A stretch of 64,000 nucleotides of DNA from Ruegeria sp. HKCCSA071 (GTDB lineage Bacteria > Pseudomonadota > Alphaproteobacteria > Rhodobacterales > Rhodobacteraceae). The DNA lies in contig NZ_JAEDOX010000001.1 in NCBI RefSeq assembly GCF_017872555.1, forward strand, positions 744,001 to 808,000, read 5' to 3'. The position numbers were made by a program, and so were the translations under genes. Numbering within the stretch: position 1 is the stretch's first letter; each line of letters opens with the position of its first letter. Positions 1 to 64,000 of this stretch are shown here, piece after piece. The notes beneath the pieces are model-generated. The model was not told where the DNA came from. It was given only the letters and a program-made list of their open reading frames with translations, and made no database searches.

Positions 1-501
1 AAGGCCATCGCTGCTCGAATCGAGGAGCTGTGTCGCGACATTTCGGCAGAGTTCAAAGACACCGACAAATTGGTGGTCGTGGGTCTGCTGCGCGGCAGCT
101 TTGTATTCATCGCCGACCTTGTGCGCGAACTTGACCTTCCGATCGAGGTGGATTTCCTTGAAGCTTCTTCTTACGGAGACGCGATGGAGAGCAGCCGGGA
201 AGTTCGTATTCTCAAAGACTTGCGCGGCGCAATTGAAGGGCGCGACGTGCTGGTTGTCGAGGATATCGTTGACACCGGCCATACGTTGAACCATGTCACC
301 AAGTTGCTGCAAAGCCGTAACCCCGCGCGCCTGAAATCCATCGCCCTGCTGGACAAGCCGAGCCGCCGCGAAGTGGATTTCCGATCAGACTGGATCGGTT
401 TTGAGATACCAGACGAATTTGTCGTGGGTTATGGAATTGACTACGCCCAACGCAACCGCAACCTGCCCTATATTGGCAAAGTCCGCTTTACGGACGAATA
501 G
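1..501 (+). CDS. hpt: Hypoxanthine phosphoribosyltransferase (5' end outside window)
   Basis: Purine salvage enzyme that joins hypoxanthine or guanine to PRPP to give IMP or GMP in the cytosol. The reading frame is open from base 1, so the start codon lies upstream. Visible family marks are the GLLRGSFVF segment and the PRPP-binding motif [11 protein letters not shown], followed by the C-terminal region containing DKPSRR and a DEFVVGYG-type end. About 166 codons are present, close to the usual length of about 180, so only a few residues are missing. A 120-base gap separates it from the next gene. The family call is firm; preference for hypoxanthine over guanine cannot be read from the fragment. 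Confidence 0.93.
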
Positions 502-620
502 CCGAACGGGAAATTTGCCGATCTCGTGCTCAGGCCCGTTTAAAATTCATTATTTCGAATATCATTGGACAATCATCGCCTCGTCGCTTTACCTTTCAGG
601 TAATAACAGGAGTATTGTTG

Positions 621-977
621 ATGAAGCGATTTTTTGCGGTAGCGAGCGTCTTTTTGGTGATCGTGTCCCTTGCAAACGAGTCATATGCAAAAGACAACAA
701 GGGCAAAGGGCAAGGTGCCAACAAAACCAAAGTAGAGAAATCCATTAAGTCAAACGGCAAGGCTGTTCCGCCCGGTCAAATCAAACGATACACCCGAGGT
801 CAGAAATTGCCGGACGACCTGCGTTTTGACTATATTGACGACCTCGACAACTGGAAGCTCAAACCGCTGAAGCCGGGGCAACGGTATATTCGGGTCGACG
901 ACGAAATAATCTCGATATCGGATGATACGAAGACTGTAATAGAAGCCGTTGGAATCGTTGGCGATCTGATGAACTGA
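621..977 (+). CDS. Small exported RcnB-like protein
   Basis: A 118-residue protein with an N-terminal signal peptide (MKRFFAVASVFLVIVSLANESYA). A Lys/Gly/Asn-rich linker follows, and then a segment with PPGQIKRY, GQKLP, and a terminal RYIRVDDEIISISDD stretch that resembles the C-terminal module of RcnB-family periplasmic proteins, which are linked to metal (Ni/Co) homeostasis in E. coli. The ATG at 621 is preferred over two in-frame TTG codons just upstream because AGGAG at 608-612 sits eight bases before it. The RcnB assignment rests on pattern recall and could be wrong; metal specificity is unknown. Export to the periplasm is well supported. Confidence 0.6.
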   Translation: MKRFFAVASVFLVIVSLANESYAKDNKGKGQGANKTKVEKSIKSNGKAVPPGQIKRYTRGQKLPDDLRFDYIDDLDNWKLKPLKPGQRYIRVDDEIISISDDTKTVIEAVGIVGDLMN

Positions 978-988
978 AAGCCTCGGTC

Positions 989-2140
989 CTAGCAGTCGCG
1001 GCCTAACACAGCTTCGATGGCCTTCAGAAATATCCCGGTCCCAATCGGAATAAGCGCATCCGGGAAGTCATAGTCCGGGTTGTGCAACTGGGGATGGTCG
1101 CTCCCCGACCCCAACCAGAACATGGCGGCCTTCGCACTTTTTCCAAACTGGCCGAAATCTTCTGAAAACCGCTGTGGCTGATCGACAAACCTGCAAGCAA
1201 CGCCCTGCTCCGTGCAGGCCGTGTACAGGATCGAGACTGCTTCCGGGTGATTGGCACAAGCCTCAAACACTTCGTCATAACTGATTTCGACCGCCAGTCC
1301 TTCGGCTTTGGCCATTTCACGGACCAACGATTCAGCGTCGCTGATCAGCTGCACCATTCGCGCGTCTGTGACCGTGCGAAGTGTCACCCATAGCTCGGCC
1401 CGCCCCGGTGCTACTCCGACCGTGCGCTCACCCAACGTGGCATGTGTGACGGTGGTCAATGCGTAATCGTCATTAAGATCCCCGCCGCCCCCTAACGCGT
1501 TTAAAGCCGGCATCAGGTTAGCCAGCGCACCGGCAGGCGACACCCCATCTTGAGGAGCAGCAGCATGTGACGTCTTTCCAGTCAAAACAATCTGCATCCC
1601 ACGTGAGGCGCAATTGGCGGGACCGTCACAAATTTCTACCACCCCCAACTCCAACCCCGGTAAGTTGTGCAACGACAACACGAGGTCGGGCGCAACCTCG
1701 GCGTATTGGGGATCAGCCCGGAAAGCGATTGCACCATGGCCAGTCTCTTCGGCTGGCTGGAAAATCAATACGACTCGGCCTTTCATTGGGCGTTGATGCT
1801 TCAACCCGTCTGCCACGCCCAGAACCATTGTCATATGCCCATCGTGGCCGCACAAATGCCCTTTGCCCACGACCTGTGATACATAGGAATGGTCCGCCAA
1901 CTCCTGGATCGGCAACCCATCCAATTCGCAGCGAATGCCCAAGGTGGGACCGGGTTGGCCACTTTCGAAAACGGCGGCGATCCCATGCCCACCAATTCCG
2001 GTCAGGACATGGTCAGCACCAGCGTCGCGCAGAAGTTCAGCCACCCGCACTGCGGTATTCTTTTCTTGCCCCGAAAGTTCAGGATGTTGATGCAACTCGT
2101 GGCGCAGAAGGGTCAGTCGCGCGATCTGGTCCGGCGTCAC
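989..2140 (-). CDS. M20-family amidohydrolase (hippurate hydrolase/AbgB-like)
   Basis: A 383-residue metallopeptidase-fold amidohydrolase of the M20D type, which cleaves N-acyl amino acids or related amides. The N terminus has the typical [12 protein letters not shown] motif. The dinuclear metal site shows in CGHDGHMTM (about residue 98) and PAEETGHGA (about residue 130), and dimerisation and catalytic histidines lie further on ([27 protein letters not shown]). Its ATG overlaps the lipA stop codon (ATGA), so the two are probably co-transcribed with lipA first. The true substrate cannot be deduced; amidohydrolases of this family act on hippurate, IAA-amino acids, acetyl-diaminopimelate and others. 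Confidence 0.85.
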
Positions 2141-3126
2141 GCTTTTTGTAGCTTTTCTAGACGCGCCGCGCGCAGCCGGGCAAAATCATCACCTGCATGA
2201 TAAGAAGACCGGGTCAAAGGTGTCGCGGATACCATCAGAAAGCCTTTGCCGTAAGCCGCCTTTTCGTAAGACGCGAACTCTTCGGGTGTTACGAAACGAT
2301 CAACGCCATGGTGTTTCGGTGTCGGTTGCAGATACTGGCCAATTGTCAGAAAATCGATATCCGCCGCGCGCATGTCATCCATGACCTGACGCACCTGCTG
2401 TTCGTTTTCGCCAAGCCCAACCATGATACCGGACTTGGTAAAGATCGACGGATCAAGCTCTTTCACCCGCTGCAATAGACGCAGGGAATGGAAGTACCGC
2501 GCGCCGGGGCGAACCTCGGGGTACAGACCCGGTACGGTTTCCAGATTGTGATTGAAGACATCCGGCTTTGCCTGGACCACAATTTCCAGAACATCCGCAT
2601 CGCATTTCAGAAAATCGGGCGTCAGAATCTCGATCGTGGTTTTGGGAGAGCGGTGCCGCACCGCGCGGATGGTCTGCGCAAAATGCTCGGCTCCACCATC
2701 GCTCAGATCATCCCGATCAACCGAGGTGATAACCACATGGTTCAGGCCAAGTTTTTCGACCGCATGTGCCACCCGGCCGGGTTCAAAGGCGTCAAGGTCG
2801 TCTGGGCGGCCAGTAGCGATATTACAAAATGTGCAGCCACGGGTACAGATCTCACCCATGATCATCATGGTGGCGTGGCCCTGGCTCCAGCATTCGCCGA
2901 CATTGGGGCATCCCGCCTCTTCGCAGACGGTGACCAGATTGTTATCGCGCATGATCCGGCGCGTATCTGCATAACCTTTGCCGCCGGGTGCCTTGACCCT
3001 GATCCAGTTCGGTTTCTTGGGCTGCGCATTATCTGGGCGGTGCGCTTTCTCCGGGTGGCGCTGTTCGGGGATCTTCAGATCTCGCACGGGCAGTATTCCT
3101 GACTTTGGGTCAATCTTGTCGCTCAT
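2137..3126 (-). CDS. lipA: Lipoyl synthase
   Basis: Radical-SAM enzyme that inserts two sulfur atoms into protein-bound octanoyl groups to make lipoyl cofactors for 2-oxoacid dehydrogenases and the glycine cleavage H protein. At 329 residues it is full length. The auxiliary 4Fe-4S cluster cysteines are C68, C73 and C79 ([12 protein letters not shown]) and the radical-SAM CX3CX2C motif is C94, C98, C101. The conserved [11 protein letters not shown] terminus is present. It is divergent from the peroxiredoxin gene and overlaps the downstream M20 amidohydrolase by four bases. Confidence 0.97.
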
Positions 3127-3293
3127 AACATAGACAGATGTGCTGTGTTACACCAGCGGCGCATAGCCGCTATGCAACGCAGCCGCGCATGAGCAAGAAC
3201 GCGATTGCAAATTCCCATTTTATCGCATTTTTTCAATGCCTAATGAGAATATTTTATTAATTCAGAATGCGGCATTTCGTCGATTGAAGGCAG

Positions 3294-3310
3294 TTTAGAA
3301 CTGTTTTAAG
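3294..3310. promoter_or_regulatory. Imperfect iron-control-element-like dyad before the peroxiredoxin gene
   Basis: TTTAGAA-CTG-TTTTAAG lies 38 bases before the peroxiredoxin ATG. It resembles the alphaproteobacterial Irr/ICE pattern (TTTAGAANNNTTCTAAA) but the right half matches at only about five of seven positions. The surrounding 3190-3320 stretch is unusually A/T-rich. This is a tentative operator and chance similarity is quite possible. Confidence 0.25.
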
Positions 3311-3348
3311 TCACGGCAAAACCACAGGTGAATCACAGGAGCTTGACC

Positions 3349-3897
3349 ATGAAATCCGGCGCAACACTGCCCAACGTGACCTTTCACACCCGTGTCCGCG
3401 ATGACTCAATCGAAGGACCAAACCCATTCCGTTGGGAAGACAAGACCACCGCTGACTATTTTGCCGGAAAACGCGTGATCCTGTTCTCGTTGCCCGGCGC
3501 GTTCACACCCACCTGCTCGACATATCAACTGCCCGGCTTTGAAAACGGGTATAGCGATTTCATTGCCCGGGGTGTCGATGAAATCTACTGCATGTCTGTC
3601 AACGACAGCTTTGTGATGAACAAATGGGCGCAAGATCAGGGTCTGACCAACGTTAAGGTCATTCCGGATGGGTCGGGCGAGTTCACCCGCAAAATGGGTA
3701 TGTTGGTTGACAAGGATAACCTTGGCTTTGGCATGCGGTCATGGCGCTATGCGGCCATCGTAAACGACGGTGTTGTCGAAGCGTGGTTCGAAGAACCTGG
3801 TCTGATGGATAACTGCCCCGAAGATCCCTATGGCGTGTCTTCGCCCGAAAACCTGATGAAACATCTTCAGGCAACGGCAGAGCCCGAACTGGCCTGA
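3349..3897 (+). CDS. Peroxiredoxin, Prx5-type
   Basis: A 182-residue thiol peroxidase that reduces H2O2 and organic hydroperoxides in the cytosol. The peroxidatic cysteine is C56 in the motif PGAFTPTCS; the family signatures YCMSVNDSFVMNKW and the late WFEEPG follow. The ATG at 3349 is chosen over an in-frame GTG at 3328 because AGGAG at 3337-3341 precedes it by seven bases. It is divergent from lipA and ends just before a strong hairpin terminator. There is no glutaredoxin domain fused at the C terminus, unlike some Prx5 proteins, so the reductant must come from elsewhere. Confidence 0.92.
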   Translation: MKSGATLPNVTFHTRVRDDSIEGPNPFRWEDKTTADYFAGKRVILFSLPGAFTPTCSTYQLPGFENGYSDFIARGVDEIYCMSVNDSFVMNKWAQDQGLTNVKVIPDGSGEFTRKMGMLVDKDNLGFGMRSWRYAAIVNDGVVEAWFEEPGLMDNCPEDPYGVSSPENLMKHLQATAEPELA

Positions 3898-3914
3898 GTA
3901 TTAACAAGACGAAG

Positions 3915-3941
3915 AAAGGCCCGTTTAGACGGGCCTTTTTT
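3915..3941 (+). terminator. Intrinsic terminator after the peroxiredoxin gene, likely bidirectional
   Basis: A 10-bp perfect stem (AAAGGCCCGT / ACGGGCCTTT) with a four-base loop and a following T tract. The complementary strand also ends in a T-rich tail, so the same hairpin can stop transcripts from the convergent DUF6456 gene. Confidence 0.88.
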
Positions 3942-3946
3942 GTGCC

Positions 3947-3998
3947 TTCAGCCTATCATGCGGTCGCGTTCAGCCTATCATGCGGTCGCGTTCAGCCT
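3947..3998. repeat. 22-bp tandem duplication across the 3' end of the DUF6456 gene
   Basis: The 22-base unit starting TTCAGCCTATC occurs at 3947-3968 and exactly again at 3969-3990, followed by its first eight bases at 3991-3998. The second unit holds the last codons and stop of the minus-strand DUF6456 gene; the first is a copy lying beyond that stop. Because the copy falls after the stop codon the protein is not altered. Confidence 0.95.
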
Positions 3999-5052
3999 GA
4001 TCCTGATAGTGGCGCTTCAGCCGCTGTAACGCGATCCGCAGAACAATCTTTCCGGATCGTGCTGACCAGCCCATGCGTTTTTCCGCCAGTTCCAACCCTT
4101 CGAGATAGCAACAGCACCGCAGGGCAACGTCACTTAGTCCGGGGCCAAGGTCAGACAAAGCCCGCGCCACGCGGTCCCGCGCATCGGATGCCTCCTTTCC
4201 TCCGTGGCTTTCACTGTCATAACTGCCGCGGCCACCAGCCGTTAGAAACCGGTCCCAGTTCTGTGAAACCTGTGGGCCAATCTGCGCCAATTCGAAATCT
4301 TCTCGCAAACGCTCTCCGGCGCTGACAAGCGTTTCATCCAGAAATGGCTTGCCATCACGGTCACGCCTGCGTGCAAGGGCGACCAACGGGCTTTCGGTGG
4401 CACTATAGCGAATGCGCCTGATCCGGTCTGTCGCCCCACCCGATGTTTTTACCTGAAACAACGACTGAGTTTCGGCAAAGCCGACTTCGGTTCCCACACG
4501 CGCCTTGTTTTCCGCTTTTTCGATCAGGTGGCTCAGGGCCGTTCGGCCTGCAGCGGAAATCCTGTACCGCGATATACGACCGGGATTATCGCAGGAAATC
4601 CAGTCCTTTAAGGCCAGAGCCTGAGCGATCTCGCAATCGACGACTGCGGTTCTGGTGGCTCCGGCATTGCCGGTGTCACGAACGACTACCGCTTTGTCCA
4701 TTTCTTCAGCCACGGCAAGAACCGAACCCGTCTCACTCAGGCGGCGCAAAATGCGCAATGCCTCTCTTTCGAACGCCTCTTCCTGGGCTGTTTCATCCGC
4801 GATCGCGGCCGCCCCGTTTGTGTCGTCTAACATGGAGAAATGTGTTTCTGCCAGCGATTGCAACGCGGCATCCACCAAAGGATCGTCGCGGCGCATCTCA
4901 ATACGTCGGATTTGCCGGAGGATGGTTGACGCATGGCAGCCTGCCGATCTCGCGATATCGCGGATCGAGCGTCCGGTTTCGGTATGAGCAAGGTATCTTT
5001 GCGCCCCCTCTGGAACCCATGCCGGAATGGTGAAAGCCATGTTGTTTTCCAT
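3970..5052 (-). CDS. DUF6456 domain protein with N-terminal helix-turn-helix
   Basis: A 360-residue protein typical of Rhodobacterales. Residues about 10-50 (WVPEGAQRYL, SIRDIARSAGCHASTILRQIRRIE) look like a helix-turn-helix of the resolvase/sigma type, and the C-terminal part contains the DUF6456 region (about 215-350, with LARRRDRDGKPFL and GWSARSGK). DNA binding is an inference from the helix-turn-helix; no target is known to me. The ATG at 5052 is preferred because GAGG lies about nine bases upstream; a TTG at 5079 and an ATG at 5040 are alternatives. It faces away from the DUF6477 gene, with about 240 bases of A/T-rich promoter region between them. Confidence 0.75.
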   Translation of the reverse strand: MENNMAFTIPAWVPEGAQRYLAHTETGRSIRDIARSAGCHASTILRQIRRIEMRRDDPLVDAALQSLAETHFSMLDDTNGAAAIADETAQEEAFEREALRILRRLSETGSVLAVAEEMDKAVVVRDTGNAGATRTAVVDCEIAQALALKDWISCDNPGRISRYRISAAGRTALSHLIEKAENKARVGTEVGFAETQSLFQVKTSGGATDRIRRIRYSATESPLVALARRRDRDGKPFLDETLVSAGERLREDFELAQIGPQVSQNWDRFLTAGGRGSYDSESHGGKEASDARDRVARALSDLGPGLSDVALRCCCYLEGLELAEKRMGWSARSGKIVLRIALQRLKRHYQDQAERDRMIG

Positions 5053-5292
5053 GATTATTTGCCCTCGTCGACAAAACAAAATGTCACTTTTCGCCCTCGG
5101 ATAGCCGGTTAACCAAATCTAACTAGAGGCCCATTCGTTACTCGTTCGTTAACCTCACAAGGCACGAACCAGATTTGATTCAAAAAGATAAACAGTCGTG
5201 AAACCATCGTTCGGAGAGGCTGTCACGAAGGCAACACCCGCTTAGGTTGTGCGCTTAATGGTCCCGTAAACCTCAGACACAGGACACATAAG

Positions 5293-5592
5293 ATGCAGGA
5301 CCTGATGACAATGATCTCAATGCTTCACCGCCCACGCATGTTGGCGAGAGCCGCCAATTTCGGAGCGAGAGAGTACAACCGGGACAGGCATCTGCAACGT
5401 ATTCTGGGATACGAGTCCTTGCCGGGTTCAGGTCAAGCCCTGCTGCGTCTGATTGAGATGGAAAAAGAGGTGAATGAACTGCGCAAAGAAGATGATGCCG
5501 CATACTCTCTGGTCCGGCATCTCGACATTCTTATCGCGCTGTTGGGTGAGGCGCGGCTGTATCAGGCCAACCGCGCCCCAGTCCTTCAATAA
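5293..5592 (+). CDS. DUF6477 family small protein
   Basis: A 99-residue, mostly helical soluble protein with the conserved pattern LHRPRMLARAA, YNRDRHLQRILGY, and a C-terminal DDAAYSLVRHLDILIALLGEAR stretch. I recognise it as the short DUF6477 family common in Rhodobacterales, often beside a DUF6456 gene as here. No signal peptide or membrane segment is present. Its function is unknown; the fixed divergent pairing with a helix-turn-helix protein suggests shared regulation. Confidence 0.75.
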   Translation: MQDLMTMISMLHRPRMLARAANFGAREYNRDRHLQRILGYESLPGSGQALLRLIEMEKEVNELRKEDDAAYSLVRHLDILIALLGEARLYQANRAPVLQ

Positions 5593-7137
5593 TTAGGAAA
5601 ACGCATCCGGCATGGAGGCCTTTTTCTCGGCGATATAGGCTTCCAGCGCTGCAGCTGTATCCGGTTCCATATGCGGTTGCTGGTAATTTGCCAGCAGGCG
5701 TTCAACCCGCGCAGAGGCCAGAGCCCGCGTATCACGCGCGCCTTCTTCCTGCCAGGTTTCATATGGCTTGTAGTCCAGCAGATCGGACTTCCAGAAGGAT
5801 TGCTTGAAGTTCGCCTGCGTGTGGGCACATCCAAGATAATGCCCGCCGGGGCCAACTTCCCGGATCGCATCCATGGCCTGCGCGTTTTCGTCATAGGCCA
5901 CGCCCTTGGCCAGCGAATGCAAAACACCCAACTGGTCGGCATCCATGACAAACTTCTCGAAGTCGGCCACCAGACCGCCTTCCAGCCAGCCGCAGGCATG
6001 CAACATGAAGTTCACGCCAGCCAACAGTCCCATATTCAGCGAGTTCGCTGTTTCATAAGCCGCCTGCGCATCCGGAAGTTTCGAGCCACAGAAAGACCCT
6101 GCGGACCGATACGGCAAGTTCAGACGCCGCGCCAACTGACCCGCGCCATAAGTGATATGCGCAGCTTCCGGCGTACCAAAGGTCGGCGCGCCAGAATTCA
6201 TGTCGATCGAGGTCACGAATGCACCAAAGATCGCGGGTGCACCGGGACGGACGATCTGGCTGTACGCCACACCGGCAAGAACCTCGGCCAGAACCTGGGT
6301 CAAAGTACCGGCCACCGAGACCGGCGCCATCGCACCGCCCACGATAAAGGGCGAGATGATACAGGCCTGATTGTTGCGGGCATAAACTTCCAGCGAGCCC
6401 ATCATCACATCATCGAATGTCATCGGCGAGTTGATGTTGGTCAGCGACGTCATCACCGTGTTTTGCTGAACGAATTCCTTTCCGAACAGGATTTCGCACA
6501 TCTCAACCGAATCCTGAGCCCGGCTGGGATCGGTCACTGAACCCATGAAAGGCTTGTCCGACAGGGTCATGTGCGCCTTCAACATATCCAGATGGCGCTT
6601 GTTCACCGGAATGTCCGTCGGTTCGCATACTGTACCGCCCGAATGGTGCAGCCACTTGGACATATAGGCGAGTTTCACGAACTTGTTGAAGTCGTCCATC
6701 GTCGCGTAACGACGGCCGCCTTGTGCATCGCGCACGAAAGGAGGGCCGTAAACCGGGGCCAGAACCATGTTCCGGCCACCAATCACGACCGATTTCTCGG
6801 GGTTGCGGGCATGTTGGGTAAACTCGCTGGGCGCTGTTTTGATCAGCTCACGAGCCAGGCCGCGCGGAATGCGCACGCGTTCACCGTCAATATCCGCACC
6901 AGCGTCGCGCCATCGTTCCAGAGCGGCAGGGTTGTCAACAAAGTTTACACCGATCTCTTCCAACACGGTTTCCGCGTTGTTTTCAATGATCTCCAGCGCC
7001 TCTTCGTTAAGGATTTCGAAGTTCGGAATGTTGCGTTCGATGTATTTCGCGGTCTCGATACGAACTGCAGTCCGCTCGGCACGGCGGGCAGCGCCACCGC
7101 CACCTCTTGCCCTGCGCCGGGTGTTTGCCTCGGTCAT
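5593..7137 (-). CDS. MttB-family (COG5598) trimethylamine methyltransferase-like protein, no pyrrolysine
   Basis: A 514-residue protein of the trimethylamine:corrinoid methyltransferase superfamily. Members move a methyl group from a quaternary or tertiary amine to a corrinoid protein. The frame is open end to end with no in-frame amber codon, so it belongs to the pyrrolysine-free branch that includes glycine betaine methyltransferases (MtgB type). The N terminus is Arg/Gly/Ala-rich (residues 7-20), followed by the family core with VYGPPFVRD, GGAMAPVSVAGTL and FGTPEAAHITYGAGQLARRL. No corrinoid protein or corrinoid:folate methyltransferase gene lies nearby, so the acceptor is unknown. Substrate assignment is not possible from sequence alone. 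It converges on the DUF6477 gene with no intergenic space (stop codons abut at 5592/5593). Confidence 0.85.
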   Translation of the reverse strand: MTEANTRRRARGGGGAARRAERTAVRIETAKYIERNIPNFEILNEEALEIIENNAETVLEEIGVNFVDNPAALERWRDAGADIDGERVRIPRGLARELIKTAPSEFTQHARNPEKSVVIGGRNMVLAPVYGPPFVRDAQGGRRYATMDDFNKFVKLAYMSKWLHHSGGTVCEPTDIPVNKRHLDMLKAHMTLSDKPFMGSVTDPSRAQDSVEMCEILFGKEFVQQNTVMTSLTNINSPMTFDDVMMGSLEVYARNNQACIISPFIVGGAMAPVSVAGTLTQVLAEVLAGVAYSQIVRPGAPAIFGAFVTSIDMNSGAPTFGTPEAAHITYGAGQLARRLNLPYRSAGSFCGSKLPDAQAAYETANSLNMGLLAGVNFMLHACGWLEGGLVADFEKFVMDADQLGVLHSLAKGVAYDENAQAMDAIREVGPGGHYLGCAHTQANFKQSFWKSDLLDYKPYETWQEEGARDTRALASARVERLLANYQQPHMEPDTAAALEAYIAEKKASMPDAFS

Positions 7138-7439
7138 GAGAAGATCCCGTGTTGTTGGTTAGATTGAGCGTTTGATACAGGTTTGCCGGAACGCAAGCAT
7201 AGGGATTGCGGCACGTTGGGGGAAAAAGCGACATTGCCGCGTGGCAATCCGGCGAACCGGCTGCCAAAGGTGAAATCTGGAAATGGAAAGCGTCCCCTTC
7301 TTCCGTGTCTAAGTGCGCCTCCGGAACCACCGGTCAAAAACCCTCGTGTCAAAGATCTTTGCGGTGAACTTTGCCGAAACCAGCGCCGGAATTGGACCTC
7401 GCTCTTGCGAAATGTGCAGGCTTGCCCTAAGGCGCTGAC
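7138..7439. other. Non-coding divergent region between the MttB-like gene and guaA
   Basis: About 300 bases carrying the promoters of two divergent genes. I see only a small hairpin (ATTGCC at 7233-7238 with GGCAAT at 7243-7248) and no convincing operator, riboswitch or small gene. Confidence 0.5.
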
Positions 7440-8999
7440 ATGACCCAGACATCCCACGACCGCCTTCTGATCATCGACTTCGGCAGCCAGGTTACGCAGC
7501 TTATTGCCCGCCGCCTGCGTGAACTGAATGTCTATTGCGAAATTCACCCCTACCAGAATGTCACGATGGATTTTGTGCGGGAAATGGCACCACGTGCCGT
7601 GATTTTCTCGGGCGGGCCAGACAGTGTGACGCGCGAGGGGTCACCCCGTGCTCCGCAAGAGATATTTGACTACGGCGTGCCGATCCTGGGCATTTGCTAT
7701 GGCCAGCAAGTGATGATGCACCAGCTTGGCGGCAAGGTCGAAAGCGGCCATGGCACGGCCGAGTTTGGTCGGGCTTTTGTCACGCCAAAAGACAAACTGG
7801 AAATTCTGAACGGCTGGTTTGACGACGGGGATGAACAGGTCTGGATGAGCCACGGCGACCACGTCAGTGAAATCGCGCCGGGGTTTCAGGTCTTCGGCAC
7901 GTCGCCCAACGCGCCCTTTGCAATCACAGCCGATCCAGCGCGTCATTTCTATGCCGTGCAATTCCATCCTGAAGTCCACCACACGCCCAAGGGCGCGAAG
8001 CTGTATGAGAACTTCGTCAAGCTGGCCGGTTTCAAAGGCGACTGGACCATGGGGGCCTATCGCGAAGAGATGATTCGCAAGATCCGCGAGCAGGTTGGCG
8101 ACAAGAAGGTCATCTGCGGTTTGTCGGGCGGTGTTGACAGCTCAGTCGCGGCGATCCTGATCCACGAGGCGATTGGGGACCAGTTGACCTGCGTCTTCGT
8201 CGACCACGGGCTGTTGCGCAAGAACGAGGCTACGGAAGTTGTTGGCATGTTCCGCGACAACTACAACATCCAGCTGATCCACGCGGACGAATCCGAACTG
8301 TTCCTTGGCGAGCTTGAAGGGCAAAGCGACCCGGAAACCAAACGCAAGATCATCGGCAAACTGTTCATCGACGTCTTCCAGAAACACGCCGACACCATTG
8401 AAGGTGCCGAGTTCCTGGCGCAAGGCACGCTTTATCCGGACGTAATCGAATCGGTGTCATTTTCAGGCGGGCCTTCTGTAACCATCAAATCGCACCACAA
8501 TGTCGGTGGCTTGCCGGAAAAGATGGGCCTCAAGCTGGTCGAGCCCTTGCGAGAGCTGTTCAAGGATGAAGTGCGCGCACTTGGCCGCGAACTTGGTCTT
8601 CCGCAGAGCTTCATCGGACGCCACCCCTTCCCCGGCCCAGGTCTGGCAATCCGCTGCCCCGGTGAAATCACACGTGAAAAGCTGGGTATTTTGCGGGAAG
8701 CCGATGCGATCTATATCGACCAGATCCGTAAACACGGCCTCTATGATGACATCTGGCAGGCTTTTGTCGCCATCTTACCAGTGCGCACCGTAGGCGTCAT
8801 GGGCGACGGACGCACCTATGACTACGCCTGTGCGCTGCGGGCCGTCACATCTGTCGATGGCATGACCGCGGACTACTACCCGTTCAGCCATGATTTCTTG
8901 GGCGAAACGGCAACGCGGATCATCAACGAAGTCAAAGGCATCAACCGGTGCACCTATGACATCACATCGAAACCTCCCGGCACCATCGAGTGGGAATGA
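7440..8999 (+). CDS. guaA: GMP synthase (glutamine-hydrolysing)
   Basis: Converts XMP to GMP using ATP and glutamine in de novo guanine nucleotide synthesis. At 519 residues it is full length. The N-terminal class I glutamine amidotransferase has nucleophile C86 in GICYGQQ and the FHPEVHH His/Glu pair near residue 175. The ATP pyrophosphatase domain follows with the P-loop-like GLSGGVDSS, and the C-terminal dimerisation domain ends in KPPGTIEWE. It is a single-gene unit divergent from the MttB-like gene. Confidence 0.98.
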
Positions 9000-9210
9000 C
9001 CAGCAGATGCCTGCAAAAAACCTAACTGATTGAGCTGCAAAACGCCCTGTTTGTTCAAGCCTTTGTTCGGGGCGGTCACCTATACGACCTTGAATCTGGC
9101 GCACCTTCGGCGTTTGAATAGCCTGACGAACCTAGTCTGCTTATCATAAGCGCTTGGCTTTGCGGTCTTTTGGCAGCGCGGCCCCGCGACGAACCTGATG
9201 GACGCCCGAA

Positions 9211-10116
9211 ATGAGCCATGCACAGAAAGACGTGTTGAAGGCCGGTCTTTGGATGACGGGTGCGATCGCCTCATTCTCATCCATGGCGGTTGCAGGGCGT
9301 GAGCTGAGTTCTGCGCATGATACCTTTGAAATCATGATGTATCGCAGCATCGTGGGGTTCGTCGTTGTTGCAACAGTCCTGACTTTAACTCGCAACTGGC
9401 ATCAGGTTTCAGCCGAACGGCTGGGATTGCACGCCCTACGAAACACCTTACATTTCACAGGGCAAAATCTCTGGTTCTACGCCGTTGCAGTGGCTCCTTT
9501 GGCTCAGGTTTTCGCGCTGGAGTTCACTCAGCCGCTTTGGGTGATCCTGCTATCGCCGCTGTTTCTGAACGAACGGTTGACCCCGCTCCGGTTGATAGCG
9601 GCGCTAATTGGGTTTTCAGGAGTTCTGATCGTCACGCGCCCAGGCGCTGCCCCGTTGAGCCCCGGCTTAATAACAGCGGCGGCATCCGCGGTATTCTTTG
9701 CTTTTACAACGATTACCACTAAGAAGCTCACGCGTTTTGCCAGCATTGGGTGTATCGTTTTCTGGCTGACTGCAATGCAAGCGGTCCTTGGGGCCACAGC
9801 CGCTGGCATCGACGGTCAGATTGCGCTTCCGACAATGCAAACTGCTCCCTACTTGATTCTGGTTGGATTGGCGGGATTGTTAGCGCATTTCTGCATTACC
9901 AATGCCCTGTCTATCGCCCCGGCAACCGTCGTCATTCCCTTTGATTTTGCACGCCTTCCGACAATCGCGGTGATCGGAACGATCCTCTATCACGAGCCCA
10001 TCGACCATTGGGTGCTGATCGGTGCTGCTGTCATCTTTACAGGCATTTTCCTGAACATCTGGTCCGAAAATCGTAACAGTTTAGCAACAGTTCAGAACTG
10101 TAGTGGTAGCAAGTAA
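9211..10116 (+). CDS. EamA/DMT-family transporter
   Basis: A 301-residue integral membrane protein with about ten hydrophobic segments arranged as two EamA repeats; the second begins around residue 150. Members export amino acids, nucleotides or other metabolites, or act as uptake permeases. The motif FTQPLWVILLSPLFLNERLT at the end of the first repeat is typical. No neighbouring gene points to a substrate. The start ATG has no strong ribosome site, but no better start is visible. A second EamA paralogue lies at 11505. Confidence 0.85.
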   Translation: MSHAQKDVLKAGLWMTGAIASFSSMAVAGRELSSAHDTFEIMMYRSIVGFVVVATVLTLTRNWHQVSAERLGLHALRNTLHFTGQNLWFYAVAVAPLAQVFALEFTQPLWVILLSPLFLNERLTPLRLIAALIGFSGVLIVTRPGAAPLSPGLITAAASAVFFAFTTITTKKLTRFASIGCIVFWLTAMQAVLGATAAGIDGQIALPTMQTAPYLILVGLAGLLAHFCITNALSIAPATVVIPFDFARLPTIAVIGTILYHEPIDHWVLIGAAVIFTGIFLNIWSENRNSLATVQNCSGSK

Positions 10117-10241
10117 CGCACCGTCACCAGTTGACCTTAAACTAACTGAAAAGAAAGTATCGCGCATTACACAACGAGTAGGCGCTGGACTCACTCAATT
10201 CTTCGCCAGGCAAATACTCGAAAAATGTTCGGGAGGACAGA

Positions 10242-11405
10242 ATGAAAACAACACTACTCGCAACGTGCGCTTTGTGCGTTGGAGCAACGGCTGGTTATGC
10301 AGGCGGTCTGGACCGCAGCGGTCAGGGTATCAACCTGATCTTTGAAGAAGGCTCTGCAGTTCAGTTTCGGTTGGGGTATACCGACCCAAGCGTGACCGGT
10401 ACGATGCCAGACATTTTTGGTACAAACGGCGGCCAACCCGTTGCTTCCGGCGAAGTTGCAAACGACTTCTTTACGCCACACTTGGGGTACAAAACGGCGC
10501 TTACGGAAAAACTTGATTTCGCGCTGATCTACGATCAACCCTACGGCGCCGATATTCAGTACGCGAGCACGTATCCCCTGTCTATCAACCCAATTCCCGG
10601 CGGTCGGACCGACAGCCTGAGGGCGACAGCGGATACAGATGCCATCACTGCACTGCTGCGCTACAAATTCGATGGCGGATTCAGTGCGATCGGTGGGATT
10701 CGCGCGCAACGCGTCGAGGCTTCGATAACTGTTCCGATTACCGCAGGCTATCAGGTGGATACCAGCGCTGATACCGCATTCGGGTATGTCGTTGGTGTCG
10801 CGTGGGAAAAACCCGAAATCGCTGCACGTGTATCGCTGACTTACAACTCCAAGATCAGCCACGACCTTTCGCAGACAGAATCGCTCAATCCGCCTCCTTT
10901 CCCACCAATTCCACCGGGGACTGTGGCAACGTTCAACACCACAAGTGAGATTGAAACACCCCAGTCAATCAACTTGGATTTCCAGACTGGTGTGGCGCCC
11001 AAGACATTGTTGTTCGGCTCGATCCGTTGGGTCGACTGGCCACAGCTTGTGTATAACCCGCCAAACTATCCGCCGACCAGCAACCTGGTTGACTATGACG
11101 AAGCCACGTTCACCTACTCGCTGGGTTTGGGCTATCAGTTCTCGGAAGAGTTTTCTGGTGCTGTGACACTTGGCTACGAATCTTCCCAAGGTACGCCGGT
11201 GTCGAACCTCGGCCCGACAGATGGGTTCTGGAGCATCGGTCTGGGTGGCACCTATTCTCTTGAGAATGCCAAAATTTCCGGTGGTGTGCGTTACACGGAT
11301 ATCGGAGATGCCACCGCGAATGGCGCTGGTCCAGCGGCACGTGGCACGTTCACAGGCAACAGCGCTTGGAGCGTTGGCTTCCAGATCACATACGCTCTGA
11401 ACTGA
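10242..11405 (+). CDS. FadL/OmpP1-type outer membrane transport protein
   Basis: A 387-residue outer membrane beta-barrel precursor. It has a signal peptide (MKTTLLATCALCVGATAGYA), then the FadL-like N terminus GGLDRSGQGINLIFEEGSAVQ, alternating aromatic strands, and a final strand ending in WSVGFQITYALN, which fits BAM-dependent insertion. FadL homologues take up long-chain fatty acids and other hydrophobic compounds. A good ribosome site (GGGAGG) precedes the ATG by a few bases. It is monocistronic, bounded by a terminator at 11428. Confidence 0.88.
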   Translation: MKTTLLATCALCVGATAGYAGGLDRSGQGINLIFEEGSAVQFRLGYTDPSVTGTMPDIFGTNGGQPVASGEVANDFFTPHLGYKTALTEKLDFALIYDQPYGADIQYASTYPLSINPIPGGRTDSLRATADTDAITALLRYKFDGGFSAIGGIRAQRVEASITVPITAGYQVDTSADTAFGYVVGVAWEKPEIAARVSLTYNSKISHDLSQTESLNPPPFPPIPPGTVATFNTTSEIETPQSINLDFQTGVAPKTLLFGSIRWVDWPQLVYNPPNYPPTSNLVDYDEATFTYSLGLGYQFSEEFSGAVTLGYESSQGTPVSNLGPTDGFWSIGLGGTYSLENAKISGGVRYTDIGDATANGAGPAARGTFTGNSAWSVGFQITYALN

Positions 11406-11427
11406 TCTGAGTAATCATATTTACTAC

Positions 11428-11456
11428 AAAGCCCCGCAGTTTCTGCGGGGCTTTTT
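11428..11456 (+). terminator. Intrinsic terminator after the FadL-type gene
   Basis: Stem GCCCCGCAG / CTGCGGGGC with a three-base TTT loop and a run of five T, 25 bases after the stop codon. Confidence 0.92.
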
Positions 11457-11504
11457 CGCATGAACCGGGTCGCCGTTGGTTAACTTCAATGAAACAGTGC
11501 CCGC

Positions 11505-12401
11505 ATGAACGAACAAAAACACCTCTCTATCCGCGGGTGGACCGAGCTTTTGCTGCTTGGACTGATCTGGGGCGCCTCCTTTGTTTCCATCCGGGTCGCT
11601 CTGGACACACTTCCCGTGATGACGTCGGTTTTGCACCGCACATTCTGGGCCATGCTGGTCTTGTGGCTGGTGACTTGGATCGGGGGGGGCAAGGTGCCAA
11701 GCGCGCCCCGAGTCTGGGGCGCTTTTCTGGTCATGGGGCTGTTGAACAACGTCATCCCCTTTAGCCTGATGGCTTGGGGGCAGCTGTACATTGACACGGG
11801 TCTGACGGCGATCCTGAACGCAGCAACTGCGATCTTCGGCGTTCTGATAGCAGCACTGTTTTTTCGCGACGAACGATTGACAAAAAACCGGCTACTGGGT
11901 GTCTGCCTGGGCTTTCTTGGTGTCTCAATCGCGATCGGAGCGCAGAATTTCTTGAGTTTCAGCCTGCAAAGCACCGCTCAGCTTGCAGTGTTGGCCGGAA
12001 CAGTTTCCTACGCATGCGCCGCGGCTTGGGCGAGGCAGACATTATCGCACCTTCCACCGGTAGTTGCCGCCGCCGGTATGCTGACGGCTTCGACAGTGTT
12101 GGTATTGCCAATAACACTAGCAGTTGATGGAGTACCCAGCTTGGCGTTACCCGCAATAACCTGGGCGGCCATCGGGTACTATGCAATTGTCGCAACGGCC
12201 GGCGCATATCTGCTTTACTATCGGGTTTTGGCAGTGGCCGGCAGCGGCAATCTTATGCTGGTGACGCTTGTCATACCCCCGGTCGCTATTGTTCTGGGCG
12301 CATTGCTGCGCGAAGAGTCCCTGCCCCCAAACGCCTTTCTGGGCTTTGCCGTTCTGGCGATTGGCCTTTTGGTTCTGAACCGTTCGTCCCAGCCCAATTG
12401 A
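11505..12401 (+). CDS. EamA/DMT-family transporter
   Basis: A 298-residue inner membrane protein with ten predicted helices in two EamA repeats (boundary near residue 150). Family features are GLIWGASFVSIRVAL at the start, the short NNVIPFSLMAWGQ turn, and FFRDERLTKNR closing the first repeat. It differs in sequence from the paralogue at 9211, so this is not a recent duplication. Substrate is unknown. The P-loop ATPase gene starts 47 bases downstream on the same strand. Confidence 0.87.
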   Translation: MNEQKHLSIRGWTELLLLGLIWGASFVSIRVALDTLPVMTSVLHRTFWAMLVLWLVTWIGGGKVPSAPRVWGAFLVMGLLNNVIPFSLMAWGQLYIDTGLTAILNAATAIFGVLIAALFFRDERLTKNRLLGVCLGFLGVSIAIGAQNFLSFSLQSTAQLAVLAGTVSYACAAAWARQTLSHLPPVVAAAGMLTASTVLVLPITLAVDGVPSLALPAITWAAIGYYAIVATAGAYLLYYRVLAVAGSGNLMLVTLVIPPVAIVLGALLREESLPPNAFLGFAVLAIGLLVLNRSSQPN

Positions 12402-12448
12402 CGCCGTGCGCTGCCCGATTTAGCTAGGGCAAAAAAGGACAGCGCAAA

Positions 12449-13321
12449 ATGATCTACACCTCAGCCAATGACTGGCGCACCGCAAGCCGCAAGAAAGTGC
12501 TGTTCTTTGGCATGTCAGGATTGGGCAAGACCTACGTATCCAACATCCTCAGAGATTCCGGGAACTGGTTCCACTACTCGATCGATTACCGGATCGGAAC
12601 GCGCTATATGGGCGAGTACATTACCGACAATGCCAAGGCCGAGGCTATGAAAGTTCCGTTCTTGCGTGAACTGCTGTTGTCGGATTCGATCTATATCGGT
12701 TCGAATATTTCATTCGCCAACCTGACACCTGTTGCCGCTTATCTGGGCAAGCCGGGAAACCCCGATCTGGGTGGCTTGGACATGCCGGAATACCGCCGCA
12801 GGCAGGAACAGTTTCGCTTGGCCGAAATTCATGCGCTGCTGGACACCGAATACTTCATCGACCGCGCCGAACGTCTGTACAAATATCCTCACTTTATCTG
12901 CGATACGGGCGGATCCATCTGCGAGTGGGTAGATCCCGAGGACCCAAGAGATCAGGTTTTGTCTGAACTCGCGCGGCAAACCCTCATGATCTGGCTAAAG
13001 GGTGACGAGGGTCATACGGCCGATCTTGTGCGCCGTTTCGACAAGGCCCCAAAACCCATGTCTTATCAGGCCAATTTCCTGACCCGTTCCTGGACCGAGT
13101 ATCTGGATCAACACGGCTGTGCAGAGGCCGAGGTCAACCCCGATGACTTTGTCCGCTGGACCTATGCGCAAGCCCTGGCCCATCGTCAGCCCCGGTACGA
13201 GGCGATGGCAAAGAACTGGGGCGTGGCGATTGATGCCAACGACATCGGCAAGATCCGCGATGCGGCTGATTTCGACGAGTTGATCGAACGCACCCTTGAG
13301 GCCAGTCGCAATAACGCCTAA
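12449..13321 (+). CDS. Conserved P-loop ATPase upstream of metA
   Basis: A 290-residue cytosolic protein with a kinase-like Walker A motif (GMSGLGKT, residues 21-28) near the N terminus. It carries CDTGGSICEWVDPEDP near residue 151, which may supply acidic metal-binding residues. The overall look is of a small-molecule kinase or ATPase of the shikimate/adenylylsulfate kinase fold, but I do not recognise a characterised member. It ends 36 bases before metA on the same strand, so an operon is likely. No membrane segment or signal is present. Any link to methionine synthesis is only suggested by position. Confidence 0.7.
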   Translation: MIYTSANDWRTASRKKVLFFGMSGLGKTYVSNILRDSGNWFHYSIDYRIGTRYMGEYITDNAKAEAMKVPFLRELLLSDSIYIGSNISFANLTPVAAYLGKPGNPDLGGLDMPEYRRRQEQFRLAEIHALLDTEYFIDRAERLYKYPHFICDTGGSICEWVDPEDPRDQVLSELARQTLMIWLKGDEGHTADLVRRFDKAPKPMSYQANFLTRSWTEYLDQHGCAEAEVNPDDFVRWTYAQALAHRQPRYEAMAKNWGVAIDANDIGKIRDAADFDELIERTLEASRNNA

Positions 13322-13357
13322 CTACCAGTTTTCCCTAATCTCTTCGAAGTCAGACAC

Positions 13358-14275
13358 ATGCCCATCAAAATTCCCTCAGATCTGCCCGCCTTTGACGTCC
13401 TGAACAAAGAGGGCGTTATGGTCATGTCCGAGGATCAGGCGATGCGTCAGGATATTCGCCCCCTGCGCATCGGGTTGCTGAATCTGATGCCGAAGAAGAT
13501 TCAGACGGAAAACCAGTTTGCGCGACTGATCGGCGCAACCCCGTTGCAGATCGAACTGTCTTTGATCCGTATGACGGAACACCAGACAAAAACCACCGCC
13601 GCCGAGCATATGTCAGAGTTCTACCTGCCTTTTCAGGAGGTTAAGGACCAGAAATTCGACGGCCTGATCATCACCGGTGCGCCGATCGAGCATCTGGAAT
13701 TTTGTGACGTCACCTATTGGGATGAAATCAGCGAAATCTTCGACTGGACTCAGACAAACGTTCACTCAACCTTTGGCGTTTGTTGGGGCGGGATGGCGAT
13801 GATCAACCATTTTCATGGTGTCCGAAAACACATGCTGGATGCCAAGGCCTTTGGCTGTTTCCGTCACCGCAATCTGAACCCTGCATCACCTTTTTTGCGT
13901 GGGTTCTCTGACGATTGCGTTATCCCGGTCAGCCGCTGGACGGAAATGAAACAAGTTGAGATCGACGCTGCGCAGGGTTTGACGACCCTTCTGGGCAGCG
14001 ACGATGTAGGCCCTTGTCTGGTCGAGGATCCCAGCCACCGCGCGCTGTATATCTTCAATCATTTTGAATATGACAGCGACACGCTGAAACAGGAGTATGA
14101 CCGCGACGTCGCCAATGACACGCCCATCAACGTGCCGATCAACTATTATCCGGATGATGACCCATCCAAGACACCTCAAAATCGTTGGCGCAGTCACGCG
14201 CATCTTCTTTACGGGAACTGGATAAACGAAATCTATCAGACGACGCCTTTTGATATGAGCGAAATTGGCCGCTAA
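13358..14275 (+). CDS. metA: Homoserine O-acyltransferase MetA, predicted acetyl-CoA type
   Basis: First committed step of methionine synthesis: acylation of the homoserine hydroxyl. At 305 residues it is full length. The nucleophile is C142 in FGVCWGG, and the catalytic His/Glu pair lies in the NHFEYD motif. Residue 111 is Glu, in the local sequence APIEHLEF. In this family Glu at 111 goes with acetyl-CoA and Gly (as in E. coli) with succinyl-CoA, so the product is probably O-acetylhomoserine even though automated annotation usually says succinyltransferase. There is no room for a SAM-II riboswitch in the 36-base gap upstream. An alpha/beta hydrolase gene overlaps its end. Confidence 0.94.
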
Positions 14276-15218
14276 GAACTTGATATCCTTTGGCCTCATC
14301 ATTCTGGGCCTTGCCGCTGTGACTGCGTGGCGCAGCGCCCGGAATGAAGCGCAGGCAGAAGCGGCTTTCCCACCCGAAGGCCAGATTCTTGATGTCGACG
14401 GGATCGCCGTTCATGCGGTTGTCATGGGGAAAGGGCCAGACGTGGTCCTTCTTCACGGCTCAAGCGGCAACACCCGCGACATGACTTTTGCGCTGGCACC
14501 CATTCTGGCTGAAAACTACCGCGTCATCGTTTTTGACCGGCCCGGCCTGGGATTTTCAGAAAGTTTCAACCCAGACGGTGAAACGATCACGGAACAAGCG
14601 GATATCCTGCAAAAAGCTGCTGCCCAGCTTGGGGCGGGAAAGCCTATCGTTGCGGGCCAAAGCTATGGCGGTTCAGTGGCGCTTGCATGGGCGGTCACCA
14701 GGCCCGAGGATCTCTCGGCGCTTGTTCTGATCGCACCCGCTGCCATTCCGTGGGAAACGCCTTTGGATGGGTTTAACCAATTGGCGTCTACCACGGTCGG
14801 CAACGCGCTCGCCCTGCCCCTGATCTCTTCATTCGTGCCCGATTGGTACGTGACACGGGCATTGAACAGTGTATTTGCGCCCCAATCGGCCCCTGCCGGA
14901 TACGCTGATCATTTCGGGCCCGGCCTGACCATCCGGCGCAGTTCCATGCATGCAAATGCCAAGCAACGGGCCAACCTATTGGATGAGATAACCCAAATAC
15001 AGCCGAGATACGGTGAGATTTCAGTGCCAACCGAAATCGTTCACGGCACCGCCGACGACACTGTCGGCCTTGAATGGCATTCGCAACGTCTGATCCAGCA
15101 AATCCCGCAGGCCGAACTGGTCGCGTTACCGGGGATCGGTCACATGCCGCAGGTTGTCGCAGCGCCCGAGGTTGCTGCCGCAATTGATCGTGCAGCGCGG
15201 CGTGCAGGTTTGCGTTAA
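14265..15218 (+). CDS. Alpha/beta hydrolase with N-terminal membrane anchor
   Basis: A 317-residue hydrolase starting at a TTG codon that overlaps the end of metA by 11 bases; no ATG is available before the fold begins. Residues 5-20 form a hydrophobic segment that is either a signal anchor or a signal peptide. The catalytic set is an oxyanion HGSSGN motif, the nucleophile elbow GQSYGG (Ser near residue 133) and a late histidine in GIGHMPQ. The substrate is unknown. Overlap with metA suggests translational coupling, but a role in methionine synthesis is not evident. Confidence 0.83.
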
Positions 15219-15267
15219 TCCAAGCACTAATCCATAGTCGGATATGGGTTTTATCGCGAGGTGACAA

Positions 15268-16137
15268 ATGGCCCGGACCGCAAAAGGTTCTATCGAGAAG
15301 TACTTTCAGGAAAGCGCGCCTAAAGCTGTGCGGGATGAGATCGAGAATTCGAAGAAAGGCGATATCCTGAATCCGACCTACCCGTATAGCGAGAAGATGA
15401 AGACCAAGGACTATGATGAGCAGATGGAACTGCTCCAGATCGAGCTGGTCAAAATGCAGTCTTGGGTCAAGGACACCGCCCAACGGATCGCCATCATCTT
15501 CGAAGGCCGCGATGCCGCCGGCAAGGGCGGAACGATCAAACGGTTTCGCGAAAATCTGAACCCACGCGGCGCGCGCAACGTGGCGCTCAGCAAACCCTCA
15601 GAGACTGAACGCAGTCAATGGTACTTCCAGCGCTACATCCCTCACCTGCCCGCCGCCGGGGAAATCGTTTTCTTTGACCGAAGTTGGTACAATCGCGGCG
15701 TGGTCGAGAACGTCTTTGGTTTCTGCACCCAGGAAGAGCGCGAGCGGTTCTTTCGTCAGGTTCTGCCGCTTGAAACGGGCCTGGTCAATGATGGCATCAA
15801 ACTCTTCAAGTTCTGGCTCAATGTCGGGCGGACTGAGCAGCTGAATCGCTTTCTGGCCCGTGAAACCGACCCGTTAAAGCAATGGAAACTCAGCCCGATT
15901 GACGTGGCTGGGTTGGACAAGTGGGACGAATACACACAATCGATTTCAGAAACTCTGACCCGGTCACATTCAGACGTATCTCCTTGGACAATTGTCCGGT
16001 CGGACGACAAGAAACGCGCCCGTCTTGCAGCAATCCAAACGGTTTTGCACACGCTGGACTATGATGAGAAGGACGCAAAAAGCATTGGCGACATTGATCC
16101 CCTGATCTGCGGTGGTCCGGATGTCTGGGAAGCCTAG
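15268..16137 (+). CDS. ppk2: Polyphosphate kinase 2
   Basis: A 289-residue PPK2-family enzyme that transfers phosphate between polyphosphate and nucleoside di- or monophosphates. The Walker A motif GRDAAGKGG is at residues 80-88, the lid module follows, and the Walker B-like DRSWYNR motif carries the catalytic Asp. A single PPK2 domain with an N-terminal extension of about 70 residues fits the class I (ADP or GDP phosphorylating) group, though class cannot be settled by eye. CYTH and CHAD genes, both connected with polyphosphate, lie 39 kb further on. Confidence 0.93.
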
Positions 16138-16250
16138 GTTGCGTTTTCACCCTGCCCGGCCAAGGATTTCAAGGGCAAGCGTTGGACGACCGTGTGTATT
16201 TGGTCTATCCCCTTGTCTTCCAATACCTAATCAAAGAACCTGAGGCCGGG

Positions 16251-16865
16251 ATGTCGAAACGCGGTTATCATCACGGAAACCTAAAGCAAGCCCTGATCGA
16301 GGCAGCCTTGTCCCTGATCGAAGAAAAGGGGCCGACAGGTTTTACGTTATCTGAAGCCGCCAAAACCGCTGGCGTAACACCCGCCGCTGTCTATCGCCAT
16401 TTTGAAGGGCGCGAAGACCTTATCGCCGAAGCTGCACGGCAAGGGTTCGAGATGTTCGCGGACCTGATGCAATACGCTTATGACAAGGGCCAACCCTCTG
16501 CCCTTGCCGCCTTCGAGGCAACCGGGCGGGCCTATCTGGCTTTTGCGCGGAAGAACCCCGGCCACTACATCGCCATGTTCGAAAGCGGAATTTCGTTGAA
16601 TCGCACCCCCGAACTATCAATGGCCGCCAATCGGGCCAAATCGGTTCTTGAAAAAGCCGCCGACGACCTGTCACAACATATTCCACCTGAAAAGCGCCCG
16701 CCCGCGTCGATGTTCAGCGCACATATCTGGGCGATGAGCCATGGTGTGGTTGAATTATACGCGCGCAATACCGGAGCGACGTCTCCCTTCCCCCCGGAAG
16801 ACCTGCTGGAAAGCGGCATTGGTATCTACCTGCGAGGGCTGGGTCTGATCCCGCAGGACGATTGA
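16251..16865 (+). CDS. TetR/AcrR-family transcriptional regulator
   Basis: A 204-residue one-component regulator. The N-terminal helix-turn-helix is at residues 8-55 (YHHGNLKQALIEAAL, VTPAAVYRHFEGREDL), and the C-terminal ligand domain resembles the WHG subfamily. The ATG at 16251 is preferred over an in-frame upstream TTG because GAGG precedes it by five bases and the Tet-type N terminus begins there. It converges on the cyclase gene with six bases between stops. No obvious divergently transcribed target is next to it. Confidence 0.88.
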   Translation: MSKRGYHHGNLKQALIEAALSLIEEKGPTGFTLSEAAKTAGVTPAAVYRHFEGREDLIAEAARQGFEMFADLMQYAYDKGQPSALAAFEATGRAYLAFARKNPGHYIAMFESGISLNRTPELSMAANRAKSVLEKAADDLSQHIPPEKRPPASMFSAHIWAMSHGVVELYARNTGATSPFPPEDLLESGIGIYLRGLGLIPQDD

Positions 16866-16871
16866 CACCTG

Positions 16872-17930
16872 TCAAAACGTTCGGCTGCTTTGCGGTAAGC
16901 TCAGCCCGGACGTTACGTTGATCAGATTCATCTCGCCCATTCCCTTTATGTCAACACGTCCCAAGTCCGAGACCTGAAATTCGTCAATAAGGGCGTATTT
17001 CATTTCTTCCGGCGCAACGATTTTCATAGGATTGGCAAAAATTTGCAGTCGGGACGCGATATTTACCGCCGGACCGAAAACGTCGTAGACGTATTTCTGA
17101 ATACCCACGACAGACCCGACCGCGGCCCCCATCCCCAAACCGATCCGGGCCTGCCATTTGTGCGGGTGGCTTTCGTTACGGCGTTCGAGATAGCGCAGGA
17201 AACGTACCGCGCAATGGGCCACAGCAGTCGCGTGATCGGGTGTCGGGTCAGGCATGCCTGAGACCGCAAGATATGCGTCACCAATTGTTTTGATCCTTTC
17301 ACACCCGAATTGCTCAACGATCCTGTCAAACGCTGTGAAAATGTCGTTCAACTCGCTCAGGGTCACTGTCGGGTCGGTCTTGGCCGCGAAATCGGTGAAA
17401 CCCACAAAGTCCAGCATGACCACGGACACCTGCTTGTAGAGCTGCGGAGTGACAACACCGAAGGTTTTGAACTCTTCATAAACGGCCCGTGGCATCAGGT
17501 TCAGAAGCAGCCGTTCAACCCGTTCTTTCTCGCGCTCCAGCTCTCGCGTGTTGCGTTCGACCATAGTGGAGTAGCTGTCGATCATGCTTTCCAGCTCGCG
17601 AATGCGCGTGATGTTCTGGCATTCGACAATCAGAACCTGCTCGGAAAGCCCTTTGGCCAACGAAACTGCGACTGCAAAGATCAAGGTCCGCCGCTTCGGC
17701 TTGATTTGCAATTCAACCGAATATCTCAAGCCCGATTGCTTGACGTCTTCCAATTCTTTGGGATCAAGGGCCGGCAGAATGTCCGTAAGAGTACTGCCGT
17801 TCTCGGGGGTTCCAAACCACTCCGAAAACGGCCCGTTATGAAAAACGAACTGAAGATCCGAGGCGCGCACCACGGCAATGCCGACACCGATGGCGCGTAA
17901 CAGCTGTTCGTTTATTGCATGAATGCTCAT
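16872..17930 (-). CDS. PAS-containing class III adenylate/guanylate cyclase
   Basis: A 352-residue soluble protein. Residues about 5-115 form a PAS-like sensor (VRASDLQFVFHNGPFSEWFG). Residues 115-150 are a charged coiled coil (LESMIDSYSTMVERNTRELE). Residues 155-345 are a class III catalytic domain, with the metal-binding motif VVMLDFVGFTDFAA, a second metal-binding Asp in KTIGDAYLAVSG, and the late FGPAVNIASRL segment with the transition-state Asn and Arg. Lys/Asp-type substrate residues suggest ATP, but the GTP alternative stays open. The gene overlaps the upstream truncated haemoglobin gene by four bases (ATGA), so the products are made together and the globin may supply a haem sensor. 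Confidence 0.87.
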   Translation of the reverse strand: MSIHAINEQLLRAIGVGIAVVRASDLQFVFHNGPFSEWFGTPENGSTLTDILPALDPKELEDVKQSGLRYSVELQIKPKRRTLIFAVAVSLAKGLSEQVLIVECQNITRIRELESMIDSYSTMVERNTRELEREKERVERLLLNLMPRAVYEEFKTFGVVTPQLYKQVSVVMLDFVGFTDFAAKTDPTVTLSELNDIFTAFDRIVEQFGCERIKTIGDAYLAVSGMPDPTPDHATAVAHCAVRFLRYLERRNESHPHKWQARIGLGMGAAVGSVVGIQKYVYDVFGPAVNIASRLQIFANPMKIVAPEEMKYALIDEFQVSDLGRVDIKGMGEMNLINVTSGLSLPQSSRTF

Positions 17931-18295
17931 GCCGCGTTTCGGGCGACGATAATTGAACGCTTCCCTTCAATTGCGGCCAGCGCGGTTTTGATATCCTGAT
18001 CGGACATACCATGCACGCTCAGCGCTTCGCCAAACAGCTCAGCCATCACATCAAATTCGTCATGTGAGATACTCAGATGCCTGTGTACGGCTTCGATCCT
18101 GTCATCACTGAATGACGCCGGTCCGCCTATCAGGGACGATACAAACTTCGTCTGATGATCAATCAGCCGCGGCATATCTATATCTTCAAAATAATGGCCG
18201 ATGTCATCCGAATCCAACGCTATTTCATAGAAGGTCATCACGACACGGCTGATCGTTTTGAAGCCACCGTATTTATCATAAAGCGTTTGCGCCAC
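17927..18295 (-). CDS. Truncated haemoglobin, group I-like
   Basis: A globin of about 122 residues. It opens with the truncated-globin signature TLYDKYGGFKTISRVV. The B10 tyrosine lies in TFYEIAL, the GG-P turn in SLIGGPASF, and the proximal F8 histidine in EAVHRHLSIS. The start is uncertain: a GTG at 18295 gives MAQTLYDKYGG, which matches family N termini, while a TTG at 18307 would add four residues; neither has a clear ribosome site. Truncated haemoglobins bind O2, NO or CO. Overlap with the cyclase gene downstream suggests that this one is a gas-binding partner of cyclic nucleotide signalling, an inference from context. Confidence 0.8.
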   Translation of the reverse strand: MAQTLYDKYGGFKTISRVVMTFYEIALDSDDIGHYFEDIDMPRLIDHQTKFVSSLIGGPASFSDDRIEAVHRHLSISHDEFDVMAELFGEALSVHGMSDQDIKTALAAIEGKRSIIVARNAA

Positions 18296-18531
18296 ACGAA
18301 AACCCAAGAGTTACCGAACAAAAACACTGTAATTCTATATCAAATGGACATTTTTGTTAATGTTTGTGGTATTTTTTTCGTTTTCCGGCTTAACGCGCGT
18401 TCATTTTAGGAAAAGCAAAAGTGTCCGGGAAGTACGATCCTGCGCTTTCGAAGACCCGGCGTGGTAAACGAAACTAAGTTGTACACAGCCGAGACGCCGG
18501 GGCGGGTTTGGGCTTCTGTCCAAGGGAGTGA

Positions 18532-18621
18532 TGGCGGAGAGACAGGGATTCGAACCCTGGAGACGGTTCCCCGCCTACACACTTTCCAGGCGTGCGCCTT
18601 CGACCACTCGGCCACCTCTCC
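18532..18621 (-). tRNA. tRNA-Ser (GGA anticodon)
   Basis: A 90-nt type II tRNA on the minus strand. The acceptor stem pairs GGAGAGG with TCTCTCC, the D arm contains GGCCGAGTGGTCGAAGGC, the anticodon loop reads CTGGAAA with GGA at 18585-18587, a long variable arm follows, the T arm has GGTTCGAATCC, and the gene encodes the 3' CCA (18532-18534). It reads UCC and UCU serine codons. No integrase or phage genes adjoin it. Confidence 0.97.
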
Positions 18622-18763
18622 GTGCCGGCGATGTTTGGACCAATGTCATGAGATTTGCAAGGCCCCAATTCGGTGAAATCACCGGAAAGGATCAATTAAA
18701 TCCGGCAGTCTTCCCGGAGTGTCAAACGACCAGAAATTCCCCCTTCAGCTTTCCGATTGGTCG

Positions 18764-21190
18764 TCATAATTCATCGCCAGCGTCAGGGTCCAGATCAGAT
18801 TCGGTCAGTTCCACTGGCTGTCTTGCCGTCAACTCATCTGCGTTCTGTTTGGACGCTGATCCAACCTCTTTGACCTTGTTCGAGGTCGGCAATGCTTCGG
18901 GATTGCGCAACCAGATATCGCGCTGTGCAAAGGGCACTTCGATGCCTGCTTCTAGGAAGCGTCGGTTGATTTCGTGGTTCATGTCGGATTTGACGGACAG
19001 AACCCAGTTCACATCCCGTAGGATCGCCCTGATTTCAAAATCCAGCGCGTCCGCTCCAAATCCCTGGAAAACCACACTGGGCGCCGGGTTGGCCAGCACC
19101 ATCGGGTGGTTGTTTGCGACCTCACCCAGAATAGTCTCGACCAGCCGTGTATCTGTGCCGTAGGCGACACCGACCGGAACAATCACCCTGCCGATAGTAT
19201 TGCCACGGGTGTAGTTCGTGACGACGCCGCTGATCAGGTCCGAGTTCGGGATGATCACATCCGATCTGTCGAACGTCTCGATACGGGTCGAGCGGACGGA
19301 AATGTCACGTACGTAGCCCATCATCCCGTTCACATCGATCCAGTCACCCTTAGAGATTGGCCGTTCGACCAGAAGGATGATACCGGACACGAAATTGGAC
19401 ACAATCGTTTGCAGGCCAAAGCCAATACCGACAGACAGTGCACCTGCAACAATTGCCAGCGACGACAGATCAAACCCCGCGACCATGATCGCGGCCAGAG
19501 CGGCCAGGAAAATCCCGATATACCCCGAGCCAGCGACAATCGCGTTCTGCCCGCCCGGATCGATGCTGGTTTTGGGCAACAGCGAGTTGCGCAACCCGCT
19601 TTGCAACAACCGTGTCAGCGTATATCCGATTGCGAATACCGCGATAAACGTCAGGAAATTGCTGGGCGAGATCGTGACACCGCCAATGTCAAAGCCAAGC
19701 AACAGACGTGACCATACTTCAAGCAGGTCGGTTTCGCGCGCACCCCAGTAAATCGCTAAAACAGGCAGCGCGAGGATGGCGAGTGCAAAGCCCACCAGGA
19801 CCGAAAAAAGTGAGTCGCGCGCAGCGTCGCCCTGCCCTGTGATCCATCCGTATATCTGACTGACGAACCGTTGAAAAATTGCCAGAGCGGCAATCAGAAC
19901 CAGCGTTTTTACCGCCGGAAACACGATCGCTTCGGCCGCATTAGTATAGCCGACCAGTGCCAGTACGGGTGTTGCGATCCCCAGCAGGAACATGGCCTTG
20001 CGCAGGAATTCCACCATTTGGCTGAATCCGGCCGCCCTTGTGGACGCCGTTTGATCAAGCAGGTGGTCGTTCGTCCGGATTTGGCGCACACGGAGCAAAA
20101 GCAAAGCCGTTCCGACGATCACGGGGAAACTGATGACCGCACGGGTCGCGTCCGAGACGTTTTCGATCTGCTGGAACAGAAGCGCCAATTCATGCAGGAT
20201 CAGCATCAAAGCCAACAGATCGATGTAGATGCGCAACTCGGTGATCCGCGCGGCAGACAGCCGCTTGAACCCCTGCGAAGCACCAATCACGTAAATCTGT
20301 CGGCCGATCCAGTCGTAGAATAAGGCGATTGCCGCCCAATACGGGATATTTTCCAGCAACAAACTGCCGCGCAGGCCCGGAATGCCCGATAGGCTGATCG
20401 CCGTAATGGCGGCAACGACACCAATCCAGGGCAACAGGATCCGCAGCAGCGAAATGATGAAGGACCAGGCACCTGTCCCGGCTCCACCCAGCAATCTAAG
20501 ATAGTCGCCGCCCTTCTCTGACCAACGCTTGCCAAAGATCAGCAGAACTGCCGCGAGGATCACTAAAAACAGAATGCCCAAACCGCGATCACGGATGCGT
20601 TCTTTGACAACGTCCGATCGCAGGTTGGCAAATATTTCATTCGCCAGGCTCAAAAGCGCTTCTTTTACATCCTGCCACGCAGGTCCCCAATATACGGGGT
20701 TGATCGGCGACGGACCGCGTTGGAAAAACTCCTTCGTTTGCCGTTTCCGGATAATCTGGTCGATTTCACTGATCAATCCGTTTGCGCGGCTATACGCTTC
20801 TTCGGAAATGATGCGAGGCACGCGCAAACTGTTGAGCTGATCATTAAGATGAGTTCGCAATTTAGCAATATCTTCAGGTTCGGTCGCGTCCCCTTCGGGT
20901 TTCGGACCAAGCGCCTTGATCTGGCTTTCCAGCGTTGCGATACGATCCGTGTTGGCGCTGCGCGCCTTGTTAAAGTCCTCGCGGTAACCATTTATTTCGG
21001 AACGTAAATTCTCGAATGCCGCATTTGAAGCACGGTTCGCTTCGATCACGGATTCCGCACGGTCCGCTGTTTTTATCCAGCCCCGGTAATACTCGCTTTG
21101 CCTGTCGGTCAGCTGCGCAACAGCACCGCCTGCGAACCCGACAAGACACAGAAAAACCAGTGTCAGAAACAGGCGAACCTGCTTAGGCAT
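18764..21190 (-). CDS. Large MscS-family mechanosensitive channel with DUF3772
   Basis: An 808-residue inner membrane protein. A signal peptide (MPKQVRLFLTLVFLC... to AVAQ at residue 26) is followed by a periplasmic coiled-coil/DUF3772 region to about residue 170, then about ten membrane segments. The MscS core comes last, with a glycine/alanine-rich pore helix (ALSVGIGFGLQTIVSNFVSGIILLVE), then ERPISKGDWI and the beta domain. It resembles the long YbiO/MscK-like channels rather than minimal MscS and would open on hypo-osmotic shock. The ATG at 21190 overlaps the cysK stop codon by one base and begins the signal peptide, so longer starts inside cysK are unlikely. Confidence 0.9.
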   Translation of the reverse strand: MPKQVRLFLTLVFLCLVGFAGGAVAQLTDRQSEYYRGWIKTADRAESVIEANRASNAAFENLRSEINGYREDFNKARSANTDRIATLESQIKALGPKPEGDATEPEDIAKLRTHLNDQLNSLRVPRIISEEAYSRANGLISEIDQIIRKRQTKEFFQRGPSPINPVYWGPAWQDVKEALLSLANEIFANLRSDVVKERIRDRGLGILFLVILAAVLLIFGKRWSEKGGDYLRLLGGAGTGAWSFIISLLRILLPWIGVVAAITAISLSGIPGLRGSLLLENIPYWAAIALFYDWIGRQIYVIGASQGFKRLSAARITELRIYIDLLALMLILHELALLFQQIENVSDATRAVISFPVIVGTALLLLRVRQIRTNDHLLDQTASTRAAGFSQMVEFLRKAMFLLGIATPVLALVGYTNAAEAIVFPAVKTLVLIAALAIFQRFVSQIYGWITGQGDAARDSLFSVLVGFALAILALPVLAIYWGARETDLLEVWSRLLLGFDIGGVTISPSNFLTFIAVFAIGYTLTRLLQSGLRNSLLPKTSIDPGGQNAIVAGSGYIGIFLAALAAIMVAGFDLSSLAIVAGALSVGIGFGLQTIVSNFVSGIILLVERPISKGDWIDVNGMMGYVRDISVRSTRIETFDRSDVIIPNSDLISGVVTNYTRGNTIGRVIVPVGVAYGTDTRLVETILGEVANNHPMVLANPAPSVVFQGFGADALDFEIRAILRDVNWVLSVKSDMNHEINRRFLEAGIEVPFAQRDIWLRNPEALPTSNKVKEVGSASKQNADELTARQPVELTESDLDPDAGDEL

Positions 21191-22224
21191 CACACGTCCT
21201 CGAAAACGCCGGGAATGCTGCGCGGTGCTTCGGTCATCCAATTCGGTACCGGTAGGTCTTTTCCGCGCAGAAAGTCCGGGTTGAACAATTTGGACTGATA
21301 CCGTGTGCCATAGTCGCAGAGGACGGTCACAATCGTGTGGCCCGGCCCCATTTCCTTGGCCAGACGCACAGCGCCCGCCATGTTGATTGCGGTCGACCCG
21401 CCCATAACCAGCCCCTCTTCGCGGAGCAGGTCAAAGATGTAAGGCAGTGCCTCGGTGTCAGTAATTTGATAGGAATGATCCGGCGTGAACCCTTCGAGAT
21501 TTTTTGTTATCCGCACCTGTCCGATACCTTCGGCAATCGAACCTCCCTCCATCGCGATTTCACCGGTGGTGTAGTAAGAGTAGAGACCCGCCCCCATGGG
21601 ATCGGCCAAACCGATTTTCACACCCTTGGGCTGCAGCGCTTCGGCAACCCCGGCCAACGTACCGCCCGACCCGACAGCACAGATAAACCCGTCGACCTTA
21701 CCATCTGTTTGTTCCCAGATTTCGGGTCCTGTGGTTTCAACATGGGCCTGCCGGTTCGCCACGTTGTCAAACTGATTGGCCCAGATCGCCCCATTGGGTT
21801 CGGTCTGCGCCAATTTCTCGGCCAAACGCCGGGAATAATGCACAAAATTGTTGGGGTTACGATAAGGTGCGGCCGGAACTTGAACCAGTTGTGCACCGGC
21901 CAGCCGCAGCATGTCTTTCTTTTCTTCCGACTGGGTTTCCGGGATCACAATCACGGTCTTGAACCCCATTGACGCACCCACCAGCGCCAGGCCAATACCG
22001 GTATTGCCTGCGGTGCCTTCCACAATGGTGCCGCCGGGCTTCAAATCGCCCCGCGCGACTGCGTCACGGATAATATAGAGTGCTGCACGATCCTTGACGG
22101 ATTGGCCGGGGTTCATGAATTCGGCTTTGCCGAGAATATCGCAACCAGTTTCTTCACTGATGCGGCGCAGCCGGATCAGCGGTGTTTTTCCTACTGCGTC
22201 AGCAAGATCTCGTGCAATGCGCAT
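21190..22224 (-). CDS. cysK: Cysteine synthase (O-acetylserine sulfhydrylase)
   Basis: A 344-residue PLP enzyme that makes cysteine from O-acetylserine and sulfide. The PLP lysine is K44 in NPGQSVKDR, the phosphate-binding loop GTAGNTG lies near residue 70, and the second PLP loop is GSGGTLAG. It lies downstream of trgA and trgB, the order known for the tellurite resistance locus of Rhodobacter sphaeroides, where cysK also contributes to resistance. It is longer than E. coli CysK (323) owing to a C-terminal tail ending GVFEDV. Confidence 0.92.
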   Translation of the reverse strand: MRIARDLADAVGKTPLIRLRRISEETGCDILGKAEFMNPGQSVKDRAALYIIRDAVARGDLKPGGTIVEGTAGNTGIGLALVGASMGFKTVIVIPETQSEEKKDMLRLAGAQLVQVPAAPYRNPNNFVHYSRRLAEKLAQTEPNGAIWANQFDNVANRQAHVETTGPEIWEQTDGKVDGFICAVGSGGTLAGVAEALQPKGVKIGLADPMGAGLYSYYTTGEIAMEGGSIAEGIGQVRITKNLEGFTPDHSYQITDTEALPYIFDLLREEGLVMGGSTAINMAGAVRLAKEMGPGHTIVTVLCDYGTRYQSKLFNPDFLRGKDLPVPNWMTEAPRSIPGVFEDV

Positions 22225-22292
22225 GACGGCCCCTTGTCGTTTTGTACCATCGAAGATTTACAGCCGCACCGCGGCGACCACAAGCGGGATAG

Positions 22293-23408
22293 TCACCCGC
22301 GCAATCTATCCCGGTGGCGGGCCAGCCAATAAGCCAGAGACACCAATTGTAGATCCTTGAAAACATGGCGATCCGTCATGTCTATGAATTCACCGAATGG
22401 CAAGATTTGACTGCGGATGTCTTCACCTTCTGTGTCAAGGCCGCCAGTGATTGTGGTGTGCGTCAACTCACCCAGACCAACATAAAGATACATGAACCCG
22501 GTGGAAGATCCGCTCGAGGTATAAGCACCGCCAGCATATTCCAGCCTGTCAAACCGAATACCCGCCTCCTCCATCGCCTCGCGATGCGCGGCCTGTTCGG
22601 GTGTTTCGCCCGGATCAATCATCCCAGCTACCGCTTCCCAAAGCCAGGGTTCCGGATCGTTGTTCAGGAAAACTGGCGGTCTGAACTGTTCCACGATCAA
22701 AACGGTATCTTTGGCCGGATCATAGGGCAGAACGGCGACCGCACTGCCCTGCAACAAGCTTCCACGGCGCAGAACCGGACCCATGCTGCCGTCATGCCGC
22801 CGGTGTTGCAGATCAATTTCCTCCATCCCGAAGTAATCAAGATACACCCGGTCATGGCGATGCACGATCACGTCTTTTGCAATGTCCCGCGGATCACCGG
22901 TTCGCCGTTGCCCGGCCATAATCTTTGACCAGGCACGGGTTTGCGTGGCGCGAACACTGCGGGCCATGACCCGGGGATCGACCTTCCCGAAATAGGCCAT
23001 CTCTTCCTCAGCGGCGAGCGTTGTAAGTTCACCCAATCTGTCCGCCCAGTCCTGAAGCGACCACAAATCACCCGGTCTCCAGGCATCGGGGGCAGGAAAA
23101 AAGACCTGAGCTTGAGCCTCGGTTCCGTCTTCCAATTCGACCCTCAGAGACTTCAGATCATAGTCGAAAGACCCTTCGTAATAATCCAGCCTGGCCAGAT
23201 CCACAGACGACAATTCCTGCACCAGTAGACCTTCGGCACTGGCACCTTCCATTTCCACGATCATTGGGAAATCCTGCCCCTGAACAGAATGGACAGCGTG
23301 GCCTCGAAGTTGGGCGGGCCGCGCTTTGGTTTCGCTCAGAGGATGGCCAAGAACGCGTTCCAACAACGGCAAGTGTCGCAGCGTTCCATAAAAGAACAAA
23401 TCAGACAA
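22293..23408 (-). CDS. trgB: TrgB-like fusion of gamma-glutamylcyclotransferase-like and Nudix domains
   Basis: A 371-residue two-domain protein. Residues 1-110 match the AIG2/GGCT-like fold (FFYGTLRHLPLLERVL, with LDYYEGS where the family has its acidic active-site region). Residues 180-365 are an ADP-ribose pyrophosphatase-type Nudix hydrolase whose complete Nudix box spans residues 262-284 (G262, E268, R276, E277, E280, E281, G283). The start is TTG at 23408, supported by AGAGAG upstream and by the domain starting directly there. Position between trgA and cysK identifies it as TrgB of the tellurite resistance locus. Its true substrate is not known to me. Confidence 0.85.
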   Translation of the reverse strand: MSDLFFYGTLRHLPLLERVLGHPLSETKARPAQLRGHAVHSVQGQDFPMIVEMEGASAEGLLVQELSSVDLARLDYYEGSFDYDLKSLRVELEDGTEAQAQVFFPAPDAWRPGDLWSLQDWADRLGELTTLAAEEEMAYFGKVDPRVMARSVRATQTRAWSKIMAGQRRTGDPRDIAKDVIVHRHDRVYLDYFGMEEIDLQHRRHDGSMGPVLRRGSLLQGSAVAVLPYDPAKDTVLIVEQFRPPVFLNNDPEPWLWEAVAGMIDPGETPEQAAHREAMEEAGIRFDRLEYAGGAYTSSGSSTGFMYLYVGLGELTHTTITGGLDTEGEDIRSQILPFGEFIDMTDRHVFKDLQLVSLAYWLARHRDRLRG

Positions 23409-23434
23409 ATTCGATCTCTCTTGTCAGTAACGGA

Positions 23435-23875
23435 TCAGCGCCACGACCGGCTGGCCTGTTCTGTGGCCAGCCCCGAGACAACAGCCCCAATTAGGAATGC
23501 AATCAGGATTTCCGGGTAAATCAGCAGCTTACCGTACTCAATCCCGATCTTGAAAATGGCCAGTATGGCCTCAAATGGGCCACCGTAACGGTTGCGCATG
23601 GCAAGTCGGAACATTTCGTAACAGCCCTGCACGAACAACGCCCAGAATATCAGCGAGGCGACACCAGTTAGTCCGTTATTGATCCCAGCAGTCCAGCCGC
23701 GCCCTGCACGCTTGCCCATGATGCCCCACCCGCAAACCGCGCCAAGGCCCATGTTAACCAGGGTAAAGTACCCGTAATCCTTACCTTCTTCGCCGTTCTC
23801 GATAATCATGCCAGAGACAATGAATGCCAGCACGATGAGGCAAACGGCGGCTACAAGACGCGAGGCAGTGGGCAT
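23435..23875 (-). CDS. trgA: TrgA-family membrane protein
   Basis: A 146-residue inner membrane protein with four predicted helices (about residues 5-23, 36-53, 67-90 and 115-135) and the conserved GRGWTAGINNGLTG loop. I recognise it as TrgA, first described in the Rhodobacter sphaeroides tellurite resistance locus with trgB and cysK, which follow here in the same order. The gap to trgB is 26 bases and to cfa 11 bases, so this is one operon. The biochemical role is unknown. Confidence 0.85.
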   Translation of the reverse strand: MPTASRLVAAVCLIVLAFIVSGMIIENGEEGKDYGYFTLVNMGLGAVCGWGIMGKRAGRGWTAGINNGLTGVASLIFWALFVQGCYEMFRLAMRNRYGGPFEAILAIFKIGIEYGKLLIYPEILIAFLIGAVVSGLATEQASRSWR

Positions 23876-23886
23876 GTTACGGTCCG

Positions 23887-25098
23887 TCAGTTAACTTGCT
23901 TTGCTACGGTGATCTGTGTCACATCGCAATTGCGCGTGTCAAAGGCTGCGCCACACGCTGTCAAATAATAATTCCACATGCGGCGAAAACGCTCATCAAA
24001 GCCCAGGTCTGCGATCTGTTCCCATTTTGCATTGAACGTTTCATACCACCGCCGCAGCGTCAGGTCGTAACTTTTGCCGAATTCTTTCGACTTCACCACA
24101 TTCAGACCGGCCTGATTGATCTGCTGCCGCAGGATCGAAGGTGACGGAAGCATTCCACCCGGAAAGATGTATTTCTGAATGAAATCAACACCGTTCTTGT
24201 AATAATCCCAGCGGTGGTCACCTACCGTAATGATTTGCAAGGTCGCTTGCGCCCCCGGCTTCAGCCGTTCACGAACGGTTTCAAAATAAACCGGCCAGTA
24301 TTTTTGACCGACCGCCTCGAACATCTCGATAGAGGCGATGCCATCATATTGCCCACGCTCGTCGCGATAGTCTTGCAACTTGAACTTCACCCGATCAGAA
24401 AGTCCCGCTTTTTCAATACGTTCATTGGCAAACTTGAACTGCTCCTCACTAATCGTAAGGCCGGTTACATGCAAACCCCGCTCTTTCGCGGCATATTCGG
24501 CAAAACCGCCCCAACCGCATCCGATTTCCAGTATGTGGTCGCCGGGTTTGGCCCCCATTTCATCGACAAGGCTGGCGTATTTCGCAGTTTGCGCCTTCTC
24601 AAGACTTTCTTGCCCGGTTTCAAAGATAGCGCTGGAATAAGTCATAGTGTCATCCAGCCACAAACCGTAGAAGTCATTGCCCAGATCATAGTGGTACGAG
24701 ATATTCTTTTTCGCCTGCGTCCGGTTATTGCGATGAAGCCAGAACCGCAGCCGTTCATAGGCCTGAACAAGGAACTTCCCAGTAAACCCGTCATAGACGG
24801 TCTCGGACCCCAGATGGACAAGATCCATAAATGAGCGCAGATCAGGCGTGCTCCAGCCCTCCTCAAGATACGCATCAGAAAACCCCAGCTCGCCTTCGCG
24901 GATCAGACGGGCAAAAACATCTCTGTCGTGGATATCGATCTGAGCAACAGGCCCTGCCTTGGGTCCCTCTGCGCGAAAGATGCGACCATCTGGCAATGTT
25001 ATGTCTAGTCGCCCCGACTCCATTCTGGTCAGCATCTTGAAGACCTGGGCGAAATACCTGGGCAGATCCGACTGCCCCTCTGTCGTCGTCAGCACCAT
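23887..25098 (-). CDS. cfa: Cyclopropane-fatty-acyl-phospholipid synthase
   Basis: A 403-residue SAM-dependent enzyme that adds a methylene bridge to unsaturated membrane lipid chains. The N-terminal lipid-binding region precedes a Rossmann methyltransferase domain with EIGCGWGG as SAM motif I, and the family motif ISYHYDLGNDFY comes before it. C-terminal markers (FIQKYIFPGGMLPS) are intact. The ATG at 25098 is chosen because a strong AGGGGAG ribosome site precedes it; a TTG at 25155 would add 19 residues. It sits directly after the photolyase gene. Photolyase plus cfa is a pairing linked with singlet-oxygen response in Rhodobacter. Confidence 0.93.
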   Translation of the reverse strand: MVLTTTEGQSDLPRYFAQVFKMLTRMESGRLDITLPDGRIFRAEGPKAGPVAQIDIHDRDVFARLIREGELGFSDAYLEEGWSTPDLRSFMDLVHLGSETVYDGFTGKFLVQAYERLRFWLHRNNRTQAKKNISYHYDLGNDFYGLWLDDTMTYSSAIFETGQESLEKAQTAKYASLVDEMGAKPGDHILEIGCGWGGFAEYAAKERGLHVTGLTISEEQFKFANERIEKAGLSDRVKFKLQDYRDERGQYDGIASIEMFEAVGQKYWPVYFETVRERLKPGAQATLQIITVGDHRWDYYKNGVDFIQKYIFPGGMLPSPSILRQQINQAGLNVVKSKEFGKSYDLTLRRWYETFNAKWEQIADLGFDERFRRMWNYYLTACGAAFDTRNCDVTQITVAKQVN

Positions 25099-25167
25099 CC
25101 GCTCTCCCCTCTGCGGCACAGGTCTCAGGCTAGGCCGCGATTCTGTTTCTGGCAAGTTTTCAGTTCC

Positions 25168-26592
25168 TTAGTTGGATTTTCGGCTTTCATACGCACGCAA
25201 GGCGCGGTTTCGTCCATCCGCCAGTTTCACGACAGGCTCGGGATAATCCGCCTGCGGACACAGGTTCCATGACCGGGGAACCGCAGCGAAATAGGAAAGT
25301 GCAACGTCACTGGGTTTCGTCTGGCCTTCGGCGATCCAGCGCCGCAGGTAAGACCCCTGCGGATCAAACTTTTCGGCCTGCCTTTCGGGGTTGAATATAC
25401 GAAAGAAGGGCGACGCATCGGGGCCTGATCCCGCAACCCACTGCCAGCCCATGGCGTTACAGGTTGGGTCCCAGTCAATCAGGCAATCCTCGAACCAACT
25501 CATCCCGATTTTCCAGTGTGTCATCAGATGTTTGGTCAGGTAACTGGCCACTATCATCCGGGCCCGGTTATGCATACGGCCCGTCACATACATCTGCCGC
25601 AGGCCCGCATCGACCACAGGAATTCCGGTTCGGGCCTGTCTCCAGACGGCAACTTCAGGGTGGTGCGGATCGATATTCCAAGGGAAATCATCCCATTCCG
25701 CTTTCCAGTTATCGGTCAGCAGATGCGGTGAGTAATACATCAGGTGATAGGCAAACTCACGCCAGACCAACTGCCGCAGAAATGCCTCAGCGCCGGGGGT
25801 TCCCGTCATCGCAGCCTGTTGAACCCTGTGCCAGACAGTACGTGGCCCGATCTCGCCCAATGAAAGGTATTCTGACAGGTTTGATGTTCCGTCCAGATCC
25901 AACCGGTCACGATCAATGGAGTAGCCGGGTAACTTGTCGAGCAAGTGCTCAAGGTGGTCGCGGGCGGCCTGCTCGCCGGGTTGAACATGGGGGCGCACGA
26001 TTGCAGCACCTCGGTTCATGCCCGCACCCATCTGCCAGGTGCTCAGTTTATCACTGGAAGGCCAGGTTGCAGGCCCCGCCAAGCGTGACACCAACGCATC
26101 CGGCGCTGGCACGTCCCGCCGCTGAACCGCGCGCCACATAGGGGTGTAGACACGAAACGGCTGGCCCTGCTTTGTTGCTACTGTCCAGGGCTCAAAAAGC
26201 AAATGACCAGGAAACGACTTTGCGCTTACACCCAGTTCGGACAGCGCCGTTTTGATCTGTGTATCGCGTCTGATCGACGCTGGATCATAGGCCCGCGACC
26301 AATAGACAGCCTTTGCGCCCGTCTCTTTGACAAGTGTCCGCAATTGCTCAAGCGCATCGCCACGCCGCAGGATCAGACGGCTACCAAGCCTCGTCAGAGC
26401 GTCGCAAAAGACCTCCAGACCCAACCCCAACCGCCATTTCGGGGCCGCGCCAAGGTGTTGCACAAGAGGGTCATGAACAAAGACTGGTATGATCGGACGG
26501 CCGCTTGCAACAGCAGCAGTCAATGCCGAATGGTCCGACAGGCGCAGATCCCGTCGGAACCATAAGATGATCGGAGACGGCTCGTTTTCCAT
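25168..26592 (-). CDS. phr: Deoxyribodipyrimidine photolyase (class I CPD type)
   Basis: A 474-residue FAD enzyme that repairs cyclobutane pyrimidine dimers using blue or near-UV light. The N-terminal antenna domain starts IILWFRRDLRLSDH; the FAD domain carries WREFAYHLMYY, then GMRQMYVTGRMHNRARM-like residues (here LRQMYVTGRMHNR), and the substrate-site stretch MGWQWVAGSGPDASPFFRIFNP. The start is the ATG at 26592; a GTG two codons earlier is possible. A predicted ECF sigma promoter ends 21 bases upstream. It leads an array of six co-directional genes running to 18764. Confidence 0.94.
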   Translation of the reverse strand: MENEPSPIILWFRRDLRLSDHSALTAAVASGRPIIPVFVHDPLVQHLGAAPKWRLGLGLEVFCDALTRLGSRLILRRGDALEQLRTLVKETGAKAVYWSRAYDPASIRRDTQIKTALSELGVSAKSFPGHLLFEPWTVATKQGQPFRVYTPMWRAVQRRDVPAPDALVSRLAGPATWPSSDKLSTWQMGAGMNRGAAIVRPHVQPGEQAARDHLEHLLDKLPGYSIDRDRLDLDGTSNLSEYLSLGEIGPRTVWHRVQQAAMTGTPGAEAFLRQLVWREFAYHLMYYSPHLLTDNWKAEWDDFPWNIDPHHPEVAVWRQARTGIPVVDAGLRQMYVTGRMHNRARMIVASYLTKHLMTHWKIGMSWFEDCLIDWDPTCNAMGWQWVAGSGPDASPFFRIFNPERQAEKFDPQGSYLRRWIAEGQTKPSDVALSYFAAVPRSWNLCPQADYPEPVVKLADGRNRALRAYESRKSN

Positions 26593-26613
26593 ATCCACCC
26601 TGAGGTTTTCTTC

Positions 26614-26643
26614 GTTCTACGAAGCCCCAAGCAGAGTGGATCA
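26614..26643 (-). promoter_or_regulatory. Predicted ECF (RpoE-ChrR/ECF11-type) promoter for phr-cfa-trgAB
   Basis: On the minus strand TGATCC (26638-26643) is followed after exactly 18 bases by TAGAAC (26614-26619), about 15-20 bases before the photolyase start. This fits my memory of the Rhodobacter RpoE (singlet oxygen) promoter, with a TGATCC-type -35 and a TA-rich -10. The -35 overlaps the stop codon of the upstream PLP gene, and the -10 sits in a CTTCGT/ACGAAG hairpin (26610-26624). Confidence 0.55.
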
Positions 26644-27867
26644 CAAAACGCGTTCAAGCGCCTCCAAAAGCTGATCAATCTCCTGCTGCGAGGTATAATG
26701 CGTAAAGCTGACCCGCAAAACGCCCTGTGCCGGATCTACTCCCATCGCTTGCAATGGGCGCACAGCATAAAAGTCGCCGCCACCAGCCATAACACCGTAT
26801 TGCGCCAGTTCCGCTGCAACTGACTCAGCGGGACGGTTCAGCGACAGCGCTACCGTCGGCGCACGCCGGGTGGCATCTGAAGTGCCGATCAGACGTACCG
26901 CGTTGCGGTCCTTAACCGCATCCAGAACCGGTTGAAGTAAGGACACCTCATGCGCGCGCATCAGGTCATGGGCAAAGGCACCCTGCTCTGCTGCGCCGGC
27001 GTCAGGCCCACCGTGATGCGTGCAAAGGAGCTCAACGTAATCGGCCATACCTGCACTTGCCGCAATCTGAGCATGATCCGGGCCTGCCGGGGTAAAGCGC
27101 TTGTAAAGAACGTCGGCGTTGAAGTAGTGCGCTTGGTTGGGCAGCAACTCTCCCAGTGTTCGGCGAATGACCATGCAGCCTTGATGCGGGCCGTAAGTTT
27201 TATAGGCTGAAAACAGATAGATGTCCGGCCCCAGATCGCCAACATTCGGAAACCCATGCGGGGCGTAAGATACGCCGTCCACGCAGACAAATGCACCAGC
27301 CGCGTGGGCAATCGCAGTGATCTCGGTGACCGGGTTAATCTCTCCCACGACATTGGAGCAATGCGGGAAACAGACCAGACGCACTTTTTCGTCCAGCATG
27401 TTTTCCAGATCCTGCGGGTTCAGTGATCCGGTTTCAGGATCGATCTGCCACTCCCGCACCTCAATCCCTGCCTCGGCCAGACGACGCCATGGGCCCGAAT
27501 TTGCCTCGTGATCCTGATTGGTCACGACAATCGCCTCGCCAGGTTTCATCCATTGCCTGAACGCCTGTGCCAAAACATAGGTATTCTGTGTGGTCGAAGG
27601 GCCAAAGCTCAGCTCATCGGTTTCAACACCAAGGATGGCAGCCATGCGCGCGCGTGCCTCATCCATCTCGGCACCTGCAAGACGGCTGGCCTCATAAGGG
27701 GCGTAGGGCTGAACCTTTCGCTGCGTATAGAACCGCGTCAACCGGTCGATCACCGGCTTGCAGGTATATGACCCGCCCGCATTCTCAAAAAACGCCTGTC
27801 CTTTCAGGCTGGGTTCGGAAAAAGCCGGAAACTGTGCCCGAACGAAATCGATATCCAGAGAGCTCAT
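26641..27867 (-). CDS. Class V aminotransferase / cysteine desulfurase-like PLP enzyme
   Basis: A 408-residue fold-type I PLP enzyme. The N terminus (FFENAGGSYTCKPVIDRL) and SFGPSTTQNTYVLAQAF phosphate-binding area match the class V group. The PLP lysine is in FSAYKTYGPHQG and the cofactor Asp in CVDGVSYAPHG. It resembles the CsdA/SufS-like branch, but the mobile loop cysteine is not obvious and no SUF or ISC genes are near, so desulfurase activity is unproven. It starts 262 bases after the pyrH stop and is separated from it by a terminator; the photolyase gene begins 48 bases later. Confidence 0.8.
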   Translation of the reverse strand: MSSLDIDFVRAQFPAFSEPSLKGQAFFENAGGSYTCKPVIDRLTRFYTQRKVQPYAPYEASRLAGAEMDEARARMAAILGVETDELSFGPSTTQNTYVLAQAFRQWMKPGEAIVVTNQDHEANSGPWRRLAEAGIEVREWQIDPETGSLNPQDLENMLDEKVRLVCFPHCSNVVGEINPVTEITAIAHAAGAFVCVDGVSYAPHGFPNVGDLGPDIYLFSAYKTYGPHQGCMVIRRTLGELLPNQAHYFNADVLYKRFTPAGPDHAQIAASAGMADYVELLCTHHGGPDAGAAEQGAFAHDLMRAHEVSLLQPVLDAVKDRNAVRLIGTSDATRRAPTVALSLNRPAESVAAELAQYGVMAGGGDFYAVRPLQAMGVDPAQGVLRVSFTHYTSQQEIDQLLEALERVL

Positions 27868-28061
27868 GCCTCATTGCTCCTTAGTTGTGCTGTCATATCA
27901 ACAAGATGCCCGCTCATGTTTCCGGACATCTCAGAAATCATGGCAGGTCTTCCAGCCCAGCCTGTGCTTGCGCCATGAGCTGACGAAACACCGGGCAGCC
28001 CTTCACTTCGGAAGGACAACGCTACTTAGACAGCACCATCCGCGACCGTCAAGCTGAAGCA

Positions 28062-28092
28062 AAAGAAAAAGCCCGGCGGGGTTGCCGGGGCT
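28062..28092 (-). terminator. Intrinsic terminator after pyrH
   Basis: On the minus strand a G/C-rich stem (CCCCGGC / GCCGGG with one bulged C) ends in CTTTTTCTTTT. It isolates pyrH from the PLP-enzyme gene downstream. Confidence 0.75.
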
Positions 28093-28129
28093 GAATTTCC
28101 AACACTCTGGGGCGGGTCTCGTTCGGGCC

Positions 28130-28882
28130 TCAACCCTGAACTTTGGTATATGTCCCCTCGCCTGCAAGAATACCACGGAAACCTCCGGGCTCATCCAGAC
28201 CAAAGACGATCAGAGGCAGGTTGTTGTCACGCGCCAGCGCGATGGCTGACGCATCCATGACCCGCAACCGCTTGGCTAGAACGTCGTCATAGGTGACCGT
28301 GTCATAACGCACCGCGTCGGCATGTTGTTTGGGATCCTTGTCGTAAACGCCGTCGACACCGTTCTTGCCCATGAAAATCGCCTCACACGCCATTTCATTG
28401 GCGCGCAAGGTCGCCGCGGTGTCGGTGGTGAAATACGGGTTGCCAGTACCGGCCGCAAAGATGCAAACCCTTTTCTTTTCAAGGTGCCGTACGGCGCGGC
28501 GGCGGATATAAGGCTCGCACACTTCATCCATGCGAATGGCCGAAATGACCCGAGTGAACACCCCGATCTCTTCCAGGGCAGACTGCATACCCAGTGCGTT
28601 CATCACCGTGGCCAACATCCCCATATAGTCTGCTGTGGTCCGCTCCATACCCTGAGCAGATCCACTCAGGCCCCGGAAAATGTTTCCGCCACCGATAACC
28701 ATGCAGATCTCAACGCCCAGATCGTGAACCGATTTCACCTCTTGCGCGATGCGCTGAACGGTTGGCGGGTGCAGGCCAAAGCCCTGATCCCCCATCAATG
28801 CCTCTCCTGAAATTTTCAACATGACACGTTTGTATGTGGTTTTCGGGGTTTCGGCAGTTTCAGAAGACGGGGAAAGGCTCAT
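28130..28882 (-). CDS. pyrH: UMP kinase
   Basis: A 250-residue amino-acid-kinase-fold enzyme that phosphorylates UMP to UDP. The N terminus carries [19 protein letters not shown], then [23 protein letters not shown] and the ATP-site [16 protein letters not shown] motif. The UTP/GTP-regulated bacterial hexameric type is indicated. In many alphaproteobacteria pyrH is followed by frr and uppS; here a terminator and an unrelated PLP gene follow instead. It is divergent from miaA with a short shared promoter region. Confidence 0.96.
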
Positions 28883-28979
28883 GTTGCGCTCCGGGCTGGC
28901 ACGGGGTTAATTTCCGGCGCAAAATGAAGCAAAAGCTCCGCAGGTTCAATGCGGTTGGTGAGGATTGAGGCAACCGCAT

Positions 28980-29873
28980 ATGACCCGGCGATCAACAGAC
29001 GCGATATTTCGGCAATTGCCCCCTATTCCCGATGACAAACCTGTCCTGATTGCAGGGCCGACTGCATCCGGGAAATCAGCGCTGGCGCTGGAGATCGCCG
29101 AACGCTATGGCGGGGTCATCGTCAATGCCGATGCAAGTCAGGTTTATGATTGTTGGCGCGTGATTTCGGCCCGACCATCTGCCGAAGAAGAAGCACGCGT
29201 ACCGCATCTGCTCTATGGTCACATCGCCTATGATCAGGATTATTCAGCCGGTCACTGGCTGCGAGAAGTGGTGCCACTGCTGACCGGGAGCCAGCGGCCA
29301 ATCATTGTCGGCGGGACAGGATTGTATTTCTCGGCCCTGACCCAAGGCATGGCCGAGATCCCCGCAACTCCGGTGCAGGTGCGGGCCGAAGCAGACTTGC
29401 TGACCGTTGCCGAGCTTGTCGCCGGGGTTGACGAACAGACTTTGGCTGGCCTGGATACGCAGAACCGCGCGCGCGTGCAGCGCGCTTGGGAAGTGCAGCG
29501 TGCCACGGGGCGCAGCCTGTTATCTTGGCAGGCCGATACGCCACCGCCAATAATACGGCTGAATGATGCAGTTCCTATCGTTTTTGACGTCGACAAAGCT
29601 TGGCTTCTGGATCGGATTGAACGCCGTTTTGATCAGATGCTTGAACTGGGTGCAATTGACGAAGTGAGCGCGATGCGGGATCGTTTCGACCCCGTACTGC
29701 CCGCCTGCAAAGCCATTGGTGTGCCAGAGCTTATGGCCTATCTGGATGGAATGATGACGTTGGATCAGGCCCGTGAACGGGCCACGATCTCGACCCGGCA
29801 ATTTGCCAAACGTCAACGCACATGGTTCCGGACCAGAATGAAAACATGGAATCACGTCGATTTCTCAAAGTGA
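28980..29873 (+). CDS. miaA: tRNA dimethylallyltransferase
   Basis: A 297-residue enzyme that adds the dimethylallyl group to A37 of tRNAs reading UNN codons. The P-loop [11 protein letters not shown] begins near residue 30; the DSRQVY-equivalent appears as [11 protein letters not shown], an alternative to the usual DSMQVY. The C-terminal [15 protein letters not shown] motif is intact. The ATG at 28980 is preferred over a TTG at 28965. It stands alone on the plus strand, with a weak hairpin in the following gap. Confidence 0.93.
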
Positions 29874-30226
29874 TATCTGGTGTTGTTCATTCCTCTGGAT
29901 TTGATAGCGAAAGCAATTTGATCAACAGATAAAGAAGAAGTTTCTCGTCTTTTATCAGTAATTTGACTTCGAAATTCCGCAAGGTTCTCCCTCTGCGGTG
30001 TGTCACATAGGAATATCCCTATCGAAGTATCAACAATGCGGTAACGTCGTTTTTGTGCATTTTATGTCGATTCCGAACGTTGACGTTGAGTGATTTCTGG
30101 TGCCGAATGGCGGCATGGGGATGCACAGAGTCCAAAAACCGGAATCCTTCTTTCTTGCGACCGGACAAGCCCGCGTCGCTTAGAACAAGAACAAATCAAC
30201 AAAATCAATGTCACAGGGAGACATTT
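29874..30226. other. A/T-rich gap before the ABC importer operon
   Basis: About 350 bases with no credible gene. A loose hairpin (GATAAAGA near 29928 with TCTTTTATC near 29948) may end miaA transcripts. The rest presumably holds the promoter of the importer; a ribosome site GGGAG precedes the ATG at 30227. An in-frame TTG at 30053 would extend the substrate-binding protein but lacks coding character. Confidence 0.5.
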
Positions 30227-31897
30227 ATGACCAATACGGCAATCACCAACGACAAGGTGCACTGGGCGGCCGAGATGCACGCGCAGGAATACCGTGACGG
30301 CAAGCTTAGCCGCCGGGAATTTCTGGTCCGTGCGACGGCGCTGGGTGTCGCGGTACCGACGGCCTATGGTTTGATCGGTCTGCAATCGCCTGCGGCGGCA
30401 CAAGAGCCGCAGCGCGGTGGTACCATCCGCTACCAGATGGAAGTGCGCGCGCTCAAAGATCCGCGAACTTATGACTGGACGCAAATTGCCACTTTCACAG
30501 CAGGCTGGCTGGAGTACCTCGTCGAATACAACAACGACGGCTCGTTCAAGCCGATGCTGCTGGAAAGCTGGGAAGCCAATGACGACGCCACTGAATACAC
30601 ATTGAACGTTCGCAAGGGTGTAAAGTGGAACAACGGCGACGATTTCACAGCCGAAGACGTGGCCCGCAACATTGCAGGATGGTGTGACGCTGGTCTGGAA
30701 GGCAACTCGATGGCATCGCGTATGGCGTCGCTTATCGACGAAAGCACTCAGCAAGCTGCGGACGGTGCAATCACTGTGGTTGACTCCCATACTGTCAAAC
30801 TGAAGTGCAACGCGCCTGACATCACGATCATCCCGGGTATGGCGGACTATCCCGCCGCAATCGTTCATAGCAGCTTCGATGCGAACGACATGCTTTCAAA
30901 CCCCGTCGGCACGGGCTTCATGCTGCCTGACAGCCACGAAGTTGGCGTCAAAGGTGTGCTGGTGCGCAACGAAGGTTTCGACTGGTGGGGATATGAGGCT
31001 GGCAAAGGCGGCTATATCGACCGCATCGAGTTCATCGACTACGGCACTGACCCGGCTGCATTCCTTGCAGCTTATGAGGCCGAAGAGATCGACATGAACT
31101 GGGAATCTGTTGGCGAATTCGTCGACATCTTTGACGGCATTGGGCTTGTGCGCTCGGAAATCCCGTCAGGCTTCACCATCGTTATCCGCCCGAACCAGTT
31201 GGCCGAAGACGAAAACGGCAACAAGATCTACGGCGACAAGCGCGTTCGTCAGGCTTTGGCCATGGCGGTCGACAACGAAGTGTGCCTGGAGCTGGGCATG
31301 TCGGGCTACGGCATTCCGGCTGACAACTGCCACGTCGGACCGATGCACCCTGAACATGACTCGGCCGTGACTCGTATCCCGTATGATCCTGCCGGGGCGA
31401 AAGCCCTGATGGACGAAGCGGGTATGGGTGATTTTGAGCACGAAGTGCAATCAATCGACGATGACTGGCGCCGTAACACCACGGCTGCGGTTGTAGCGCA
31501 GCTGAACGACGCGGGAATCAAGGCCAAGCATACAGTTCTGCCGGGGTCGACCTTCTGGAACGACTGGACGAAATACGCCTTCTCGTCGACGAACTGGAAC
31601 CACCGCCCATTGGGCACTCAGGTTCTGGCACTGGCCTATAAATCGGGAGTCGCGTGGAACGAATCCGGTTTTGCCAATGCAGAGTTTGATGCGTTGCTGG
31701 CCGAGGCGAACTCGATCGCAGATGTCGACAAACGTCGTGAAGTGATGGCCAAACTGCAGGGGATCATGATCGACGAAGGTGTCACGATCCAGCCTTATTG
31801 GCGGACAGCGATGCGCCATCACCGCGACAATTTGGTGGGTGTCGAAAAGCATATCGCAGACCTGCCGCAGCTTTATAAGTTCGGCTTTACGTCCTGA
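30227..31897 (+). CDS. ABC importer substrate-binding protein, peptide type (SBP family 5), Tat-exported
   Basis: A 556-residue periplasmic solute-binding protein. A twin-arginine signal is visible: SRREFLVRA at residues 28-36, a hydrophobic stretch and the AAAQE cleavage area near residue 58. The SBP_bac_5 fold follows, with [27 protein letters not shown] and a [12 protein letters not shown] helix. It is the first gene of a four-gene dipeptide/oligopeptide-type importer. Tat export means it is folded before secretion, which is uncommon for this family but common among Rhodobacterales members. The ligand is unknown. Confidence 0.9.
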
Positions 31898-31910
31898 GCG
31901 AAAAAGCAAA

Positions 31911-31935
31911 AGGCCGCGCCACCCTGGCGCGGCCT
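31911..31935 (+). other. Stable hairpin between the binding-protein and permease genes
   Basis: Perfect 11-bp stem AGGCCGCGCCA / TGGCGCGGCCT with a three-base loop, 14 bases after the stop codon. There is no T tract, so it is more likely to protect the upstream message end, giving more binding protein than membrane subunits, than to terminate fully. Confidence 0.75.
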
Positions 31936-32020
31936 CTTCGTCCTGAACGCGACGAACAAATAATAACAGCTAAGCGTGGCGTTCCTTGAAACCCGCGCTA
32001 GCCGACCCACAGGGGCAAAT

Positions 32021-33067
32021 ATGGGACTTTTCATTCTAAGGCGCGTTGGCATCATGCTGTTGACGGCATTGTGTCTGACTTTCCTGGTTTTCTTCTTAAC
32101 CAACCTCTATCCGAACCTCGAGAAACTGGCGAAAACGCAGGGCAACTTTCGGATGTCGGATGAACAGGTTGAGAGCTACCTGAGCAAAAATGGTTACCTC
32201 CAATCCACTCCGATAAAATACGGCGAATGGCTGGGTGTCCTGCCCTCTTATCGGTACACGAATGAAGACGGAACCGTTCAGGGAAGATGCATTCTGCCGG
32301 GCAAAACCGCCGAAGAATCTCCGAATTTCTGCGGAATCCTGCAAGGGTATTGGGGCTATTCGACTGTCTTCAAGGAAGAGGTTTCCACCGTTGTTGGGAA
32401 CCGTTTGGCTCTGACTGGTCGTCTGATGCTCTGGGTCATGTTGCTGATGGTTCCGTCCGCGTTGATCCTTGGTGTTTTGGCAGGAATGAAAGAAGGATCT
32501 GCCACTGACAGGACGTTATCGACCTTCGCCATCACAACGACGGCGACGCCGGAATATGTCTCGGGCGTGATCTTTATCGCCATCTTCACCTCATCCGCAG
32601 TTGGTTTGAAGTGGTTCAAAGGCACGGCCACGCAAGCGATGGAGAACCCGACCTTTGAGAACTTCTTCCTGCCGGTCCTGACTATTGCACTTTATGGGAT
32701 GGGCTATATTGCCCGAATGACTCGCGCTTCGATGACCGAAGTGATGACCGCCCAATATATCCGGACAGCGCGTCTGAAAGGTGTGTCCTTCCCCAATATC
32801 GTCATGAAACATGCGTTGCGTAACGCGCTGATCGCACCCTTCACCGTCATCATGCTGCAGTTCCCCTGGCTGCTGAATGGCGTGGTGATCGTCGAGACCC
32901 TGTTCAACTACAAGGGCTTCGGCTGGGCGCTGGTTCAGGCCGCGGGCAATAACGACATTCAGCTGTTGCTGGCGATTTCGGTCGTTTCGGTCTTTGTGGT
33001 GCTGGTGACCCAGCTGATTTCGGATATCGGCTATGTCTACCTCAACCCGCGCATCCGCATTTCTTAA
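32021..33067 (+). CDS. ABC importer permease, DppB type
   Basis: A 348-residue inner membrane subunit. The first helix starts FILRRVGIMLLTALCLTFLVFFLTNLYP; a periplasmic section of about 80 residues carries two cysteines (GRCILPG, PNFCGIL). The EAA loop motif is TARLKGVSFPNIVMKHALRNA. The ATG at 32021 follows AGGGG with six bases spacing; a GTG-type start at 31976 lies too close to the hairpin. It pairs with the DppC-type gene 13 bases downstream. Confidence 0.9.
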   Translation: MGLFILRRVGIMLLTALCLTFLVFFLTNLYPNLEKLAKTQGNFRMSDEQVESYLSKNGYLQSTPIKYGEWLGVLPSYRYTNEDGTVQGRCILPGKTAEESPNFCGILQGYWGYSTVFKEEVSTVVGNRLALTGRLMLWVMLLMVPSALILGVLAGMKEGSATDRTLSTFAITTTATPEYVSGVIFIAIFTSSAVGLKWFKGTATQAMENPTFENFFLPVLTIALYGMGYIARMTRASMTEVMTAQYIRTARLKGVSFPNIVMKHALRNALIAPFTVIMLQFPWLLNGVVIVETLFNYKGFGWALVQAAGNNDIQLLLAISVVSVFVVLVTQLISDIGYVYLNPRIRIS

Positions 33068-33080
33068 GGAGGGTTAGATC

Positions 33081-34544
33081 ATGGAACCACTTACCTGGAC
33101 CGGCTCTATCGCCTTCCTGAACCCGCTTTTTGCCCTTGGCCTTGCGCTAATGGTCTTATCCATTGCCGTCTGGATGCTGGCCAGCATCGTGCTGCCCGAA
33201 GACCAGATGACGGTGAACCCGGACGGTACGTTGAGCTCAAGCTCAGGCCTGCGAACACTGATACAACTGGCACTGCGCTACAGCTTTCTGGCCAGTGTTG
33301 GAATCGCACTCGCCTATATCGTGCTGGGCGTTTTGATGGGCACCAGCGCCGGAATTATTGGCGCCATGTCCCAGCAGTTCTTGCCTGTATGGGTGTCGTT
33401 GATCATCCTTTATGCCATGTCGATCGCCTTCAAACGCAAGCTTGGCCTCTATGGCAAACTGTTTGACAGCCCCATCGGCATGATCGGCTTTGGCCTTGTG
33501 ATGTTCTGGGTTTTCACTGGGGTATTCGGCGCGATGGATTTGATCGTCACGCATGACCCGCTGTCACAGGTTTCGGGCATGAAGAACAAAGTGCCAGGAA
33601 CGCCACTGTCCAATCTGGAGGACGGTCAATACGCCTGGTATCTGCTGGGTGGCGACAATCTGGCCCGCGATGTGTTCAGCCGCATGGTCAAAGGGGCATG
33701 GATTGTTGTTCAGATCGCCCCGCTTGCCACGATGTTTGCCTTCATGGTTGGCATCACGTTGGGTCTTCCGGCAGGCTATTATGGTGGTCGACTGGATACT
33801 TTGCTGTCGTTCCTTGCGAACCTGATTTTGGCCTTCCCGGTGATCTTGCTGTTCTATCTGCTGGTCACGCCCGAGATCGTTGCGACCGGGGTACCGAATT
33901 ACATGGCGGCCGTCTTGTTCGTATTCCCGATCATCTTCCTCGGTGTGCTGCTGAACTCACGATATTATACCAGACCGAACTTCCGAACACCGCTGCTGAT
34001 CGGAGTTTTGGGGGTAGCGGGTTGGTTCTACTTGTCTCTGATTTCGACCGGTGGCTACATCATTAATACCGACGCCTATCGTATCTGGGGTCTGCCGACC
34101 TATCTGGATCTGTTCGATATCCCCGGCGGTATTCTGGTGGTCTTCGTCTCGGTGGTCTTTGTGAACTCGCCCACCGTTTTCCGCATCGTGCGCGGACTGG
34201 CGCTGGACATCAAAACACGGGACTACGTGGCGGCAGCACAAACCCGTGGCGAAGGTCCGTGGTACATCATGTTGTGGGAAATCCTACCCAACGCGCGCGG
34301 CCCGCTGATCGTCGATTTCTGTCTGCGTATTGGCTATACCACCATCCTACTGGGAACCTTAGGTTTCTTTGGTTTGGGCCTGCCACCTGAAAGCCCTGAC
34401 TGGGGGTCGACGATCAACGAGGGGCGCAAGCTTTTGTCGATCTACCTGCACCCTGCTCTGCCACCCGCGCTGGCCTTGTTGACGCTGGTTCTGGGTCTGA
34501 ACCTGCTGGCCGACGGGTTGCGCGAAGAAAGTCTGAAAGACTGA
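33081..34544 (+). CDS. ABC importer permease, DppC type, with N-terminal extension and insertion
   Basis: A 487-residue permease, about 190 residues longer than typical DppC. Residues 1-145 form extra hydrophobic segments (roughly four) not found in the core family. The core begins near residue 180 with GGDNLARDVFSRMVKGAW. A further stretch of about 60-80 residues with two helices (about 275-330) interrupts the region before the EAA loop (YVAAAQTRGEGPWYIMLWEILPNA). A clear GGAGG ribosome site precedes the ATG. It forms the membrane pore with the DppB-type subunit. The same enlarged architecture occurs in some alphaproteobacterial importers, but I know no characterised ligand. Confidence 0.88.
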   Translation: MEPLTWTGSIAFLNPLFALGLALMVLSIAVWMLASIVLPEDQMTVNPDGTLSSSSGLRTLIQLALRYSFLASVGIALAYIVLGVLMGTSAGIIGAMSQQFLPVWVSLIILYAMSIAFKRKLGLYGKLFDSPIGMIGFGLVMFWVFTGVFGAMDLIVTHDPLSQVSGMKNKVPGTPLSNLEDGQYAWYLLGGDNLARDVFSRMVKGAWIVVQIAPLATMFAFMVGITLGLPAGYYGGRLDTLLSFLANLILAFPVILLFYLLVTPEIVATGVPNYMAAVLFVFPIIFLGVLLNSRYYTRPNFRTPLLIGVLGVAGWFYLSLISTGGYIINTDAYRIWGLPTYLDLFDIPGGILVVFVSVVFVNSPTVFRIVRGLALDIKTRDYVAAAQTRGEGPWYIMLWEILPNARGPLIVDFCLRIGYTTILLGTLGFFGLGLPPESPDWGSTINEGRKLLSIYLHPALPPALALLTLVLGLNLLADGLREESLKD

Positions 34545-34556
34545 TGTGAAAGCGAC

Positions 34557-34609
34557 CGGGGGGCCAGCCCCCCGGACCCCCCGAGATATTTTTAGCCAGA
34601 TGAAGAGGA
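34557..34609. repeat. G/C hairpin plus GAGATATTTTTAGCC tail, a likely dispersed intergenic element
   Basis: Perfect 8-bp stem CCGGGGGG / CCCCCCGG around CCAG (34557-34576), followed by ACCCCCCGAGATATTTTTAG and a purine-rich tail. I recall near-identical elements scattered between genes in many Rhodobacterales chromosomes, but this window holds only one copy, so the repeat status rests on memory. It lies between the permease and ATPase genes and could partly terminate transcription. Confidence 0.5.
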
Positions 34610-34637
34610 TCCCCTCGATCTGGTGAGGAGATACAAG

Positions 34638-36725
34638 ATGAGCAAGATGGCGGATTATGACGGCCCGATCCTGGAGATCGACAAGCTGTCGATTTCCTTC
34701 TTTACCCGCCTGCGGGAAATTCCGGCCGTGATGGATTTCTCTGTCAGCGTGCAACCCGGTGAAGCTGTTGGTCTGGTCGGTGAATCCGGCTGCGGTAAGT
34801 CCACGGTGGCGTTGGGTGTCATGCAGGACCTTGGCAAAAACGGTCGCATCGTTGGCGGTACAATCAAGTTCAAGGGTCGTGATCTGGCGGAAATGAGTTC
34901 AGATGAATTGCGAGACATACGCGGCAATGAGATCGCGATGATCTATCAGGAACCGATGGCCTCGCTGAACCCGGCGATGAAGATCGGCAAGCAGCTGATG
35001 GAAGTGCCCATGATTCACGAGGGCGTCAGCGCGGAAGAGGCGTATTCGCGCGCGCTGGAAGTTGTCACCGATGTGCGCTTGCCGGACCCCGAGCGAATGC
35101 TCAACTCGTTTCCTCACCAGCTGTCAGGCGGTCAGCAACAGCGGATCGTGATCGCAATGGCACTGATGTCAAAACCTGCGCTTCTGATCCTTGATGAACC
35201 AACGACGGCACTTGATGTGACGGTTGAGGCTGCAGTGGTCGAACTTGTGAAGGATCTGGGCAAGAAATACGGCACTTCGATGCTGTTCATTTCGCACAAC
35301 CTTGGGCTGGTTCTGGAAACCTGCGACCGGCTTTGCGTGATGTATTCGGGTGAGGCGGTCGAGCGCGGCTCGATAAAGGATGTGTTTGACGAGATGCAGC
35401 ATCCTTACACGCAGGCCCTGTTCCGGTCGATCCCACTGCCGGGGGCCGACAAGAACTCGCGCCCACTGGTGGCTATACCGGGAAACTTTCCCCTACCCCA
35501 TGAGCGGCCCCCAGGTTGTAACTTTGGCCCGCGCTGTGACTATTTCGAAGAGGGTCGCTGTGACGCCAAGGACATCCTGATGGAGGCGGTGCCCGGAAAT
35601 GACCGACACCATACCCGTTGCCTGAAATTCAAAGAGATTGACTGGAACGCACCAATCACGGTGGGTGATCAGAAAGCGAAAGGTGAGATCGGCAGGGTCG
35701 TTCTGAAGATGGACAACCTCAAGAAATACTATGAGGTTGCAGCTAATGCCCTGTTCGGTGGTGGCGAAAAGAAGGTTGTGAAAGCAAACGAAACGCTCAG
35801 TTTCGAGGCGCATGAATCCGAGACATTGGCCATCGTGGGTGAATCCGGTTGCGGCAAATCCACCTTTGCCAAAGTTCTCATGGGTCTTGAGACGGCCACG
35901 GACGGGCAGATTCTGCTGGACAACCGCAATATCGAACAGGTGCCCATAGAAGAGCGTGACGCAAAGACCGTTGGTGAAGTTCAGATGGTGTTTCAGAACC
36001 CGTTCGACACGCTGAACCCGTCGATGACCGTCGGGCGCCAGATCATCCGGGCATTGGAAATCTTCGGTGTTGGCAATTCTGAGGCCGAGCGCAAGAAGCG
36101 GATGCTGGAACTGCTGGATCTGGTGAAGCTGCCACGCGCCTTTGCAGACAGGATGCCGCGTCAGCTGTCGGGTGGCCAGAAGCAGCGCGTAGGTATCGCG
36201 CGCGCCTTTGCTGGCGATGCGCGCATCGTGGTGGCCGACGAGCCGGTATCGGCGCTGGACGTTTCGGTGCAAGCTGCGGTGACCGACCTGCTGATGGAAA
36301 TTCAGCGCGAGCACAAAACCACGTTGCTGTTCATCAGCCATGACCTTTCCATCGTGCGATACCTCAGCGACCGTGTGATGGTAATGTATTTGGGTCACGT
36401 GGTCGAGCTGGGCACAACTGATCAGGTTTTTGCACCCCCCTACCACCCTTATACCGAAGCGCTGCTGAGTGCTGTTCCCATCGCCGATACATCGGTCGAA
36501 AAGCAGCACATCGTTCTGGAGGGTGATATTCCTTCGGCCATGAACCCACCACCGGGATGCCCGTTCCAGACACGGTGTCGCTGGAAATCCGAAGTGCCAG
36601 ATGGGCGCTGTGAGTCGCATGTGCCGCCTGTGCAGACATTGGCCGAGGGGCATCAGGTGAAGTGCCACTTGTCCGAAGAGGTGCTGGCACGGATGCAACC
36701 CGTAATCAAAGTCGCGGCCGAATAG
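34638..36725 (+). CDS. ABC importer ATPase with two fused nucleotide-binding domains (DppD-DppF type)
   Basis: A 695-residue cytosolic ATPase that carries both motor domains of the importer in one chain. Domain 1 has Walker A GESGCGKS at residues 48-55, the LSGGQQQR signature and LILDEPTTALD Walker B, followed by an oligopeptide-type C-terminal zone with clustered cysteines (GCNFGPRC, GRC). Domain 2 repeats the plan with Walker A near residue 400, LSGGQKQR, VADEPVSALD and a second cysteine-bearing tail (GCPFQTRC). Cysteine tails of this kind bind an iron-sulfur cluster in some DppD/OppD proteins. GAGGAG precedes the ATG at 34638. It is the last gene of the importer operon. Confidence 0.93.
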   Translation: MSKMADYDGPILEIDKLSISFFTRLREIPAVMDFSVSVQPGEAVGLVGESGCGKSTVALGVMQDLGKNGRIVGGTIKFKGRDLAEMSSDELRDIRGNEIAMIYQEPMASLNPAMKIGKQLMEVPMIHEGVSAEEAYSRALEVVTDVRLPDPERMLNSFPHQLSGGQQQRIVIAMALMSKPALLILDEPTTALDVTVEAAVVELVKDLGKKYGTSMLFISHNLGLVLETCDRLCVMYSGEAVERGSIKDVFDEMQHPYTQALFRSIPLPGADKNSRPLVAIPGNFPLPHERPPGCNFGPRCDYFEEGRCDAKDILMEAVPGNDRHHTRCLKFKEIDWNAPITVGDQKAKGEIGRVVLKMDNLKKYYEVAANALFGGGEKKVVKANETLSFEAHESETLAIVGESGCGKSTFAKVLMGLETATDGQILLDNRNIEQVPIEERDAKTVGEVQMVFQNPFDTLNPSMTVGRQIIRALEIFGVGNSEAERKKRMLELLDLVKLPRAFADRMPRQLSGGQKQRVGIARAFAGDARIVVADEPVSALDVSVQAAVTDLLMEIQREHKTTLLFISHDLSIVRYLSDRVMVMYLGHVVELGTTDQVFAPPYHPYTEALLSAVPIADTSVEKQHIVLEGDIPSAMNPPPGCPFQTRCRWKSEVPDGRCESHVPPVQTLAEGHQVKCHLSEEVLARMQPVIKVAAE

Positions 36726-36744
36726 GTTTGCGGATCTTCATTGG

Positions 36745-36774
36745 AAAGGGCCGGTCGTTGACCGGCCCTTTCTG
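36745..36774 (+). terminator. Terminator of the ABC importer operon
   Basis: Perfect 12-bp stem AAAGGGCCGGTC / GACCGGCCCTTT with a GTT loop, 20 bases after the ATPase stop codon; the downstream T tract is short. Confidence 0.8.
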
Positions 36775-36833
36775 TGAGCGCCGCGTGTCACGAGGAGACT
36801 GGCGACGCATGTGAGTGGTGGTTCCCAAAAAGT

Positions 36834-37820
36834 TCAGCCAGTCATGACATTGTTGCCGAAATGCATAAACTCCTGGTTCATACCAGCAATCTCTCCGGCC
36901 TCCAGTTTCAGGCTGGCACTGTCAAGCATCTGATAGCTTTGCTGCCCCTTTACCCACTCGTCTGCTGATTGCAGCGTGGTCAGCGTGTAAGACGTGACTT
37001 CGTTCAGGTAATGAGTTGGGATAATGATCTTGGGCTTTAGCTTGGCCACGATGTCATTACCCTGATCGAAGCTCAGAATATGTTGCGACCCGTCTACCGG
37101 TAGGGTCAGAACATCGACCTGTCCGACGGCGTCCCAAAACTCCTGCGGCGGGTTATGGCGATTGTCACCCCAGATCAGCGTACGAATGCCACCTGTTTCC
37201 ACCAGATAGACCACCATATCCATATGACCCACATTGTTCGGCGGACAGGCTTCGACCCCAAATTCGGCCAGTGCATTTGTCCAGTTGTACCAGCCCGGCG
37301 CCACGCAGGCATGTTTATCTGCAAAACCAGTGATCTTGATATCGGCGAACTCGAAATTGCCGACCATCCTGTCCAGCACCATGGTCGAACTTGGGCGTTC
37401 GATCGCGTCGTGATCGAAATGCGCGTGGGTCGACAGGGTAATGTCTACCGGGATCTGGGGGAACTCATTGCGGAACCAAAGCCCCCACGCGCCCGACGGG
37501 TCATCACGCCAGGGGTCGAACAGGACCGTTGCGCCGTTGGGCGAGGTGATCTTGATGGCGCAATGGCCATAATAATCGATACCGACAACTCCGGCACTGG
37601 CCTGCCCCGTCGATCCCTGCAGGTCGATCACATGGTTATTGTTCCCTGGTTGCAACCACGCCTGCGATTGCGCCTCGACCGGTTTCGCGCCCAGCACTGA
37701 AGCTGTCGCGCCAACACCGGCGGCACCTGCCGCCATGAAAAACGACCGCCGAGACAACCCCGGTGCCAGATGATCCCTGTCCCCTTTCAGGATGGTCGGT
37801 TTCAGATCCTTGCGATCCAT
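36834..37820 (-). CDS. Tat-exported MBL-fold metallo-hydrolase
   Basis: A 328-residue metallo-beta-lactamase-fold protein with a Tat signal (SRRSFF at 23-28, AAGAAGVGATA, cleavage after residue 50). The zinc-binding motif HAHFDH is at 132-137, and further metal ligands are likely in WGDNRHNPPQ and PTHYLNE. It resembles the UPF0173/UlaG-like branch (GIDYYGHCAIKIT opening). The ATG at 37820 follows GAGAGG; a GTG at 37862 is less likely. Its gene converges on the peptide-type importer, so it may process an imported compound in the periplasm, but that is only a guess from position. Confidence 0.82.
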   Translation of the reverse strand: MDRKDLKPTILKGDRDHLAPGLSRRSFFMAAGAAGVGATASVLGAKPVEAQSQAWLQPGNNNHVIDLQGSTGQASAGVVGIDYYGHCAIKITSPNGATVLFDPWRDDPSGAWGLWFRNEFPQIPVDITLSTHAHFDHDAIERPSSTMVLDRMVGNFEFADIKITGFADKHACVAPGWYNWTNALAEFGVEACPPNNVGHMDMVVYLVETGGIRTLIWGDNRHNPPQEFWDAVGQVDVLTLPVDGSQHILSFDQGNDIVAKLKPKIIIPTHYLNEVTSYTLTTLQSADEWVKGQQSYQMLDSASLKLEAGEIAGMNQEFMHFGNNVMTG

Positions 37821-37950
37821 ATCTATGTACCTCTCTGTTGGACGTGCGCCGTTTTTCGGCACCTCACCCCAGAGGGTAACAAGCCAAGGCGTATCAGCTC
37901 AGACCGAAAAAATGGGGGTGGAATATGGGGGCATTCCCCATATTCGACAT

Positions 37951-38913
37951 TCACGAAATCGAGAGCAAATGACTGCGCAGGTTTTGATCTCGGCCCTCAA
38001 GTCCAAGTTTTCGGCGAATGTTGTTGCGGTGAAAATCGATTGTCGACGTCTCTCGGGACAGGGCCTTGGCAATGTCCTTCGTGGTTTTCCCAAACATGAC
38101 CATCTGTGCAATTTCCATTTCGGTAGGGGTCATTGCCGCGAAGGCATCCGTCAACTTGTCAGACATCGAAGATGTGATCTCGTTCAGGTTCTTCTCGGCC
38201 AGCTCAAGATAGACAAATTGCGCCTCATCCCCTGAAAGCTGCGCCCGAACCTTTTCAAGATGTGGTAATACTCTGCTACGAACCTGCTCGATGATTTCGT
38301 GATCCCGGTTTTTGCGGTCATCGTCGAGACTTGAGAGCAATACGCGCAACGCCGTGTTCGTCTCCTGCAACTCTCGGGTTCGATCCGAAACACGCGTTTC
38401 AAGCTGGGCAAGTGTTTCGTTCAGTTTCTCCTCCAACGCGCGTCTCAGATAAACCTCTTGCAACAAAGCCAAATCCGACTCGACCATGCGCGCGAACTGC
38501 GCCAGCCCCTCTCGGAACAATAGGGCCCGCCGGTTCTGTTTACGGTCCAGAACACAGATTGTGCCGAACACCGATCCATCGGGCCATTTCAGCGGTAAGC
38601 CGATGTAAAAGGTCATTCCGTGTTCCAGGTCGTCGTTGTCCGCCCAAACCGGATCACATTTGGCGTCCTGGACCACCAACTCTCCGTCACGCTCCAGAAC
38701 ACCCTGACAGTACAGCTTGGGGTTCAACTGGAAACTCAGACCGACCGGATACGGGTTCTCGGGGTGATCGGATGTGATCAAAACCGCATGATCCGGCGCG
38801 TCGGTTTTCATGATCAGGCTTGCGGGCACGTCGGCCAGTTCTGCGACCAGATCAACAAGTTGCTGCCAGTTTGCCAGCGTTTCTTTGGGAATCTGCGGAT
38901 GATCAGCAGGCAT
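37951..38913 (-). CDS. GAF-domain LuxR-type transcriptional regulator
   Basis: A 320-residue cytosolic regulator. Residues about 10-155 are a GAF sensor (ELADVPASLIMKTD, GLPLKWPDGSVFGTICVLD), followed by a long coiled coil (about 160-215), a linker helix, and a C-terminal LuxR/GerE helix-turn-helix with LTDAFAAMTPTEMEIAQMV, GKTTKDIAKALS and TIDFHRNNIRRKLGL. There is no receiver domain, so the GAF domain must sense a small molecule or redox state. The ATG at 38913 follows GAGG by about six bases. It lies upstream of the metallo-hydrolase gene on the same strand, 130 bases apart. Confidence 0.86.
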   Translation of the reverse strand: MPADHPQIPKETLANWQQLVDLVAELADVPASLIMKTDAPDHAVLITSDHPENPYPVGLSFQLNPKLYCQGVLERDGELVVQDAKCDPVWADNDDLEHGMTFYIGLPLKWPDGSVFGTICVLDRKQNRRALLFREGLAQFARMVESDLALLQEVYLRRALEEKLNETLAQLETRVSDRTRELQETNTALRVLLSSLDDDRKNRDHEIIEQVRSRVLPHLEKVRAQLSGDEAQFVYLELAEKNLNEITSSMSDKLTDAFAAMTPTEMEIAQMVMFGKTTKDIAKALSRETSTIDFHRNNIRRKLGLEGRDQNLRSHLLSIS

Positions 38914-39009
38914 TAGGGGCCTCACCAGTTTCTGGGCGATACCCTGTCAGGTTAGTTGGAGGCTTTGCACTGAATCAAGAATAGGACGTTCTGCGGCGCA
39001 GCATCGGTT

Positions 39010-39588
39010 TCAGCCGCCCCAGATAACCTTCACGTAGTTCTGGGTTTCCTTGTACGGCGGAATACCACCGTGCTTTTCAACCGCATCGGGACCCGCGTTA
39101 TAGGCCGCCAGCGCCAAAGGCCACGATTTGAACTTGCGGTACTGCCAGGACAGATATCTGGCACCGCCTTCGAGGTTCTGCTTGGGATCATGGGGGTTTA
39201 CGCCCAAAAGCTCGGCCGTCTGTGGCATAAGCTGCGCCAATCCCAACGCACCTTTATGTGACTTCGCCTGAGGGTTCCATCCACTTTCCTGCTGCACGAG
39301 ACGCAAGAACAGATCTTCAGGGATGCTGTGAAGGCGAGCAACACGGCGCGCGATTTCCAGATATTCTCCGCGATACTTTCCTGAATACCGTTTGCTGACC
39401 TGATCACGCGTTGTTTTGGGTTTCAGCCGGGCCGAGTCGCGATACTGGGTTGCCGCACGAGAATCCAGAACCTTCGCCTGTTTCAGGAAAATATCCTTGC
39501 GGCTTTTGCTGGACAAAGTTTGTGCCTGCACCGGCGCAACGGCCAATACTAGGCAGGCAACAGAAAACCCAGCAACCCAAGAACGCAT
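39010..39588 (-). CDS. Lytic transglycosylase (SLT family)
   Basis: A 192-residue secreted peptidoglycan-cleaving enzyme. A signal peptide ([23 protein letters not shown]) is followed by a short basic region and a Slt70-type catalytic domain: [14 protein letters not shown] with the catalytic Glu, [22 protein letters not shown] and ALAAYNAGP. It is a small, soluble type without LysM or SH3 domains. It stands alone between the LuxR-type regulator and the divergent ssb gene. Confidence 0.92.
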
Positions 39589-39791
39589 CTTTGCTTATCC
39601 TGCTCGATCAAAAACCAGTGGAAGTATAGGTATTCCCGCAAAAAATGAAAGCTTGGTAAATAGTACAGTAAGACTCTTGTTCCACAGTGTTGTATCAACT
39701 GTGTTTCAACCATGATGCAGGCCGTATAGGGTCTCACAAAATAAGTCGCGCCAGATTCGGCGCATTTACGCAGAACAGAACGAGGATTTAC

Positions 39792-40280
39792 ATGGCGGGT
39801 TCAGTCAACAAGGTCATTCTGGTGGGAAATCTTGGCCGCGACCCCGAGGTCCGGTCGTTCCAGAACGGCGGCAAAGTGTGCAACCTGCGCATTGCCACCT
39901 CGGAGAACTGGAAAGACCGCAACACGGGCGAGCGGCGCGAACGGACAGAGTGGCATTCGGTTGCCATCTTCTCGGAACCGCTGGCCCGCATCGCCGAGCA
40001 ATATCTGCGCAAGGGCAGCAAGGTTTATATCGAAGGCCAGCTGGAAACCCGCAAATGGCAGGATCAATCCGGTCAGGATCGATATACGACCGAGGTTGTC
40101 TTACGCCCCTATCGCGGGGAACTGACCCTGTTGGACGGTCGTAGTGAAGGCGGTGGAGGCAGTGGCGGCGGTTATGGTGGCGGCCAGGCTGGTGGTGGTT
40201 ACGGTGACCCCTACGGCGGCCCATCCAGCTCTCCGGCACCAGCCTCGGGCGGAATCGACGACGACGAGATTCCGTTCTAA
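39792..40280 (+). CDS. ssb: Single-stranded DNA-binding protein
   Basis: A 162-residue protein with an N-terminal OB fold ([41 protein letters not shown]). A Gly-rich flexible linker follows (about residues 117-145), then an acidic tip DDDEIPF that recruits partner proteins in replication and repair. The ATG at 39792 matches the conserved N terminus; upstream in-frame codons are not coding. I looked for a LexA box in the promoter region and found none. Confidence 0.97.
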
Positions 40281-40298
40281 CCAAAGCGGAGTAACAAT

Positions 40299-41369
40299 AT
40301 GACATGGTCCTTCTCTCTCGGCCGATTGCTCGGGTCCGAACTGAGGGTCCATGTCACCTTTTTTCTGCTGCTTGCATGGGTCGGTTTTGCCGCATTCTCA
40401 GCCGGTGGCGTGCCAGCCGCGATAGAAAACCTTCTCTTTGTTCTGGCGCTGTTTGCCTGCGTTGTCGCGCATGAGTTCGGTCACGCCCTTATGGCGCGGC
40501 GTTATGGTATCAAAACCCCCGACATCACCCTTCTGCCCATCGGCGGCCTGGCCCGGCTTGAGAGAATGCCGGAAAAACCGATGCAAGAGGTTCTGGTGGC
40601 GCTTGCGGGTCCGGCAGTGAATATCGCTATCTTTATTGGCCTTGCCGCGCTTGGCGCAGGTATGCCGCTAGAGACCCTCGCGCAATTGGAGTCACCAAAT
40701 GTGAGGATTGTGGACAAGCTGGCCTATATCAATCTGCTTTTGGCCATCTTCAACTTGATCCCGGCCTTCCCAATGGACGGAGGCCGCGTCTTTCGCGCCC
40801 TTCTGTGTTTACGCATGAATCGTGTCAAAGCCACCCGAGTTGCAGCCGTTGGTGGCCAGGTTGTCGCTGTCGGGTTTGGATTTCTAGGGCTGAGCTCTGG
40901 CAATCCAATTCTGGTATTGATCGCCGTATTTGTGTTCTTTGCAGCCAATGCAGAAAGCCAGGAAGTCGCTTTGCGATCTGCGGTTCGTCGTGTTCTGGCC
41001 CGTGACGCGATGATCACCGAGTTTCACGCACTTTCTCCCAGTGATACGCTGAGCACAGCGGCACAAGCCGTGATTCACACCACGCAGCACGAATTTCCGA
41101 TACTGGACCCAAATCACACGTTGCTGGGCTTTGTGACACGCGATCGCCTGTTCACCGCCCTTGCAAGCGACCAACCCAGAACCGCGCCCGCGACCTCGAT
41201 CATGGATGCAAACGTCCCCACAGTCCTGCTGACAACCGGCCTTGAGGACGTGCTGGAACACCTGCACAATGGGGCGCCGGCCATTGCAGTTCTGACCCAT
41301 GGCGGTCGCATGATCGGTTACATAACCCGCGAAAACATCGGCGAGCTGATGGTCATTCAGGGTCGTTAA
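40299..41369 (+). CDS. Site-2 protease-family membrane metalloprotease with CBS domains
   Basis: A 356-residue inner membrane protein. The intramembrane zinc motif HEFGH lies in the second helix near residue 53 (VVAHEFGHALMARRYG), and the third zinc ligand motif is NLIPAFPMDGGR near residue 153. Two CBS modules (about 225-350) form the C terminus. This is the SpoIVFB-like M50 type, where CBS domains bind adenine nucleotides and regulate proteolysis. Substrate is unknown. It begins 18 bases after ssb, so the two may be co-transcribed. It converges on aroB. Confidence 0.9.
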   Translation: MTWSFSLGRLLGSELRVHVTFFLLLAWVGFAAFSAGGVPAAIENLLFVLALFACVVAHEFGHALMARRYGIKTPDITLLPIGGLARLERMPEKPMQEVLVALAGPAVNIAIFIGLAALGAGMPLETLAQLESPNVRIVDKLAYINLLLAIFNLIPAFPMDGGRVFRALLCLRMNRVKATRVAAVGGQVVAVGFGFLGLSSGNPILVLIAVFVFFAANAESQEVALRSAVRRVLARDAMITEFHALSPSDTLSTAAQAVIHTTQHEFPILDPNHTLLGFVTRDRLFTALASDQPRTAPATSIMDANVPTVLLTTGLEDVLEHLHNGAPAIAVLTHGGRMIGYITRENIGELMVIQGR

Positions 41370-41377
41370 CCCCTGCG

Positions 41378-42490
41378 TCACACCGGGGCGAGAGCGTCCG
41401 ACAGAACCGACAAGACCGCATCCTTCGGCACATCCGAGGTCACAAAAGCCTGACCAATTCCGCGGGCCAGGATAAACCGCAGCTGGCCGTCCACGACCTT
41501 TTTGTCCTGCCCCATCAGATCCACCAGCACCTCGGCACTTGGCAATTCGCCCGGAATATCAGCCAGATCCGTTTTCATGCCCATCGCACGCAGATGTGCG
41601 CGTACCCGGCTTGGGTCCTCTTGTGAACACAGGCCAAGGCGGGACGAAAGCTCGAACGCAAGTGCACAACCAATGGCCACGCCCTCACCATGCAAAAGAC
41701 GGTCGGAATACCCTGTGGCGGCCTCCAAGGCATGGCAGAAGGTGTGCCCCAGATTCAGCAGGGCGCGGTCACCTTGTTCGGTTTCATCCCGGGCCACGAT
41801 ATCGGCTTTCATCTGAACCGAGCGGGTTACCGCACGCACACGTGCGGCCATGTCGCCTGAAGACACACTTCGCCCGTTCGCCTCAAGCCATTCAAAGAAA
41901 TCAGCATCCCCAAGCAAGCCGTATTTCACCACTTCGCCATACCCTGAAAGAAAGTCCCTCTGGGACATGGTCTGCAACACAGATGTATCGGCCAGAACCA
42001 GCGATGGCTGATGAAAAGCGCCGATCAGGTTCTTCCCCTGAGGGGCGTTGATCCCTGTTTTCCCCCCGACAGAGCTGTCGACCTGCGCCAGCAAAGACGT
42101 GGGGATTTGTACGAACCGAACACCTCGGCGCAGAACGGCTGCGGCAAAGCCGGCAAGATCACCAATTACCCCACCACCAAGGGCCACAACAACGTCGCTG
42201 CGTTCAACCTTTTCAGTCAACAGCCACTCAACCGCGCGTTCGAAATGTGGCCAGCTTTTTGTTGCCTCTCCGGCGGGTAAGGCCAGCGCGGACATTTCGA
42301 TCCCGGTGGTTTTCAGACCCGCACGCAGCGTTTCCAGATGCAGATCAGCGACACTTTCATCTGTCAGGACGGCCACCTTAGGACGCGCCAATAGCGGTGC
42401 AATCCAATCGCCCGCGCGCGCCAGAAGATCCGGACCGATCTCAACGTCATACGACCGGTCCCCAAGTTCAACTTGTACTGTTTGATGCAT
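41378..42490 (-). CDS. aroB: 3-dehydroquinate synthase
   Basis: A 370-residue NAD- and zinc-dependent enzyme, second step of the shikimate pathway. The NAD loop GGGVIGDLAGFAAAVLRRG and substrate segment VDSSVGGKTGIN are intact, with metal-binding residues around LNLGHTFCHALE and the HGEGVAIG histidine. It overlaps aroK by one base (TAATG), the usual aroK-aroB arrangement, indicating translational coupling. Confidence 0.97.
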   Translation of the reverse strand: MHQTVQVELGDRSYDVEIGPDLLARAGDWIAPLLARPKVAVLTDESVADLHLETLRAGLKTTGIEMSALALPAGEATKSWPHFERAVEWLLTEKVERSDVVVALGGGVIGDLAGFAAAVLRRGVRFVQIPTSLLAQVDSSVGGKTGINAPQGKNLIGAFHQPSLVLADTSVLQTMSQRDFLSGYGEVVKYGLLGDADFFEWLEANGRSVSSGDMAARVRAVTRSVQMKADIVARDETEQGDRALLNLGHTFCHALEAATGYSDRLLHGEGVAIGCALAFELSSRLGLCSQEDPSRVRAHLRAMGMKTDLADIPGELPSAEVLVDLMGQDKKVVDGQLRFILARGIGQAFVTSDVPKDAVLSVLSDALAPV

Positions 42491-43077
42491 TATCTGATTT
42501 CCAAAACATCAGGGCGCGCCAACAAGGCGTCGACAACCCGGTCCACCATATTCTCGATCGAAGTTTCGCCATCCGAATCCACGATCAGATCCGCCTCGGC
42601 GTAAACCGGAACACGCGCCTCGTAGAGGGCTTTCAATGTCGCATAAGGATCGGCAGTACGAAGCAGCGGGCGCGTGTCCTTGTGGCGGACACGGCTCCAC
42701 AGAACTTTCAGGTCTGCCCGCAGCCAGACCGACGCACCCCGCATGGTGATCATACGCCGGTTGTCAGGCTGAAGAAACGCGCCGCCACCCGTTGAAAGTA
42801 CGCCTTTTTTGTCATCCAGCAGGCGGCTGATAACCTGTGATTCCTTGGTGCGAAAAAAAGGTTCCCCGTCCCGCTCAAAGATTTCGGGGATGGTCATGTT
42901 GGCGGCTGATTCGATTTCGGCATCGCTGTCCAGAAAAGGAACACCCAATCGAGCGGCCAAAGCGCGACCCACGGCTGACTTTCCGGCCCCCATCATACCG
43001 ACCAGAACCACGGTTTTGTGTAGATCAAACCGGGTCTGCGCGTCCGCTGAGTGCGTGTTATGCTTAATTTCGCTCAT
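42490..43077 (-). CDS. aroK: Shikimate kinase
   Basis: A 195-residue kinase that phosphorylates shikimate. The P-loop GMMGAGKSAVG starts near residue 27; FLDSDAEIE and the substrate-binding FRTKESQVI and STGGGAFL motifs follow. About 15 N-terminal residues precede the fold. It is the first gene of the aroK-aroB unit and is divergent from the small membrane protein at 43157. Confidence 0.96.
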   Translation of the reverse strand: MSEIKHNTHSADAQTRFDLHKTVVLVGMMGAGKSAVGRALAARLGVPFLDSDAEIESAANMTIPEIFERDGEPFFRTKESQVISRLLDDKKGVLSTGGGAFLQPDNRRMITMRGASVWLRADLKVLWSRVRHKDTRPLLRTADPYATLKALYEARVPVYAEADLIVDSDGETSIENMVDRVVDALLARPDVLEIR

Positions 43078-43156
43078 TTCACCGTGAATGACGTGATCTT
43101 GGGAAAAATGCCAGTTATAACTTGGTCAAAATCAAAAATTGAGGCAGCGTGACGCC

Positions 43157-43306
43157 ATGAGCCGTCTGATCAAATTCCTGATATATGTTCTGTGCCTGGC
43201 ATTCATCGGGCTGGTCGCCTATGCCTATGTCGGTCCATTCTTTGGTGCGGATTTCTCTGCGCCTCAAAGTGAAATTCGCGAGCCGGTTGCACTGGATGTC
43301 AACTAA
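43157..43306 (+). CDS. Small single-helix membrane protein upstream of the exported protein
   Basis: A 49-residue protein, MSRLIKFLIYVLCLAFIGLV... with a hydrophobic helix at residues 4-26 and a short polar tail (SAPQSEIREPVALDVN). Its stop codon lies 11 bases inside the next gene, whose ATG is at 43296, so translation is probably coupled. I do not recognise a characterised family. Position between aroK and the large exported protein gene and a clean open frame argue that it is real. Confidence 0.6.
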   Translation: MSRLIKFLIYVLCLAFIGLVAYAYVGPFFGADFSAPQSEIREPVALDVN

Positions 43307-44816
43307 GCAACTGCTTTTGGTAATCACACTTGCCGGGTCGGCACATGCGCAGGAACCCTTATCCGCCATCGAATGGCTGACAGACCCGCCGGAAAACCTG
43401 CCGGGAACCGTTCTGCTGGAACCTCCGGTCACGCAAGATGGCGCATTGCCGGAAATTGAGGTGACTTCGCTTGAAGCGCTGTCGCAGCCGCTGGGCCTTG
43501 TTTCATCCTCAGTCACTGGTCTGCCCGTCGACCTTTGGCAGGGCAGCGATGCGGATCGTTTGGCCGAACTGATCGCCGGCGTCCACGTGCGTGACAACCC
43601 GGCCATGCAGCGATTGTTGTTCACGCTGCTCTTGTCTGAAACCCGCGCGCCGTCAGGGCCTCTGGCTGAAGAAATCCTTTTGCTGGCACGGCTGGACCGA
43701 TTGATGCAACTGGGCGCTGCTGATCCGGCGCAGTCGCTTGTTCAATTGGCCGGGCCCACTGACACGCAGGACCGTTTCAAGCGCTGGTTCGATGCGACGC
43801 TCTTGACCGGGGATGAGGATCGTAGCTGTACCGCCCTTATTGCTGAACCGCATCTTTCGCGGGACTATGCGGCTCAGATCTTCTGCAAGGCCCGCCGCGG
43901 GGATTGGGTTTCAGCCGCGCTGACACTTGAGGCAGCTCATGCGCTTGAAATCCTTCCACCCGAGGATCTGGCGGTTCTGGACCGTTTCCTCAGCCCGGAA
44001 CTGTATGAAGGCGCAGCTTACCTGCCGCAGCCGGAAAACCCTGATCCCCTGACGTTCCGTTTGTTTGAGGCAATTGGCGAACGGCTTCCCTCCGCTCCGC
44101 TGCCACGGGCGTTTGCCAATGCGGATCTGCGCGATGTCGCAGGTTGGAAGGCACAGATCGAAGCAGCGGAGCGGCTGACCCGAATTGGCGCATTAACCCC
44201 CAATCAGCTGCTGGGCCTTTATACCGAGCGTGATCCGGCAGCCTCAGGTGCTGTCTGGGATCGGGTGGCTGCCGTTCAGCGATTTGAAAACGCGTTGGAC
44301 ACCGGGAACGCGGAAGCGATAGGAAAGACCTTGCAGCCGGTCTGGCAACAGATGCGTGGTGTCGGGCTTGAGGTTCCGTTTGCCGAACTGTTCGCCGAGC
44401 GCTTGTCATCTGTCACATTGCCGGTTGCCACCACCGAAAGCCTGCGCTGGCGTATTCTGATGCTGTCCGGGCTTTACGAACAGGCCGCCTTGTCAACACC
44501 TGACACATCCAACGACACCCAGTTTCTTGCCGCTTTGGCACAAGGCGACCCCGGGCGCGCGGTGTCCCCGTCCCCTTTGGCTGATGCCGTCGCTCAGGGG
44601 TTTGAATGGGCAGCGCCTGTGCCAGGCGACATTGATGCGTTGCTGACCAACGGTCAATTGGGCGAAGCCATTATTGAAGCCATGCAACTGTTTGCACATG
44701 GCGCGCGGGGCAATCTGGTGGATCTGACAGCGGCAATTGCAACATTCCGGCGCGTTGGGCTGGAGGACACCGCGCGACGTGCCGCCCTGTCCCTTTTGAT
44801 CCTGCAAGAGCGTTGA
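43296..44816 (+). CDS. Large exported protein of unknown function
   Basis: A 506-residue protein with an N-terminal signal peptide (MSTKQLLLVITLAGSAHAQ). The rest is rich in Leu, Ala, Pro and acidic residues and looks like a helical-repeat (tetratricopeptide-like) protein with no enzyme motif that I can see. There is one pair of cysteines (SCTALIA, QIFCKAR), possibly a disulfide. The ATG at 43296 overlaps the small membrane protein gene, and xerD starts three bases past its stop. This gene order (aroB, aroK, small membrane protein, exported protein, xerD) appears to be conserved in related genomes from memory. Function is unknown; a scaffold or envelope role is a guess. Confidence 0.7.
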   Translation: MSTKQLLLVITLAGSAHAQEPLSAIEWLTDPPENLPGTVLLEPPVTQDGALPEIEVTSLEALSQPLGLVSSSVTGLPVDLWQGSDADRLAELIAGVHVRDNPAMQRLLFTLLLSETRAPSGPLAEEILLLARLDRLMQLGAADPAQSLVQLAGPTDTQDRFKRWFDATLLTGDEDRSCTALIAEPHLSRDYAAQIFCKARRGDWVSAALTLEAAHALEILPPEDLAVLDRFLSPELYEGAAYLPQPENPDPLTFRLFEAIGERLPSAPLPRAFANADLRDVAGWKAQIEAAERLTRIGALTPNQLLGLYTERDPAASGAVWDRVAAVQRFENALDTGNAEAIGKTLQPVWQQMRGVGLEVPFAELFAERLSSVTLPVATTESLRWRILMLSGLYEQAALSTPDTSNDTQFLAALAQGDPGRAVSPSPLADAVAQGFEWAAPVPGDIDALLTNGQLGEAIIEAMQLFAHGARGNLVDLTAAIATFRRVGLEDTARRAALSLLILQER

Positions 44817-44818
44817 TC

Positions 44819-45775
44819 ATGGGCTCTCCGGTATCAGATGCACTGTGGATTTCAACGTTTTTGCAGGCGCAGGCGGCGGAGCTTGGCGCTGCGACCAATA
44901 CGCTGCTGGCTTATGGGCGCGACCTGAAAGATTTTGCCGAATGGCTGGACCGCAAGAAATCCGGATTTGATCAGGCAAATCGCGACCTGATCGAAGCCTA
45001 CCTGATCGACTGCGATGCACAGGGCTTGTCACGTTCGACCCGCGCGCGGCGTTTGTCTGCTATAAAACAGCTGTACCGGTTTGGCTTTGAGGAAGGCTGG
45101 CGCGCGACCAACCCTGCCATTCAGATCAAAGGTCCCGGCCGGCAGAAACGGCTGCCCAAGACGCTGGATGTGCCCGAAGTTGACCGTTTGCTGGAGGCCG
45201 CCAGACAAACCGGGCGAACCGAAGCTGACAGGCTAAGAAACACCTGTCTGATGGAAGTTTTGTACGCCACAGGAATGCGGGTGACTGAGCTTGTCTCCCT
45301 GCCCGTCTCTTCGGCCCGTGGCGATCCCCGGATGCTGCTGGTGCTGGGGAAAGGGGGTAAAGAGCGAATGGTCCCCCTGTCGCCCCCGGCCCGGGATGCT
45401 TTGGCCGCGTGGCTGACCGCGCGGGACGAGGCCGAGGACTTGGCCGCGGAAAAAGGCGCTCAGCGCTCGCGCTTTCTGTTCCCATCACGCGGAAAGTCCG
45501 GTCATCTGACACGGCACAGGTTCTTTTTGCTGGTGAAAGAACTGGCTGTACGGGGTGGTGTTTCTTCTGAAAAAGTCACACCACACACGCTGCGCCATGC
45601 ATTCGCCACGCATCTGCTGGCCAACGGCGCTGATCTAAGATCGATCCAGACGTTATTGGGCCATGCAGACGTGGCGACGACCGAAATCTATACGCATGTT
45701 CTGGATGAACGTCTGGCGGAACTGGTGTTGCAACATCACCCGCTGAGCAAAGACCGCAATGAGGACAAGGGCTAA
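44819..45775 (+). CDS. xerD: Tyrosine recombinase XerD
   Basis: A 318-residue recombinase that with XerC resolves chromosome dimers at dif. Catalytic residues are visible: Arg in ATGMRVTEL, Lys in GKGGKERMVPL, HTLRHAF (His and Arg), the GHADVATTEIYTHV His, and the nucleophile Tyr in that last motif. The N-terminal SAM-like domain (ELGAATNTLLAYGRDLKDF) is typical. It is a housekeeping gene here, not a mobile integrase, because there are no element borders nearby. Confidence 0.92.
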   Translation: MGSPVSDALWISTFLQAQAAELGAATNTLLAYGRDLKDFAEWLDRKKSGFDQANRDLIEAYLIDCDAQGLSRSTRARRLSAIKQLYRFGFEEGWRATNPAIQIKGPGRQKRLPKTLDVPEVDRLLEAARQTGRTEADRLRNTCLMEVLYATGMRVTELVSLPVSSARGDPRMLLVLGKGGKERMVPLSPPARDALAAWLTARDEAEDLAAEKGAQRSRFLFPSRGKSGHLTRHRFFLLVKELAVRGGVSSEKVTPHTLRHAFATHLLANGADLRSIQTLLGHADVATTEIYTHVLDERLAELVLQHHPLSKDRNEDKG

Positions 45776-45838
45776 GACCTTGATCCAGCGGGGCGACGTC
45801 CCCATAACGGATGCAGTACACAAACCTATCAAGGACCA

Positions 45839-47146
45839 ATGGAACCCTTACCTTCTATGATCGACGGCGCATTCTGGTTTACGACCGGCGCTATCCTGTT
45901 CCTGCTTATCCTGTCCGGATTTTTCTCGGGCTCGGAAACGGCGCTGACCGCCTCATCTAGGGGAAAACTGCGCGCTCAGGCCGACAAGGGATCGCGCGGG
46001 GCCAAAAAGGCTCTGGAAATCACCGACGACAACGAACGTCTGATCGGGTCGGTTCTGCTGGGCAACAACCTCGTCAACATTCTGGCCGCGTCACTGGCGA
46101 CGGCGTTGTTCACACGTCTTTTTGGCGAAAGCGGCGTGGCATTGGCAACGCTGGTCATGACCTTTCTGGTGTTGATCTTTGCCGAAGTGCTGCCCAAGAC
46201 ATACGCCATCACCAATTCCGAAAAGGCCGCTGCGGCCGTTGCGCCGATCATCAGCGTGGTCGTGACAGTGTTTTCGCCTGTCGTCGCGGCCGTACGTTTG
46301 TTGGTGCGTGGCGTATTGCGCCTGTTCGGAGTTCAGATCGATCCTGACAGCAACATTCTGGCCGTGCGCGAAGAAATCGCAGGCGCCCTGCAACTGGGCC
46401 ATTCCGAAGGGGTTGTTGAAAAAGAAGATCGCGACCGCATCCTCGGCGCGCTGGACCTGGGCGACCGCACGGTGGAAGAGATCATGCTCCACCGTTCCAA
46501 CATCGAGATGATCGATGCGAACGCCCCACCCGAAGCTATCCTGAGGCAATGCCTTGAAAGCCCTCACACTCGTCTGCCTGTTTTCAGGGACGAGCAGGAG
46601 AACATTGTTGGCGTTGTTCACGCCAAGGACTTGTTCCGCGCGATGTATGCACAGGCTGGCAGCAGCGACGGCGGCACCGACCGGCTGGCCAGCTTCGACA
46701 TCGGCAAGGTCGCAAATGCCCCCTATTTCGTTCCGGAGACCACAACTCTGGATGACCAGATGCGCGAGTTTCTGCGAATGCACGGTCACTTTGCGCTGGT
46801 GGTGGACGAATATGGCTCATTGCGAGGACTGATCACGCTTGAGGATATTCTGGAAGAAATCGTGGGCGAAATCGCCGATGAGTTCGATATCGCCGAAGAA
46901 GTGCCGGTCGTTCGAACGGATGATGGCCAATTCCTTGTCGAAGGTGCTATGACCATTCGCGACGCCAATCGTGCGCTGGACTGGTCGCTACCGGATGAAG
47001 AAGCCAACACTCTTGCTGGTCTGGTCATCCACGAAGCCCAGATGATCCCGGTTGTTGGGCAAGTGTTTTCGTTCCATGGCTTCCGGTTCGAGGTTACAGC
47101 ACGCGAAGGCAATCGTATCACAGCCCTGAAAGTGCGGCCCTTATAG
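45839..47146 (+). CDS. CNNM/CorC-HlyC-family membrane protein
   Basis: A 435-residue protein with an N-terminal DUF21 domain (about residues 10-185, three to four helices, motif SGFFSGSETALTASS and GNNLVNILAASLAT). A pair of CBS domains (about 210-345) follows, then a CorC_HlyC transport-associated domain (about 355-435). Homologues extrude or regulate Mg2+ and Co2+ in the inner membrane. Ion specificity is not resolved. The start at 45839 could be six codons later at 45857. Confidence 0.88.
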   Translation: MEPLPSMIDGAFWFTTGAILFLLILSGFFSGSETALTASSRGKLRAQADKGSRGAKKALEITDDNERLIGSVLLGNNLVNILAASLATALFTRLFGESGVALATLVMTFLVLIFAEVLPKTYAITNSEKAAAAVAPIISVVVTVFSPVVAAVRLLVRGVLRLFGVQIDPDSNILAVREEIAGALQLGHSEGVVEKEDRDRILGALDLGDRTVEEIMLHRSNIEMIDANAPPEAILRQCLESPHTRLPVFRDEQENIVGVVHAKDLFRAMYAQAGSSDGGTDRLASFDIGKVANAPYFVPETTTLDDQMREFLRMHGHFALVVDEYGSLRGLITLEDILEEIVGEIADEFDIAEEVPVVRTDDGQFLVEGAMTIRDANRALDWSLPDEEANTLAGLVIHEAQMIPVVGQVFSFHGFRFEVTAREGNRITALKVRPL

Positions 47147-47242
47147 GGTTCGGACGCCAGACAAAAACGACGCGCTCTGTCGCTCGTATGACAGAATGCT
47201 TTATCGTTGATCTGCACCGTCCTACCAGAGATGGAGGAGCAG

Positions 47243-49660
47243 ATGAAAAACACATGCCAGGTGGCCGTCATCGGTGGCGGCGTTGTCGGATGTTCGGTTC
47301 TTTATCACCTGACCAAGCTCGGGTGGTCGGACGTCATGTTGCTGGAACGGTCCGAACTGACCAGCGGATCGACCTGGCATGCGGCAGGCGGGTTTCACAC
47401 CCTCAACGGCGACACCAACATGGCGGCGCTACAGGGATACACGATCAGGCTGTATAAAGAACTGGAACAGATCACTGGCATGTCCTGTGGCCTGCACCAT
47501 GTGGGCGGTGTGACACTTGCCGACAATCAGGACCGGTTCGATATGCTGTTGGCGGAACGCGCCAAGCATCGGTTCATGGGGCTTGAGACAGAAATCGTCG
47601 GCCCGGAAGAAATCAAAAAGATCGCGCCCATTACAAATATCGACGGAATTATCGGTGCTCTTTACGATCCGTTGGATGGACATTTGGACCCCTCAGGCAC
47701 CACCCATGCCTATGCCAAGGCCGCGCGAATGGGCGGTGCCACAATTGAAACCCATTGTATGGTGCGTGAAACCAACCAGCGCCCCGATGGAAGCTGGGAT
47801 GTCGTCACCAACAAGGGCACAATCCATGCCGAACACATTGTTAATGCAGGCGGGCTTTGGGCACGTGAAGTTGGCGCCATGGCCGGTGTCTATTTTCCCC
47901 TGCACCCGATGGAGCATCAATATCTTGTCACCGACGCGATCCCACAGGTCGAAGCAATTATCGATGCGGGTGGCGAGCATCCGCATGTCATGGATCCGGC
48001 AGGTGAAAGCTATTTGAGGCAGGAAGGGCGTGGCCTGTGCATCGGGTTCTACGAACAGCCCTGCAAGCCCTGGGCAGTAGACGGCACCCCGTGGGATTTC
48101 GGGCACGAGTTGCTGCCCGATGACTATGACAAGATCACCGACAGTATCGAATTCGCATATCGCCGCTTTCCCGTGCTGGCTGAGGCTGGGATAAAATCGG
48201 TGATCCATGGGCCGTTTACCTTTGCCCCTGATGGCAACCCGCTGGTCGGCCCTGTACCCGGAATGCGCAACTACTGGTCGGCCTGCGGTGTCATGGCCGG
48301 GTTCAGTCAGGGTGGCGGCGTTGGCCTGACGCTGGCGCAGTGGATGATCGAAGGCGAGCCCGAGCGCGATGTGTTTGCCATGGATGTTGCCCGCTTCGGA
48401 GACTGGATCAGCCCAGGTTACACCCGCCCCAAAGTCATCGAGAATTATCAGAAACGCTTCAGCGTCGCCTATCCGAACGAAGAACTGCCCGCTGCACGCC
48501 CCAACCGCACAACACCAATGTATGACATCTTCAGCGAGCTGGGCGCGGTCTGGGGGCAGCAATACGGCCTTGAGGTCCCAAACTATTTTGCTCAGGAAGA
48601 TGAGCCGGGGTTTGAAACGCCATCCTTCCGCCGCTCGAACGCGTTCACGGCGACAGGGCGCGAAGTGCGGGCGGTGCGTGAAGCTGTGGGTATCAACGAA
48701 GTCCACAATTTCGGCAAATACCGCATCACCGGACCCGATGCTCGGAACTGGCTGGACCGGATCATGGCTGGCCGCATTCCGAAACCCGGTCGGCTGTCTT
48801 TGGTCCCGATGCTGTCGCACAAGGGCAAATTAATCGGCGATTTCACCGTTTCCTGCCTGACTGACACCGAGTTCCAGCTTACGGCGTCTTATGGCAGTCA
48901 GGCCTTCCACATGCGGTGGTTCCAGCAAAACGCTCAGGACGGCGTGAGGATTGAAAACGTCAGCGACCGGTTGAACGGCTTCCAGATTGCCGGCCCGAAG
49001 GCAACGCAGGTTCTGGCAGCCTGCACCCGAGACGACTTGGCCGATTTCAACTTCCTGAACGTGCGCCGGATGACTGTCGGCATGACCGACTGTATCGTTC
49101 AGCGTGTCAGCTATACGGGTGATCTTGGTTATGAAATCTATTGCGACCCCTTAGCGCAGCGTCAGCTTTGGTGGACGCTGTGGGAGGCTGGACAACCCCA
49201 CGGCATTGTTCCGTTCGGAATGCGCGCAATGATGAGCCTGCGGCTGGACAAGTTCTTTGGCTCATGGATGCGAGAGTATTCGCCAGATTACACCGCCGCG
49301 GAAACGGGATTGGATCGTTTCATTGCATTCAGCAAAAACACCCAATTCATCGGCCGCGATACAGCGGAAGCAGAACGGGCCAATGGAACCACCCGCCAGC
49401 TGGCAGCCTTCGAGGTTGAAACAGACGATGCAGACGTCAACGCCTATGAACCGATCTGGCTGGATGGTGCAGTTGTTGGGTTCTGTACCTCGGGCGGCTA
49501 CTCTCATTTTGCGCAAAAATCCGTCGCCATGGGTTTTCTGCCGTCCGGGCGTATAGAAGATGGTCTGGAGGTTGAAATCGAGATTCTGGGGCAGATGCGC
49601 AAAGCGAAGGTTATCTCGACACCTTTGTTTGACCCAGATGGTAGACGCATGAGGGGATGA
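47243..49660 (+). CDS. Dimethylglycine/sarcosine dehydrogenase-like flavoprotein with GcvT domain
   Basis: An 805-residue FAD enzyme with an N-terminal DAO-type oxidase domain (VIGGGVVGCSVLYHL FAD loop at about 8-22 and the GSTWHAAGG covalent-FAD-type histidine near residue 50). A middle FAO domain and a C-terminal aminomethyltransferase (GcvT) half (about 440-800) bind tetrahydrofolate and capture the released one-carbon unit. Family members oxidise dimethylglycine, sarcosine or related N-methyl compounds. GGAGGAG lies just upstream of the ATG at 47243. Roseobacters carry several paralogues, so substrate cannot be assigned. A pyrrolysine-free MttB-like methyltransferase is in the same window at 5593, but 40 kb away. 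Confidence 0.88.
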   Translation: MKNTCQVAVIGGGVVGCSVLYHLTKLGWSDVMLLERSELTSGSTWHAAGGFHTLNGDTNMAALQGYTIRLYKELEQITGMSCGLHHVGGVTLADNQDRFDMLLAERAKHRFMGLETEIVGPEEIKKIAPITNIDGIIGALYDPLDGHLDPSGTTHAYAKAARMGGATIETHCMVRETNQRPDGSWDVVTNKGTIHAEHIVNAGGLWAREVGAMAGVYFPLHPMEHQYLVTDAIPQVEAIIDAGGEHPHVMDPAGESYLRQEGRGLCIGFYEQPCKPWAVDGTPWDFGHELLPDDYDKITDSIEFAYRRFPVLAEAGIKSVIHGPFTFAPDGNPLVGPVPGMRNYWSACGVMAGFSQGGGVGLTLAQWMIEGEPERDVFAMDVARFGDWISPGYTRPKVIENYQKRFSVAYPNEELPAARPNRTTPMYDIFSELGAVWGQQYGLEVPNYFAQEDEPGFETPSFRRSNAFTATGREVRAVREAVGINEVHNFGKYRITGPDARNWLDRIMAGRIPKPGRLSLVPMLSHKGKLIGDFTVSCLTDTEFQLTASYGSQAFHMRWFQQNAQDGVRIENVSDRLNGFQIAGPKATQVLAACTRDDLADFNFLNVRRMTVGMTDCIVQRVSYTGDLGYEIYCDPLAQRQLWWTLWEAGQPHGIVPFGMRAMMSLRLDKFFGSWMREYSPDYTAAETGLDRFIAFSKNTQFIGRDTAEAERANGTTRQLAAFEVETDDADVNAYEPIWLDGAVVGFCTSGGYSHFAQKSVAMGFLPSGRIEDGLEVEIEILGQMRKAKVISTPLFDPDGRRMRG

Positions 49661-49691
49661 CAGCACACATGACTGACGGCAGTGTGGCTCA

Positions 49692-50291
49692 GTGACTGAA
49701 ATACCCATCATCCTGCTTGCCGCCGGTCAATCCAGCCGCATGGGCGGGTTGGACAAGCTTCTGCAGCAAATCGACGGCATTCCACTGCTGACCCGTACAG
49801 CGACCCTTGCGCGTGGCGTGGCGCCTGTCCTTGTCGCCCTGCCACCGCGCCCGCACCCAAGATATGATGCTCTTGCGGGAATGGATGTTCAGACGGTTCC
49901 GGTTCCGGACGCGGCCGAGGGAATGAACGCCAGTTTGCGCACCGCCATCGAATACCTTCCTGCAGATGCAACCGCAGTCATGGTTTTGCTCGCTGATTTA
50001 CCTGACCTGACCCAAACCGATCTGAGAACGATCTTGAAAGCACGCCAATTGCATCCCGACAATGTAATCTGGCGCGGAACAACCGCAGATGGAAAGCCCG
50101 GGCACCCGGTGATCTTCGATCGGACGCTTTTCACTCAGCTTTCGGCATTACACGGCGATCACGGCGCGCAGGCGGTGGTTCGCTCACAACAGCGCGGCGT
50201 ATTCCTGCAACCCCTGCCCGGTCAAAACGCGGTTTTAGATCTGGATACACCGGAAGATTGGGACGCCTGGCGCAAAAAGTGTACTTCTTGA
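49692..50291 (+). CDS. MobA-like nucleotidyltransferase (MocA/molybdenum cofactor type)
   Basis: A 199-residue NTP-transferase fold protein. The nucleotide-binding motif LAAGQSSRMGG starts at residue 9, a LADLPDLT Mg2+-type motif lies near residue 101, and the RGTTADGKPGHPVIFDR region completes the MobA-like fold. Close relatives attach CMP or GMP to molybdopterin; a role in the molybdenum cofactor is therefore likely but not certain. Translation starts at GTG 49692, 31 bases after the preceding stop. No molybdoenzyme gene is adjacent. Confidence 0.78.
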   Translation: MTEIPIILLAAGQSSRMGGLDKLLQQIDGIPLLTRTATLARGVAPVLVALPPRPHPRYDALAGMDVQTVPVPDAAEGMNASLRTAIEYLPADATAVMVLLADLPDLTQTDLRTILKARQLHPDNVIWRGTTADGKPGHPVIFDRTLFTQLSALHGDHGAQAVVRSQQRGVFLQPLPGQNAVLDLDTPEDWDAWRKKCTS

Positions 50292-50298
50292 ATAAACA

Positions 50299-50324
50299 CG
50301 GCCCGGTCGATATCGACCGGGCCG
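50299..50324. terminator. 26-bp perfect palindrome after the MobA-like gene
   Basis: CGGCCCGGTCGATATCGACC followed by GGGCCG reads the same on both strands. It starts seven bases after the stop codon and would fold into a 13-bp-long stem. No T tract follows, so it is probably a Rho-independent-like or RNA-end-stabilising hairpin working in either direction. Confidence 0.6.
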
Positions 50325-50470
50325 GTGCCCAATACAGGACTACCACTTTCTACAATTCCAAAAGTTTGACCAATAGGTCTTTAAGACACTCTGGTTCCCT
50401 AGCCGCTAAACCTAAACAAGACCCCCTCGTTAACACGCCGCTAAAACTTCCGGTAACTGAGTTAGCCGCC

Positions 50471-50488
50471 AGCGCCCCCTAGCGCTTT
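50471..50488 (+). terminator. Small terminator-like hairpin in the gap
   Basis: Stem AGCGC / GCGCT with a CCCCTA loop followed by TTT. Five base pairs only, so it is weak; it could mark the end of a short transcript. Confidence 0.35.
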
Positions 50489-50911
50489 TGGCTTCCCCTC
50501 ACTTGGGCAATTTCATCCTCACTTATCCGATCCTTAGAAACAACGTAAAATTGGATGAATAGGTTAATTTAGCGCATCTCGATTTGGCTTTTAGGCAACA
50601 TAGCCCTGGGGCTCGTTCAACCTATAGGAGATCCTCATTCGATGCACAAATCAACGATTCGGAATTAAGCGCAAACTTATGCGCCCATTCAGCTGCCTCT
50701 CAGCAAAGTTATAGCGTCAAGTCCGAAGACCCCCGGACTCGCCCACAACCATTGGAAGAGCAGCATTTTTCCCCACTGTTCAGTGAAAGCATTGTCAACA
50801 AAACAATGAAAATACAACTTTTTTGAAAGTTTGACGTCTGTTTTGGCAACAATCCTCCGATTCGCCTTCGACCTCCTCGGTTAAATCAGCGAATCCTGAT
50901 CAACGTCTTTC

Positions 50912-50935
50912 GCCACAAAACACCCGCTTTGTGGC
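50912..50935. promoter_or_regulatory. Inverted repeat upstream of degP
   Basis: GCCACAAA and TTTGTGGC are separated by eight bases, about 105 bases before the degP start. Symmetry suits a dimeric regulator, and the two-component system beyond degP is a candidate, but nothing proves the pairing. Confidence 0.4.
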
Positions 50936-51040
50936 AAAATTAAGATTTATTAATTGATCAGTCAGGAAACCCCAATCCTGACAGTGCATCTCATGTCTCA
51001 ACGCGCAACGGAAATTGCGTGATCAAACCAGGAGACAGAA

Positions 51041-52477
51041 ATGAGCATCCGAAAATCTTCGCTTTTACTTCCCCGCACATCCAACTGGATGGGTGTTAGC
51101 GCTTTGGGCGCAGCCATGCTGGCCACAACCGCTTTACCTTCGATGGCGGATGAGGCGCTAGCCGATCTTGTCGAATCCGTTTCCCCGTCGGTTGTGACCA
51201 TCATTGCCGAGCAAAAGGCCGCCCCAAGCCCCGCACAGGGGCAGAGTTTTGATTTTGACGGTCATCCGTTTGGGGAATTCTTCAAACGTTTTGGTGGGCC
51301 TGAAGGGTTCAACATGCCTCAACGCGGTCCGGCACAAGGGCTCGGGTCAGGGTTTGTACTGGATGAAGCCGGTTATGTCGTCACCAATCACCATGTGGTG
51401 GACAATGCCGAGACTGTAACCGTTCGCTTAAGTGATGACCGAACATTTGAGGCCGAGGTGGTTGGCACCGACCCGCTGACCGACATCGCGGTGTTGAAGA
51501 TTGATGCAGGCAAGGGCCTGCAAGCTGTCAAACTGGGTGACAGCGATGCAATCCGCGTTGGCGAAGATGTCGTTGCGATCGGCAACCCGTTTGGTTTGAG
51601 CTCGACAGTTACTACCGGCATTGTATCGGCCAAAGGGCGCAATATCTCGGACGGGCCTTATGCCGAGTTCATTCAAACGGACGCCGCCATCAACAAGGGC
51701 AACTCTGGTGGCCCGCTTTTCAACATGGACGGCGAAGTGGTTGGCGTGAACTCGGCCATTTATTCCCCTAGTGGCGGATCTGTCGGACTGGGATTTGCCG
51801 TAACCTCGAACATCGTTGAGCATATTGCGGCCGATCTGCAGGATGACGGGCAGGTCAGCCGTGGGTGGCTGGGTGTATCTATCCAGAATATCAGCCCGCA
51901 GCTTGCGGCGGCACTGGGAATTGATGCCTCCTCGGGTGCACTGGTGGCAGATGTTGTCGCCGACAGCCCTGCAGATGGCGTTCTGGAGCAAGGCGATGTT
52001 ATCCTGTCCTTCAACGGCGAAGCCGTAGACTCCAGTGGTGACCTGCCCATTCTGGTGGGCACAACCAAGGTCGGCACCGCAAGTAATCTGACCATTCTTC
52101 GCGATGGCAAACAGGAAACGGTCACTTTGACCGTTGGCCAGCATCAGGCAGCGTCGGCTCAGTCCGATACCCCTGTCGAATCCGAAGCGGCAGGCACGTC
52201 GCTTGGTGTCACCGTGGCCCCGCTGACCGAAACGGTGCGAGCCGAGACAGGTATCGCCAAAGCCGTTGAAGGTGTCGTCGTCACAGACCTGCAACCGGAC
52301 AGCCCTGCGGCTCGGGCGGGTCTGCAACGCGGTGACGTGATCGTCAAACTGGGCAATCAGGACACGTTCACACCCGAAGCGCTGAAGGCGGCACTGGACA
52401 CCGAAAAAACAGACCCGGCACTGGTGCTGATCAACCGGGCTGGCAGCCAGATCTTCGTTGCCGTCGAACTGGTCTGA
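51041..52477 (+). CDS. degP: DegP/HtrA-type periplasmic serine protease
   Basis: A 478-residue exported protease/chaperone of the Do family. A signal sequence (residues 1-36, ending ALPSMA) is followed by the trypsin-like domain with catalytic His118 (VTNHHVVDNA), Asp148 (DPLTDIAVLKID) and Ser222 (KGNSGGPLF). Two PDZ domains (about 265-360 and 385-475) follow. It degrades or refolds damaged envelope proteins. A response regulator and sensor kinase on the same strand begin 180 bases later, matching a degP-two-component arrangement common in alphaproteobacteria; they may control each other. Confidence 0.94.
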   Translation: MSIRKSSLLLPRTSNWMGVSALGAAMLATTALPSMADEALADLVESVSPSVVTIIAEQKAAPSPAQGQSFDFDGHPFGEFFKRFGGPEGFNMPQRGPAQGLGSGFVLDEAGYVVTNHHVVDNAETVTVRLSDDRTFEAEVVGTDPLTDIAVLKIDAGKGLQAVKLGDSDAIRVGEDVVAIGNPFGLSSTVTTGIVSAKGRNISDGPYAEFIQTDAAINKGNSGGPLFNMDGEVVGVNSAIYSPSGGSVGLGFAVTSNIVEHIAADLQDDGQVSRGWLGVSIQNISPQLAAALGIDASSGALVADVVADSPADGVLEQGDVILSFNGEAVDSSGDLPILVGTTKVGTASNLTILRDGKQETVTLTVGQHQAASAQSDTPVESEAAGTSLGVTVAPLTETVRAETGIAKAVEGVVVTDLQPDSPAARAGLQRGDVIVKLGNQDTFTPEALKAALDTEKTDPALVLINRAGSQIFVAVELV

Positions 52478-52526
52478 TCAATACCTTGCGCGCGCTGCTT
52501 GATGGGGAGAACCGGCGCGCGCCTCA

Positions 52527-52560
52527 CCCGACGGAACTGAGTTGTCCGCTGTCCGTCGGG
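52527..52560 (+). other. First of two hairpins between degP and the response regulator
   Basis: Nine-bp stem CCCGACGGA / TCCGTCGGG (52527-52535 and 52552-52560) directly abutting the next hairpin. No T tract. Confidence 0.6.
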
Positions 52561-52591
52561 CTTGCCGGGTGCGTGCCCAGCACCCGGCAAG
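52561..52591 (+). other. Second hairpin between degP and the response regulator
   Basis: Perfect 12-bp stem CTTGCCGGGTGC / GCACCCGGCAAG around a seven-base loop. It is followed by no T run, so it may attenuate or stabilise rather than end the transcript. Confidence 0.7.
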
Positions 52592-52657
52592 ATCGTCAGC
52601 AAACCATATGCTTTGTTTGAATTTTGTGTTTAAATCTTTAGGGAAAGGAACCACATC

Positions 52658-53338
52658 ATGAGCCGCCGTCTGTTGATCGTCGAAGATGACGCTGACACCA
52701 GGGATTTCATTGCCAAAGGGTTTGGCGAAGAAGGCTATGTGGTCGAAACGGCTGCTGATGGCCGCGAAGGATTGTACCACGCCACGGATGGCGGGTTTGA
52801 CGCCATTGTTCTGGACAGGATGCTTCCCGGTCTGGACGGGCTGTCGCTGATCAAATCCCTGCGTGCAGCAGGGCTGAAAACACCTGTCTTGATGTTGACG
52901 GCCATGAGCGCAGTAGACGAGCGCGTCAAAGGATTGCGGTCAGGCGCCGACGATTATCTGGTCAAGCCCTTCTCATTTCAGGAACTTCATGCACGGATCG
53001 AAGCCCTGTTGCGACGTCCGCAGGAATCCGAGGAAACGCCGACGCTGACCTGCAAGGATCTTGAAATGGATCTTCTGACCCGCAAGGTTACGCGGGACGG
53101 CCATGAGATTACGCTGACGCCTCGTGAATTCCAGATCCTTGAATTCTTTCTGCGCCGTAAGAACCGTGTCGTGTCGCGCACCATGCTGCTTGAAGGCGTC
53201 TGGGATTATCATTTCGACCCGAACACCAACGTTGTGGATGTTCACATCTCAAAGTTGCGCCGCCAGTTGGATGAAGGCGGAGACATACCTTTGATTGAAA
53301 CTGTTCGCGGTGCGGGTTACATGATGTCCGATGGATAA
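52658..53338 (+). CDS. OmpR-family response regulator
   Basis: A 226-residue two-domain regulator. The receiver domain has the phospho-acceptor Asp53 (VLDRMLPG) with Lys104, and the C-terminal winged helix (about residues 130-224, LTPREFQILEFFLRRKNRVVSR, VDVHISKLRRQLD) binds DNA. Its stop codon overlaps the start of the sensor kinase by eight bases, which marks a two-component pair. Being downstream of degP suggests a role in envelope stress, like CpxR, but the target is not shown. Confidence 0.92.
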   Translation: MSRRLLIVEDDADTRDFIAKGFGEEGYVVETAADGREGLYHATDGGFDAIVLDRMLPGLDGLSLIKSLRAAGLKTPVLMLTAMSAVDERVKGLRSGADDYLVKPFSFQELHARIEALLRRPQESEETPTLTCKDLEMDLLTRKVTRDGHEITLTPREFQILEFFLRRKNRVVSRTMLLEGVWDYHFDPNTNVVDVHISKLRRQLDEGGDIPLIETVRGAGYMMSDG

Positions 53339-54701
53339 CCTTCGGCTTTCCCTTAATAATTCACGAACAAGACTTGTCGCCACCAGCATGGTGCTAAGCA
53401 CGATCCTGACTGCGTCCGTGTTGGCATTGGTCTATGTGACAGCCAACAGAAGCATCGAATCCGAGACCCGATCAGTCGTGTCCGCCGAACTGACCGGGCT
53501 TGCAGATGAATATGAACGGCGCGGGCTGATCGGGCTGATCACAGCGATCGAGCGTCGTCTTCCAAGCGCGCCCGACCGAGACGCGCTGTATCTTCTGGCG
53601 GATCGGCAAGGCGTGAAGCTTGTGGGTAACCTGAAAACCTGGCCGGTCACTGTGACCGCCGGAAGCGGCTGGGTCGACCTTGAGTTGCGCAGGGCGGACA
53701 ATGACCAACTGGTGCCTATCTCGGCGGCATCAATCCGCCTGCCTGGCGGTGAACGCCTTTTGGTCGGCCGGGATGCAGCTGTCCGTCAACAATTCGACCG
53801 CGTGCTGTTCCGTTCGCTGGCACTGGCACTGGCAATTGCATTTGTCCTGAGCGTGATCACCGGCTGGCTGTTCACACGTCTGGTGTTTTCACGCCTGTCA
53901 GACATCGCAAGCACAGCCGAAAACATCGTTTCTGGCGATCTTTCCAAAAGGATGCCCCTACGGGGAACCGGGGACGAGTTCGATCAGGTCTCTGGCACGT
54001 TGAACAACATGCTCGACAGGATCGAAGAGCTGGTCAGTAATCTGCGCACCACCTCGAACTCTATCGCACATGATTTGCGCTCTCCTTTGTCCCGCCTTCG
54101 CCAAAGGGTCGAATCCCTTTCCGAGCCCGGCAAAAGCGATCTGGACCGCGAAATCGACATCGCGCGGGCAACGGGAGAAATCGACCATGTTTTGCGGGTC
54201 TTGGGGCAGCTTACCGAGATATCGCGGGCCGAGGCCGGTCTGGGACGCGAGCAATTCGAAGACATTAACTTGCAGCAACTGGTTGGCGATGTCGTGGAGC
54301 TTTATGATCCGGTGGCCGCGGATCAGGACATCCGTCTTGAGGTTATCGGCTCTGCCCCCGCAATTCAGGGGCACCGGCCCCTTCTCTCGCAGGCTTTTTC
54401 CAATCTGCTGGAAAACGCTATGCGCTACGCACCGGCAGATACCACAATCACGATCTCAATCGGTACCGAGGACGGATTTGCCCAATTGCGGGTTCGGGAC
54501 CGTGGTCCGGGTGTTCCGCCCGGAGAGTTGGATCGCCTTCAGCTTCCGTTCGTCACGCTTGATCCGGCGCGCACAGAACGCAATGCGGGATTGGGGCTCG
54601 CGCTGGTTGCCGCGATTTCTCATATGCATGGCGGGACATTCGCAGCCCGAAACTGCAACCCAGGTTTGGAAACCACGATCAATCTGGCAATTCAGAGTTA
54701 A
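53331..54701 (+). CDS. Membrane sensor histidine kinase
   Basis: A 456-residue kinase. Transmembrane helices at about 14-36 and 162-184 bracket a periplasmic sensor of about 125 residues; a HAMP domain follows (about 184-236). The phospho-acceptor is His247 in SIAHDLRSPLSRL. The HATPase domain has the N box ENAMRYAPADT and G1/G2-type glycines (VRDRGPGVP, NAGLGLALV). It overlaps the response regulator by eight bases. The signal sensed is unknown. It converges on the CYTH gene. Confidence 0.92.
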   Translation: MDNLRLSLNNSRTRLVATSMVLSTILTASVLALVYVTANRSIESETRSVVSAELTGLADEYERRGLIGLITAIERRLPSAPDRDALYLLADRQGVKLVGNLKTWPVTVTAGSGWVDLELRRADNDQLVPISAASIRLPGGERLLVGRDAAVRQQFDRVLFRSLALALAIAFVLSVITGWLFTRLVFSRLSDIASTAENIVSGDLSKRMPLRGTGDEFDQVSGTLNNMLDRIEELVSNLRTTSNSIAHDLRSPLSRLRQRVESLSEPGKSDLDREIDIARATGEIDHVLRVLGQLTEISRAEAGLGREQFEDINLQQLVGDVVELYDPVAADQDIRLEVIGSAPAIQGHRPLLSQAFSNLLENAMRYAPADTTITISIGTEDGFAQLRVRDRGPGVPPGELDRLQLPFVTLDPARTERNAGLGLALVAAISHMHGGTFAARNCNPGLETTINLAIQS

Positions 54702-55165
54702 CCCGGCAGTCCGTTTACCGCCAATATCATGTTTTTATAACGTTTATCCTCGGTGACATCCGCACCGAACCAATCCGGTGGGACATAGGCATTTGCGGCT
54801 TCACTGGTATGGAATTCAACTTCAACCAAACACAGGGGTTCCAGGCCGCCTGAGAAAACATCCAGCTCGAACTGGTGGCCGTCCGGCATTTGATCCGTGT
54901 AACGTACCTTCTCGATCCGGCGTCCTCGAGTTTCCGGCCAGAAGGTTTCAAACTGGTCCCGGGTTATCTCTGTCTCACGCTCAACACGTACAAGATCACC
55001 GCCTCCTTTTAAGGTCAGGAAAAACACATCGTTCTTTTGCCTTAAGCGCAATTCGGTCGAGTCCTCCGGCGCGGTGAGGTACCCCTGACGCACCTCTGCT
55101 TTTTCCGCGCGGCTCAGGTCCGGCATCCTTGCCACCAGAAACTTGCGCTCAATTTCCCTGCTCAT
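54698..55165 (-). CDS. CYTH-domain protein (triphosphate tunnel metalloenzyme)
   Basis: A 155-residue protein with the CYTH signature ExExK near the N terminus (MSREIERKFLV). It has tunnel-lining basic and acidic residues (ELRLRQK, LKGGGDLVRVERE, FELDVF, VEVEF). Members hydrolyse inorganic triphosphate or triphosphorylated compounds; some bind polyphosphate. The ATG at 55165 starts the conserved motif; a TTG at 55183 would add six residues inside the end of the ParA pseudogene. CHAD and CYTH genes are commonly neighbours, as here. Confidence 0.85.
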   Translation of the reverse strand: MSREIERKFLVARMPDLSRAEKAEVRQGYLTAPEDSTELRLRQKNDVFFLTLKGGGDLVRVERETEITRDQFETFWPETRGRRIEKVRYTDQMPDGHQFELDVFSGGLEPLCLVEVEFHTSEAANAYVPPDWFGADVTEDKRYKNMILAVNGLPG

Positions 55166-55179
55166 AAGGGTACCCCCGC

Positions 55180-55541
55180 TCAATCTTCCAGCTTATCAAA
55201 CAGCACCCGATATGCCGTACCAACCGCGCCGCGATCTGCGTAAGTGCCGACAGAGACCCGATGCTGCACCATCGAAAAGAACGTTCGCAACTTTTCTGGC
55301 GCAGCTCACGTTTGTTGAAGAAGCCATCCAGTTGACCAAATGACCGCTCGGTCAAGGTTGTGCGACTGACGGGAACAACGATCTCATCGGCGGCTCGAAA
55401 ACAGAACCCAGACGCACCCTGATGATCGAGATCGCATAACAATATCCTTTGACCAGCCTGTGCATAGGCATAATCCCGGTTCACCGAAGTCGCGGTTTTT
55501 CCGACACCGCCCTTGTTGCTGTAACAGGCAATGATCCTCAT
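55180..55541 (-). pseudogene. Eroded ParA-family ATPase between CHAD and CYTH
   Basis: The first 49 codons encode an intact ParA N terminus (ACYSNKGGVGKT Walker A, LLCDLDHQGASGF). Codon 50 then jumps directly to a late ParA segment (AADEIVVPVSRTTLTERSF...), so roughly 100 codons or more of the middle are lost at about 55394. Near 55290 a frameshift follows; in the shifted frame ParA-like sequence resumes as LRTFFSMVQ, HRVSVGTYA and a final YRVLFDKLED ending at the TGA at 55180-55182, with another block missing between. The catalytic core is therefore destroyed. Its start follows the CHAD stop codon by three bases, as expected for an old operon member. Confidence 0.8.
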
Positions 55542-55544
55542 TCC

Positions 55545-57065
55545 TTATTCCACTTTGTGGTGAAACTGGCTGCGGAACATGTGTCGTACGTCTTGCCCGT
55601 CGAACTGATGAAAACTTGCGACAACACGCATTCGTTCGGTCTTCTTGCGTTGATCAAGAACAGCGATTAGCCCGCCCACGGACAAACCGATCTGCGCATC
55701 CACGCGGCCTTGCGTATCGGCGCGCGACGCTACAAAGGTCAGCAACGCATCTTGCTGAACAGAATAGTCGTTGAACAAGCCAAGACTATCCTGGAGTTTT
55801 TTCAACGGCTTAAGGATCATTCTCAAACCATTCCAATCGAATAGAGGGTCAAACAACTCCATCAGGTATCTAAGCTTTTTGCATTCAATGCGAAGGTCAT
55901 GCACCGTCTTGTCTGGCGTACTGACAGTAATACCGCGCGCCAGTTTGCACACCTTGCGATAGCGCTTCCAGATCAGCGCGCAGGCATAGTCATACGTGCC
56001 GCGATGCGCGTTTGGTCCAAGGTCCAAGTGGTCCGGACTTGCAAACAGTGCGGTCAGGTCGGTCATGGTCGTCGTGTAGTCGGCGCTGTGCAACCAGCGT
56101 GACAGGCGCAGTTGCTCTTGTGCACGTTCCGTTTGCAACTGATCAAACATCTCGGACAATCCCACGTGAAGGTTCGGCGGGATAAGATTGAAATACTTGT
56201 CTTTTTCCAGAAGATAGACGTCCAAATCGCGCAGAGGTCCGGTACGGGTCATGAGGTCGGAAAAGACCCGCTTCAGCTCGGTCGTCTGAGACTCGGACAA
56301 CACGCCCTTGAACAGGCTGATCACCGACCTTATCTTGCGCAACGATACTCGGTAATCGTGCAAAAACTCGGTGTCGATGTCAGCGATCACACCCTCTTCG
56401 TTTTGCCGCGCAACCCGCAGATATGTTTGAATGATTTTCGCAGCGACTTCGATGGAAGGATCCGCTTGACCAAACTTTATTTCAGGCTTGGCCTGATAGG
56501 GAACCATGTCTGGAATCAGGCTGGAATAGAGCGTTTCAATATCATGAACACTGCCCGTAATGCTGGCGATAGAGGAACAGACCAACTGATAAGCCTTCTT
56601 GTACCCACGCAACTTCTGAATTCGTACAATGGTCGCCTGCCCTGATGGCGTCGACATGTACGTTAAAGTTCCCCTGACTTTTGTCTTTTGCAGGTCATCT
56701 AGTACGGCAAAGGTCTGAACCCTGATCTCTCCAACACCGATCCGCGTCAGCGCCCGCAGTTCAGGAAAGTCGCTCAGCGCCTTTTGAACCGGCCCTTCTG
56801 ACAAGTCCCGCACAAATCGCAGATGCCCCGAGTATTGCTGAGACAAAGGTCCGTGATCCTTCCGCAGCAGGTGCAACACCCCGCCGGTATCGATCAAAGC
56901 ACGACCCGAGGCGCGCAATGACTGATCGTGACAATCGAGCAATGCGAAAGCTTTGACGGGGCTACCGGGTGAAACTTCTTGGGAAAACCCGGCAATGGCA
57001 TTTGCCAGAGCCGTTTCGTCAATCCTCGCTGGGAAAATGAACTGATCGCCTGACGATCTGGTCAT
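55545..57065 (-). CDS. CHAD-domain protein
   Basis: A 506-residue protein. The N-terminal 200 residues have no clear match; the C-terminal CHAD domain (about 205-490) is all-helical with conserved histidines in FLHDYRVSLRKIRS and TVHDLRIECKKLRYLMELF. CHAD domains bind polyphosphate granules. The gene heads a minus-strand set with the ParA remnant and CYTH. A hairpin lies in its 5' leader at 57090-57111. A functional link to the PPK2 at 15268 is plausible. Confidence 0.85.
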   Translation of the reverse strand: MTRSSGDQFIFPARIDETALANAIAGFSQEVSPGSPVKAFALLDCHDQSLRASGRALIDTGGVLHLLRKDHGPLSQQYSGHLRFVRDLSEGPVQKALSDFPELRALTRIGVGEIRVQTFAVLDDLQKTKVRGTLTYMSTPSGQATIVRIQKLRGYKKAYQLVCSSIASITGSVHDIETLYSSLIPDMVPYQAKPEIKFGQADPSIEVAAKIIQTYLRVARQNEEGVIADIDTEFLHDYRVSLRKIRSVISLFKGVLSESQTTELKRVFSDLMTRTGPLRDLDVYLLEKDKYFNLIPPNLHVGLSEMFDQLQTERAQEQLRLSRWLHSADYTTTMTDLTALFASPDHLDLGPNAHRGTYDYACALIWKRYRKVCKLARGITVSTPDKTVHDLRIECKKLRYLMELFDPLFDWNGLRMILKPLKKLQDSLGLFNDYSVQQDALLTFVASRADTQGRVDAQIGLSVGGLIAVLDQRKKTERMRVVASFHQFDGQDVRHMFRSQFHHKVE

Positions 57066-57089
57066 GATACGCCTTTCCAGTTCAATTTC

Positions 57090-57111
57090 AGAAACCCGTT
57101 TACGGGTTTCT
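57090..57111. other. Hairpin in the leader of the CHAD gene
   Basis: Nine-bp stem AGAAACCCG / CGGGTTTCT with a TTTA loop. It lies 25-46 bases upstream of the CHAD ATG (57065), within its likely untranslated leader. It could fold in transcripts from either strand. Confidence 0.5.
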
Positions 57112-57278
57112 CAACGGTCATTTGCGCGCCCGCCCCTTTGTTTGGCGGGCTGCCCCAACGCCATTCTGGGTTTTCTTGTTCAATCTCGGCGGAACCCGAA
57201 AGGACATCAAGCCATTATGACTGCGAGCGAGTATATTCACGGGATGACAGGCCCCGGGCACCGAAGTAAGAAACCACT

Positions 57279-57626
57279 ATGAGCGAACCAGTATCTTCGA
57301 TCCGAAACCTTGGCCCGGCCTTTGAACAGGCTTGCGCACGTGCTGGTATTCATTCGGCTGAGGCGCTGCGAGAACTGGGGCCGGACGAAGCCTATGCCCG
57401 CCTGTTGCGGGCAGGCACCAGGGCGCATTTCATCGGATATTATGTTCTGGTGATGGGATTGCAGGGCCGCCCGTGGAACGACTGCAAGGGTGACGAAAAA
57501 AAAGCCCTGCGCGAAAGGTTCGACGCAATCAAAGCCGGTAACGGGGCGGCTCCGGAAAACCAGATGATTGCAGATCTGGACGCCATCGGGGTTCGTGTTG
57601 CACCAAAGGACCTAAAGCAGGTCTGA
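57279..57626 (+). CDS. TfoX C-terminal domain protein
   Basis: A 115-residue protein matching the TfoX/Sxy C-terminal domain, a helix-hairpin-helix-like module (SIRNLGPAFEQACARAGIHSAEALRELGPDEAYARLL). The N-terminal TfoX domain is absent, so this is the short stand-alone type and a role in natural competence should not be assumed. It ends in a hairpin shared with the convergent ndk gene. Confidence 0.8.
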   Translation: MSEPVSSIRNLGPAFEQACARAGIHSAEALRELGPDEAYARLLRAGTRAHFIGYYVLVMGLQGRPWNDCKGDEKKALRERFDAIKAGNGAAPENQMIADLDAIGVRVAPKDLKQV

Positions 57627-57634
57627 ACGAATAA

Positions 57635-57662
57635 AGCCGCACCCAACCAAGGATGCGGCTCC
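57635..57662 (-). terminator. Shared hairpin terminator between ndk and the TfoX-domain gene
   Basis: Stem AGCCGCA / TGCGGCT with a 12-base loop. On the minus strand it is followed by TTATTC, so it suits ndk best; on the plus strand the tail is less T-rich. Confidence 0.7.
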
Positions 57663-57685
57663 TATTTGTCAGCAATGGCTGTAAC

Positions 57686-58108
57686 TTAGCCGACCAGCTC
57701 AATACCCGAGAAGAAATATGCGATTTCAACTGCTGCGGTTTCCGGAGCGTCCGAACCGTGGACCGAGTTTTCACCAACCGATTCCGCAAACTCGGCGCGG
57801 ATGGTGCCGGGTGCTGCGTCTGCAGGGTTGGTTGCGCCCATGACTTCACGGTTCTTTGCAATGGCGCCTTCGCCTTCCAGAACCTGAACAACAACCGGAG
57901 CCGACGACATGAATTCGCACAGTTCGTCATAGAACGGACGCTCGGCATGAACGTCATAGAATTTGCCAGCCTGAGCTTTGGTCATGTGAATGCGCTTTTG
58001 CGCCACAATGCGCAGGCCAGCTTCTTCGAACTTGGCGTTGATCTTGCCGGTCAGGTTGCGGCGGGTTGCATCGGGTTTGATGATCGAGAATGTGCGTTCC
58101 AGTGCCAT
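57686..58108 (-). CDS. ndk: Nucleoside diphosphate kinase
   Basis: A 140-residue enzyme that moves the gamma phosphate of NTPs onto NDPs. The phosphohistidine is H117 in SVHGSDAPE, and the opening [14 protein letters not shown] is standard. It is complete and monocistronic, next to the MFS transporter gene. Confidence 0.97.
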
Positions 58109-58223
58109 GTCGGCCTCTCCTTATAATATGACGCGGGACCCGCGCCGAAATCCATCGCGCGCCGGGTATCACGGTCTTTGGTCCATGAAAAGTGTAATGA
58201 TGCTTTGCCGGTGGCTTTGTAGT

Positions 58224-59426
58224 TCAGATTGTCTCTGGCAAAGGGTCGAAGCGGTCCAGTCGACGGATGTAAAGCACCGCCAGCAAGCCAGCAAAGCTAC
58301 AGGCCCACATCATGCCCAGTACCAGATACGGCCCGTTTTCGGGGCTGACGAATGCGCCGGTCATTGAGGTCAGGACAGCGCCCAAAGCCACGATCATCGC
58401 CCCCGACAGCCCTGCTGCGCTACCTGCCAGCCCGGGGCGTACCGACATGACACCAGCCGCGGCATTGGCATTGGTCAAACCGTTGCCAAAGCCGACACAG
58501 ATTGCCGAGCCGAAGAAGACCCAGACCGATCCTTGATTGGCGAGAAACAGCATCAATCCGCAAAACGGCCCGGTCGAGGCCACGATCCTCCCTGACAAGA
58601 TCATCGTCGTCAGACGCGTCCGGGCCGCAATCCGACCGGTAACAAAATTGCCAACCATGAACCCGCCGGTGATGATGCCAATCCCCAGCCCCAGCGTTGC
58701 TGGGCTCAGGTCGAACCACGCTGCAGCAACCAGCGGCGCACCGGTGATAAAGCTGTAGAACCCCCCAATCGAAAACGCTGCGCATAAGGCATAGCCCCAG
58801 AACCTGCGGGCACGGAACAGATGTGGATACTCGCGCAGTTGGGCACCAAATGTGGACGAGCGGTTCGTGTTGGTCTCGCCCATGTCGAACCAAAGCAGCA
58901 CCAGCAACCCTGCCCCGAGCAACGAGTACAGGACAAACCCCGAACGCCAGCCGAAAAGCATATCCAGCACCCCACCCAACATCGGCCCAAGCATCGGGGC
59001 CAAAGCCATGGCCATTGCGACGTAACCGAGTTTGCTTGCCGCCTCATTCGGTGCGTAACGGTCTCTGATCGACGCGCTGGACAGGACCGAGCCCGCGACG
59101 ACAGCAGCCTGAAGCAGGCGGAAGCCAAGAAAAACCCAGATCGAACCGGCCAGTGTGCATCCGATCGACGCGAGGGAAAATATTGACATACAAATCAAAA
59201 GGATAGGCCTGCGCCCAAAGCGATCCGATAACGGACCCATGATCAGTTGCAACACTGCCGAAATCGCCAGATACCCCGCAACGGACAGGTTCATCAGGCC
59301 GTAATCCACGGCGAAATCTTCACTCATATGCGCCAGCGACGGCAGGAACATGTTGAGCGTCAGCACCGACAGCGCCGTGGCAAAGATCAACGTGATCAGG
59401 GATGGAGGCGTCCGGGCCGCGCGCAT
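58224..59426 (-). CDS. MFS transporter, Bcr/CflA drug-resistance type
   Basis: A 400-residue inner membrane antiporter with 12 predicted helices. Motif A (GPLSDRFGRRP) follows helix 2, and motif C-like GPMLGGVLDMLFGWRSGF lies in helix 5, which points to proton-driven drug export of the Bcr/CflA family. The ATG at 59426 is chosen because the membrane fold starts right after it; an ATG at 59513 would add 29 residues but lacks a ribosome site. The substrate is unknown. Confidence 0.87.
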   Translation of the reverse strand: MRAARTPPSLITLIFATALSVLTLNMFLPSLAHMSEDFAVDYGLMNLSVAGYLAISAVLQLIMGPLSDRFGRRPILLICMSIFSLASIGCTLAGSIWVFLGFRLLQAAVVAGSVLSSASIRDRYAPNEAASKLGYVAMAMALAPMLGPMLGGVLDMLFGWRSGFVLYSLLGAGLLVLLWFDMGETNTNRSSTFGAQLREYPHLFRARRFWGYALCAAFSIGGFYSFITGAPLVAAAWFDLSPATLGLGIGIITGGFMVGNFVTGRIAARTRLTTMILSGRIVASTGPFCGLMLFLANQGSVWVFFGSAICVGFGNGLTNANAAAGVMSVRPGLAGSAAGLSGAMIVALGAVLTSMTGAFVSPENGPYLVLGMMWACSFAGLLAVLYIRRLDRFDPLPETI

Positions 59427-59533
59427 GTCGAAAACCGCTTCAATAAACAAACGAGACAGCGCTAACACATTGCTTGACGCTTGAAAACGCCAAGCCGCTG
59501 GCGGCGGCATCACACCTCTGCTAAGAGCGCCCC

Positions 59534-61384
59534 ATGTTACGGATCGAAGACATCACCTATGCCGTTGAAGGCCGCCCATTGTTTGATGGCGCCAGCGCAA
59601 CCGTGCCAGACGGTCACAAGGTTGGCCTTGTTGGACGGAATGGCACGGGAAAGACCACGCTTTTTCGCCTGATCCGCGGGGAACTGGCGCTGGAATCGGG
59701 CGATATCGCGGTTCCCAAACGCACCCGCATTGGTGGGGTCGCGCAGGAGGTCCCCTCGTCTGACGTTTCGCTGATCGACACTGTTCTGGCCGCTGATACC
59801 GAACGCAGCGCCTTGATGGCCGAGGCTGGCAACGCAACGGATCCCACGCGAATTGCCGAAATTCAGACCCGGCTAGCCGATATCGACGCCTGGTCGGCCG
59901 AGGCCCGCGCAGCCTCGATCCTCAAGGGATTGGGGTTTGACGACGCCGACCAATCGCGCCCCTGCTCGGATTTTTCCGGTGGCTGGCGGATGCGCGTGGC
60001 ATTGGCGGCGGTTTTATTCTCGCAACCGGATTTGTTGCTGTTGGACGAACCGACCAACTATTTGGACCTTGAAGGCGCGCTATGGCTGGAAAGCTATTTG
60101 GCGAAATATCCGCACACGGTCATTATCATCAGCCATGACCGGGGCCTGTTGAACCGTGCCGTAGGGTCGATCCTGCACCTGGAGGATCGTAAACTCACCT
60201 ATTACGCGGTGCCTTACGACAAGTTCGCGGAACGCCGTGCGGAACGGCTGGCACAGGCGGAATCGGAAAACGCCAAGGCCAAGGCCCGCATCGCACACCT
60301 GCAAAGCTTTGTGGATCGCTTCCGCTACAAGGCGTCGAAAGCCGTACAGGCCCAATCGCGCCTGAAGATGATCGAACGCATCCAGTTGGTCTCAACCCCG
60401 CAAGAGGCCGCGCTGCGTGCGTTTTCCTTCCCCGAACCCGAGGAGCTGTCGCCGCCGATCATCCAGATTGAAGGCGGCGTGACCGGCTATGGCGAGATCG
60501 AAGTACTGCGCCGTCTGAACCTGCGCATCGATCAGGATGACCGTATCGCGCTGTTGGGTAAGAACGGTCAGGGCAAATCCACCCTGTCCAAACTGCTGTC
60601 AGACCGCCTGCCCCTGATGGCGGGCAAGATGACCCGCAGCAACAAGCTGCGCATCGGGTATTTCGCACAGCACCAGGTGGACGAGCTTTATGTAACCGAA
60701 ACGCCACTGGACCACCTGCGCCGCCTGCGCCCGGACGAGGCACCAGGCAAGTGGCGCTCGCGTTTGGCGGGGTTCGGCCTGAACGCGGCTCAGGCGGAAA
60801 CCGAGGTTGGCCGCCTGTCGGGTGGGCAAAAAGCGCGCCTGTCGCTGCTGCTGGCCACCATCGACGCGCCACATATGCTGATCCTCGACGAGCCTACGAA
60901 CCATCTGGATATCGAAAGCCGCGAGGCGCTGGTCGAGGCGCTGACGGCCTATTCCGGCGCTGTCGTGCTGGTCAGCCACGACATGCACCTTCTGTCGCTT
61001 GTTGCCGATCGGTTGTGGCTGGTCTCGGAGGGTACGGTCAAATCTTATGACGGTGACCTTGAATCCTATCGTGCCCTTTTGCTGGCGCGTGACAAACCGG
61101 TGAAGGAAAAGCCGCAAACAGAGAAACCCAAACGCGCCTCGCGCGATACCATGCTGGCATTGCGGGCGGACCTGCGCAAATGCGAGGATCGGGTCGAGAA
61201 ACTGACAAAGATGCACGACAAGCTCGCGGCAAAACTGGCCGACCCGGAGCTATACGAGGACGGCAAGATCAACGATCTGGAAACCTGGAACCGCAAATTC
61301 GCCGAAGTGGTCGAGGCCATGCAAAAAGCAGAAGCGCTTTGGATCGCCGCTGCTGAGCGACTGGAACAGGCGGAAACGGTATGA
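59534..61384 (+). CDS. ABC-F family ATPase
   Basis: A 616-residue soluble protein with two ABC ATPase domains and no membrane part. Walker A is GRNGTGKTT (residues 35-43) in domain 1 and GKNGQGKST (about 337-345) in domain 2. Signature motifs are FSGGWRMR and LSGGQKAR, Walker B LLLDEPTNYLDLEG and LILDEPTNHLDIES. A linker (about 230-300) and an Arg/Lys-rich C-terminal coiled coil follow. ABC-F proteins act on ribosomes. The architecture is closest to the YheS/Uup type. It overlaps the ACT-domain gene by four bases. Confidence 0.92.
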   Translation: MLRIEDITYAVEGRPLFDGASATVPDGHKVGLVGRNGTGKTTLFRLIRGELALESGDIAVPKRTRIGGVAQEVPSSDVSLIDTVLAADTERSALMAEAGNATDPTRIAEIQTRLADIDAWSAEARAASILKGLGFDDADQSRPCSDFSGGWRMRVALAAVLFSQPDLLLLDEPTNYLDLEGALWLESYLAKYPHTVIIISHDRGLLNRAVGSILHLEDRKLTYYAVPYDKFAERRAERLAQAESENAKAKARIAHLQSFVDRFRYKASKAVQAQSRLKMIERIQLVSTPQEAALRAFSFPEPEELSPPIIQIEGGVTGYGEIEVLRRLNLRIDQDDRIALLGKNGQGKSTLSKLLSDRLPLMAGKMTRSNKLRIGYFAQHQVDELYVTETPLDHLRRLRPDEAPGKWRSRLAGFGLNAAQAETEVGRLSGGQKARLSLLLATIDAPHMLILDEPTNHLDIESREALVEALTAYSGAVVLVSHDMHLLSLVADRLWLVSEGTVKSYDGDLESYRALLLARDKPVKEKPQTEKPKRASRDTMLALRADLRKCEDRVEKLTKMHDKLAAKLADPELYEDGKINDLETWNRKFAEVVEAMQKAEALWIAAAERLEQAETV

Positions 61385-61773
61385 GCGATCCCGTTGTTGA
61401 AACCAAAGCGATGATCGCGGGAATGCGCCCCGAAATTCAACCCTGCGAATTCGCATTTGTTGTCTGGCCCGAAGATATGGACTGGCCCGACGGGACACGC
61501 GCCAGTTATGTCGAGGCCGAAGGGCTGTCTTTAATCGTTCCGATTAATTGTGCACCAAAAGAGGCGGTCGCTATGCGCTGTATCACGCTTCAGGTACACT
61601 CCTCGCTGGAAGGCGTGGGTCTGACCGCTGCGGTCTCGGGGGCGTTGGCACAGGCCGGAATTCCGGCGAACATGGTTGCGGGCTATCACCACGATCATGT
61701 CTATGTTCCGTCAGGATTGGCCGAAGACGCCCTGAGAATTTTGAAAAATCTGCAACAGAGTAGCAAAGAGTGA
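61381..61773 (+). CDS. ACT-domain protein (DUF2241 type)
   Basis: A 130-residue protein with an ACT-like ligand-binding fold (CEFAFVVWPEDMDWP, LQVHSSLEGVGLTAAVSGALAQAGI, VAGYHHDHVYVP). Stand-alone ACT proteins bind amino acids and regulate enzymes. Its ATG overlaps the ABC-F stop codon and its stop overlaps the marC start, so it is in an operon of three. Confidence 0.8.
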   Translation: MSDPVVETKAMIAGMRPEIQPCEFAFVVWPEDMDWPDGTRASYVEAEGLSLIVPINCAPKEAVAMRCITLQVHSSLEGVGLTAAVSGALAQAGIPANMVAGYHHDHVYVPSGLAEDALRILKNLQQSSKE

Positions 61774-62390
61774 TTGACACCGCATTTCTGATCACCGCGT
61801 TCACAACGCTTTTCGTGGTTCTTGATCCACCGGCGCAAACGCCGATTTTTGTGGCCCTCACTCAGAACATGGATTGGCACACGCGCCGCTCTGTCGCGAT
61901 ACGCGCGTGCCTGACTGCTGGCGGCATTCTGGCGATGTTCGCGGCCTTCGGTGAAGCATTGCTGGGATTTGTCGGCATTTCGATGGAGGCGTTTCGCGTT
62001 GCGGGGGGAGTTTTGCTGTTTCTGACCGCGCTCGACATGCTGTTTGAACGCCGGACCAAACGTCGTGAAAACAGCGCCGAAGAGGAAGAACATCCGGACC
62101 CGTCGGTGTTTCCACTGGGTATCCCACTGATTGCAGGGCCTGGTGCGATTGCCACCATGATTCTACTGGCCGGTCAACATCCCGGCATTCAGGGTCTGGC
62201 CGTGGTCATCGGCGTTATGCTGGTCGTACTGGCAATGGTTTTTGTGATGTATCTTTCATCTGGGGCCGTGGCACGGCTTTTGGGGAAAACCGGGCTGAAC
62301 GTGTTGACCCGGCTTCTTGGGATGCTGCTGGCTGCATTGTCTGTTCAGTTTATTCTTGATGGCCTCAAGGCCTTTGGATTCGCATCTTAA
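61770..62390 (+). CDS. MarC-family inner membrane protein
   Basis: A 206-residue protein with six predicted helices and the MarC family signatures (FLITAFTTLFVVLDP opening, PLGIPLIAGPGAIATMI loop). Start is GTG at 61770, overlapping the ACT gene stop. Function in this family is unknown; early links to multiple antibiotic resistance were not confirmed. It is the third gene of the ABC-F operon. Confidence 0.88.
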   Translation: MIDTAFLITAFTTLFVVLDPPAQTPIFVALTQNMDWHTRRSVAIRACLTAGGILAMFAAFGEALLGFVGISMEAFRVAGGVLLFLTALDMLFERRTKRRENSAEEEEHPDPSVFPLGIPLIAGPGAIATMILLAGQHPGIQGLAVVIGVMLVVLAMVFVMYLSSGAVARLLGKTGLNVLTRLLGMLLAALSVQFILDGLKAFGFAS

Positions 62391-62431
62391 ACCCCCATAT
62401 TCACAAGGTTAAGGGGATTTCCGGGAACCGC

Positions 62432-63013
62432 ATGGACAGTTTCGATATTGGACGCCTGATCTATCTGGCCCTGCTTGGGGCGGCGCTGCTGATGTGGTTT
62501 GTCACCCACAATCGGCAGTCGCTCGGCAAGACGTTGCAGCAGGTGATGGCATGGGTGTTCATTTTCGTCGGGGTCATCGCACTGGTCGGTCTGTGGGAGG
62601 ATATTCGCTCCTCGGTCGGTCCCGCACCGCAGATGAGTGTCACCGGAAACTCGGTTGAGGTTCCCCGTGCCTATGATGGCCATTATTACCTTCCGGTTCT
62701 GGTGAATGGTGAGCTGATCACCTTTCTTGTCGACACCGGCGCCAGCCAGATCGTGCTGAACGCTCAGGACGCCAAAAGGGCAGGCATTGATCCCGATCAG
62801 CTGAACTATTTCGGGCGCGCCTTGACTGCAAACGGTGAGGTGCGTACTGCGCCGGTGCGGCTTGAGACCCTGACGGTAGGACCCATTACGGATCAGAATG
62901 TTTCGGCCTGGGTCAACGAGGGCGAACTGGATAAGTCTCTTTTGGGGATGGAGTACCTGCACCGTTTTTCAAGCATCCAGTTTGCGGATGGCAAGCTGAT
63001 CCTGTCCCGTTAA
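62432..63013 (+). CDS. Retropepsin-like aspartic protease (TIGR02281 type)
   Basis: A 193-residue protein with two N-terminal helices (about 8-26 and 35-55) and a clan AA aspartic protease-like domain (about 75-190). The catalytic motif is FLVDTGAS near residue 98 and a second glycine-rich loop follows. Single-motif proteins of this kind act as homodimers. The topology suggests a periplasmic, membrane-anchored protease. It runs 41 bases after marC and may be part of the same transcript. It is the last gene before the LexA box. Confidence 0.85.
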   Translation: MDSFDIGRLIYLALLGAALLMWFVTHNRQSLGKTLQQVMAWVFIFVGVIALVGLWEDIRSSVGPAPQMSVTGNSVEVPRAYDGHYYLPVLVNGELITFLVDTGASQIVLNAQDAKRAGIDPDQLNYFGRALTANGEVRTAPVRLETLTVGPITDQNVSAWVNEGELDKSLLGMEYLHRFSSIQFADGKLILSR

Positions 63014-63030
63014 TGCCTCTCACCTCTTGA

Positions 63031-63045
63031 GAACAAAAGTGGAAC
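63031..63045. promoter_or_regulatory. LexA (SOS) box, GAAC-N7-GAAC
   Basis: GAAC (63031-63034), seven bases, GAAC (63042-63045). This is an exact match to the alphaproteobacterial LexA operator GTTC-N7-GTTC on the reverse strand. It lies 16 bases before the ATG of the ImuA-like gene, so LexA would block its promoter until DNA damage. Confidence 0.8.
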
Positions 63046-63061
63046 ATGATAACTTGTGGGC

Positions 63062-63682
63062 ATGTCTGCTCAGCTTCTTGGCCACAAACCTGCGCGTCAG
63101 GTACCGGGGGTAAATCTCCATTCCCAGATCACCCTGCAACCGGGTCGCGTGCACGAGGCTTGCGGCCCCGCCCGGCGCAGCTTTGCCATCTGGCTGGCCG
63201 GTCAGACACAGGGCCCCGTGCTGTGGATTTCCCCCGCGTGGGAGCCCGCCCAACTGAACCCCGACGGAATTATGGCCTTTGCTGATCCGGCGCGTTTTCT
63301 GTTCGTCCATCCCACCCGCGCCGAAGATCTGCTATGGTGTATTGAAGAGGCGCTGCGCAGCGGGGCCATCCCGTTGATCATAGGCGACCTGCCCGGCGCA
63401 CCGGGGCTGACGCCGGTGCGGCGGATGCATCTGGCCGCAGAACAAGGCGGCACGATGGGCCATGCCCCGCTTGGCTTGCTGCTGACGCCCGGTGAGGGCG
63501 GCGCACAAGGGGTTGAGACACGCTGGCACATGGCCGCCGCCCATCAGGGGGATGCCAGGCACTGGACCCTGACCCGCCGCCGCGCCCGCGCCCTGCCCCC
63601 GGTCAGCTGGCAGGCCACTCAGACTGCTGCCCGTACCGGTCTGCACCTGAAACGCACCGAAACAGAGGACATTCTGGCGTGA
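63062..63682 (+). CDS. ImuA-like SOS mutagenesis protein
   Basis: A 206-residue RecA-like-fold protein without a Walker A motif. It shares ImuA marks: the FAIWLAGQTQGPVLWISPAW strand, FLFVHPTRAEDLLWCIEEALR and GLTPVRRMHLAAEQGG, followed by LGLLLTPGEGGAQGVETRW. ImuA works with ImuB and DnaE2 in error-prone repair, but those genes are not adjacent; an MFS gene follows after 62 bases. The LexA box upstream supports an SOS role. The ATG at 63062 is preferred over the GTG at 63056. Confidence 0.72.
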   Translation: MSAQLLGHKPARQVPGVNLHSQITLQPGRVHEACGPARRSFAIWLAGQTQGPVLWISPAWEPAQLNPDGIMAFADPARFLFVHPTRAEDLLWCIEEALRSGAIPLIIGDLPGAPGLTPVRRMHLAAEQGGTMGHAPLGLLLTPGEGGAQGVETRWHMAAAHQGDARHWTLTRRRARALPPVSWQATQTAARTGLHLKRTETEDILA

Positions 63683-63744
63683 AGCCGCAACGATCACGCA
63701 AGATGTGACTGGCCAAACTCCGGATCGCACCCTAGCGTCGCCGC

Positions 63745-64000
63745 ATGAGCCACCCGATCCATGACAGCCGCTATTCCTGGATACGCCTCCTGATCACGCT
63801 CGCCATCGCAACTGTGGCGAATGTGGGAATGTGGGCGGTCATCGTGGTCATGCCCGCCGTAGAAGCTGAGTTCAGCGTCGGTCGCGCTGAAGCCTCAATG
63901 CCATATACGCTTACGATGATAGGATTCGCGCTGGGGAATATGTGGCTGGGGCAATTGGTTGACCGGTTGGGGGTAACACGCGCGCTGATCGGCGCAGCTG
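63745..64000 (+). CDS. MFS transporter (3' end outside window)
   Basis: Start of an inner membrane transporter: 85 codons, MSHPIHDSRYSWIRLL then helices, with the motif A-like WLGQLVDRLGVTRAL after the second helix. The frame stays open to the window edge. Its family is the major facilitator superfamily; substrate cannot be said. Confidence 0.8.
   Translation, partial: MSHPIHDSRYSWIRLLITLAIATVANVGMWAVIVVMPAVEAEFSVGRAEASMPYTLTMIGFALGNMWLGQLVDRLGVTRALIGAA

Follow-up and report, generated by a model that had tools for sequence, protein, structure and literature searches.

Nearly all known haem-based gas sensors that act on cyclases are fused proteins. In the known globin-coupled sensors, a 3/3 sensor globin is fused in the same chain with its output domain. 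M. tuberculosis HbN, a group I truncated globin, is a known NO dioxygenase, and we know of no cyclase partner for it; the mycobacterial cyclases Rv1625c and Cya are membrane enzymes. Leishmania HemAC also couples a globin to a cyclic-nucleotide enzyme and is described as an O2 receptor adenylate cyclase (PMC12755159). A separate small protein that is needed by a PAS-coiled-coil-effector protein is found in the RsbQ/RsbP system (abstract of PMC3183031); unlike the case below, the small protein RsbQ is a hydrolase there and a protein phosphatase serves as output.

Here we describe a gene pair in a 64,000-nucleotide stretch of Ruegeria sp. HKCCSA071 DNA (the window), where a truncated haemoglobin gene overlaps the gene of a PAS-containing class III cyclase. 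Both proteins belong to known families, and the two-gene arrangement appears to be undescribed in the open-access papers searched: no published description of the globin-cyclase pair was found in open-access full text, in keeping with the suspicion raised in the initial annotation.

Anatomy of the globin-cyclase locus

Both genes lie on the minus strand. The features, in window coordinates, are as follows.

18332..18360, minus strand: promoter-like site TTAACA-17-TAGAAT, probable operon promoter (pattern scan and conserved block)
17927..18295, minus strand: group I (HbN-type) truncated haemoglobin (PF01152, PDB sequence match, AlphaFold, Foldseek, start alignment)
17927..17930, minus strand: four-base ATGA overlap, cyclase start within the globin stop (sequence)
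16872..17930, minus strand: class III adenylyl cyclase, 352 amino acids, ATG start, PAS domain, signalling helix and catalytic domain (PF00211, AlphaFold, Foldseek)
17613..17930, minus strand: cyclase N-terminal helix and PAS domain, residues 1-106 (AlphaFold secondary structure; weak PAS_8 and HNOBA matches)
17496..17612, minus strand: cyclase signalling helix, residues 107-145 (single AlphaFold helix; dN near 0; conservation)
16926..17450, minus strand: cyclase catalytic domain (alignment, residue table, PF00211)

The globin reading frame was listed as 17927-18307 on the minus strand, giving 126 amino acids from a TTG at 18307. This TTG is not conserved, and in relatives the stretch from it to the following start codon carries indels, whereas the GTG at 18295 (122 amino acids), which is a TTG in one relative, aligns with the starts of homologues; GTG 18295 is the more likely translation start. 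The protein matches PF01152 at 56.3 bits (Pfam cut-off 21, E=5e-15), its closest solved structures are the group I globins of Tetrahymena and M. tuberculosis (HbN), and the AlphaFold model (pLDDT 89) adopts a 2/2 fold with a Foldseek TM of 0.85 to HbN, which places it among group I (N) truncated haemoglobins. By alignment with the Tetrahymena truncated globin, whose Tyr25, Gln46 and Gln50 we take to be B10, E7 and E11, the haem pocket consists of B10 Tyr27, E7 Leu, E11 Gln52 and F8 His75. Tyr27, Gln52 and His75 are invariant among relatives, and the F8 His, B10 Tyr and glycine motifs typical of the group are all present and invariant in 28 relatives. Because of these pocket residues and the HbN-like sequence and fold, haem binding by the globin is likely.

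The cyclase matches PF00211 at 141.4 bits (E=3e-41), while its PAS_8 and HNOBA matches both stay under their Pfam cut-offs. In the AlphaFold model (pLDDT 83), an initial helix is followed by a PAS-type sheet (strands 16-22, 27-31, 70-76, 83-92 and 99-106), the helix 107-145 and a class III domain. Amino-acid changes are almost absent from the signalling helix, whose dN approaches zero in most comparisons, and no segment of the globin-cyclase pair is more conserved. In the PAS domain, A19, N32 and R81 are invariant and F35, W38, F39 and E73 nearly so, and an alignment of relatives revealed no invariant His or Cys able to ligate haem. All catalytic residues are present, namely D174 and D218 (metal), K214 and D283 (ATP specificity) and N290 and R294 (transition state), following the roles of these positions in class III cyclases. 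Together with the PF00211 match, they assign the protein to the class III (IIIa) adenylyl cyclases and predict that the enzyme is active and ATP-specific, i.e., cAMP-forming. Thus the initial annotation, which had read this locus as a single-domain truncated globin with B10 Tyr and F8 His sharing four bases with a class III cyclase that bears a PAS domain and a coiled coil, holds in each of these parts.

At the putative promoter, nine relatives share the block CATAAACGTTAACAAAAATNTCAATTTGATATAG in an alignment; the number of sites returned by the promoter pattern scan was within chance. We regard 18332..18360 as the probable operon promoter of the pair. A tRNA-Ser (GGA) lies at 18532-18621 on the minus strand, upstream of the globin promoter region.

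Comparison with known systems

When the cyclase model was searched with Foldseek, the matches spanning the PAS domain, helix and catalytic domain were soluble guanylate cyclase chains, which align over about 380 columns through PAS, signalling coiled coil and class III catalytic domain; judged from this predicted structure, soluble guanylate cyclase is the closest full-length structural analogue of the window cyclase. The two systems also share a PAS domain and signalling coiled coil ahead of the cyclase domain, a haem protein as the proposed sensor and, on the side of the window cyclase, the weak HNOBA match. However, the window cyclase has no H-NOX domain (no HNOB match in the Pfam scan), a separate truncated globin being present instead, and it carries the ATP residues K214/D283 rather than the guanylate pair. 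Because of these two differences, it is not a soluble guanylate cyclase.

The pair is likewise not a globin-coupled sensor, since the globin is encoded in its own gene and is a 2/2 group I globin matching PF01152 only, with neither a fused output domain nor membership of the 3/3 sensor-globin family. HbN is the best structural match of the globin and has the same Tyr B10/Leu E7/Gln E11/His F8 pocket, but the unpaired truncated haemoglobins compared do not share the complete set of D50, H51 and K54 discussed below. In the catalytic domain, the fold search gave 35-37% identity to Rv1625c and mycobacterial Cya (5o5k/5o5l); unlike these, the window cyclase has an N-terminal PAS domain and a globin partner gene.

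Conservation of the pair across genomes

The Pfam search of the own genome returned a single PF01152 gene and 17 PF00211 matches, so the probability that the two became adjacent by chance is well under 1%. In 76 of the 80 fetched loci, a cyclase reading frame lies directly downstream of the globin, with a gap of -10 to +21 bases, and 53 of these 76 share the same four-base overlap (gap -3). The four unpaired loci comprise L008 and L020, which cleanly lack the cyclase, L017 with a remnant and L060 at a contig end. All 37 sampled Ruegeria genomes hold at least one pair, and of 13 second Ruegeria copies that were fetched, which are about 45% identical, 12 are paired as well. The globin retained without a cyclase in a few Ruegeria (L008, L020, L150) may have some use alone or may be decaying.

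The association is reciprocal. Across 385 alphaproteobacterial genomes, every full-length cyclase match (above 390 bits, the next best scoring 192 or less) adjoins a globin match (17/17), and 16 of the 18 strong globin matches (above 110 bits) adjoin the cyclase; of the other two, one (L126) lacks it and the other (L129) overlaps a PAS-only gene. Among 12 weaker truncated haemoglobin loci that were fetched, the cyclase adjoins only L132, where the globin match is partial and the pair frameshifted. When 299 genomes were drawn across the phylum, only three members turned up, all of the same class. Pairs in metagenome-assembled genomes labelled Chloroflexi, Gemmatimonadota and Gammaproteobacteria indicate that the pair has apparently spread outside Alphaproteobacteria, although these loci could be mis-binned. 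Raw pairwise distances, which include shared ancestry, are correlated between globin and cyclase (r=0.67). In the flanks of the fetched loci, the window-type pair has no conserved third gene and no conserved reductase or denitrification gene next to it.

In all pairs examined, a stop codon separates the globin from the cyclase. The earlier proposal that the globin is a separate protein, genetically coupled to the cyclase, is supported, and the check it had called for in Rhodobacterales came out in its favor: the pair is conserved well beyond that order, and the objection that it exists only here falls. The initial annotation had mentioned neither the cAMP-type residues nor the likeness to soluble guanylate cyclase nor the degenerate clade described below. 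That the pair is kept together across many bacteria suggests a two-protein gas sensor controlling cAMP.

Some variant arrangements were also seen. The same 149-amino-acid PAS-like partner gene lacking a cyclase domain occurs at L129:1046-1492 and L160:5629-6075 (both minus strand) and still overlaps the globin by ATGA. The cyclase gene at L122:1870-2946 has one in-frame stop (TAA) between its PAS and catalytic parts. In two Ruegeria genomes, a cyclase gene is followed on the same strand, after about 250 bases, by an ordinary truncated haemoglobin (L157:617-3390 and L158:2997-5768); the L157 enzyme is a dCache-cyclase, and its neighbourhood differs from that of the window-type pair.

Partner-specific globin residues and a proposed mode of regulation

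Comparison of paired and unpaired globins revealed three residues that follow the partner. All 41 paired proteins examined have D50, H51 and K54 (41/41), which vary among 18 unpaired globins, whereas the haem-pocket residues are largely common to both groups; in all three inspected globins whose partner is absent or reduced, the set is incomplete. The three residues are located on the E helix, beside the distal site, and are a candidate docking face for the cyclase.

We consider it probable that globin and cyclase form one functional unit, in which the haem globin would sense the gas in trans for a homodimeric PAS-signalling-helix adenylyl cyclase. This sensor model builds on the observed anatomy, gene overlap, reciprocal co-occurrence and catalytic residues and on the predicted folds, from which we infer haem binding, physical interaction, the identity of the ligand and the direction of regulation. 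O2 (or NO) would bind the globin haem, where Tyr B10 and Gln E11 would read the ligand, and ligand binding would shift the distal E helix bearing Asp50, His51 and Lys54. The shift would alter how the globin docks on the PAS domain and signalling helix of the cyclase, and the altered docking would change cAMP synthesis. Such a mode would resemble that of soluble guanylate cyclase, except that a separate globin would take the place of H-NOX and that the specificity is for ATP. If true, the split sensor would offer a simple counterpart of soluble guanylate cyclase in bacteria, kept throughout at least one class and apparently further, whose sensor and enzyme could be purified apart and then mixed, and it would give a signalling function to group I truncated globins, many of which have no known role.

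Cyclase decay and histidine kinases in a derived clade

According to the residue table, 23 cyclases in L001-L080 lack N290/R294 or a metal Asp. Eighteen of them form one clade with support 98 (Roseovarius/Tropicimonas/Silicimonas); L069, of the same degenerate kind, was not part of the tree, and L049, L053 and L055 make up a second degenerate group on it. Genomes with a degenerate cyclase have no intact paired copy, G713 having a further diverged one, and purifying selection continues to act on the degenerate domain (dN/dS about 0.04-0.3). The gene directly downstream in all main-clade loci (19/19) encodes a PAS-HisKA-HATPase kinase, usually with an overlap, while L049, L053 and L055 carry a divergent hybrid kinase together with an OmpR-type regulator. 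Neither the main-clade-type kinase nor the hybrid kinase/OmpR-type regulator was present within the flanks examined of 51 intact loci. These observations point to a possible switch of output in the derived clade, where the PAS-helix protein with its decayed cyclase domain would be an adaptor passing the globin signal to a histidine kinase, a reading to which we give nearly even chances. If true, it would mean that a sensor retains its input while the output changes.

Several points weigh against this switch. The metal Asp is mostly kept, so that residual or altered activity, or a role as the C1-like half of a heterodimer, is possible. The kinase association has one origin on the tree, without independent replication, and a hybrid kinase with an OmpR-type regulator also lies 1-2 kb upstream of the intact copies L046, L161 and L219-L221. 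Since intact copies are also near a kinase, the kinase neighbour precedes the cyclase decay, and together with the single origin this led us to count the decay-kinase link as one event; two independent origins were considered and rejected, as the tree of PAS, helix and globin allows a single one. Decay and kinase may reflect a stepwise change of output from cAMP to phosphorelay, as one evolutionary event and not a statistical correlation. The switch concerns the wider family and is compatible with the sensor model for the window, whose copy is of the cAMP type. The broader generalization, that the globin and the PAS-signalling-helix protein are a portable two-protein gas module acting in trans, with cAMP as output or a histidine kinase in one clade, is put forward tentatively and with some doubt.

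Upstream of the degenerate pairs (L054:135-5971 and similar), genes for PALP-glutaredoxin, OsmC, two flavoprotein oxidoreductases/monooxygenases and an alpha/beta hydrolase are conserved.

Alternative roles of the globin

Operon co-inheritance of globin and cyclase is not proof of contact, and the HbN-like pocket also fits NO dioxygenase activity or O2 handling. The globin could be a protein of this kind, expressed together with a cyclase that works independently, both serving the same stress response without contact. Its distal Tyr B10, Leu E7 and Gln E11 are those of HbN, and L008 and L020 retain the globin alone, as this explanation would allow. However, strict two-way pairing with one cyclase subtype, not with varied stress genes, speaks against it, as do the invariance of the E-helix residues in partnered globins only and the lack of a conserved reductase or denitrification neighbour beside the window-type pair; we regard it as unlikely. 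That the globin donates haem or O2 to the PAS domain as the real sensor is highly improbable, for although the cyclase carries its own PAS domain, this domain has no invariant haem-ligating residue. The sensor model, with the globin itself as sensor, is the reading that we retain.

A group I truncated globin was also encountered within a kinase. At L130:979-3369, in Alphaproteobacteria, Pfam places one between the Hpt and dimerisation domains of a CheA, and reading of the sequences gave the same arrangement at L135, L137, L138 and L140; these proteins are possibly O2- or NO-sensing CheAs.
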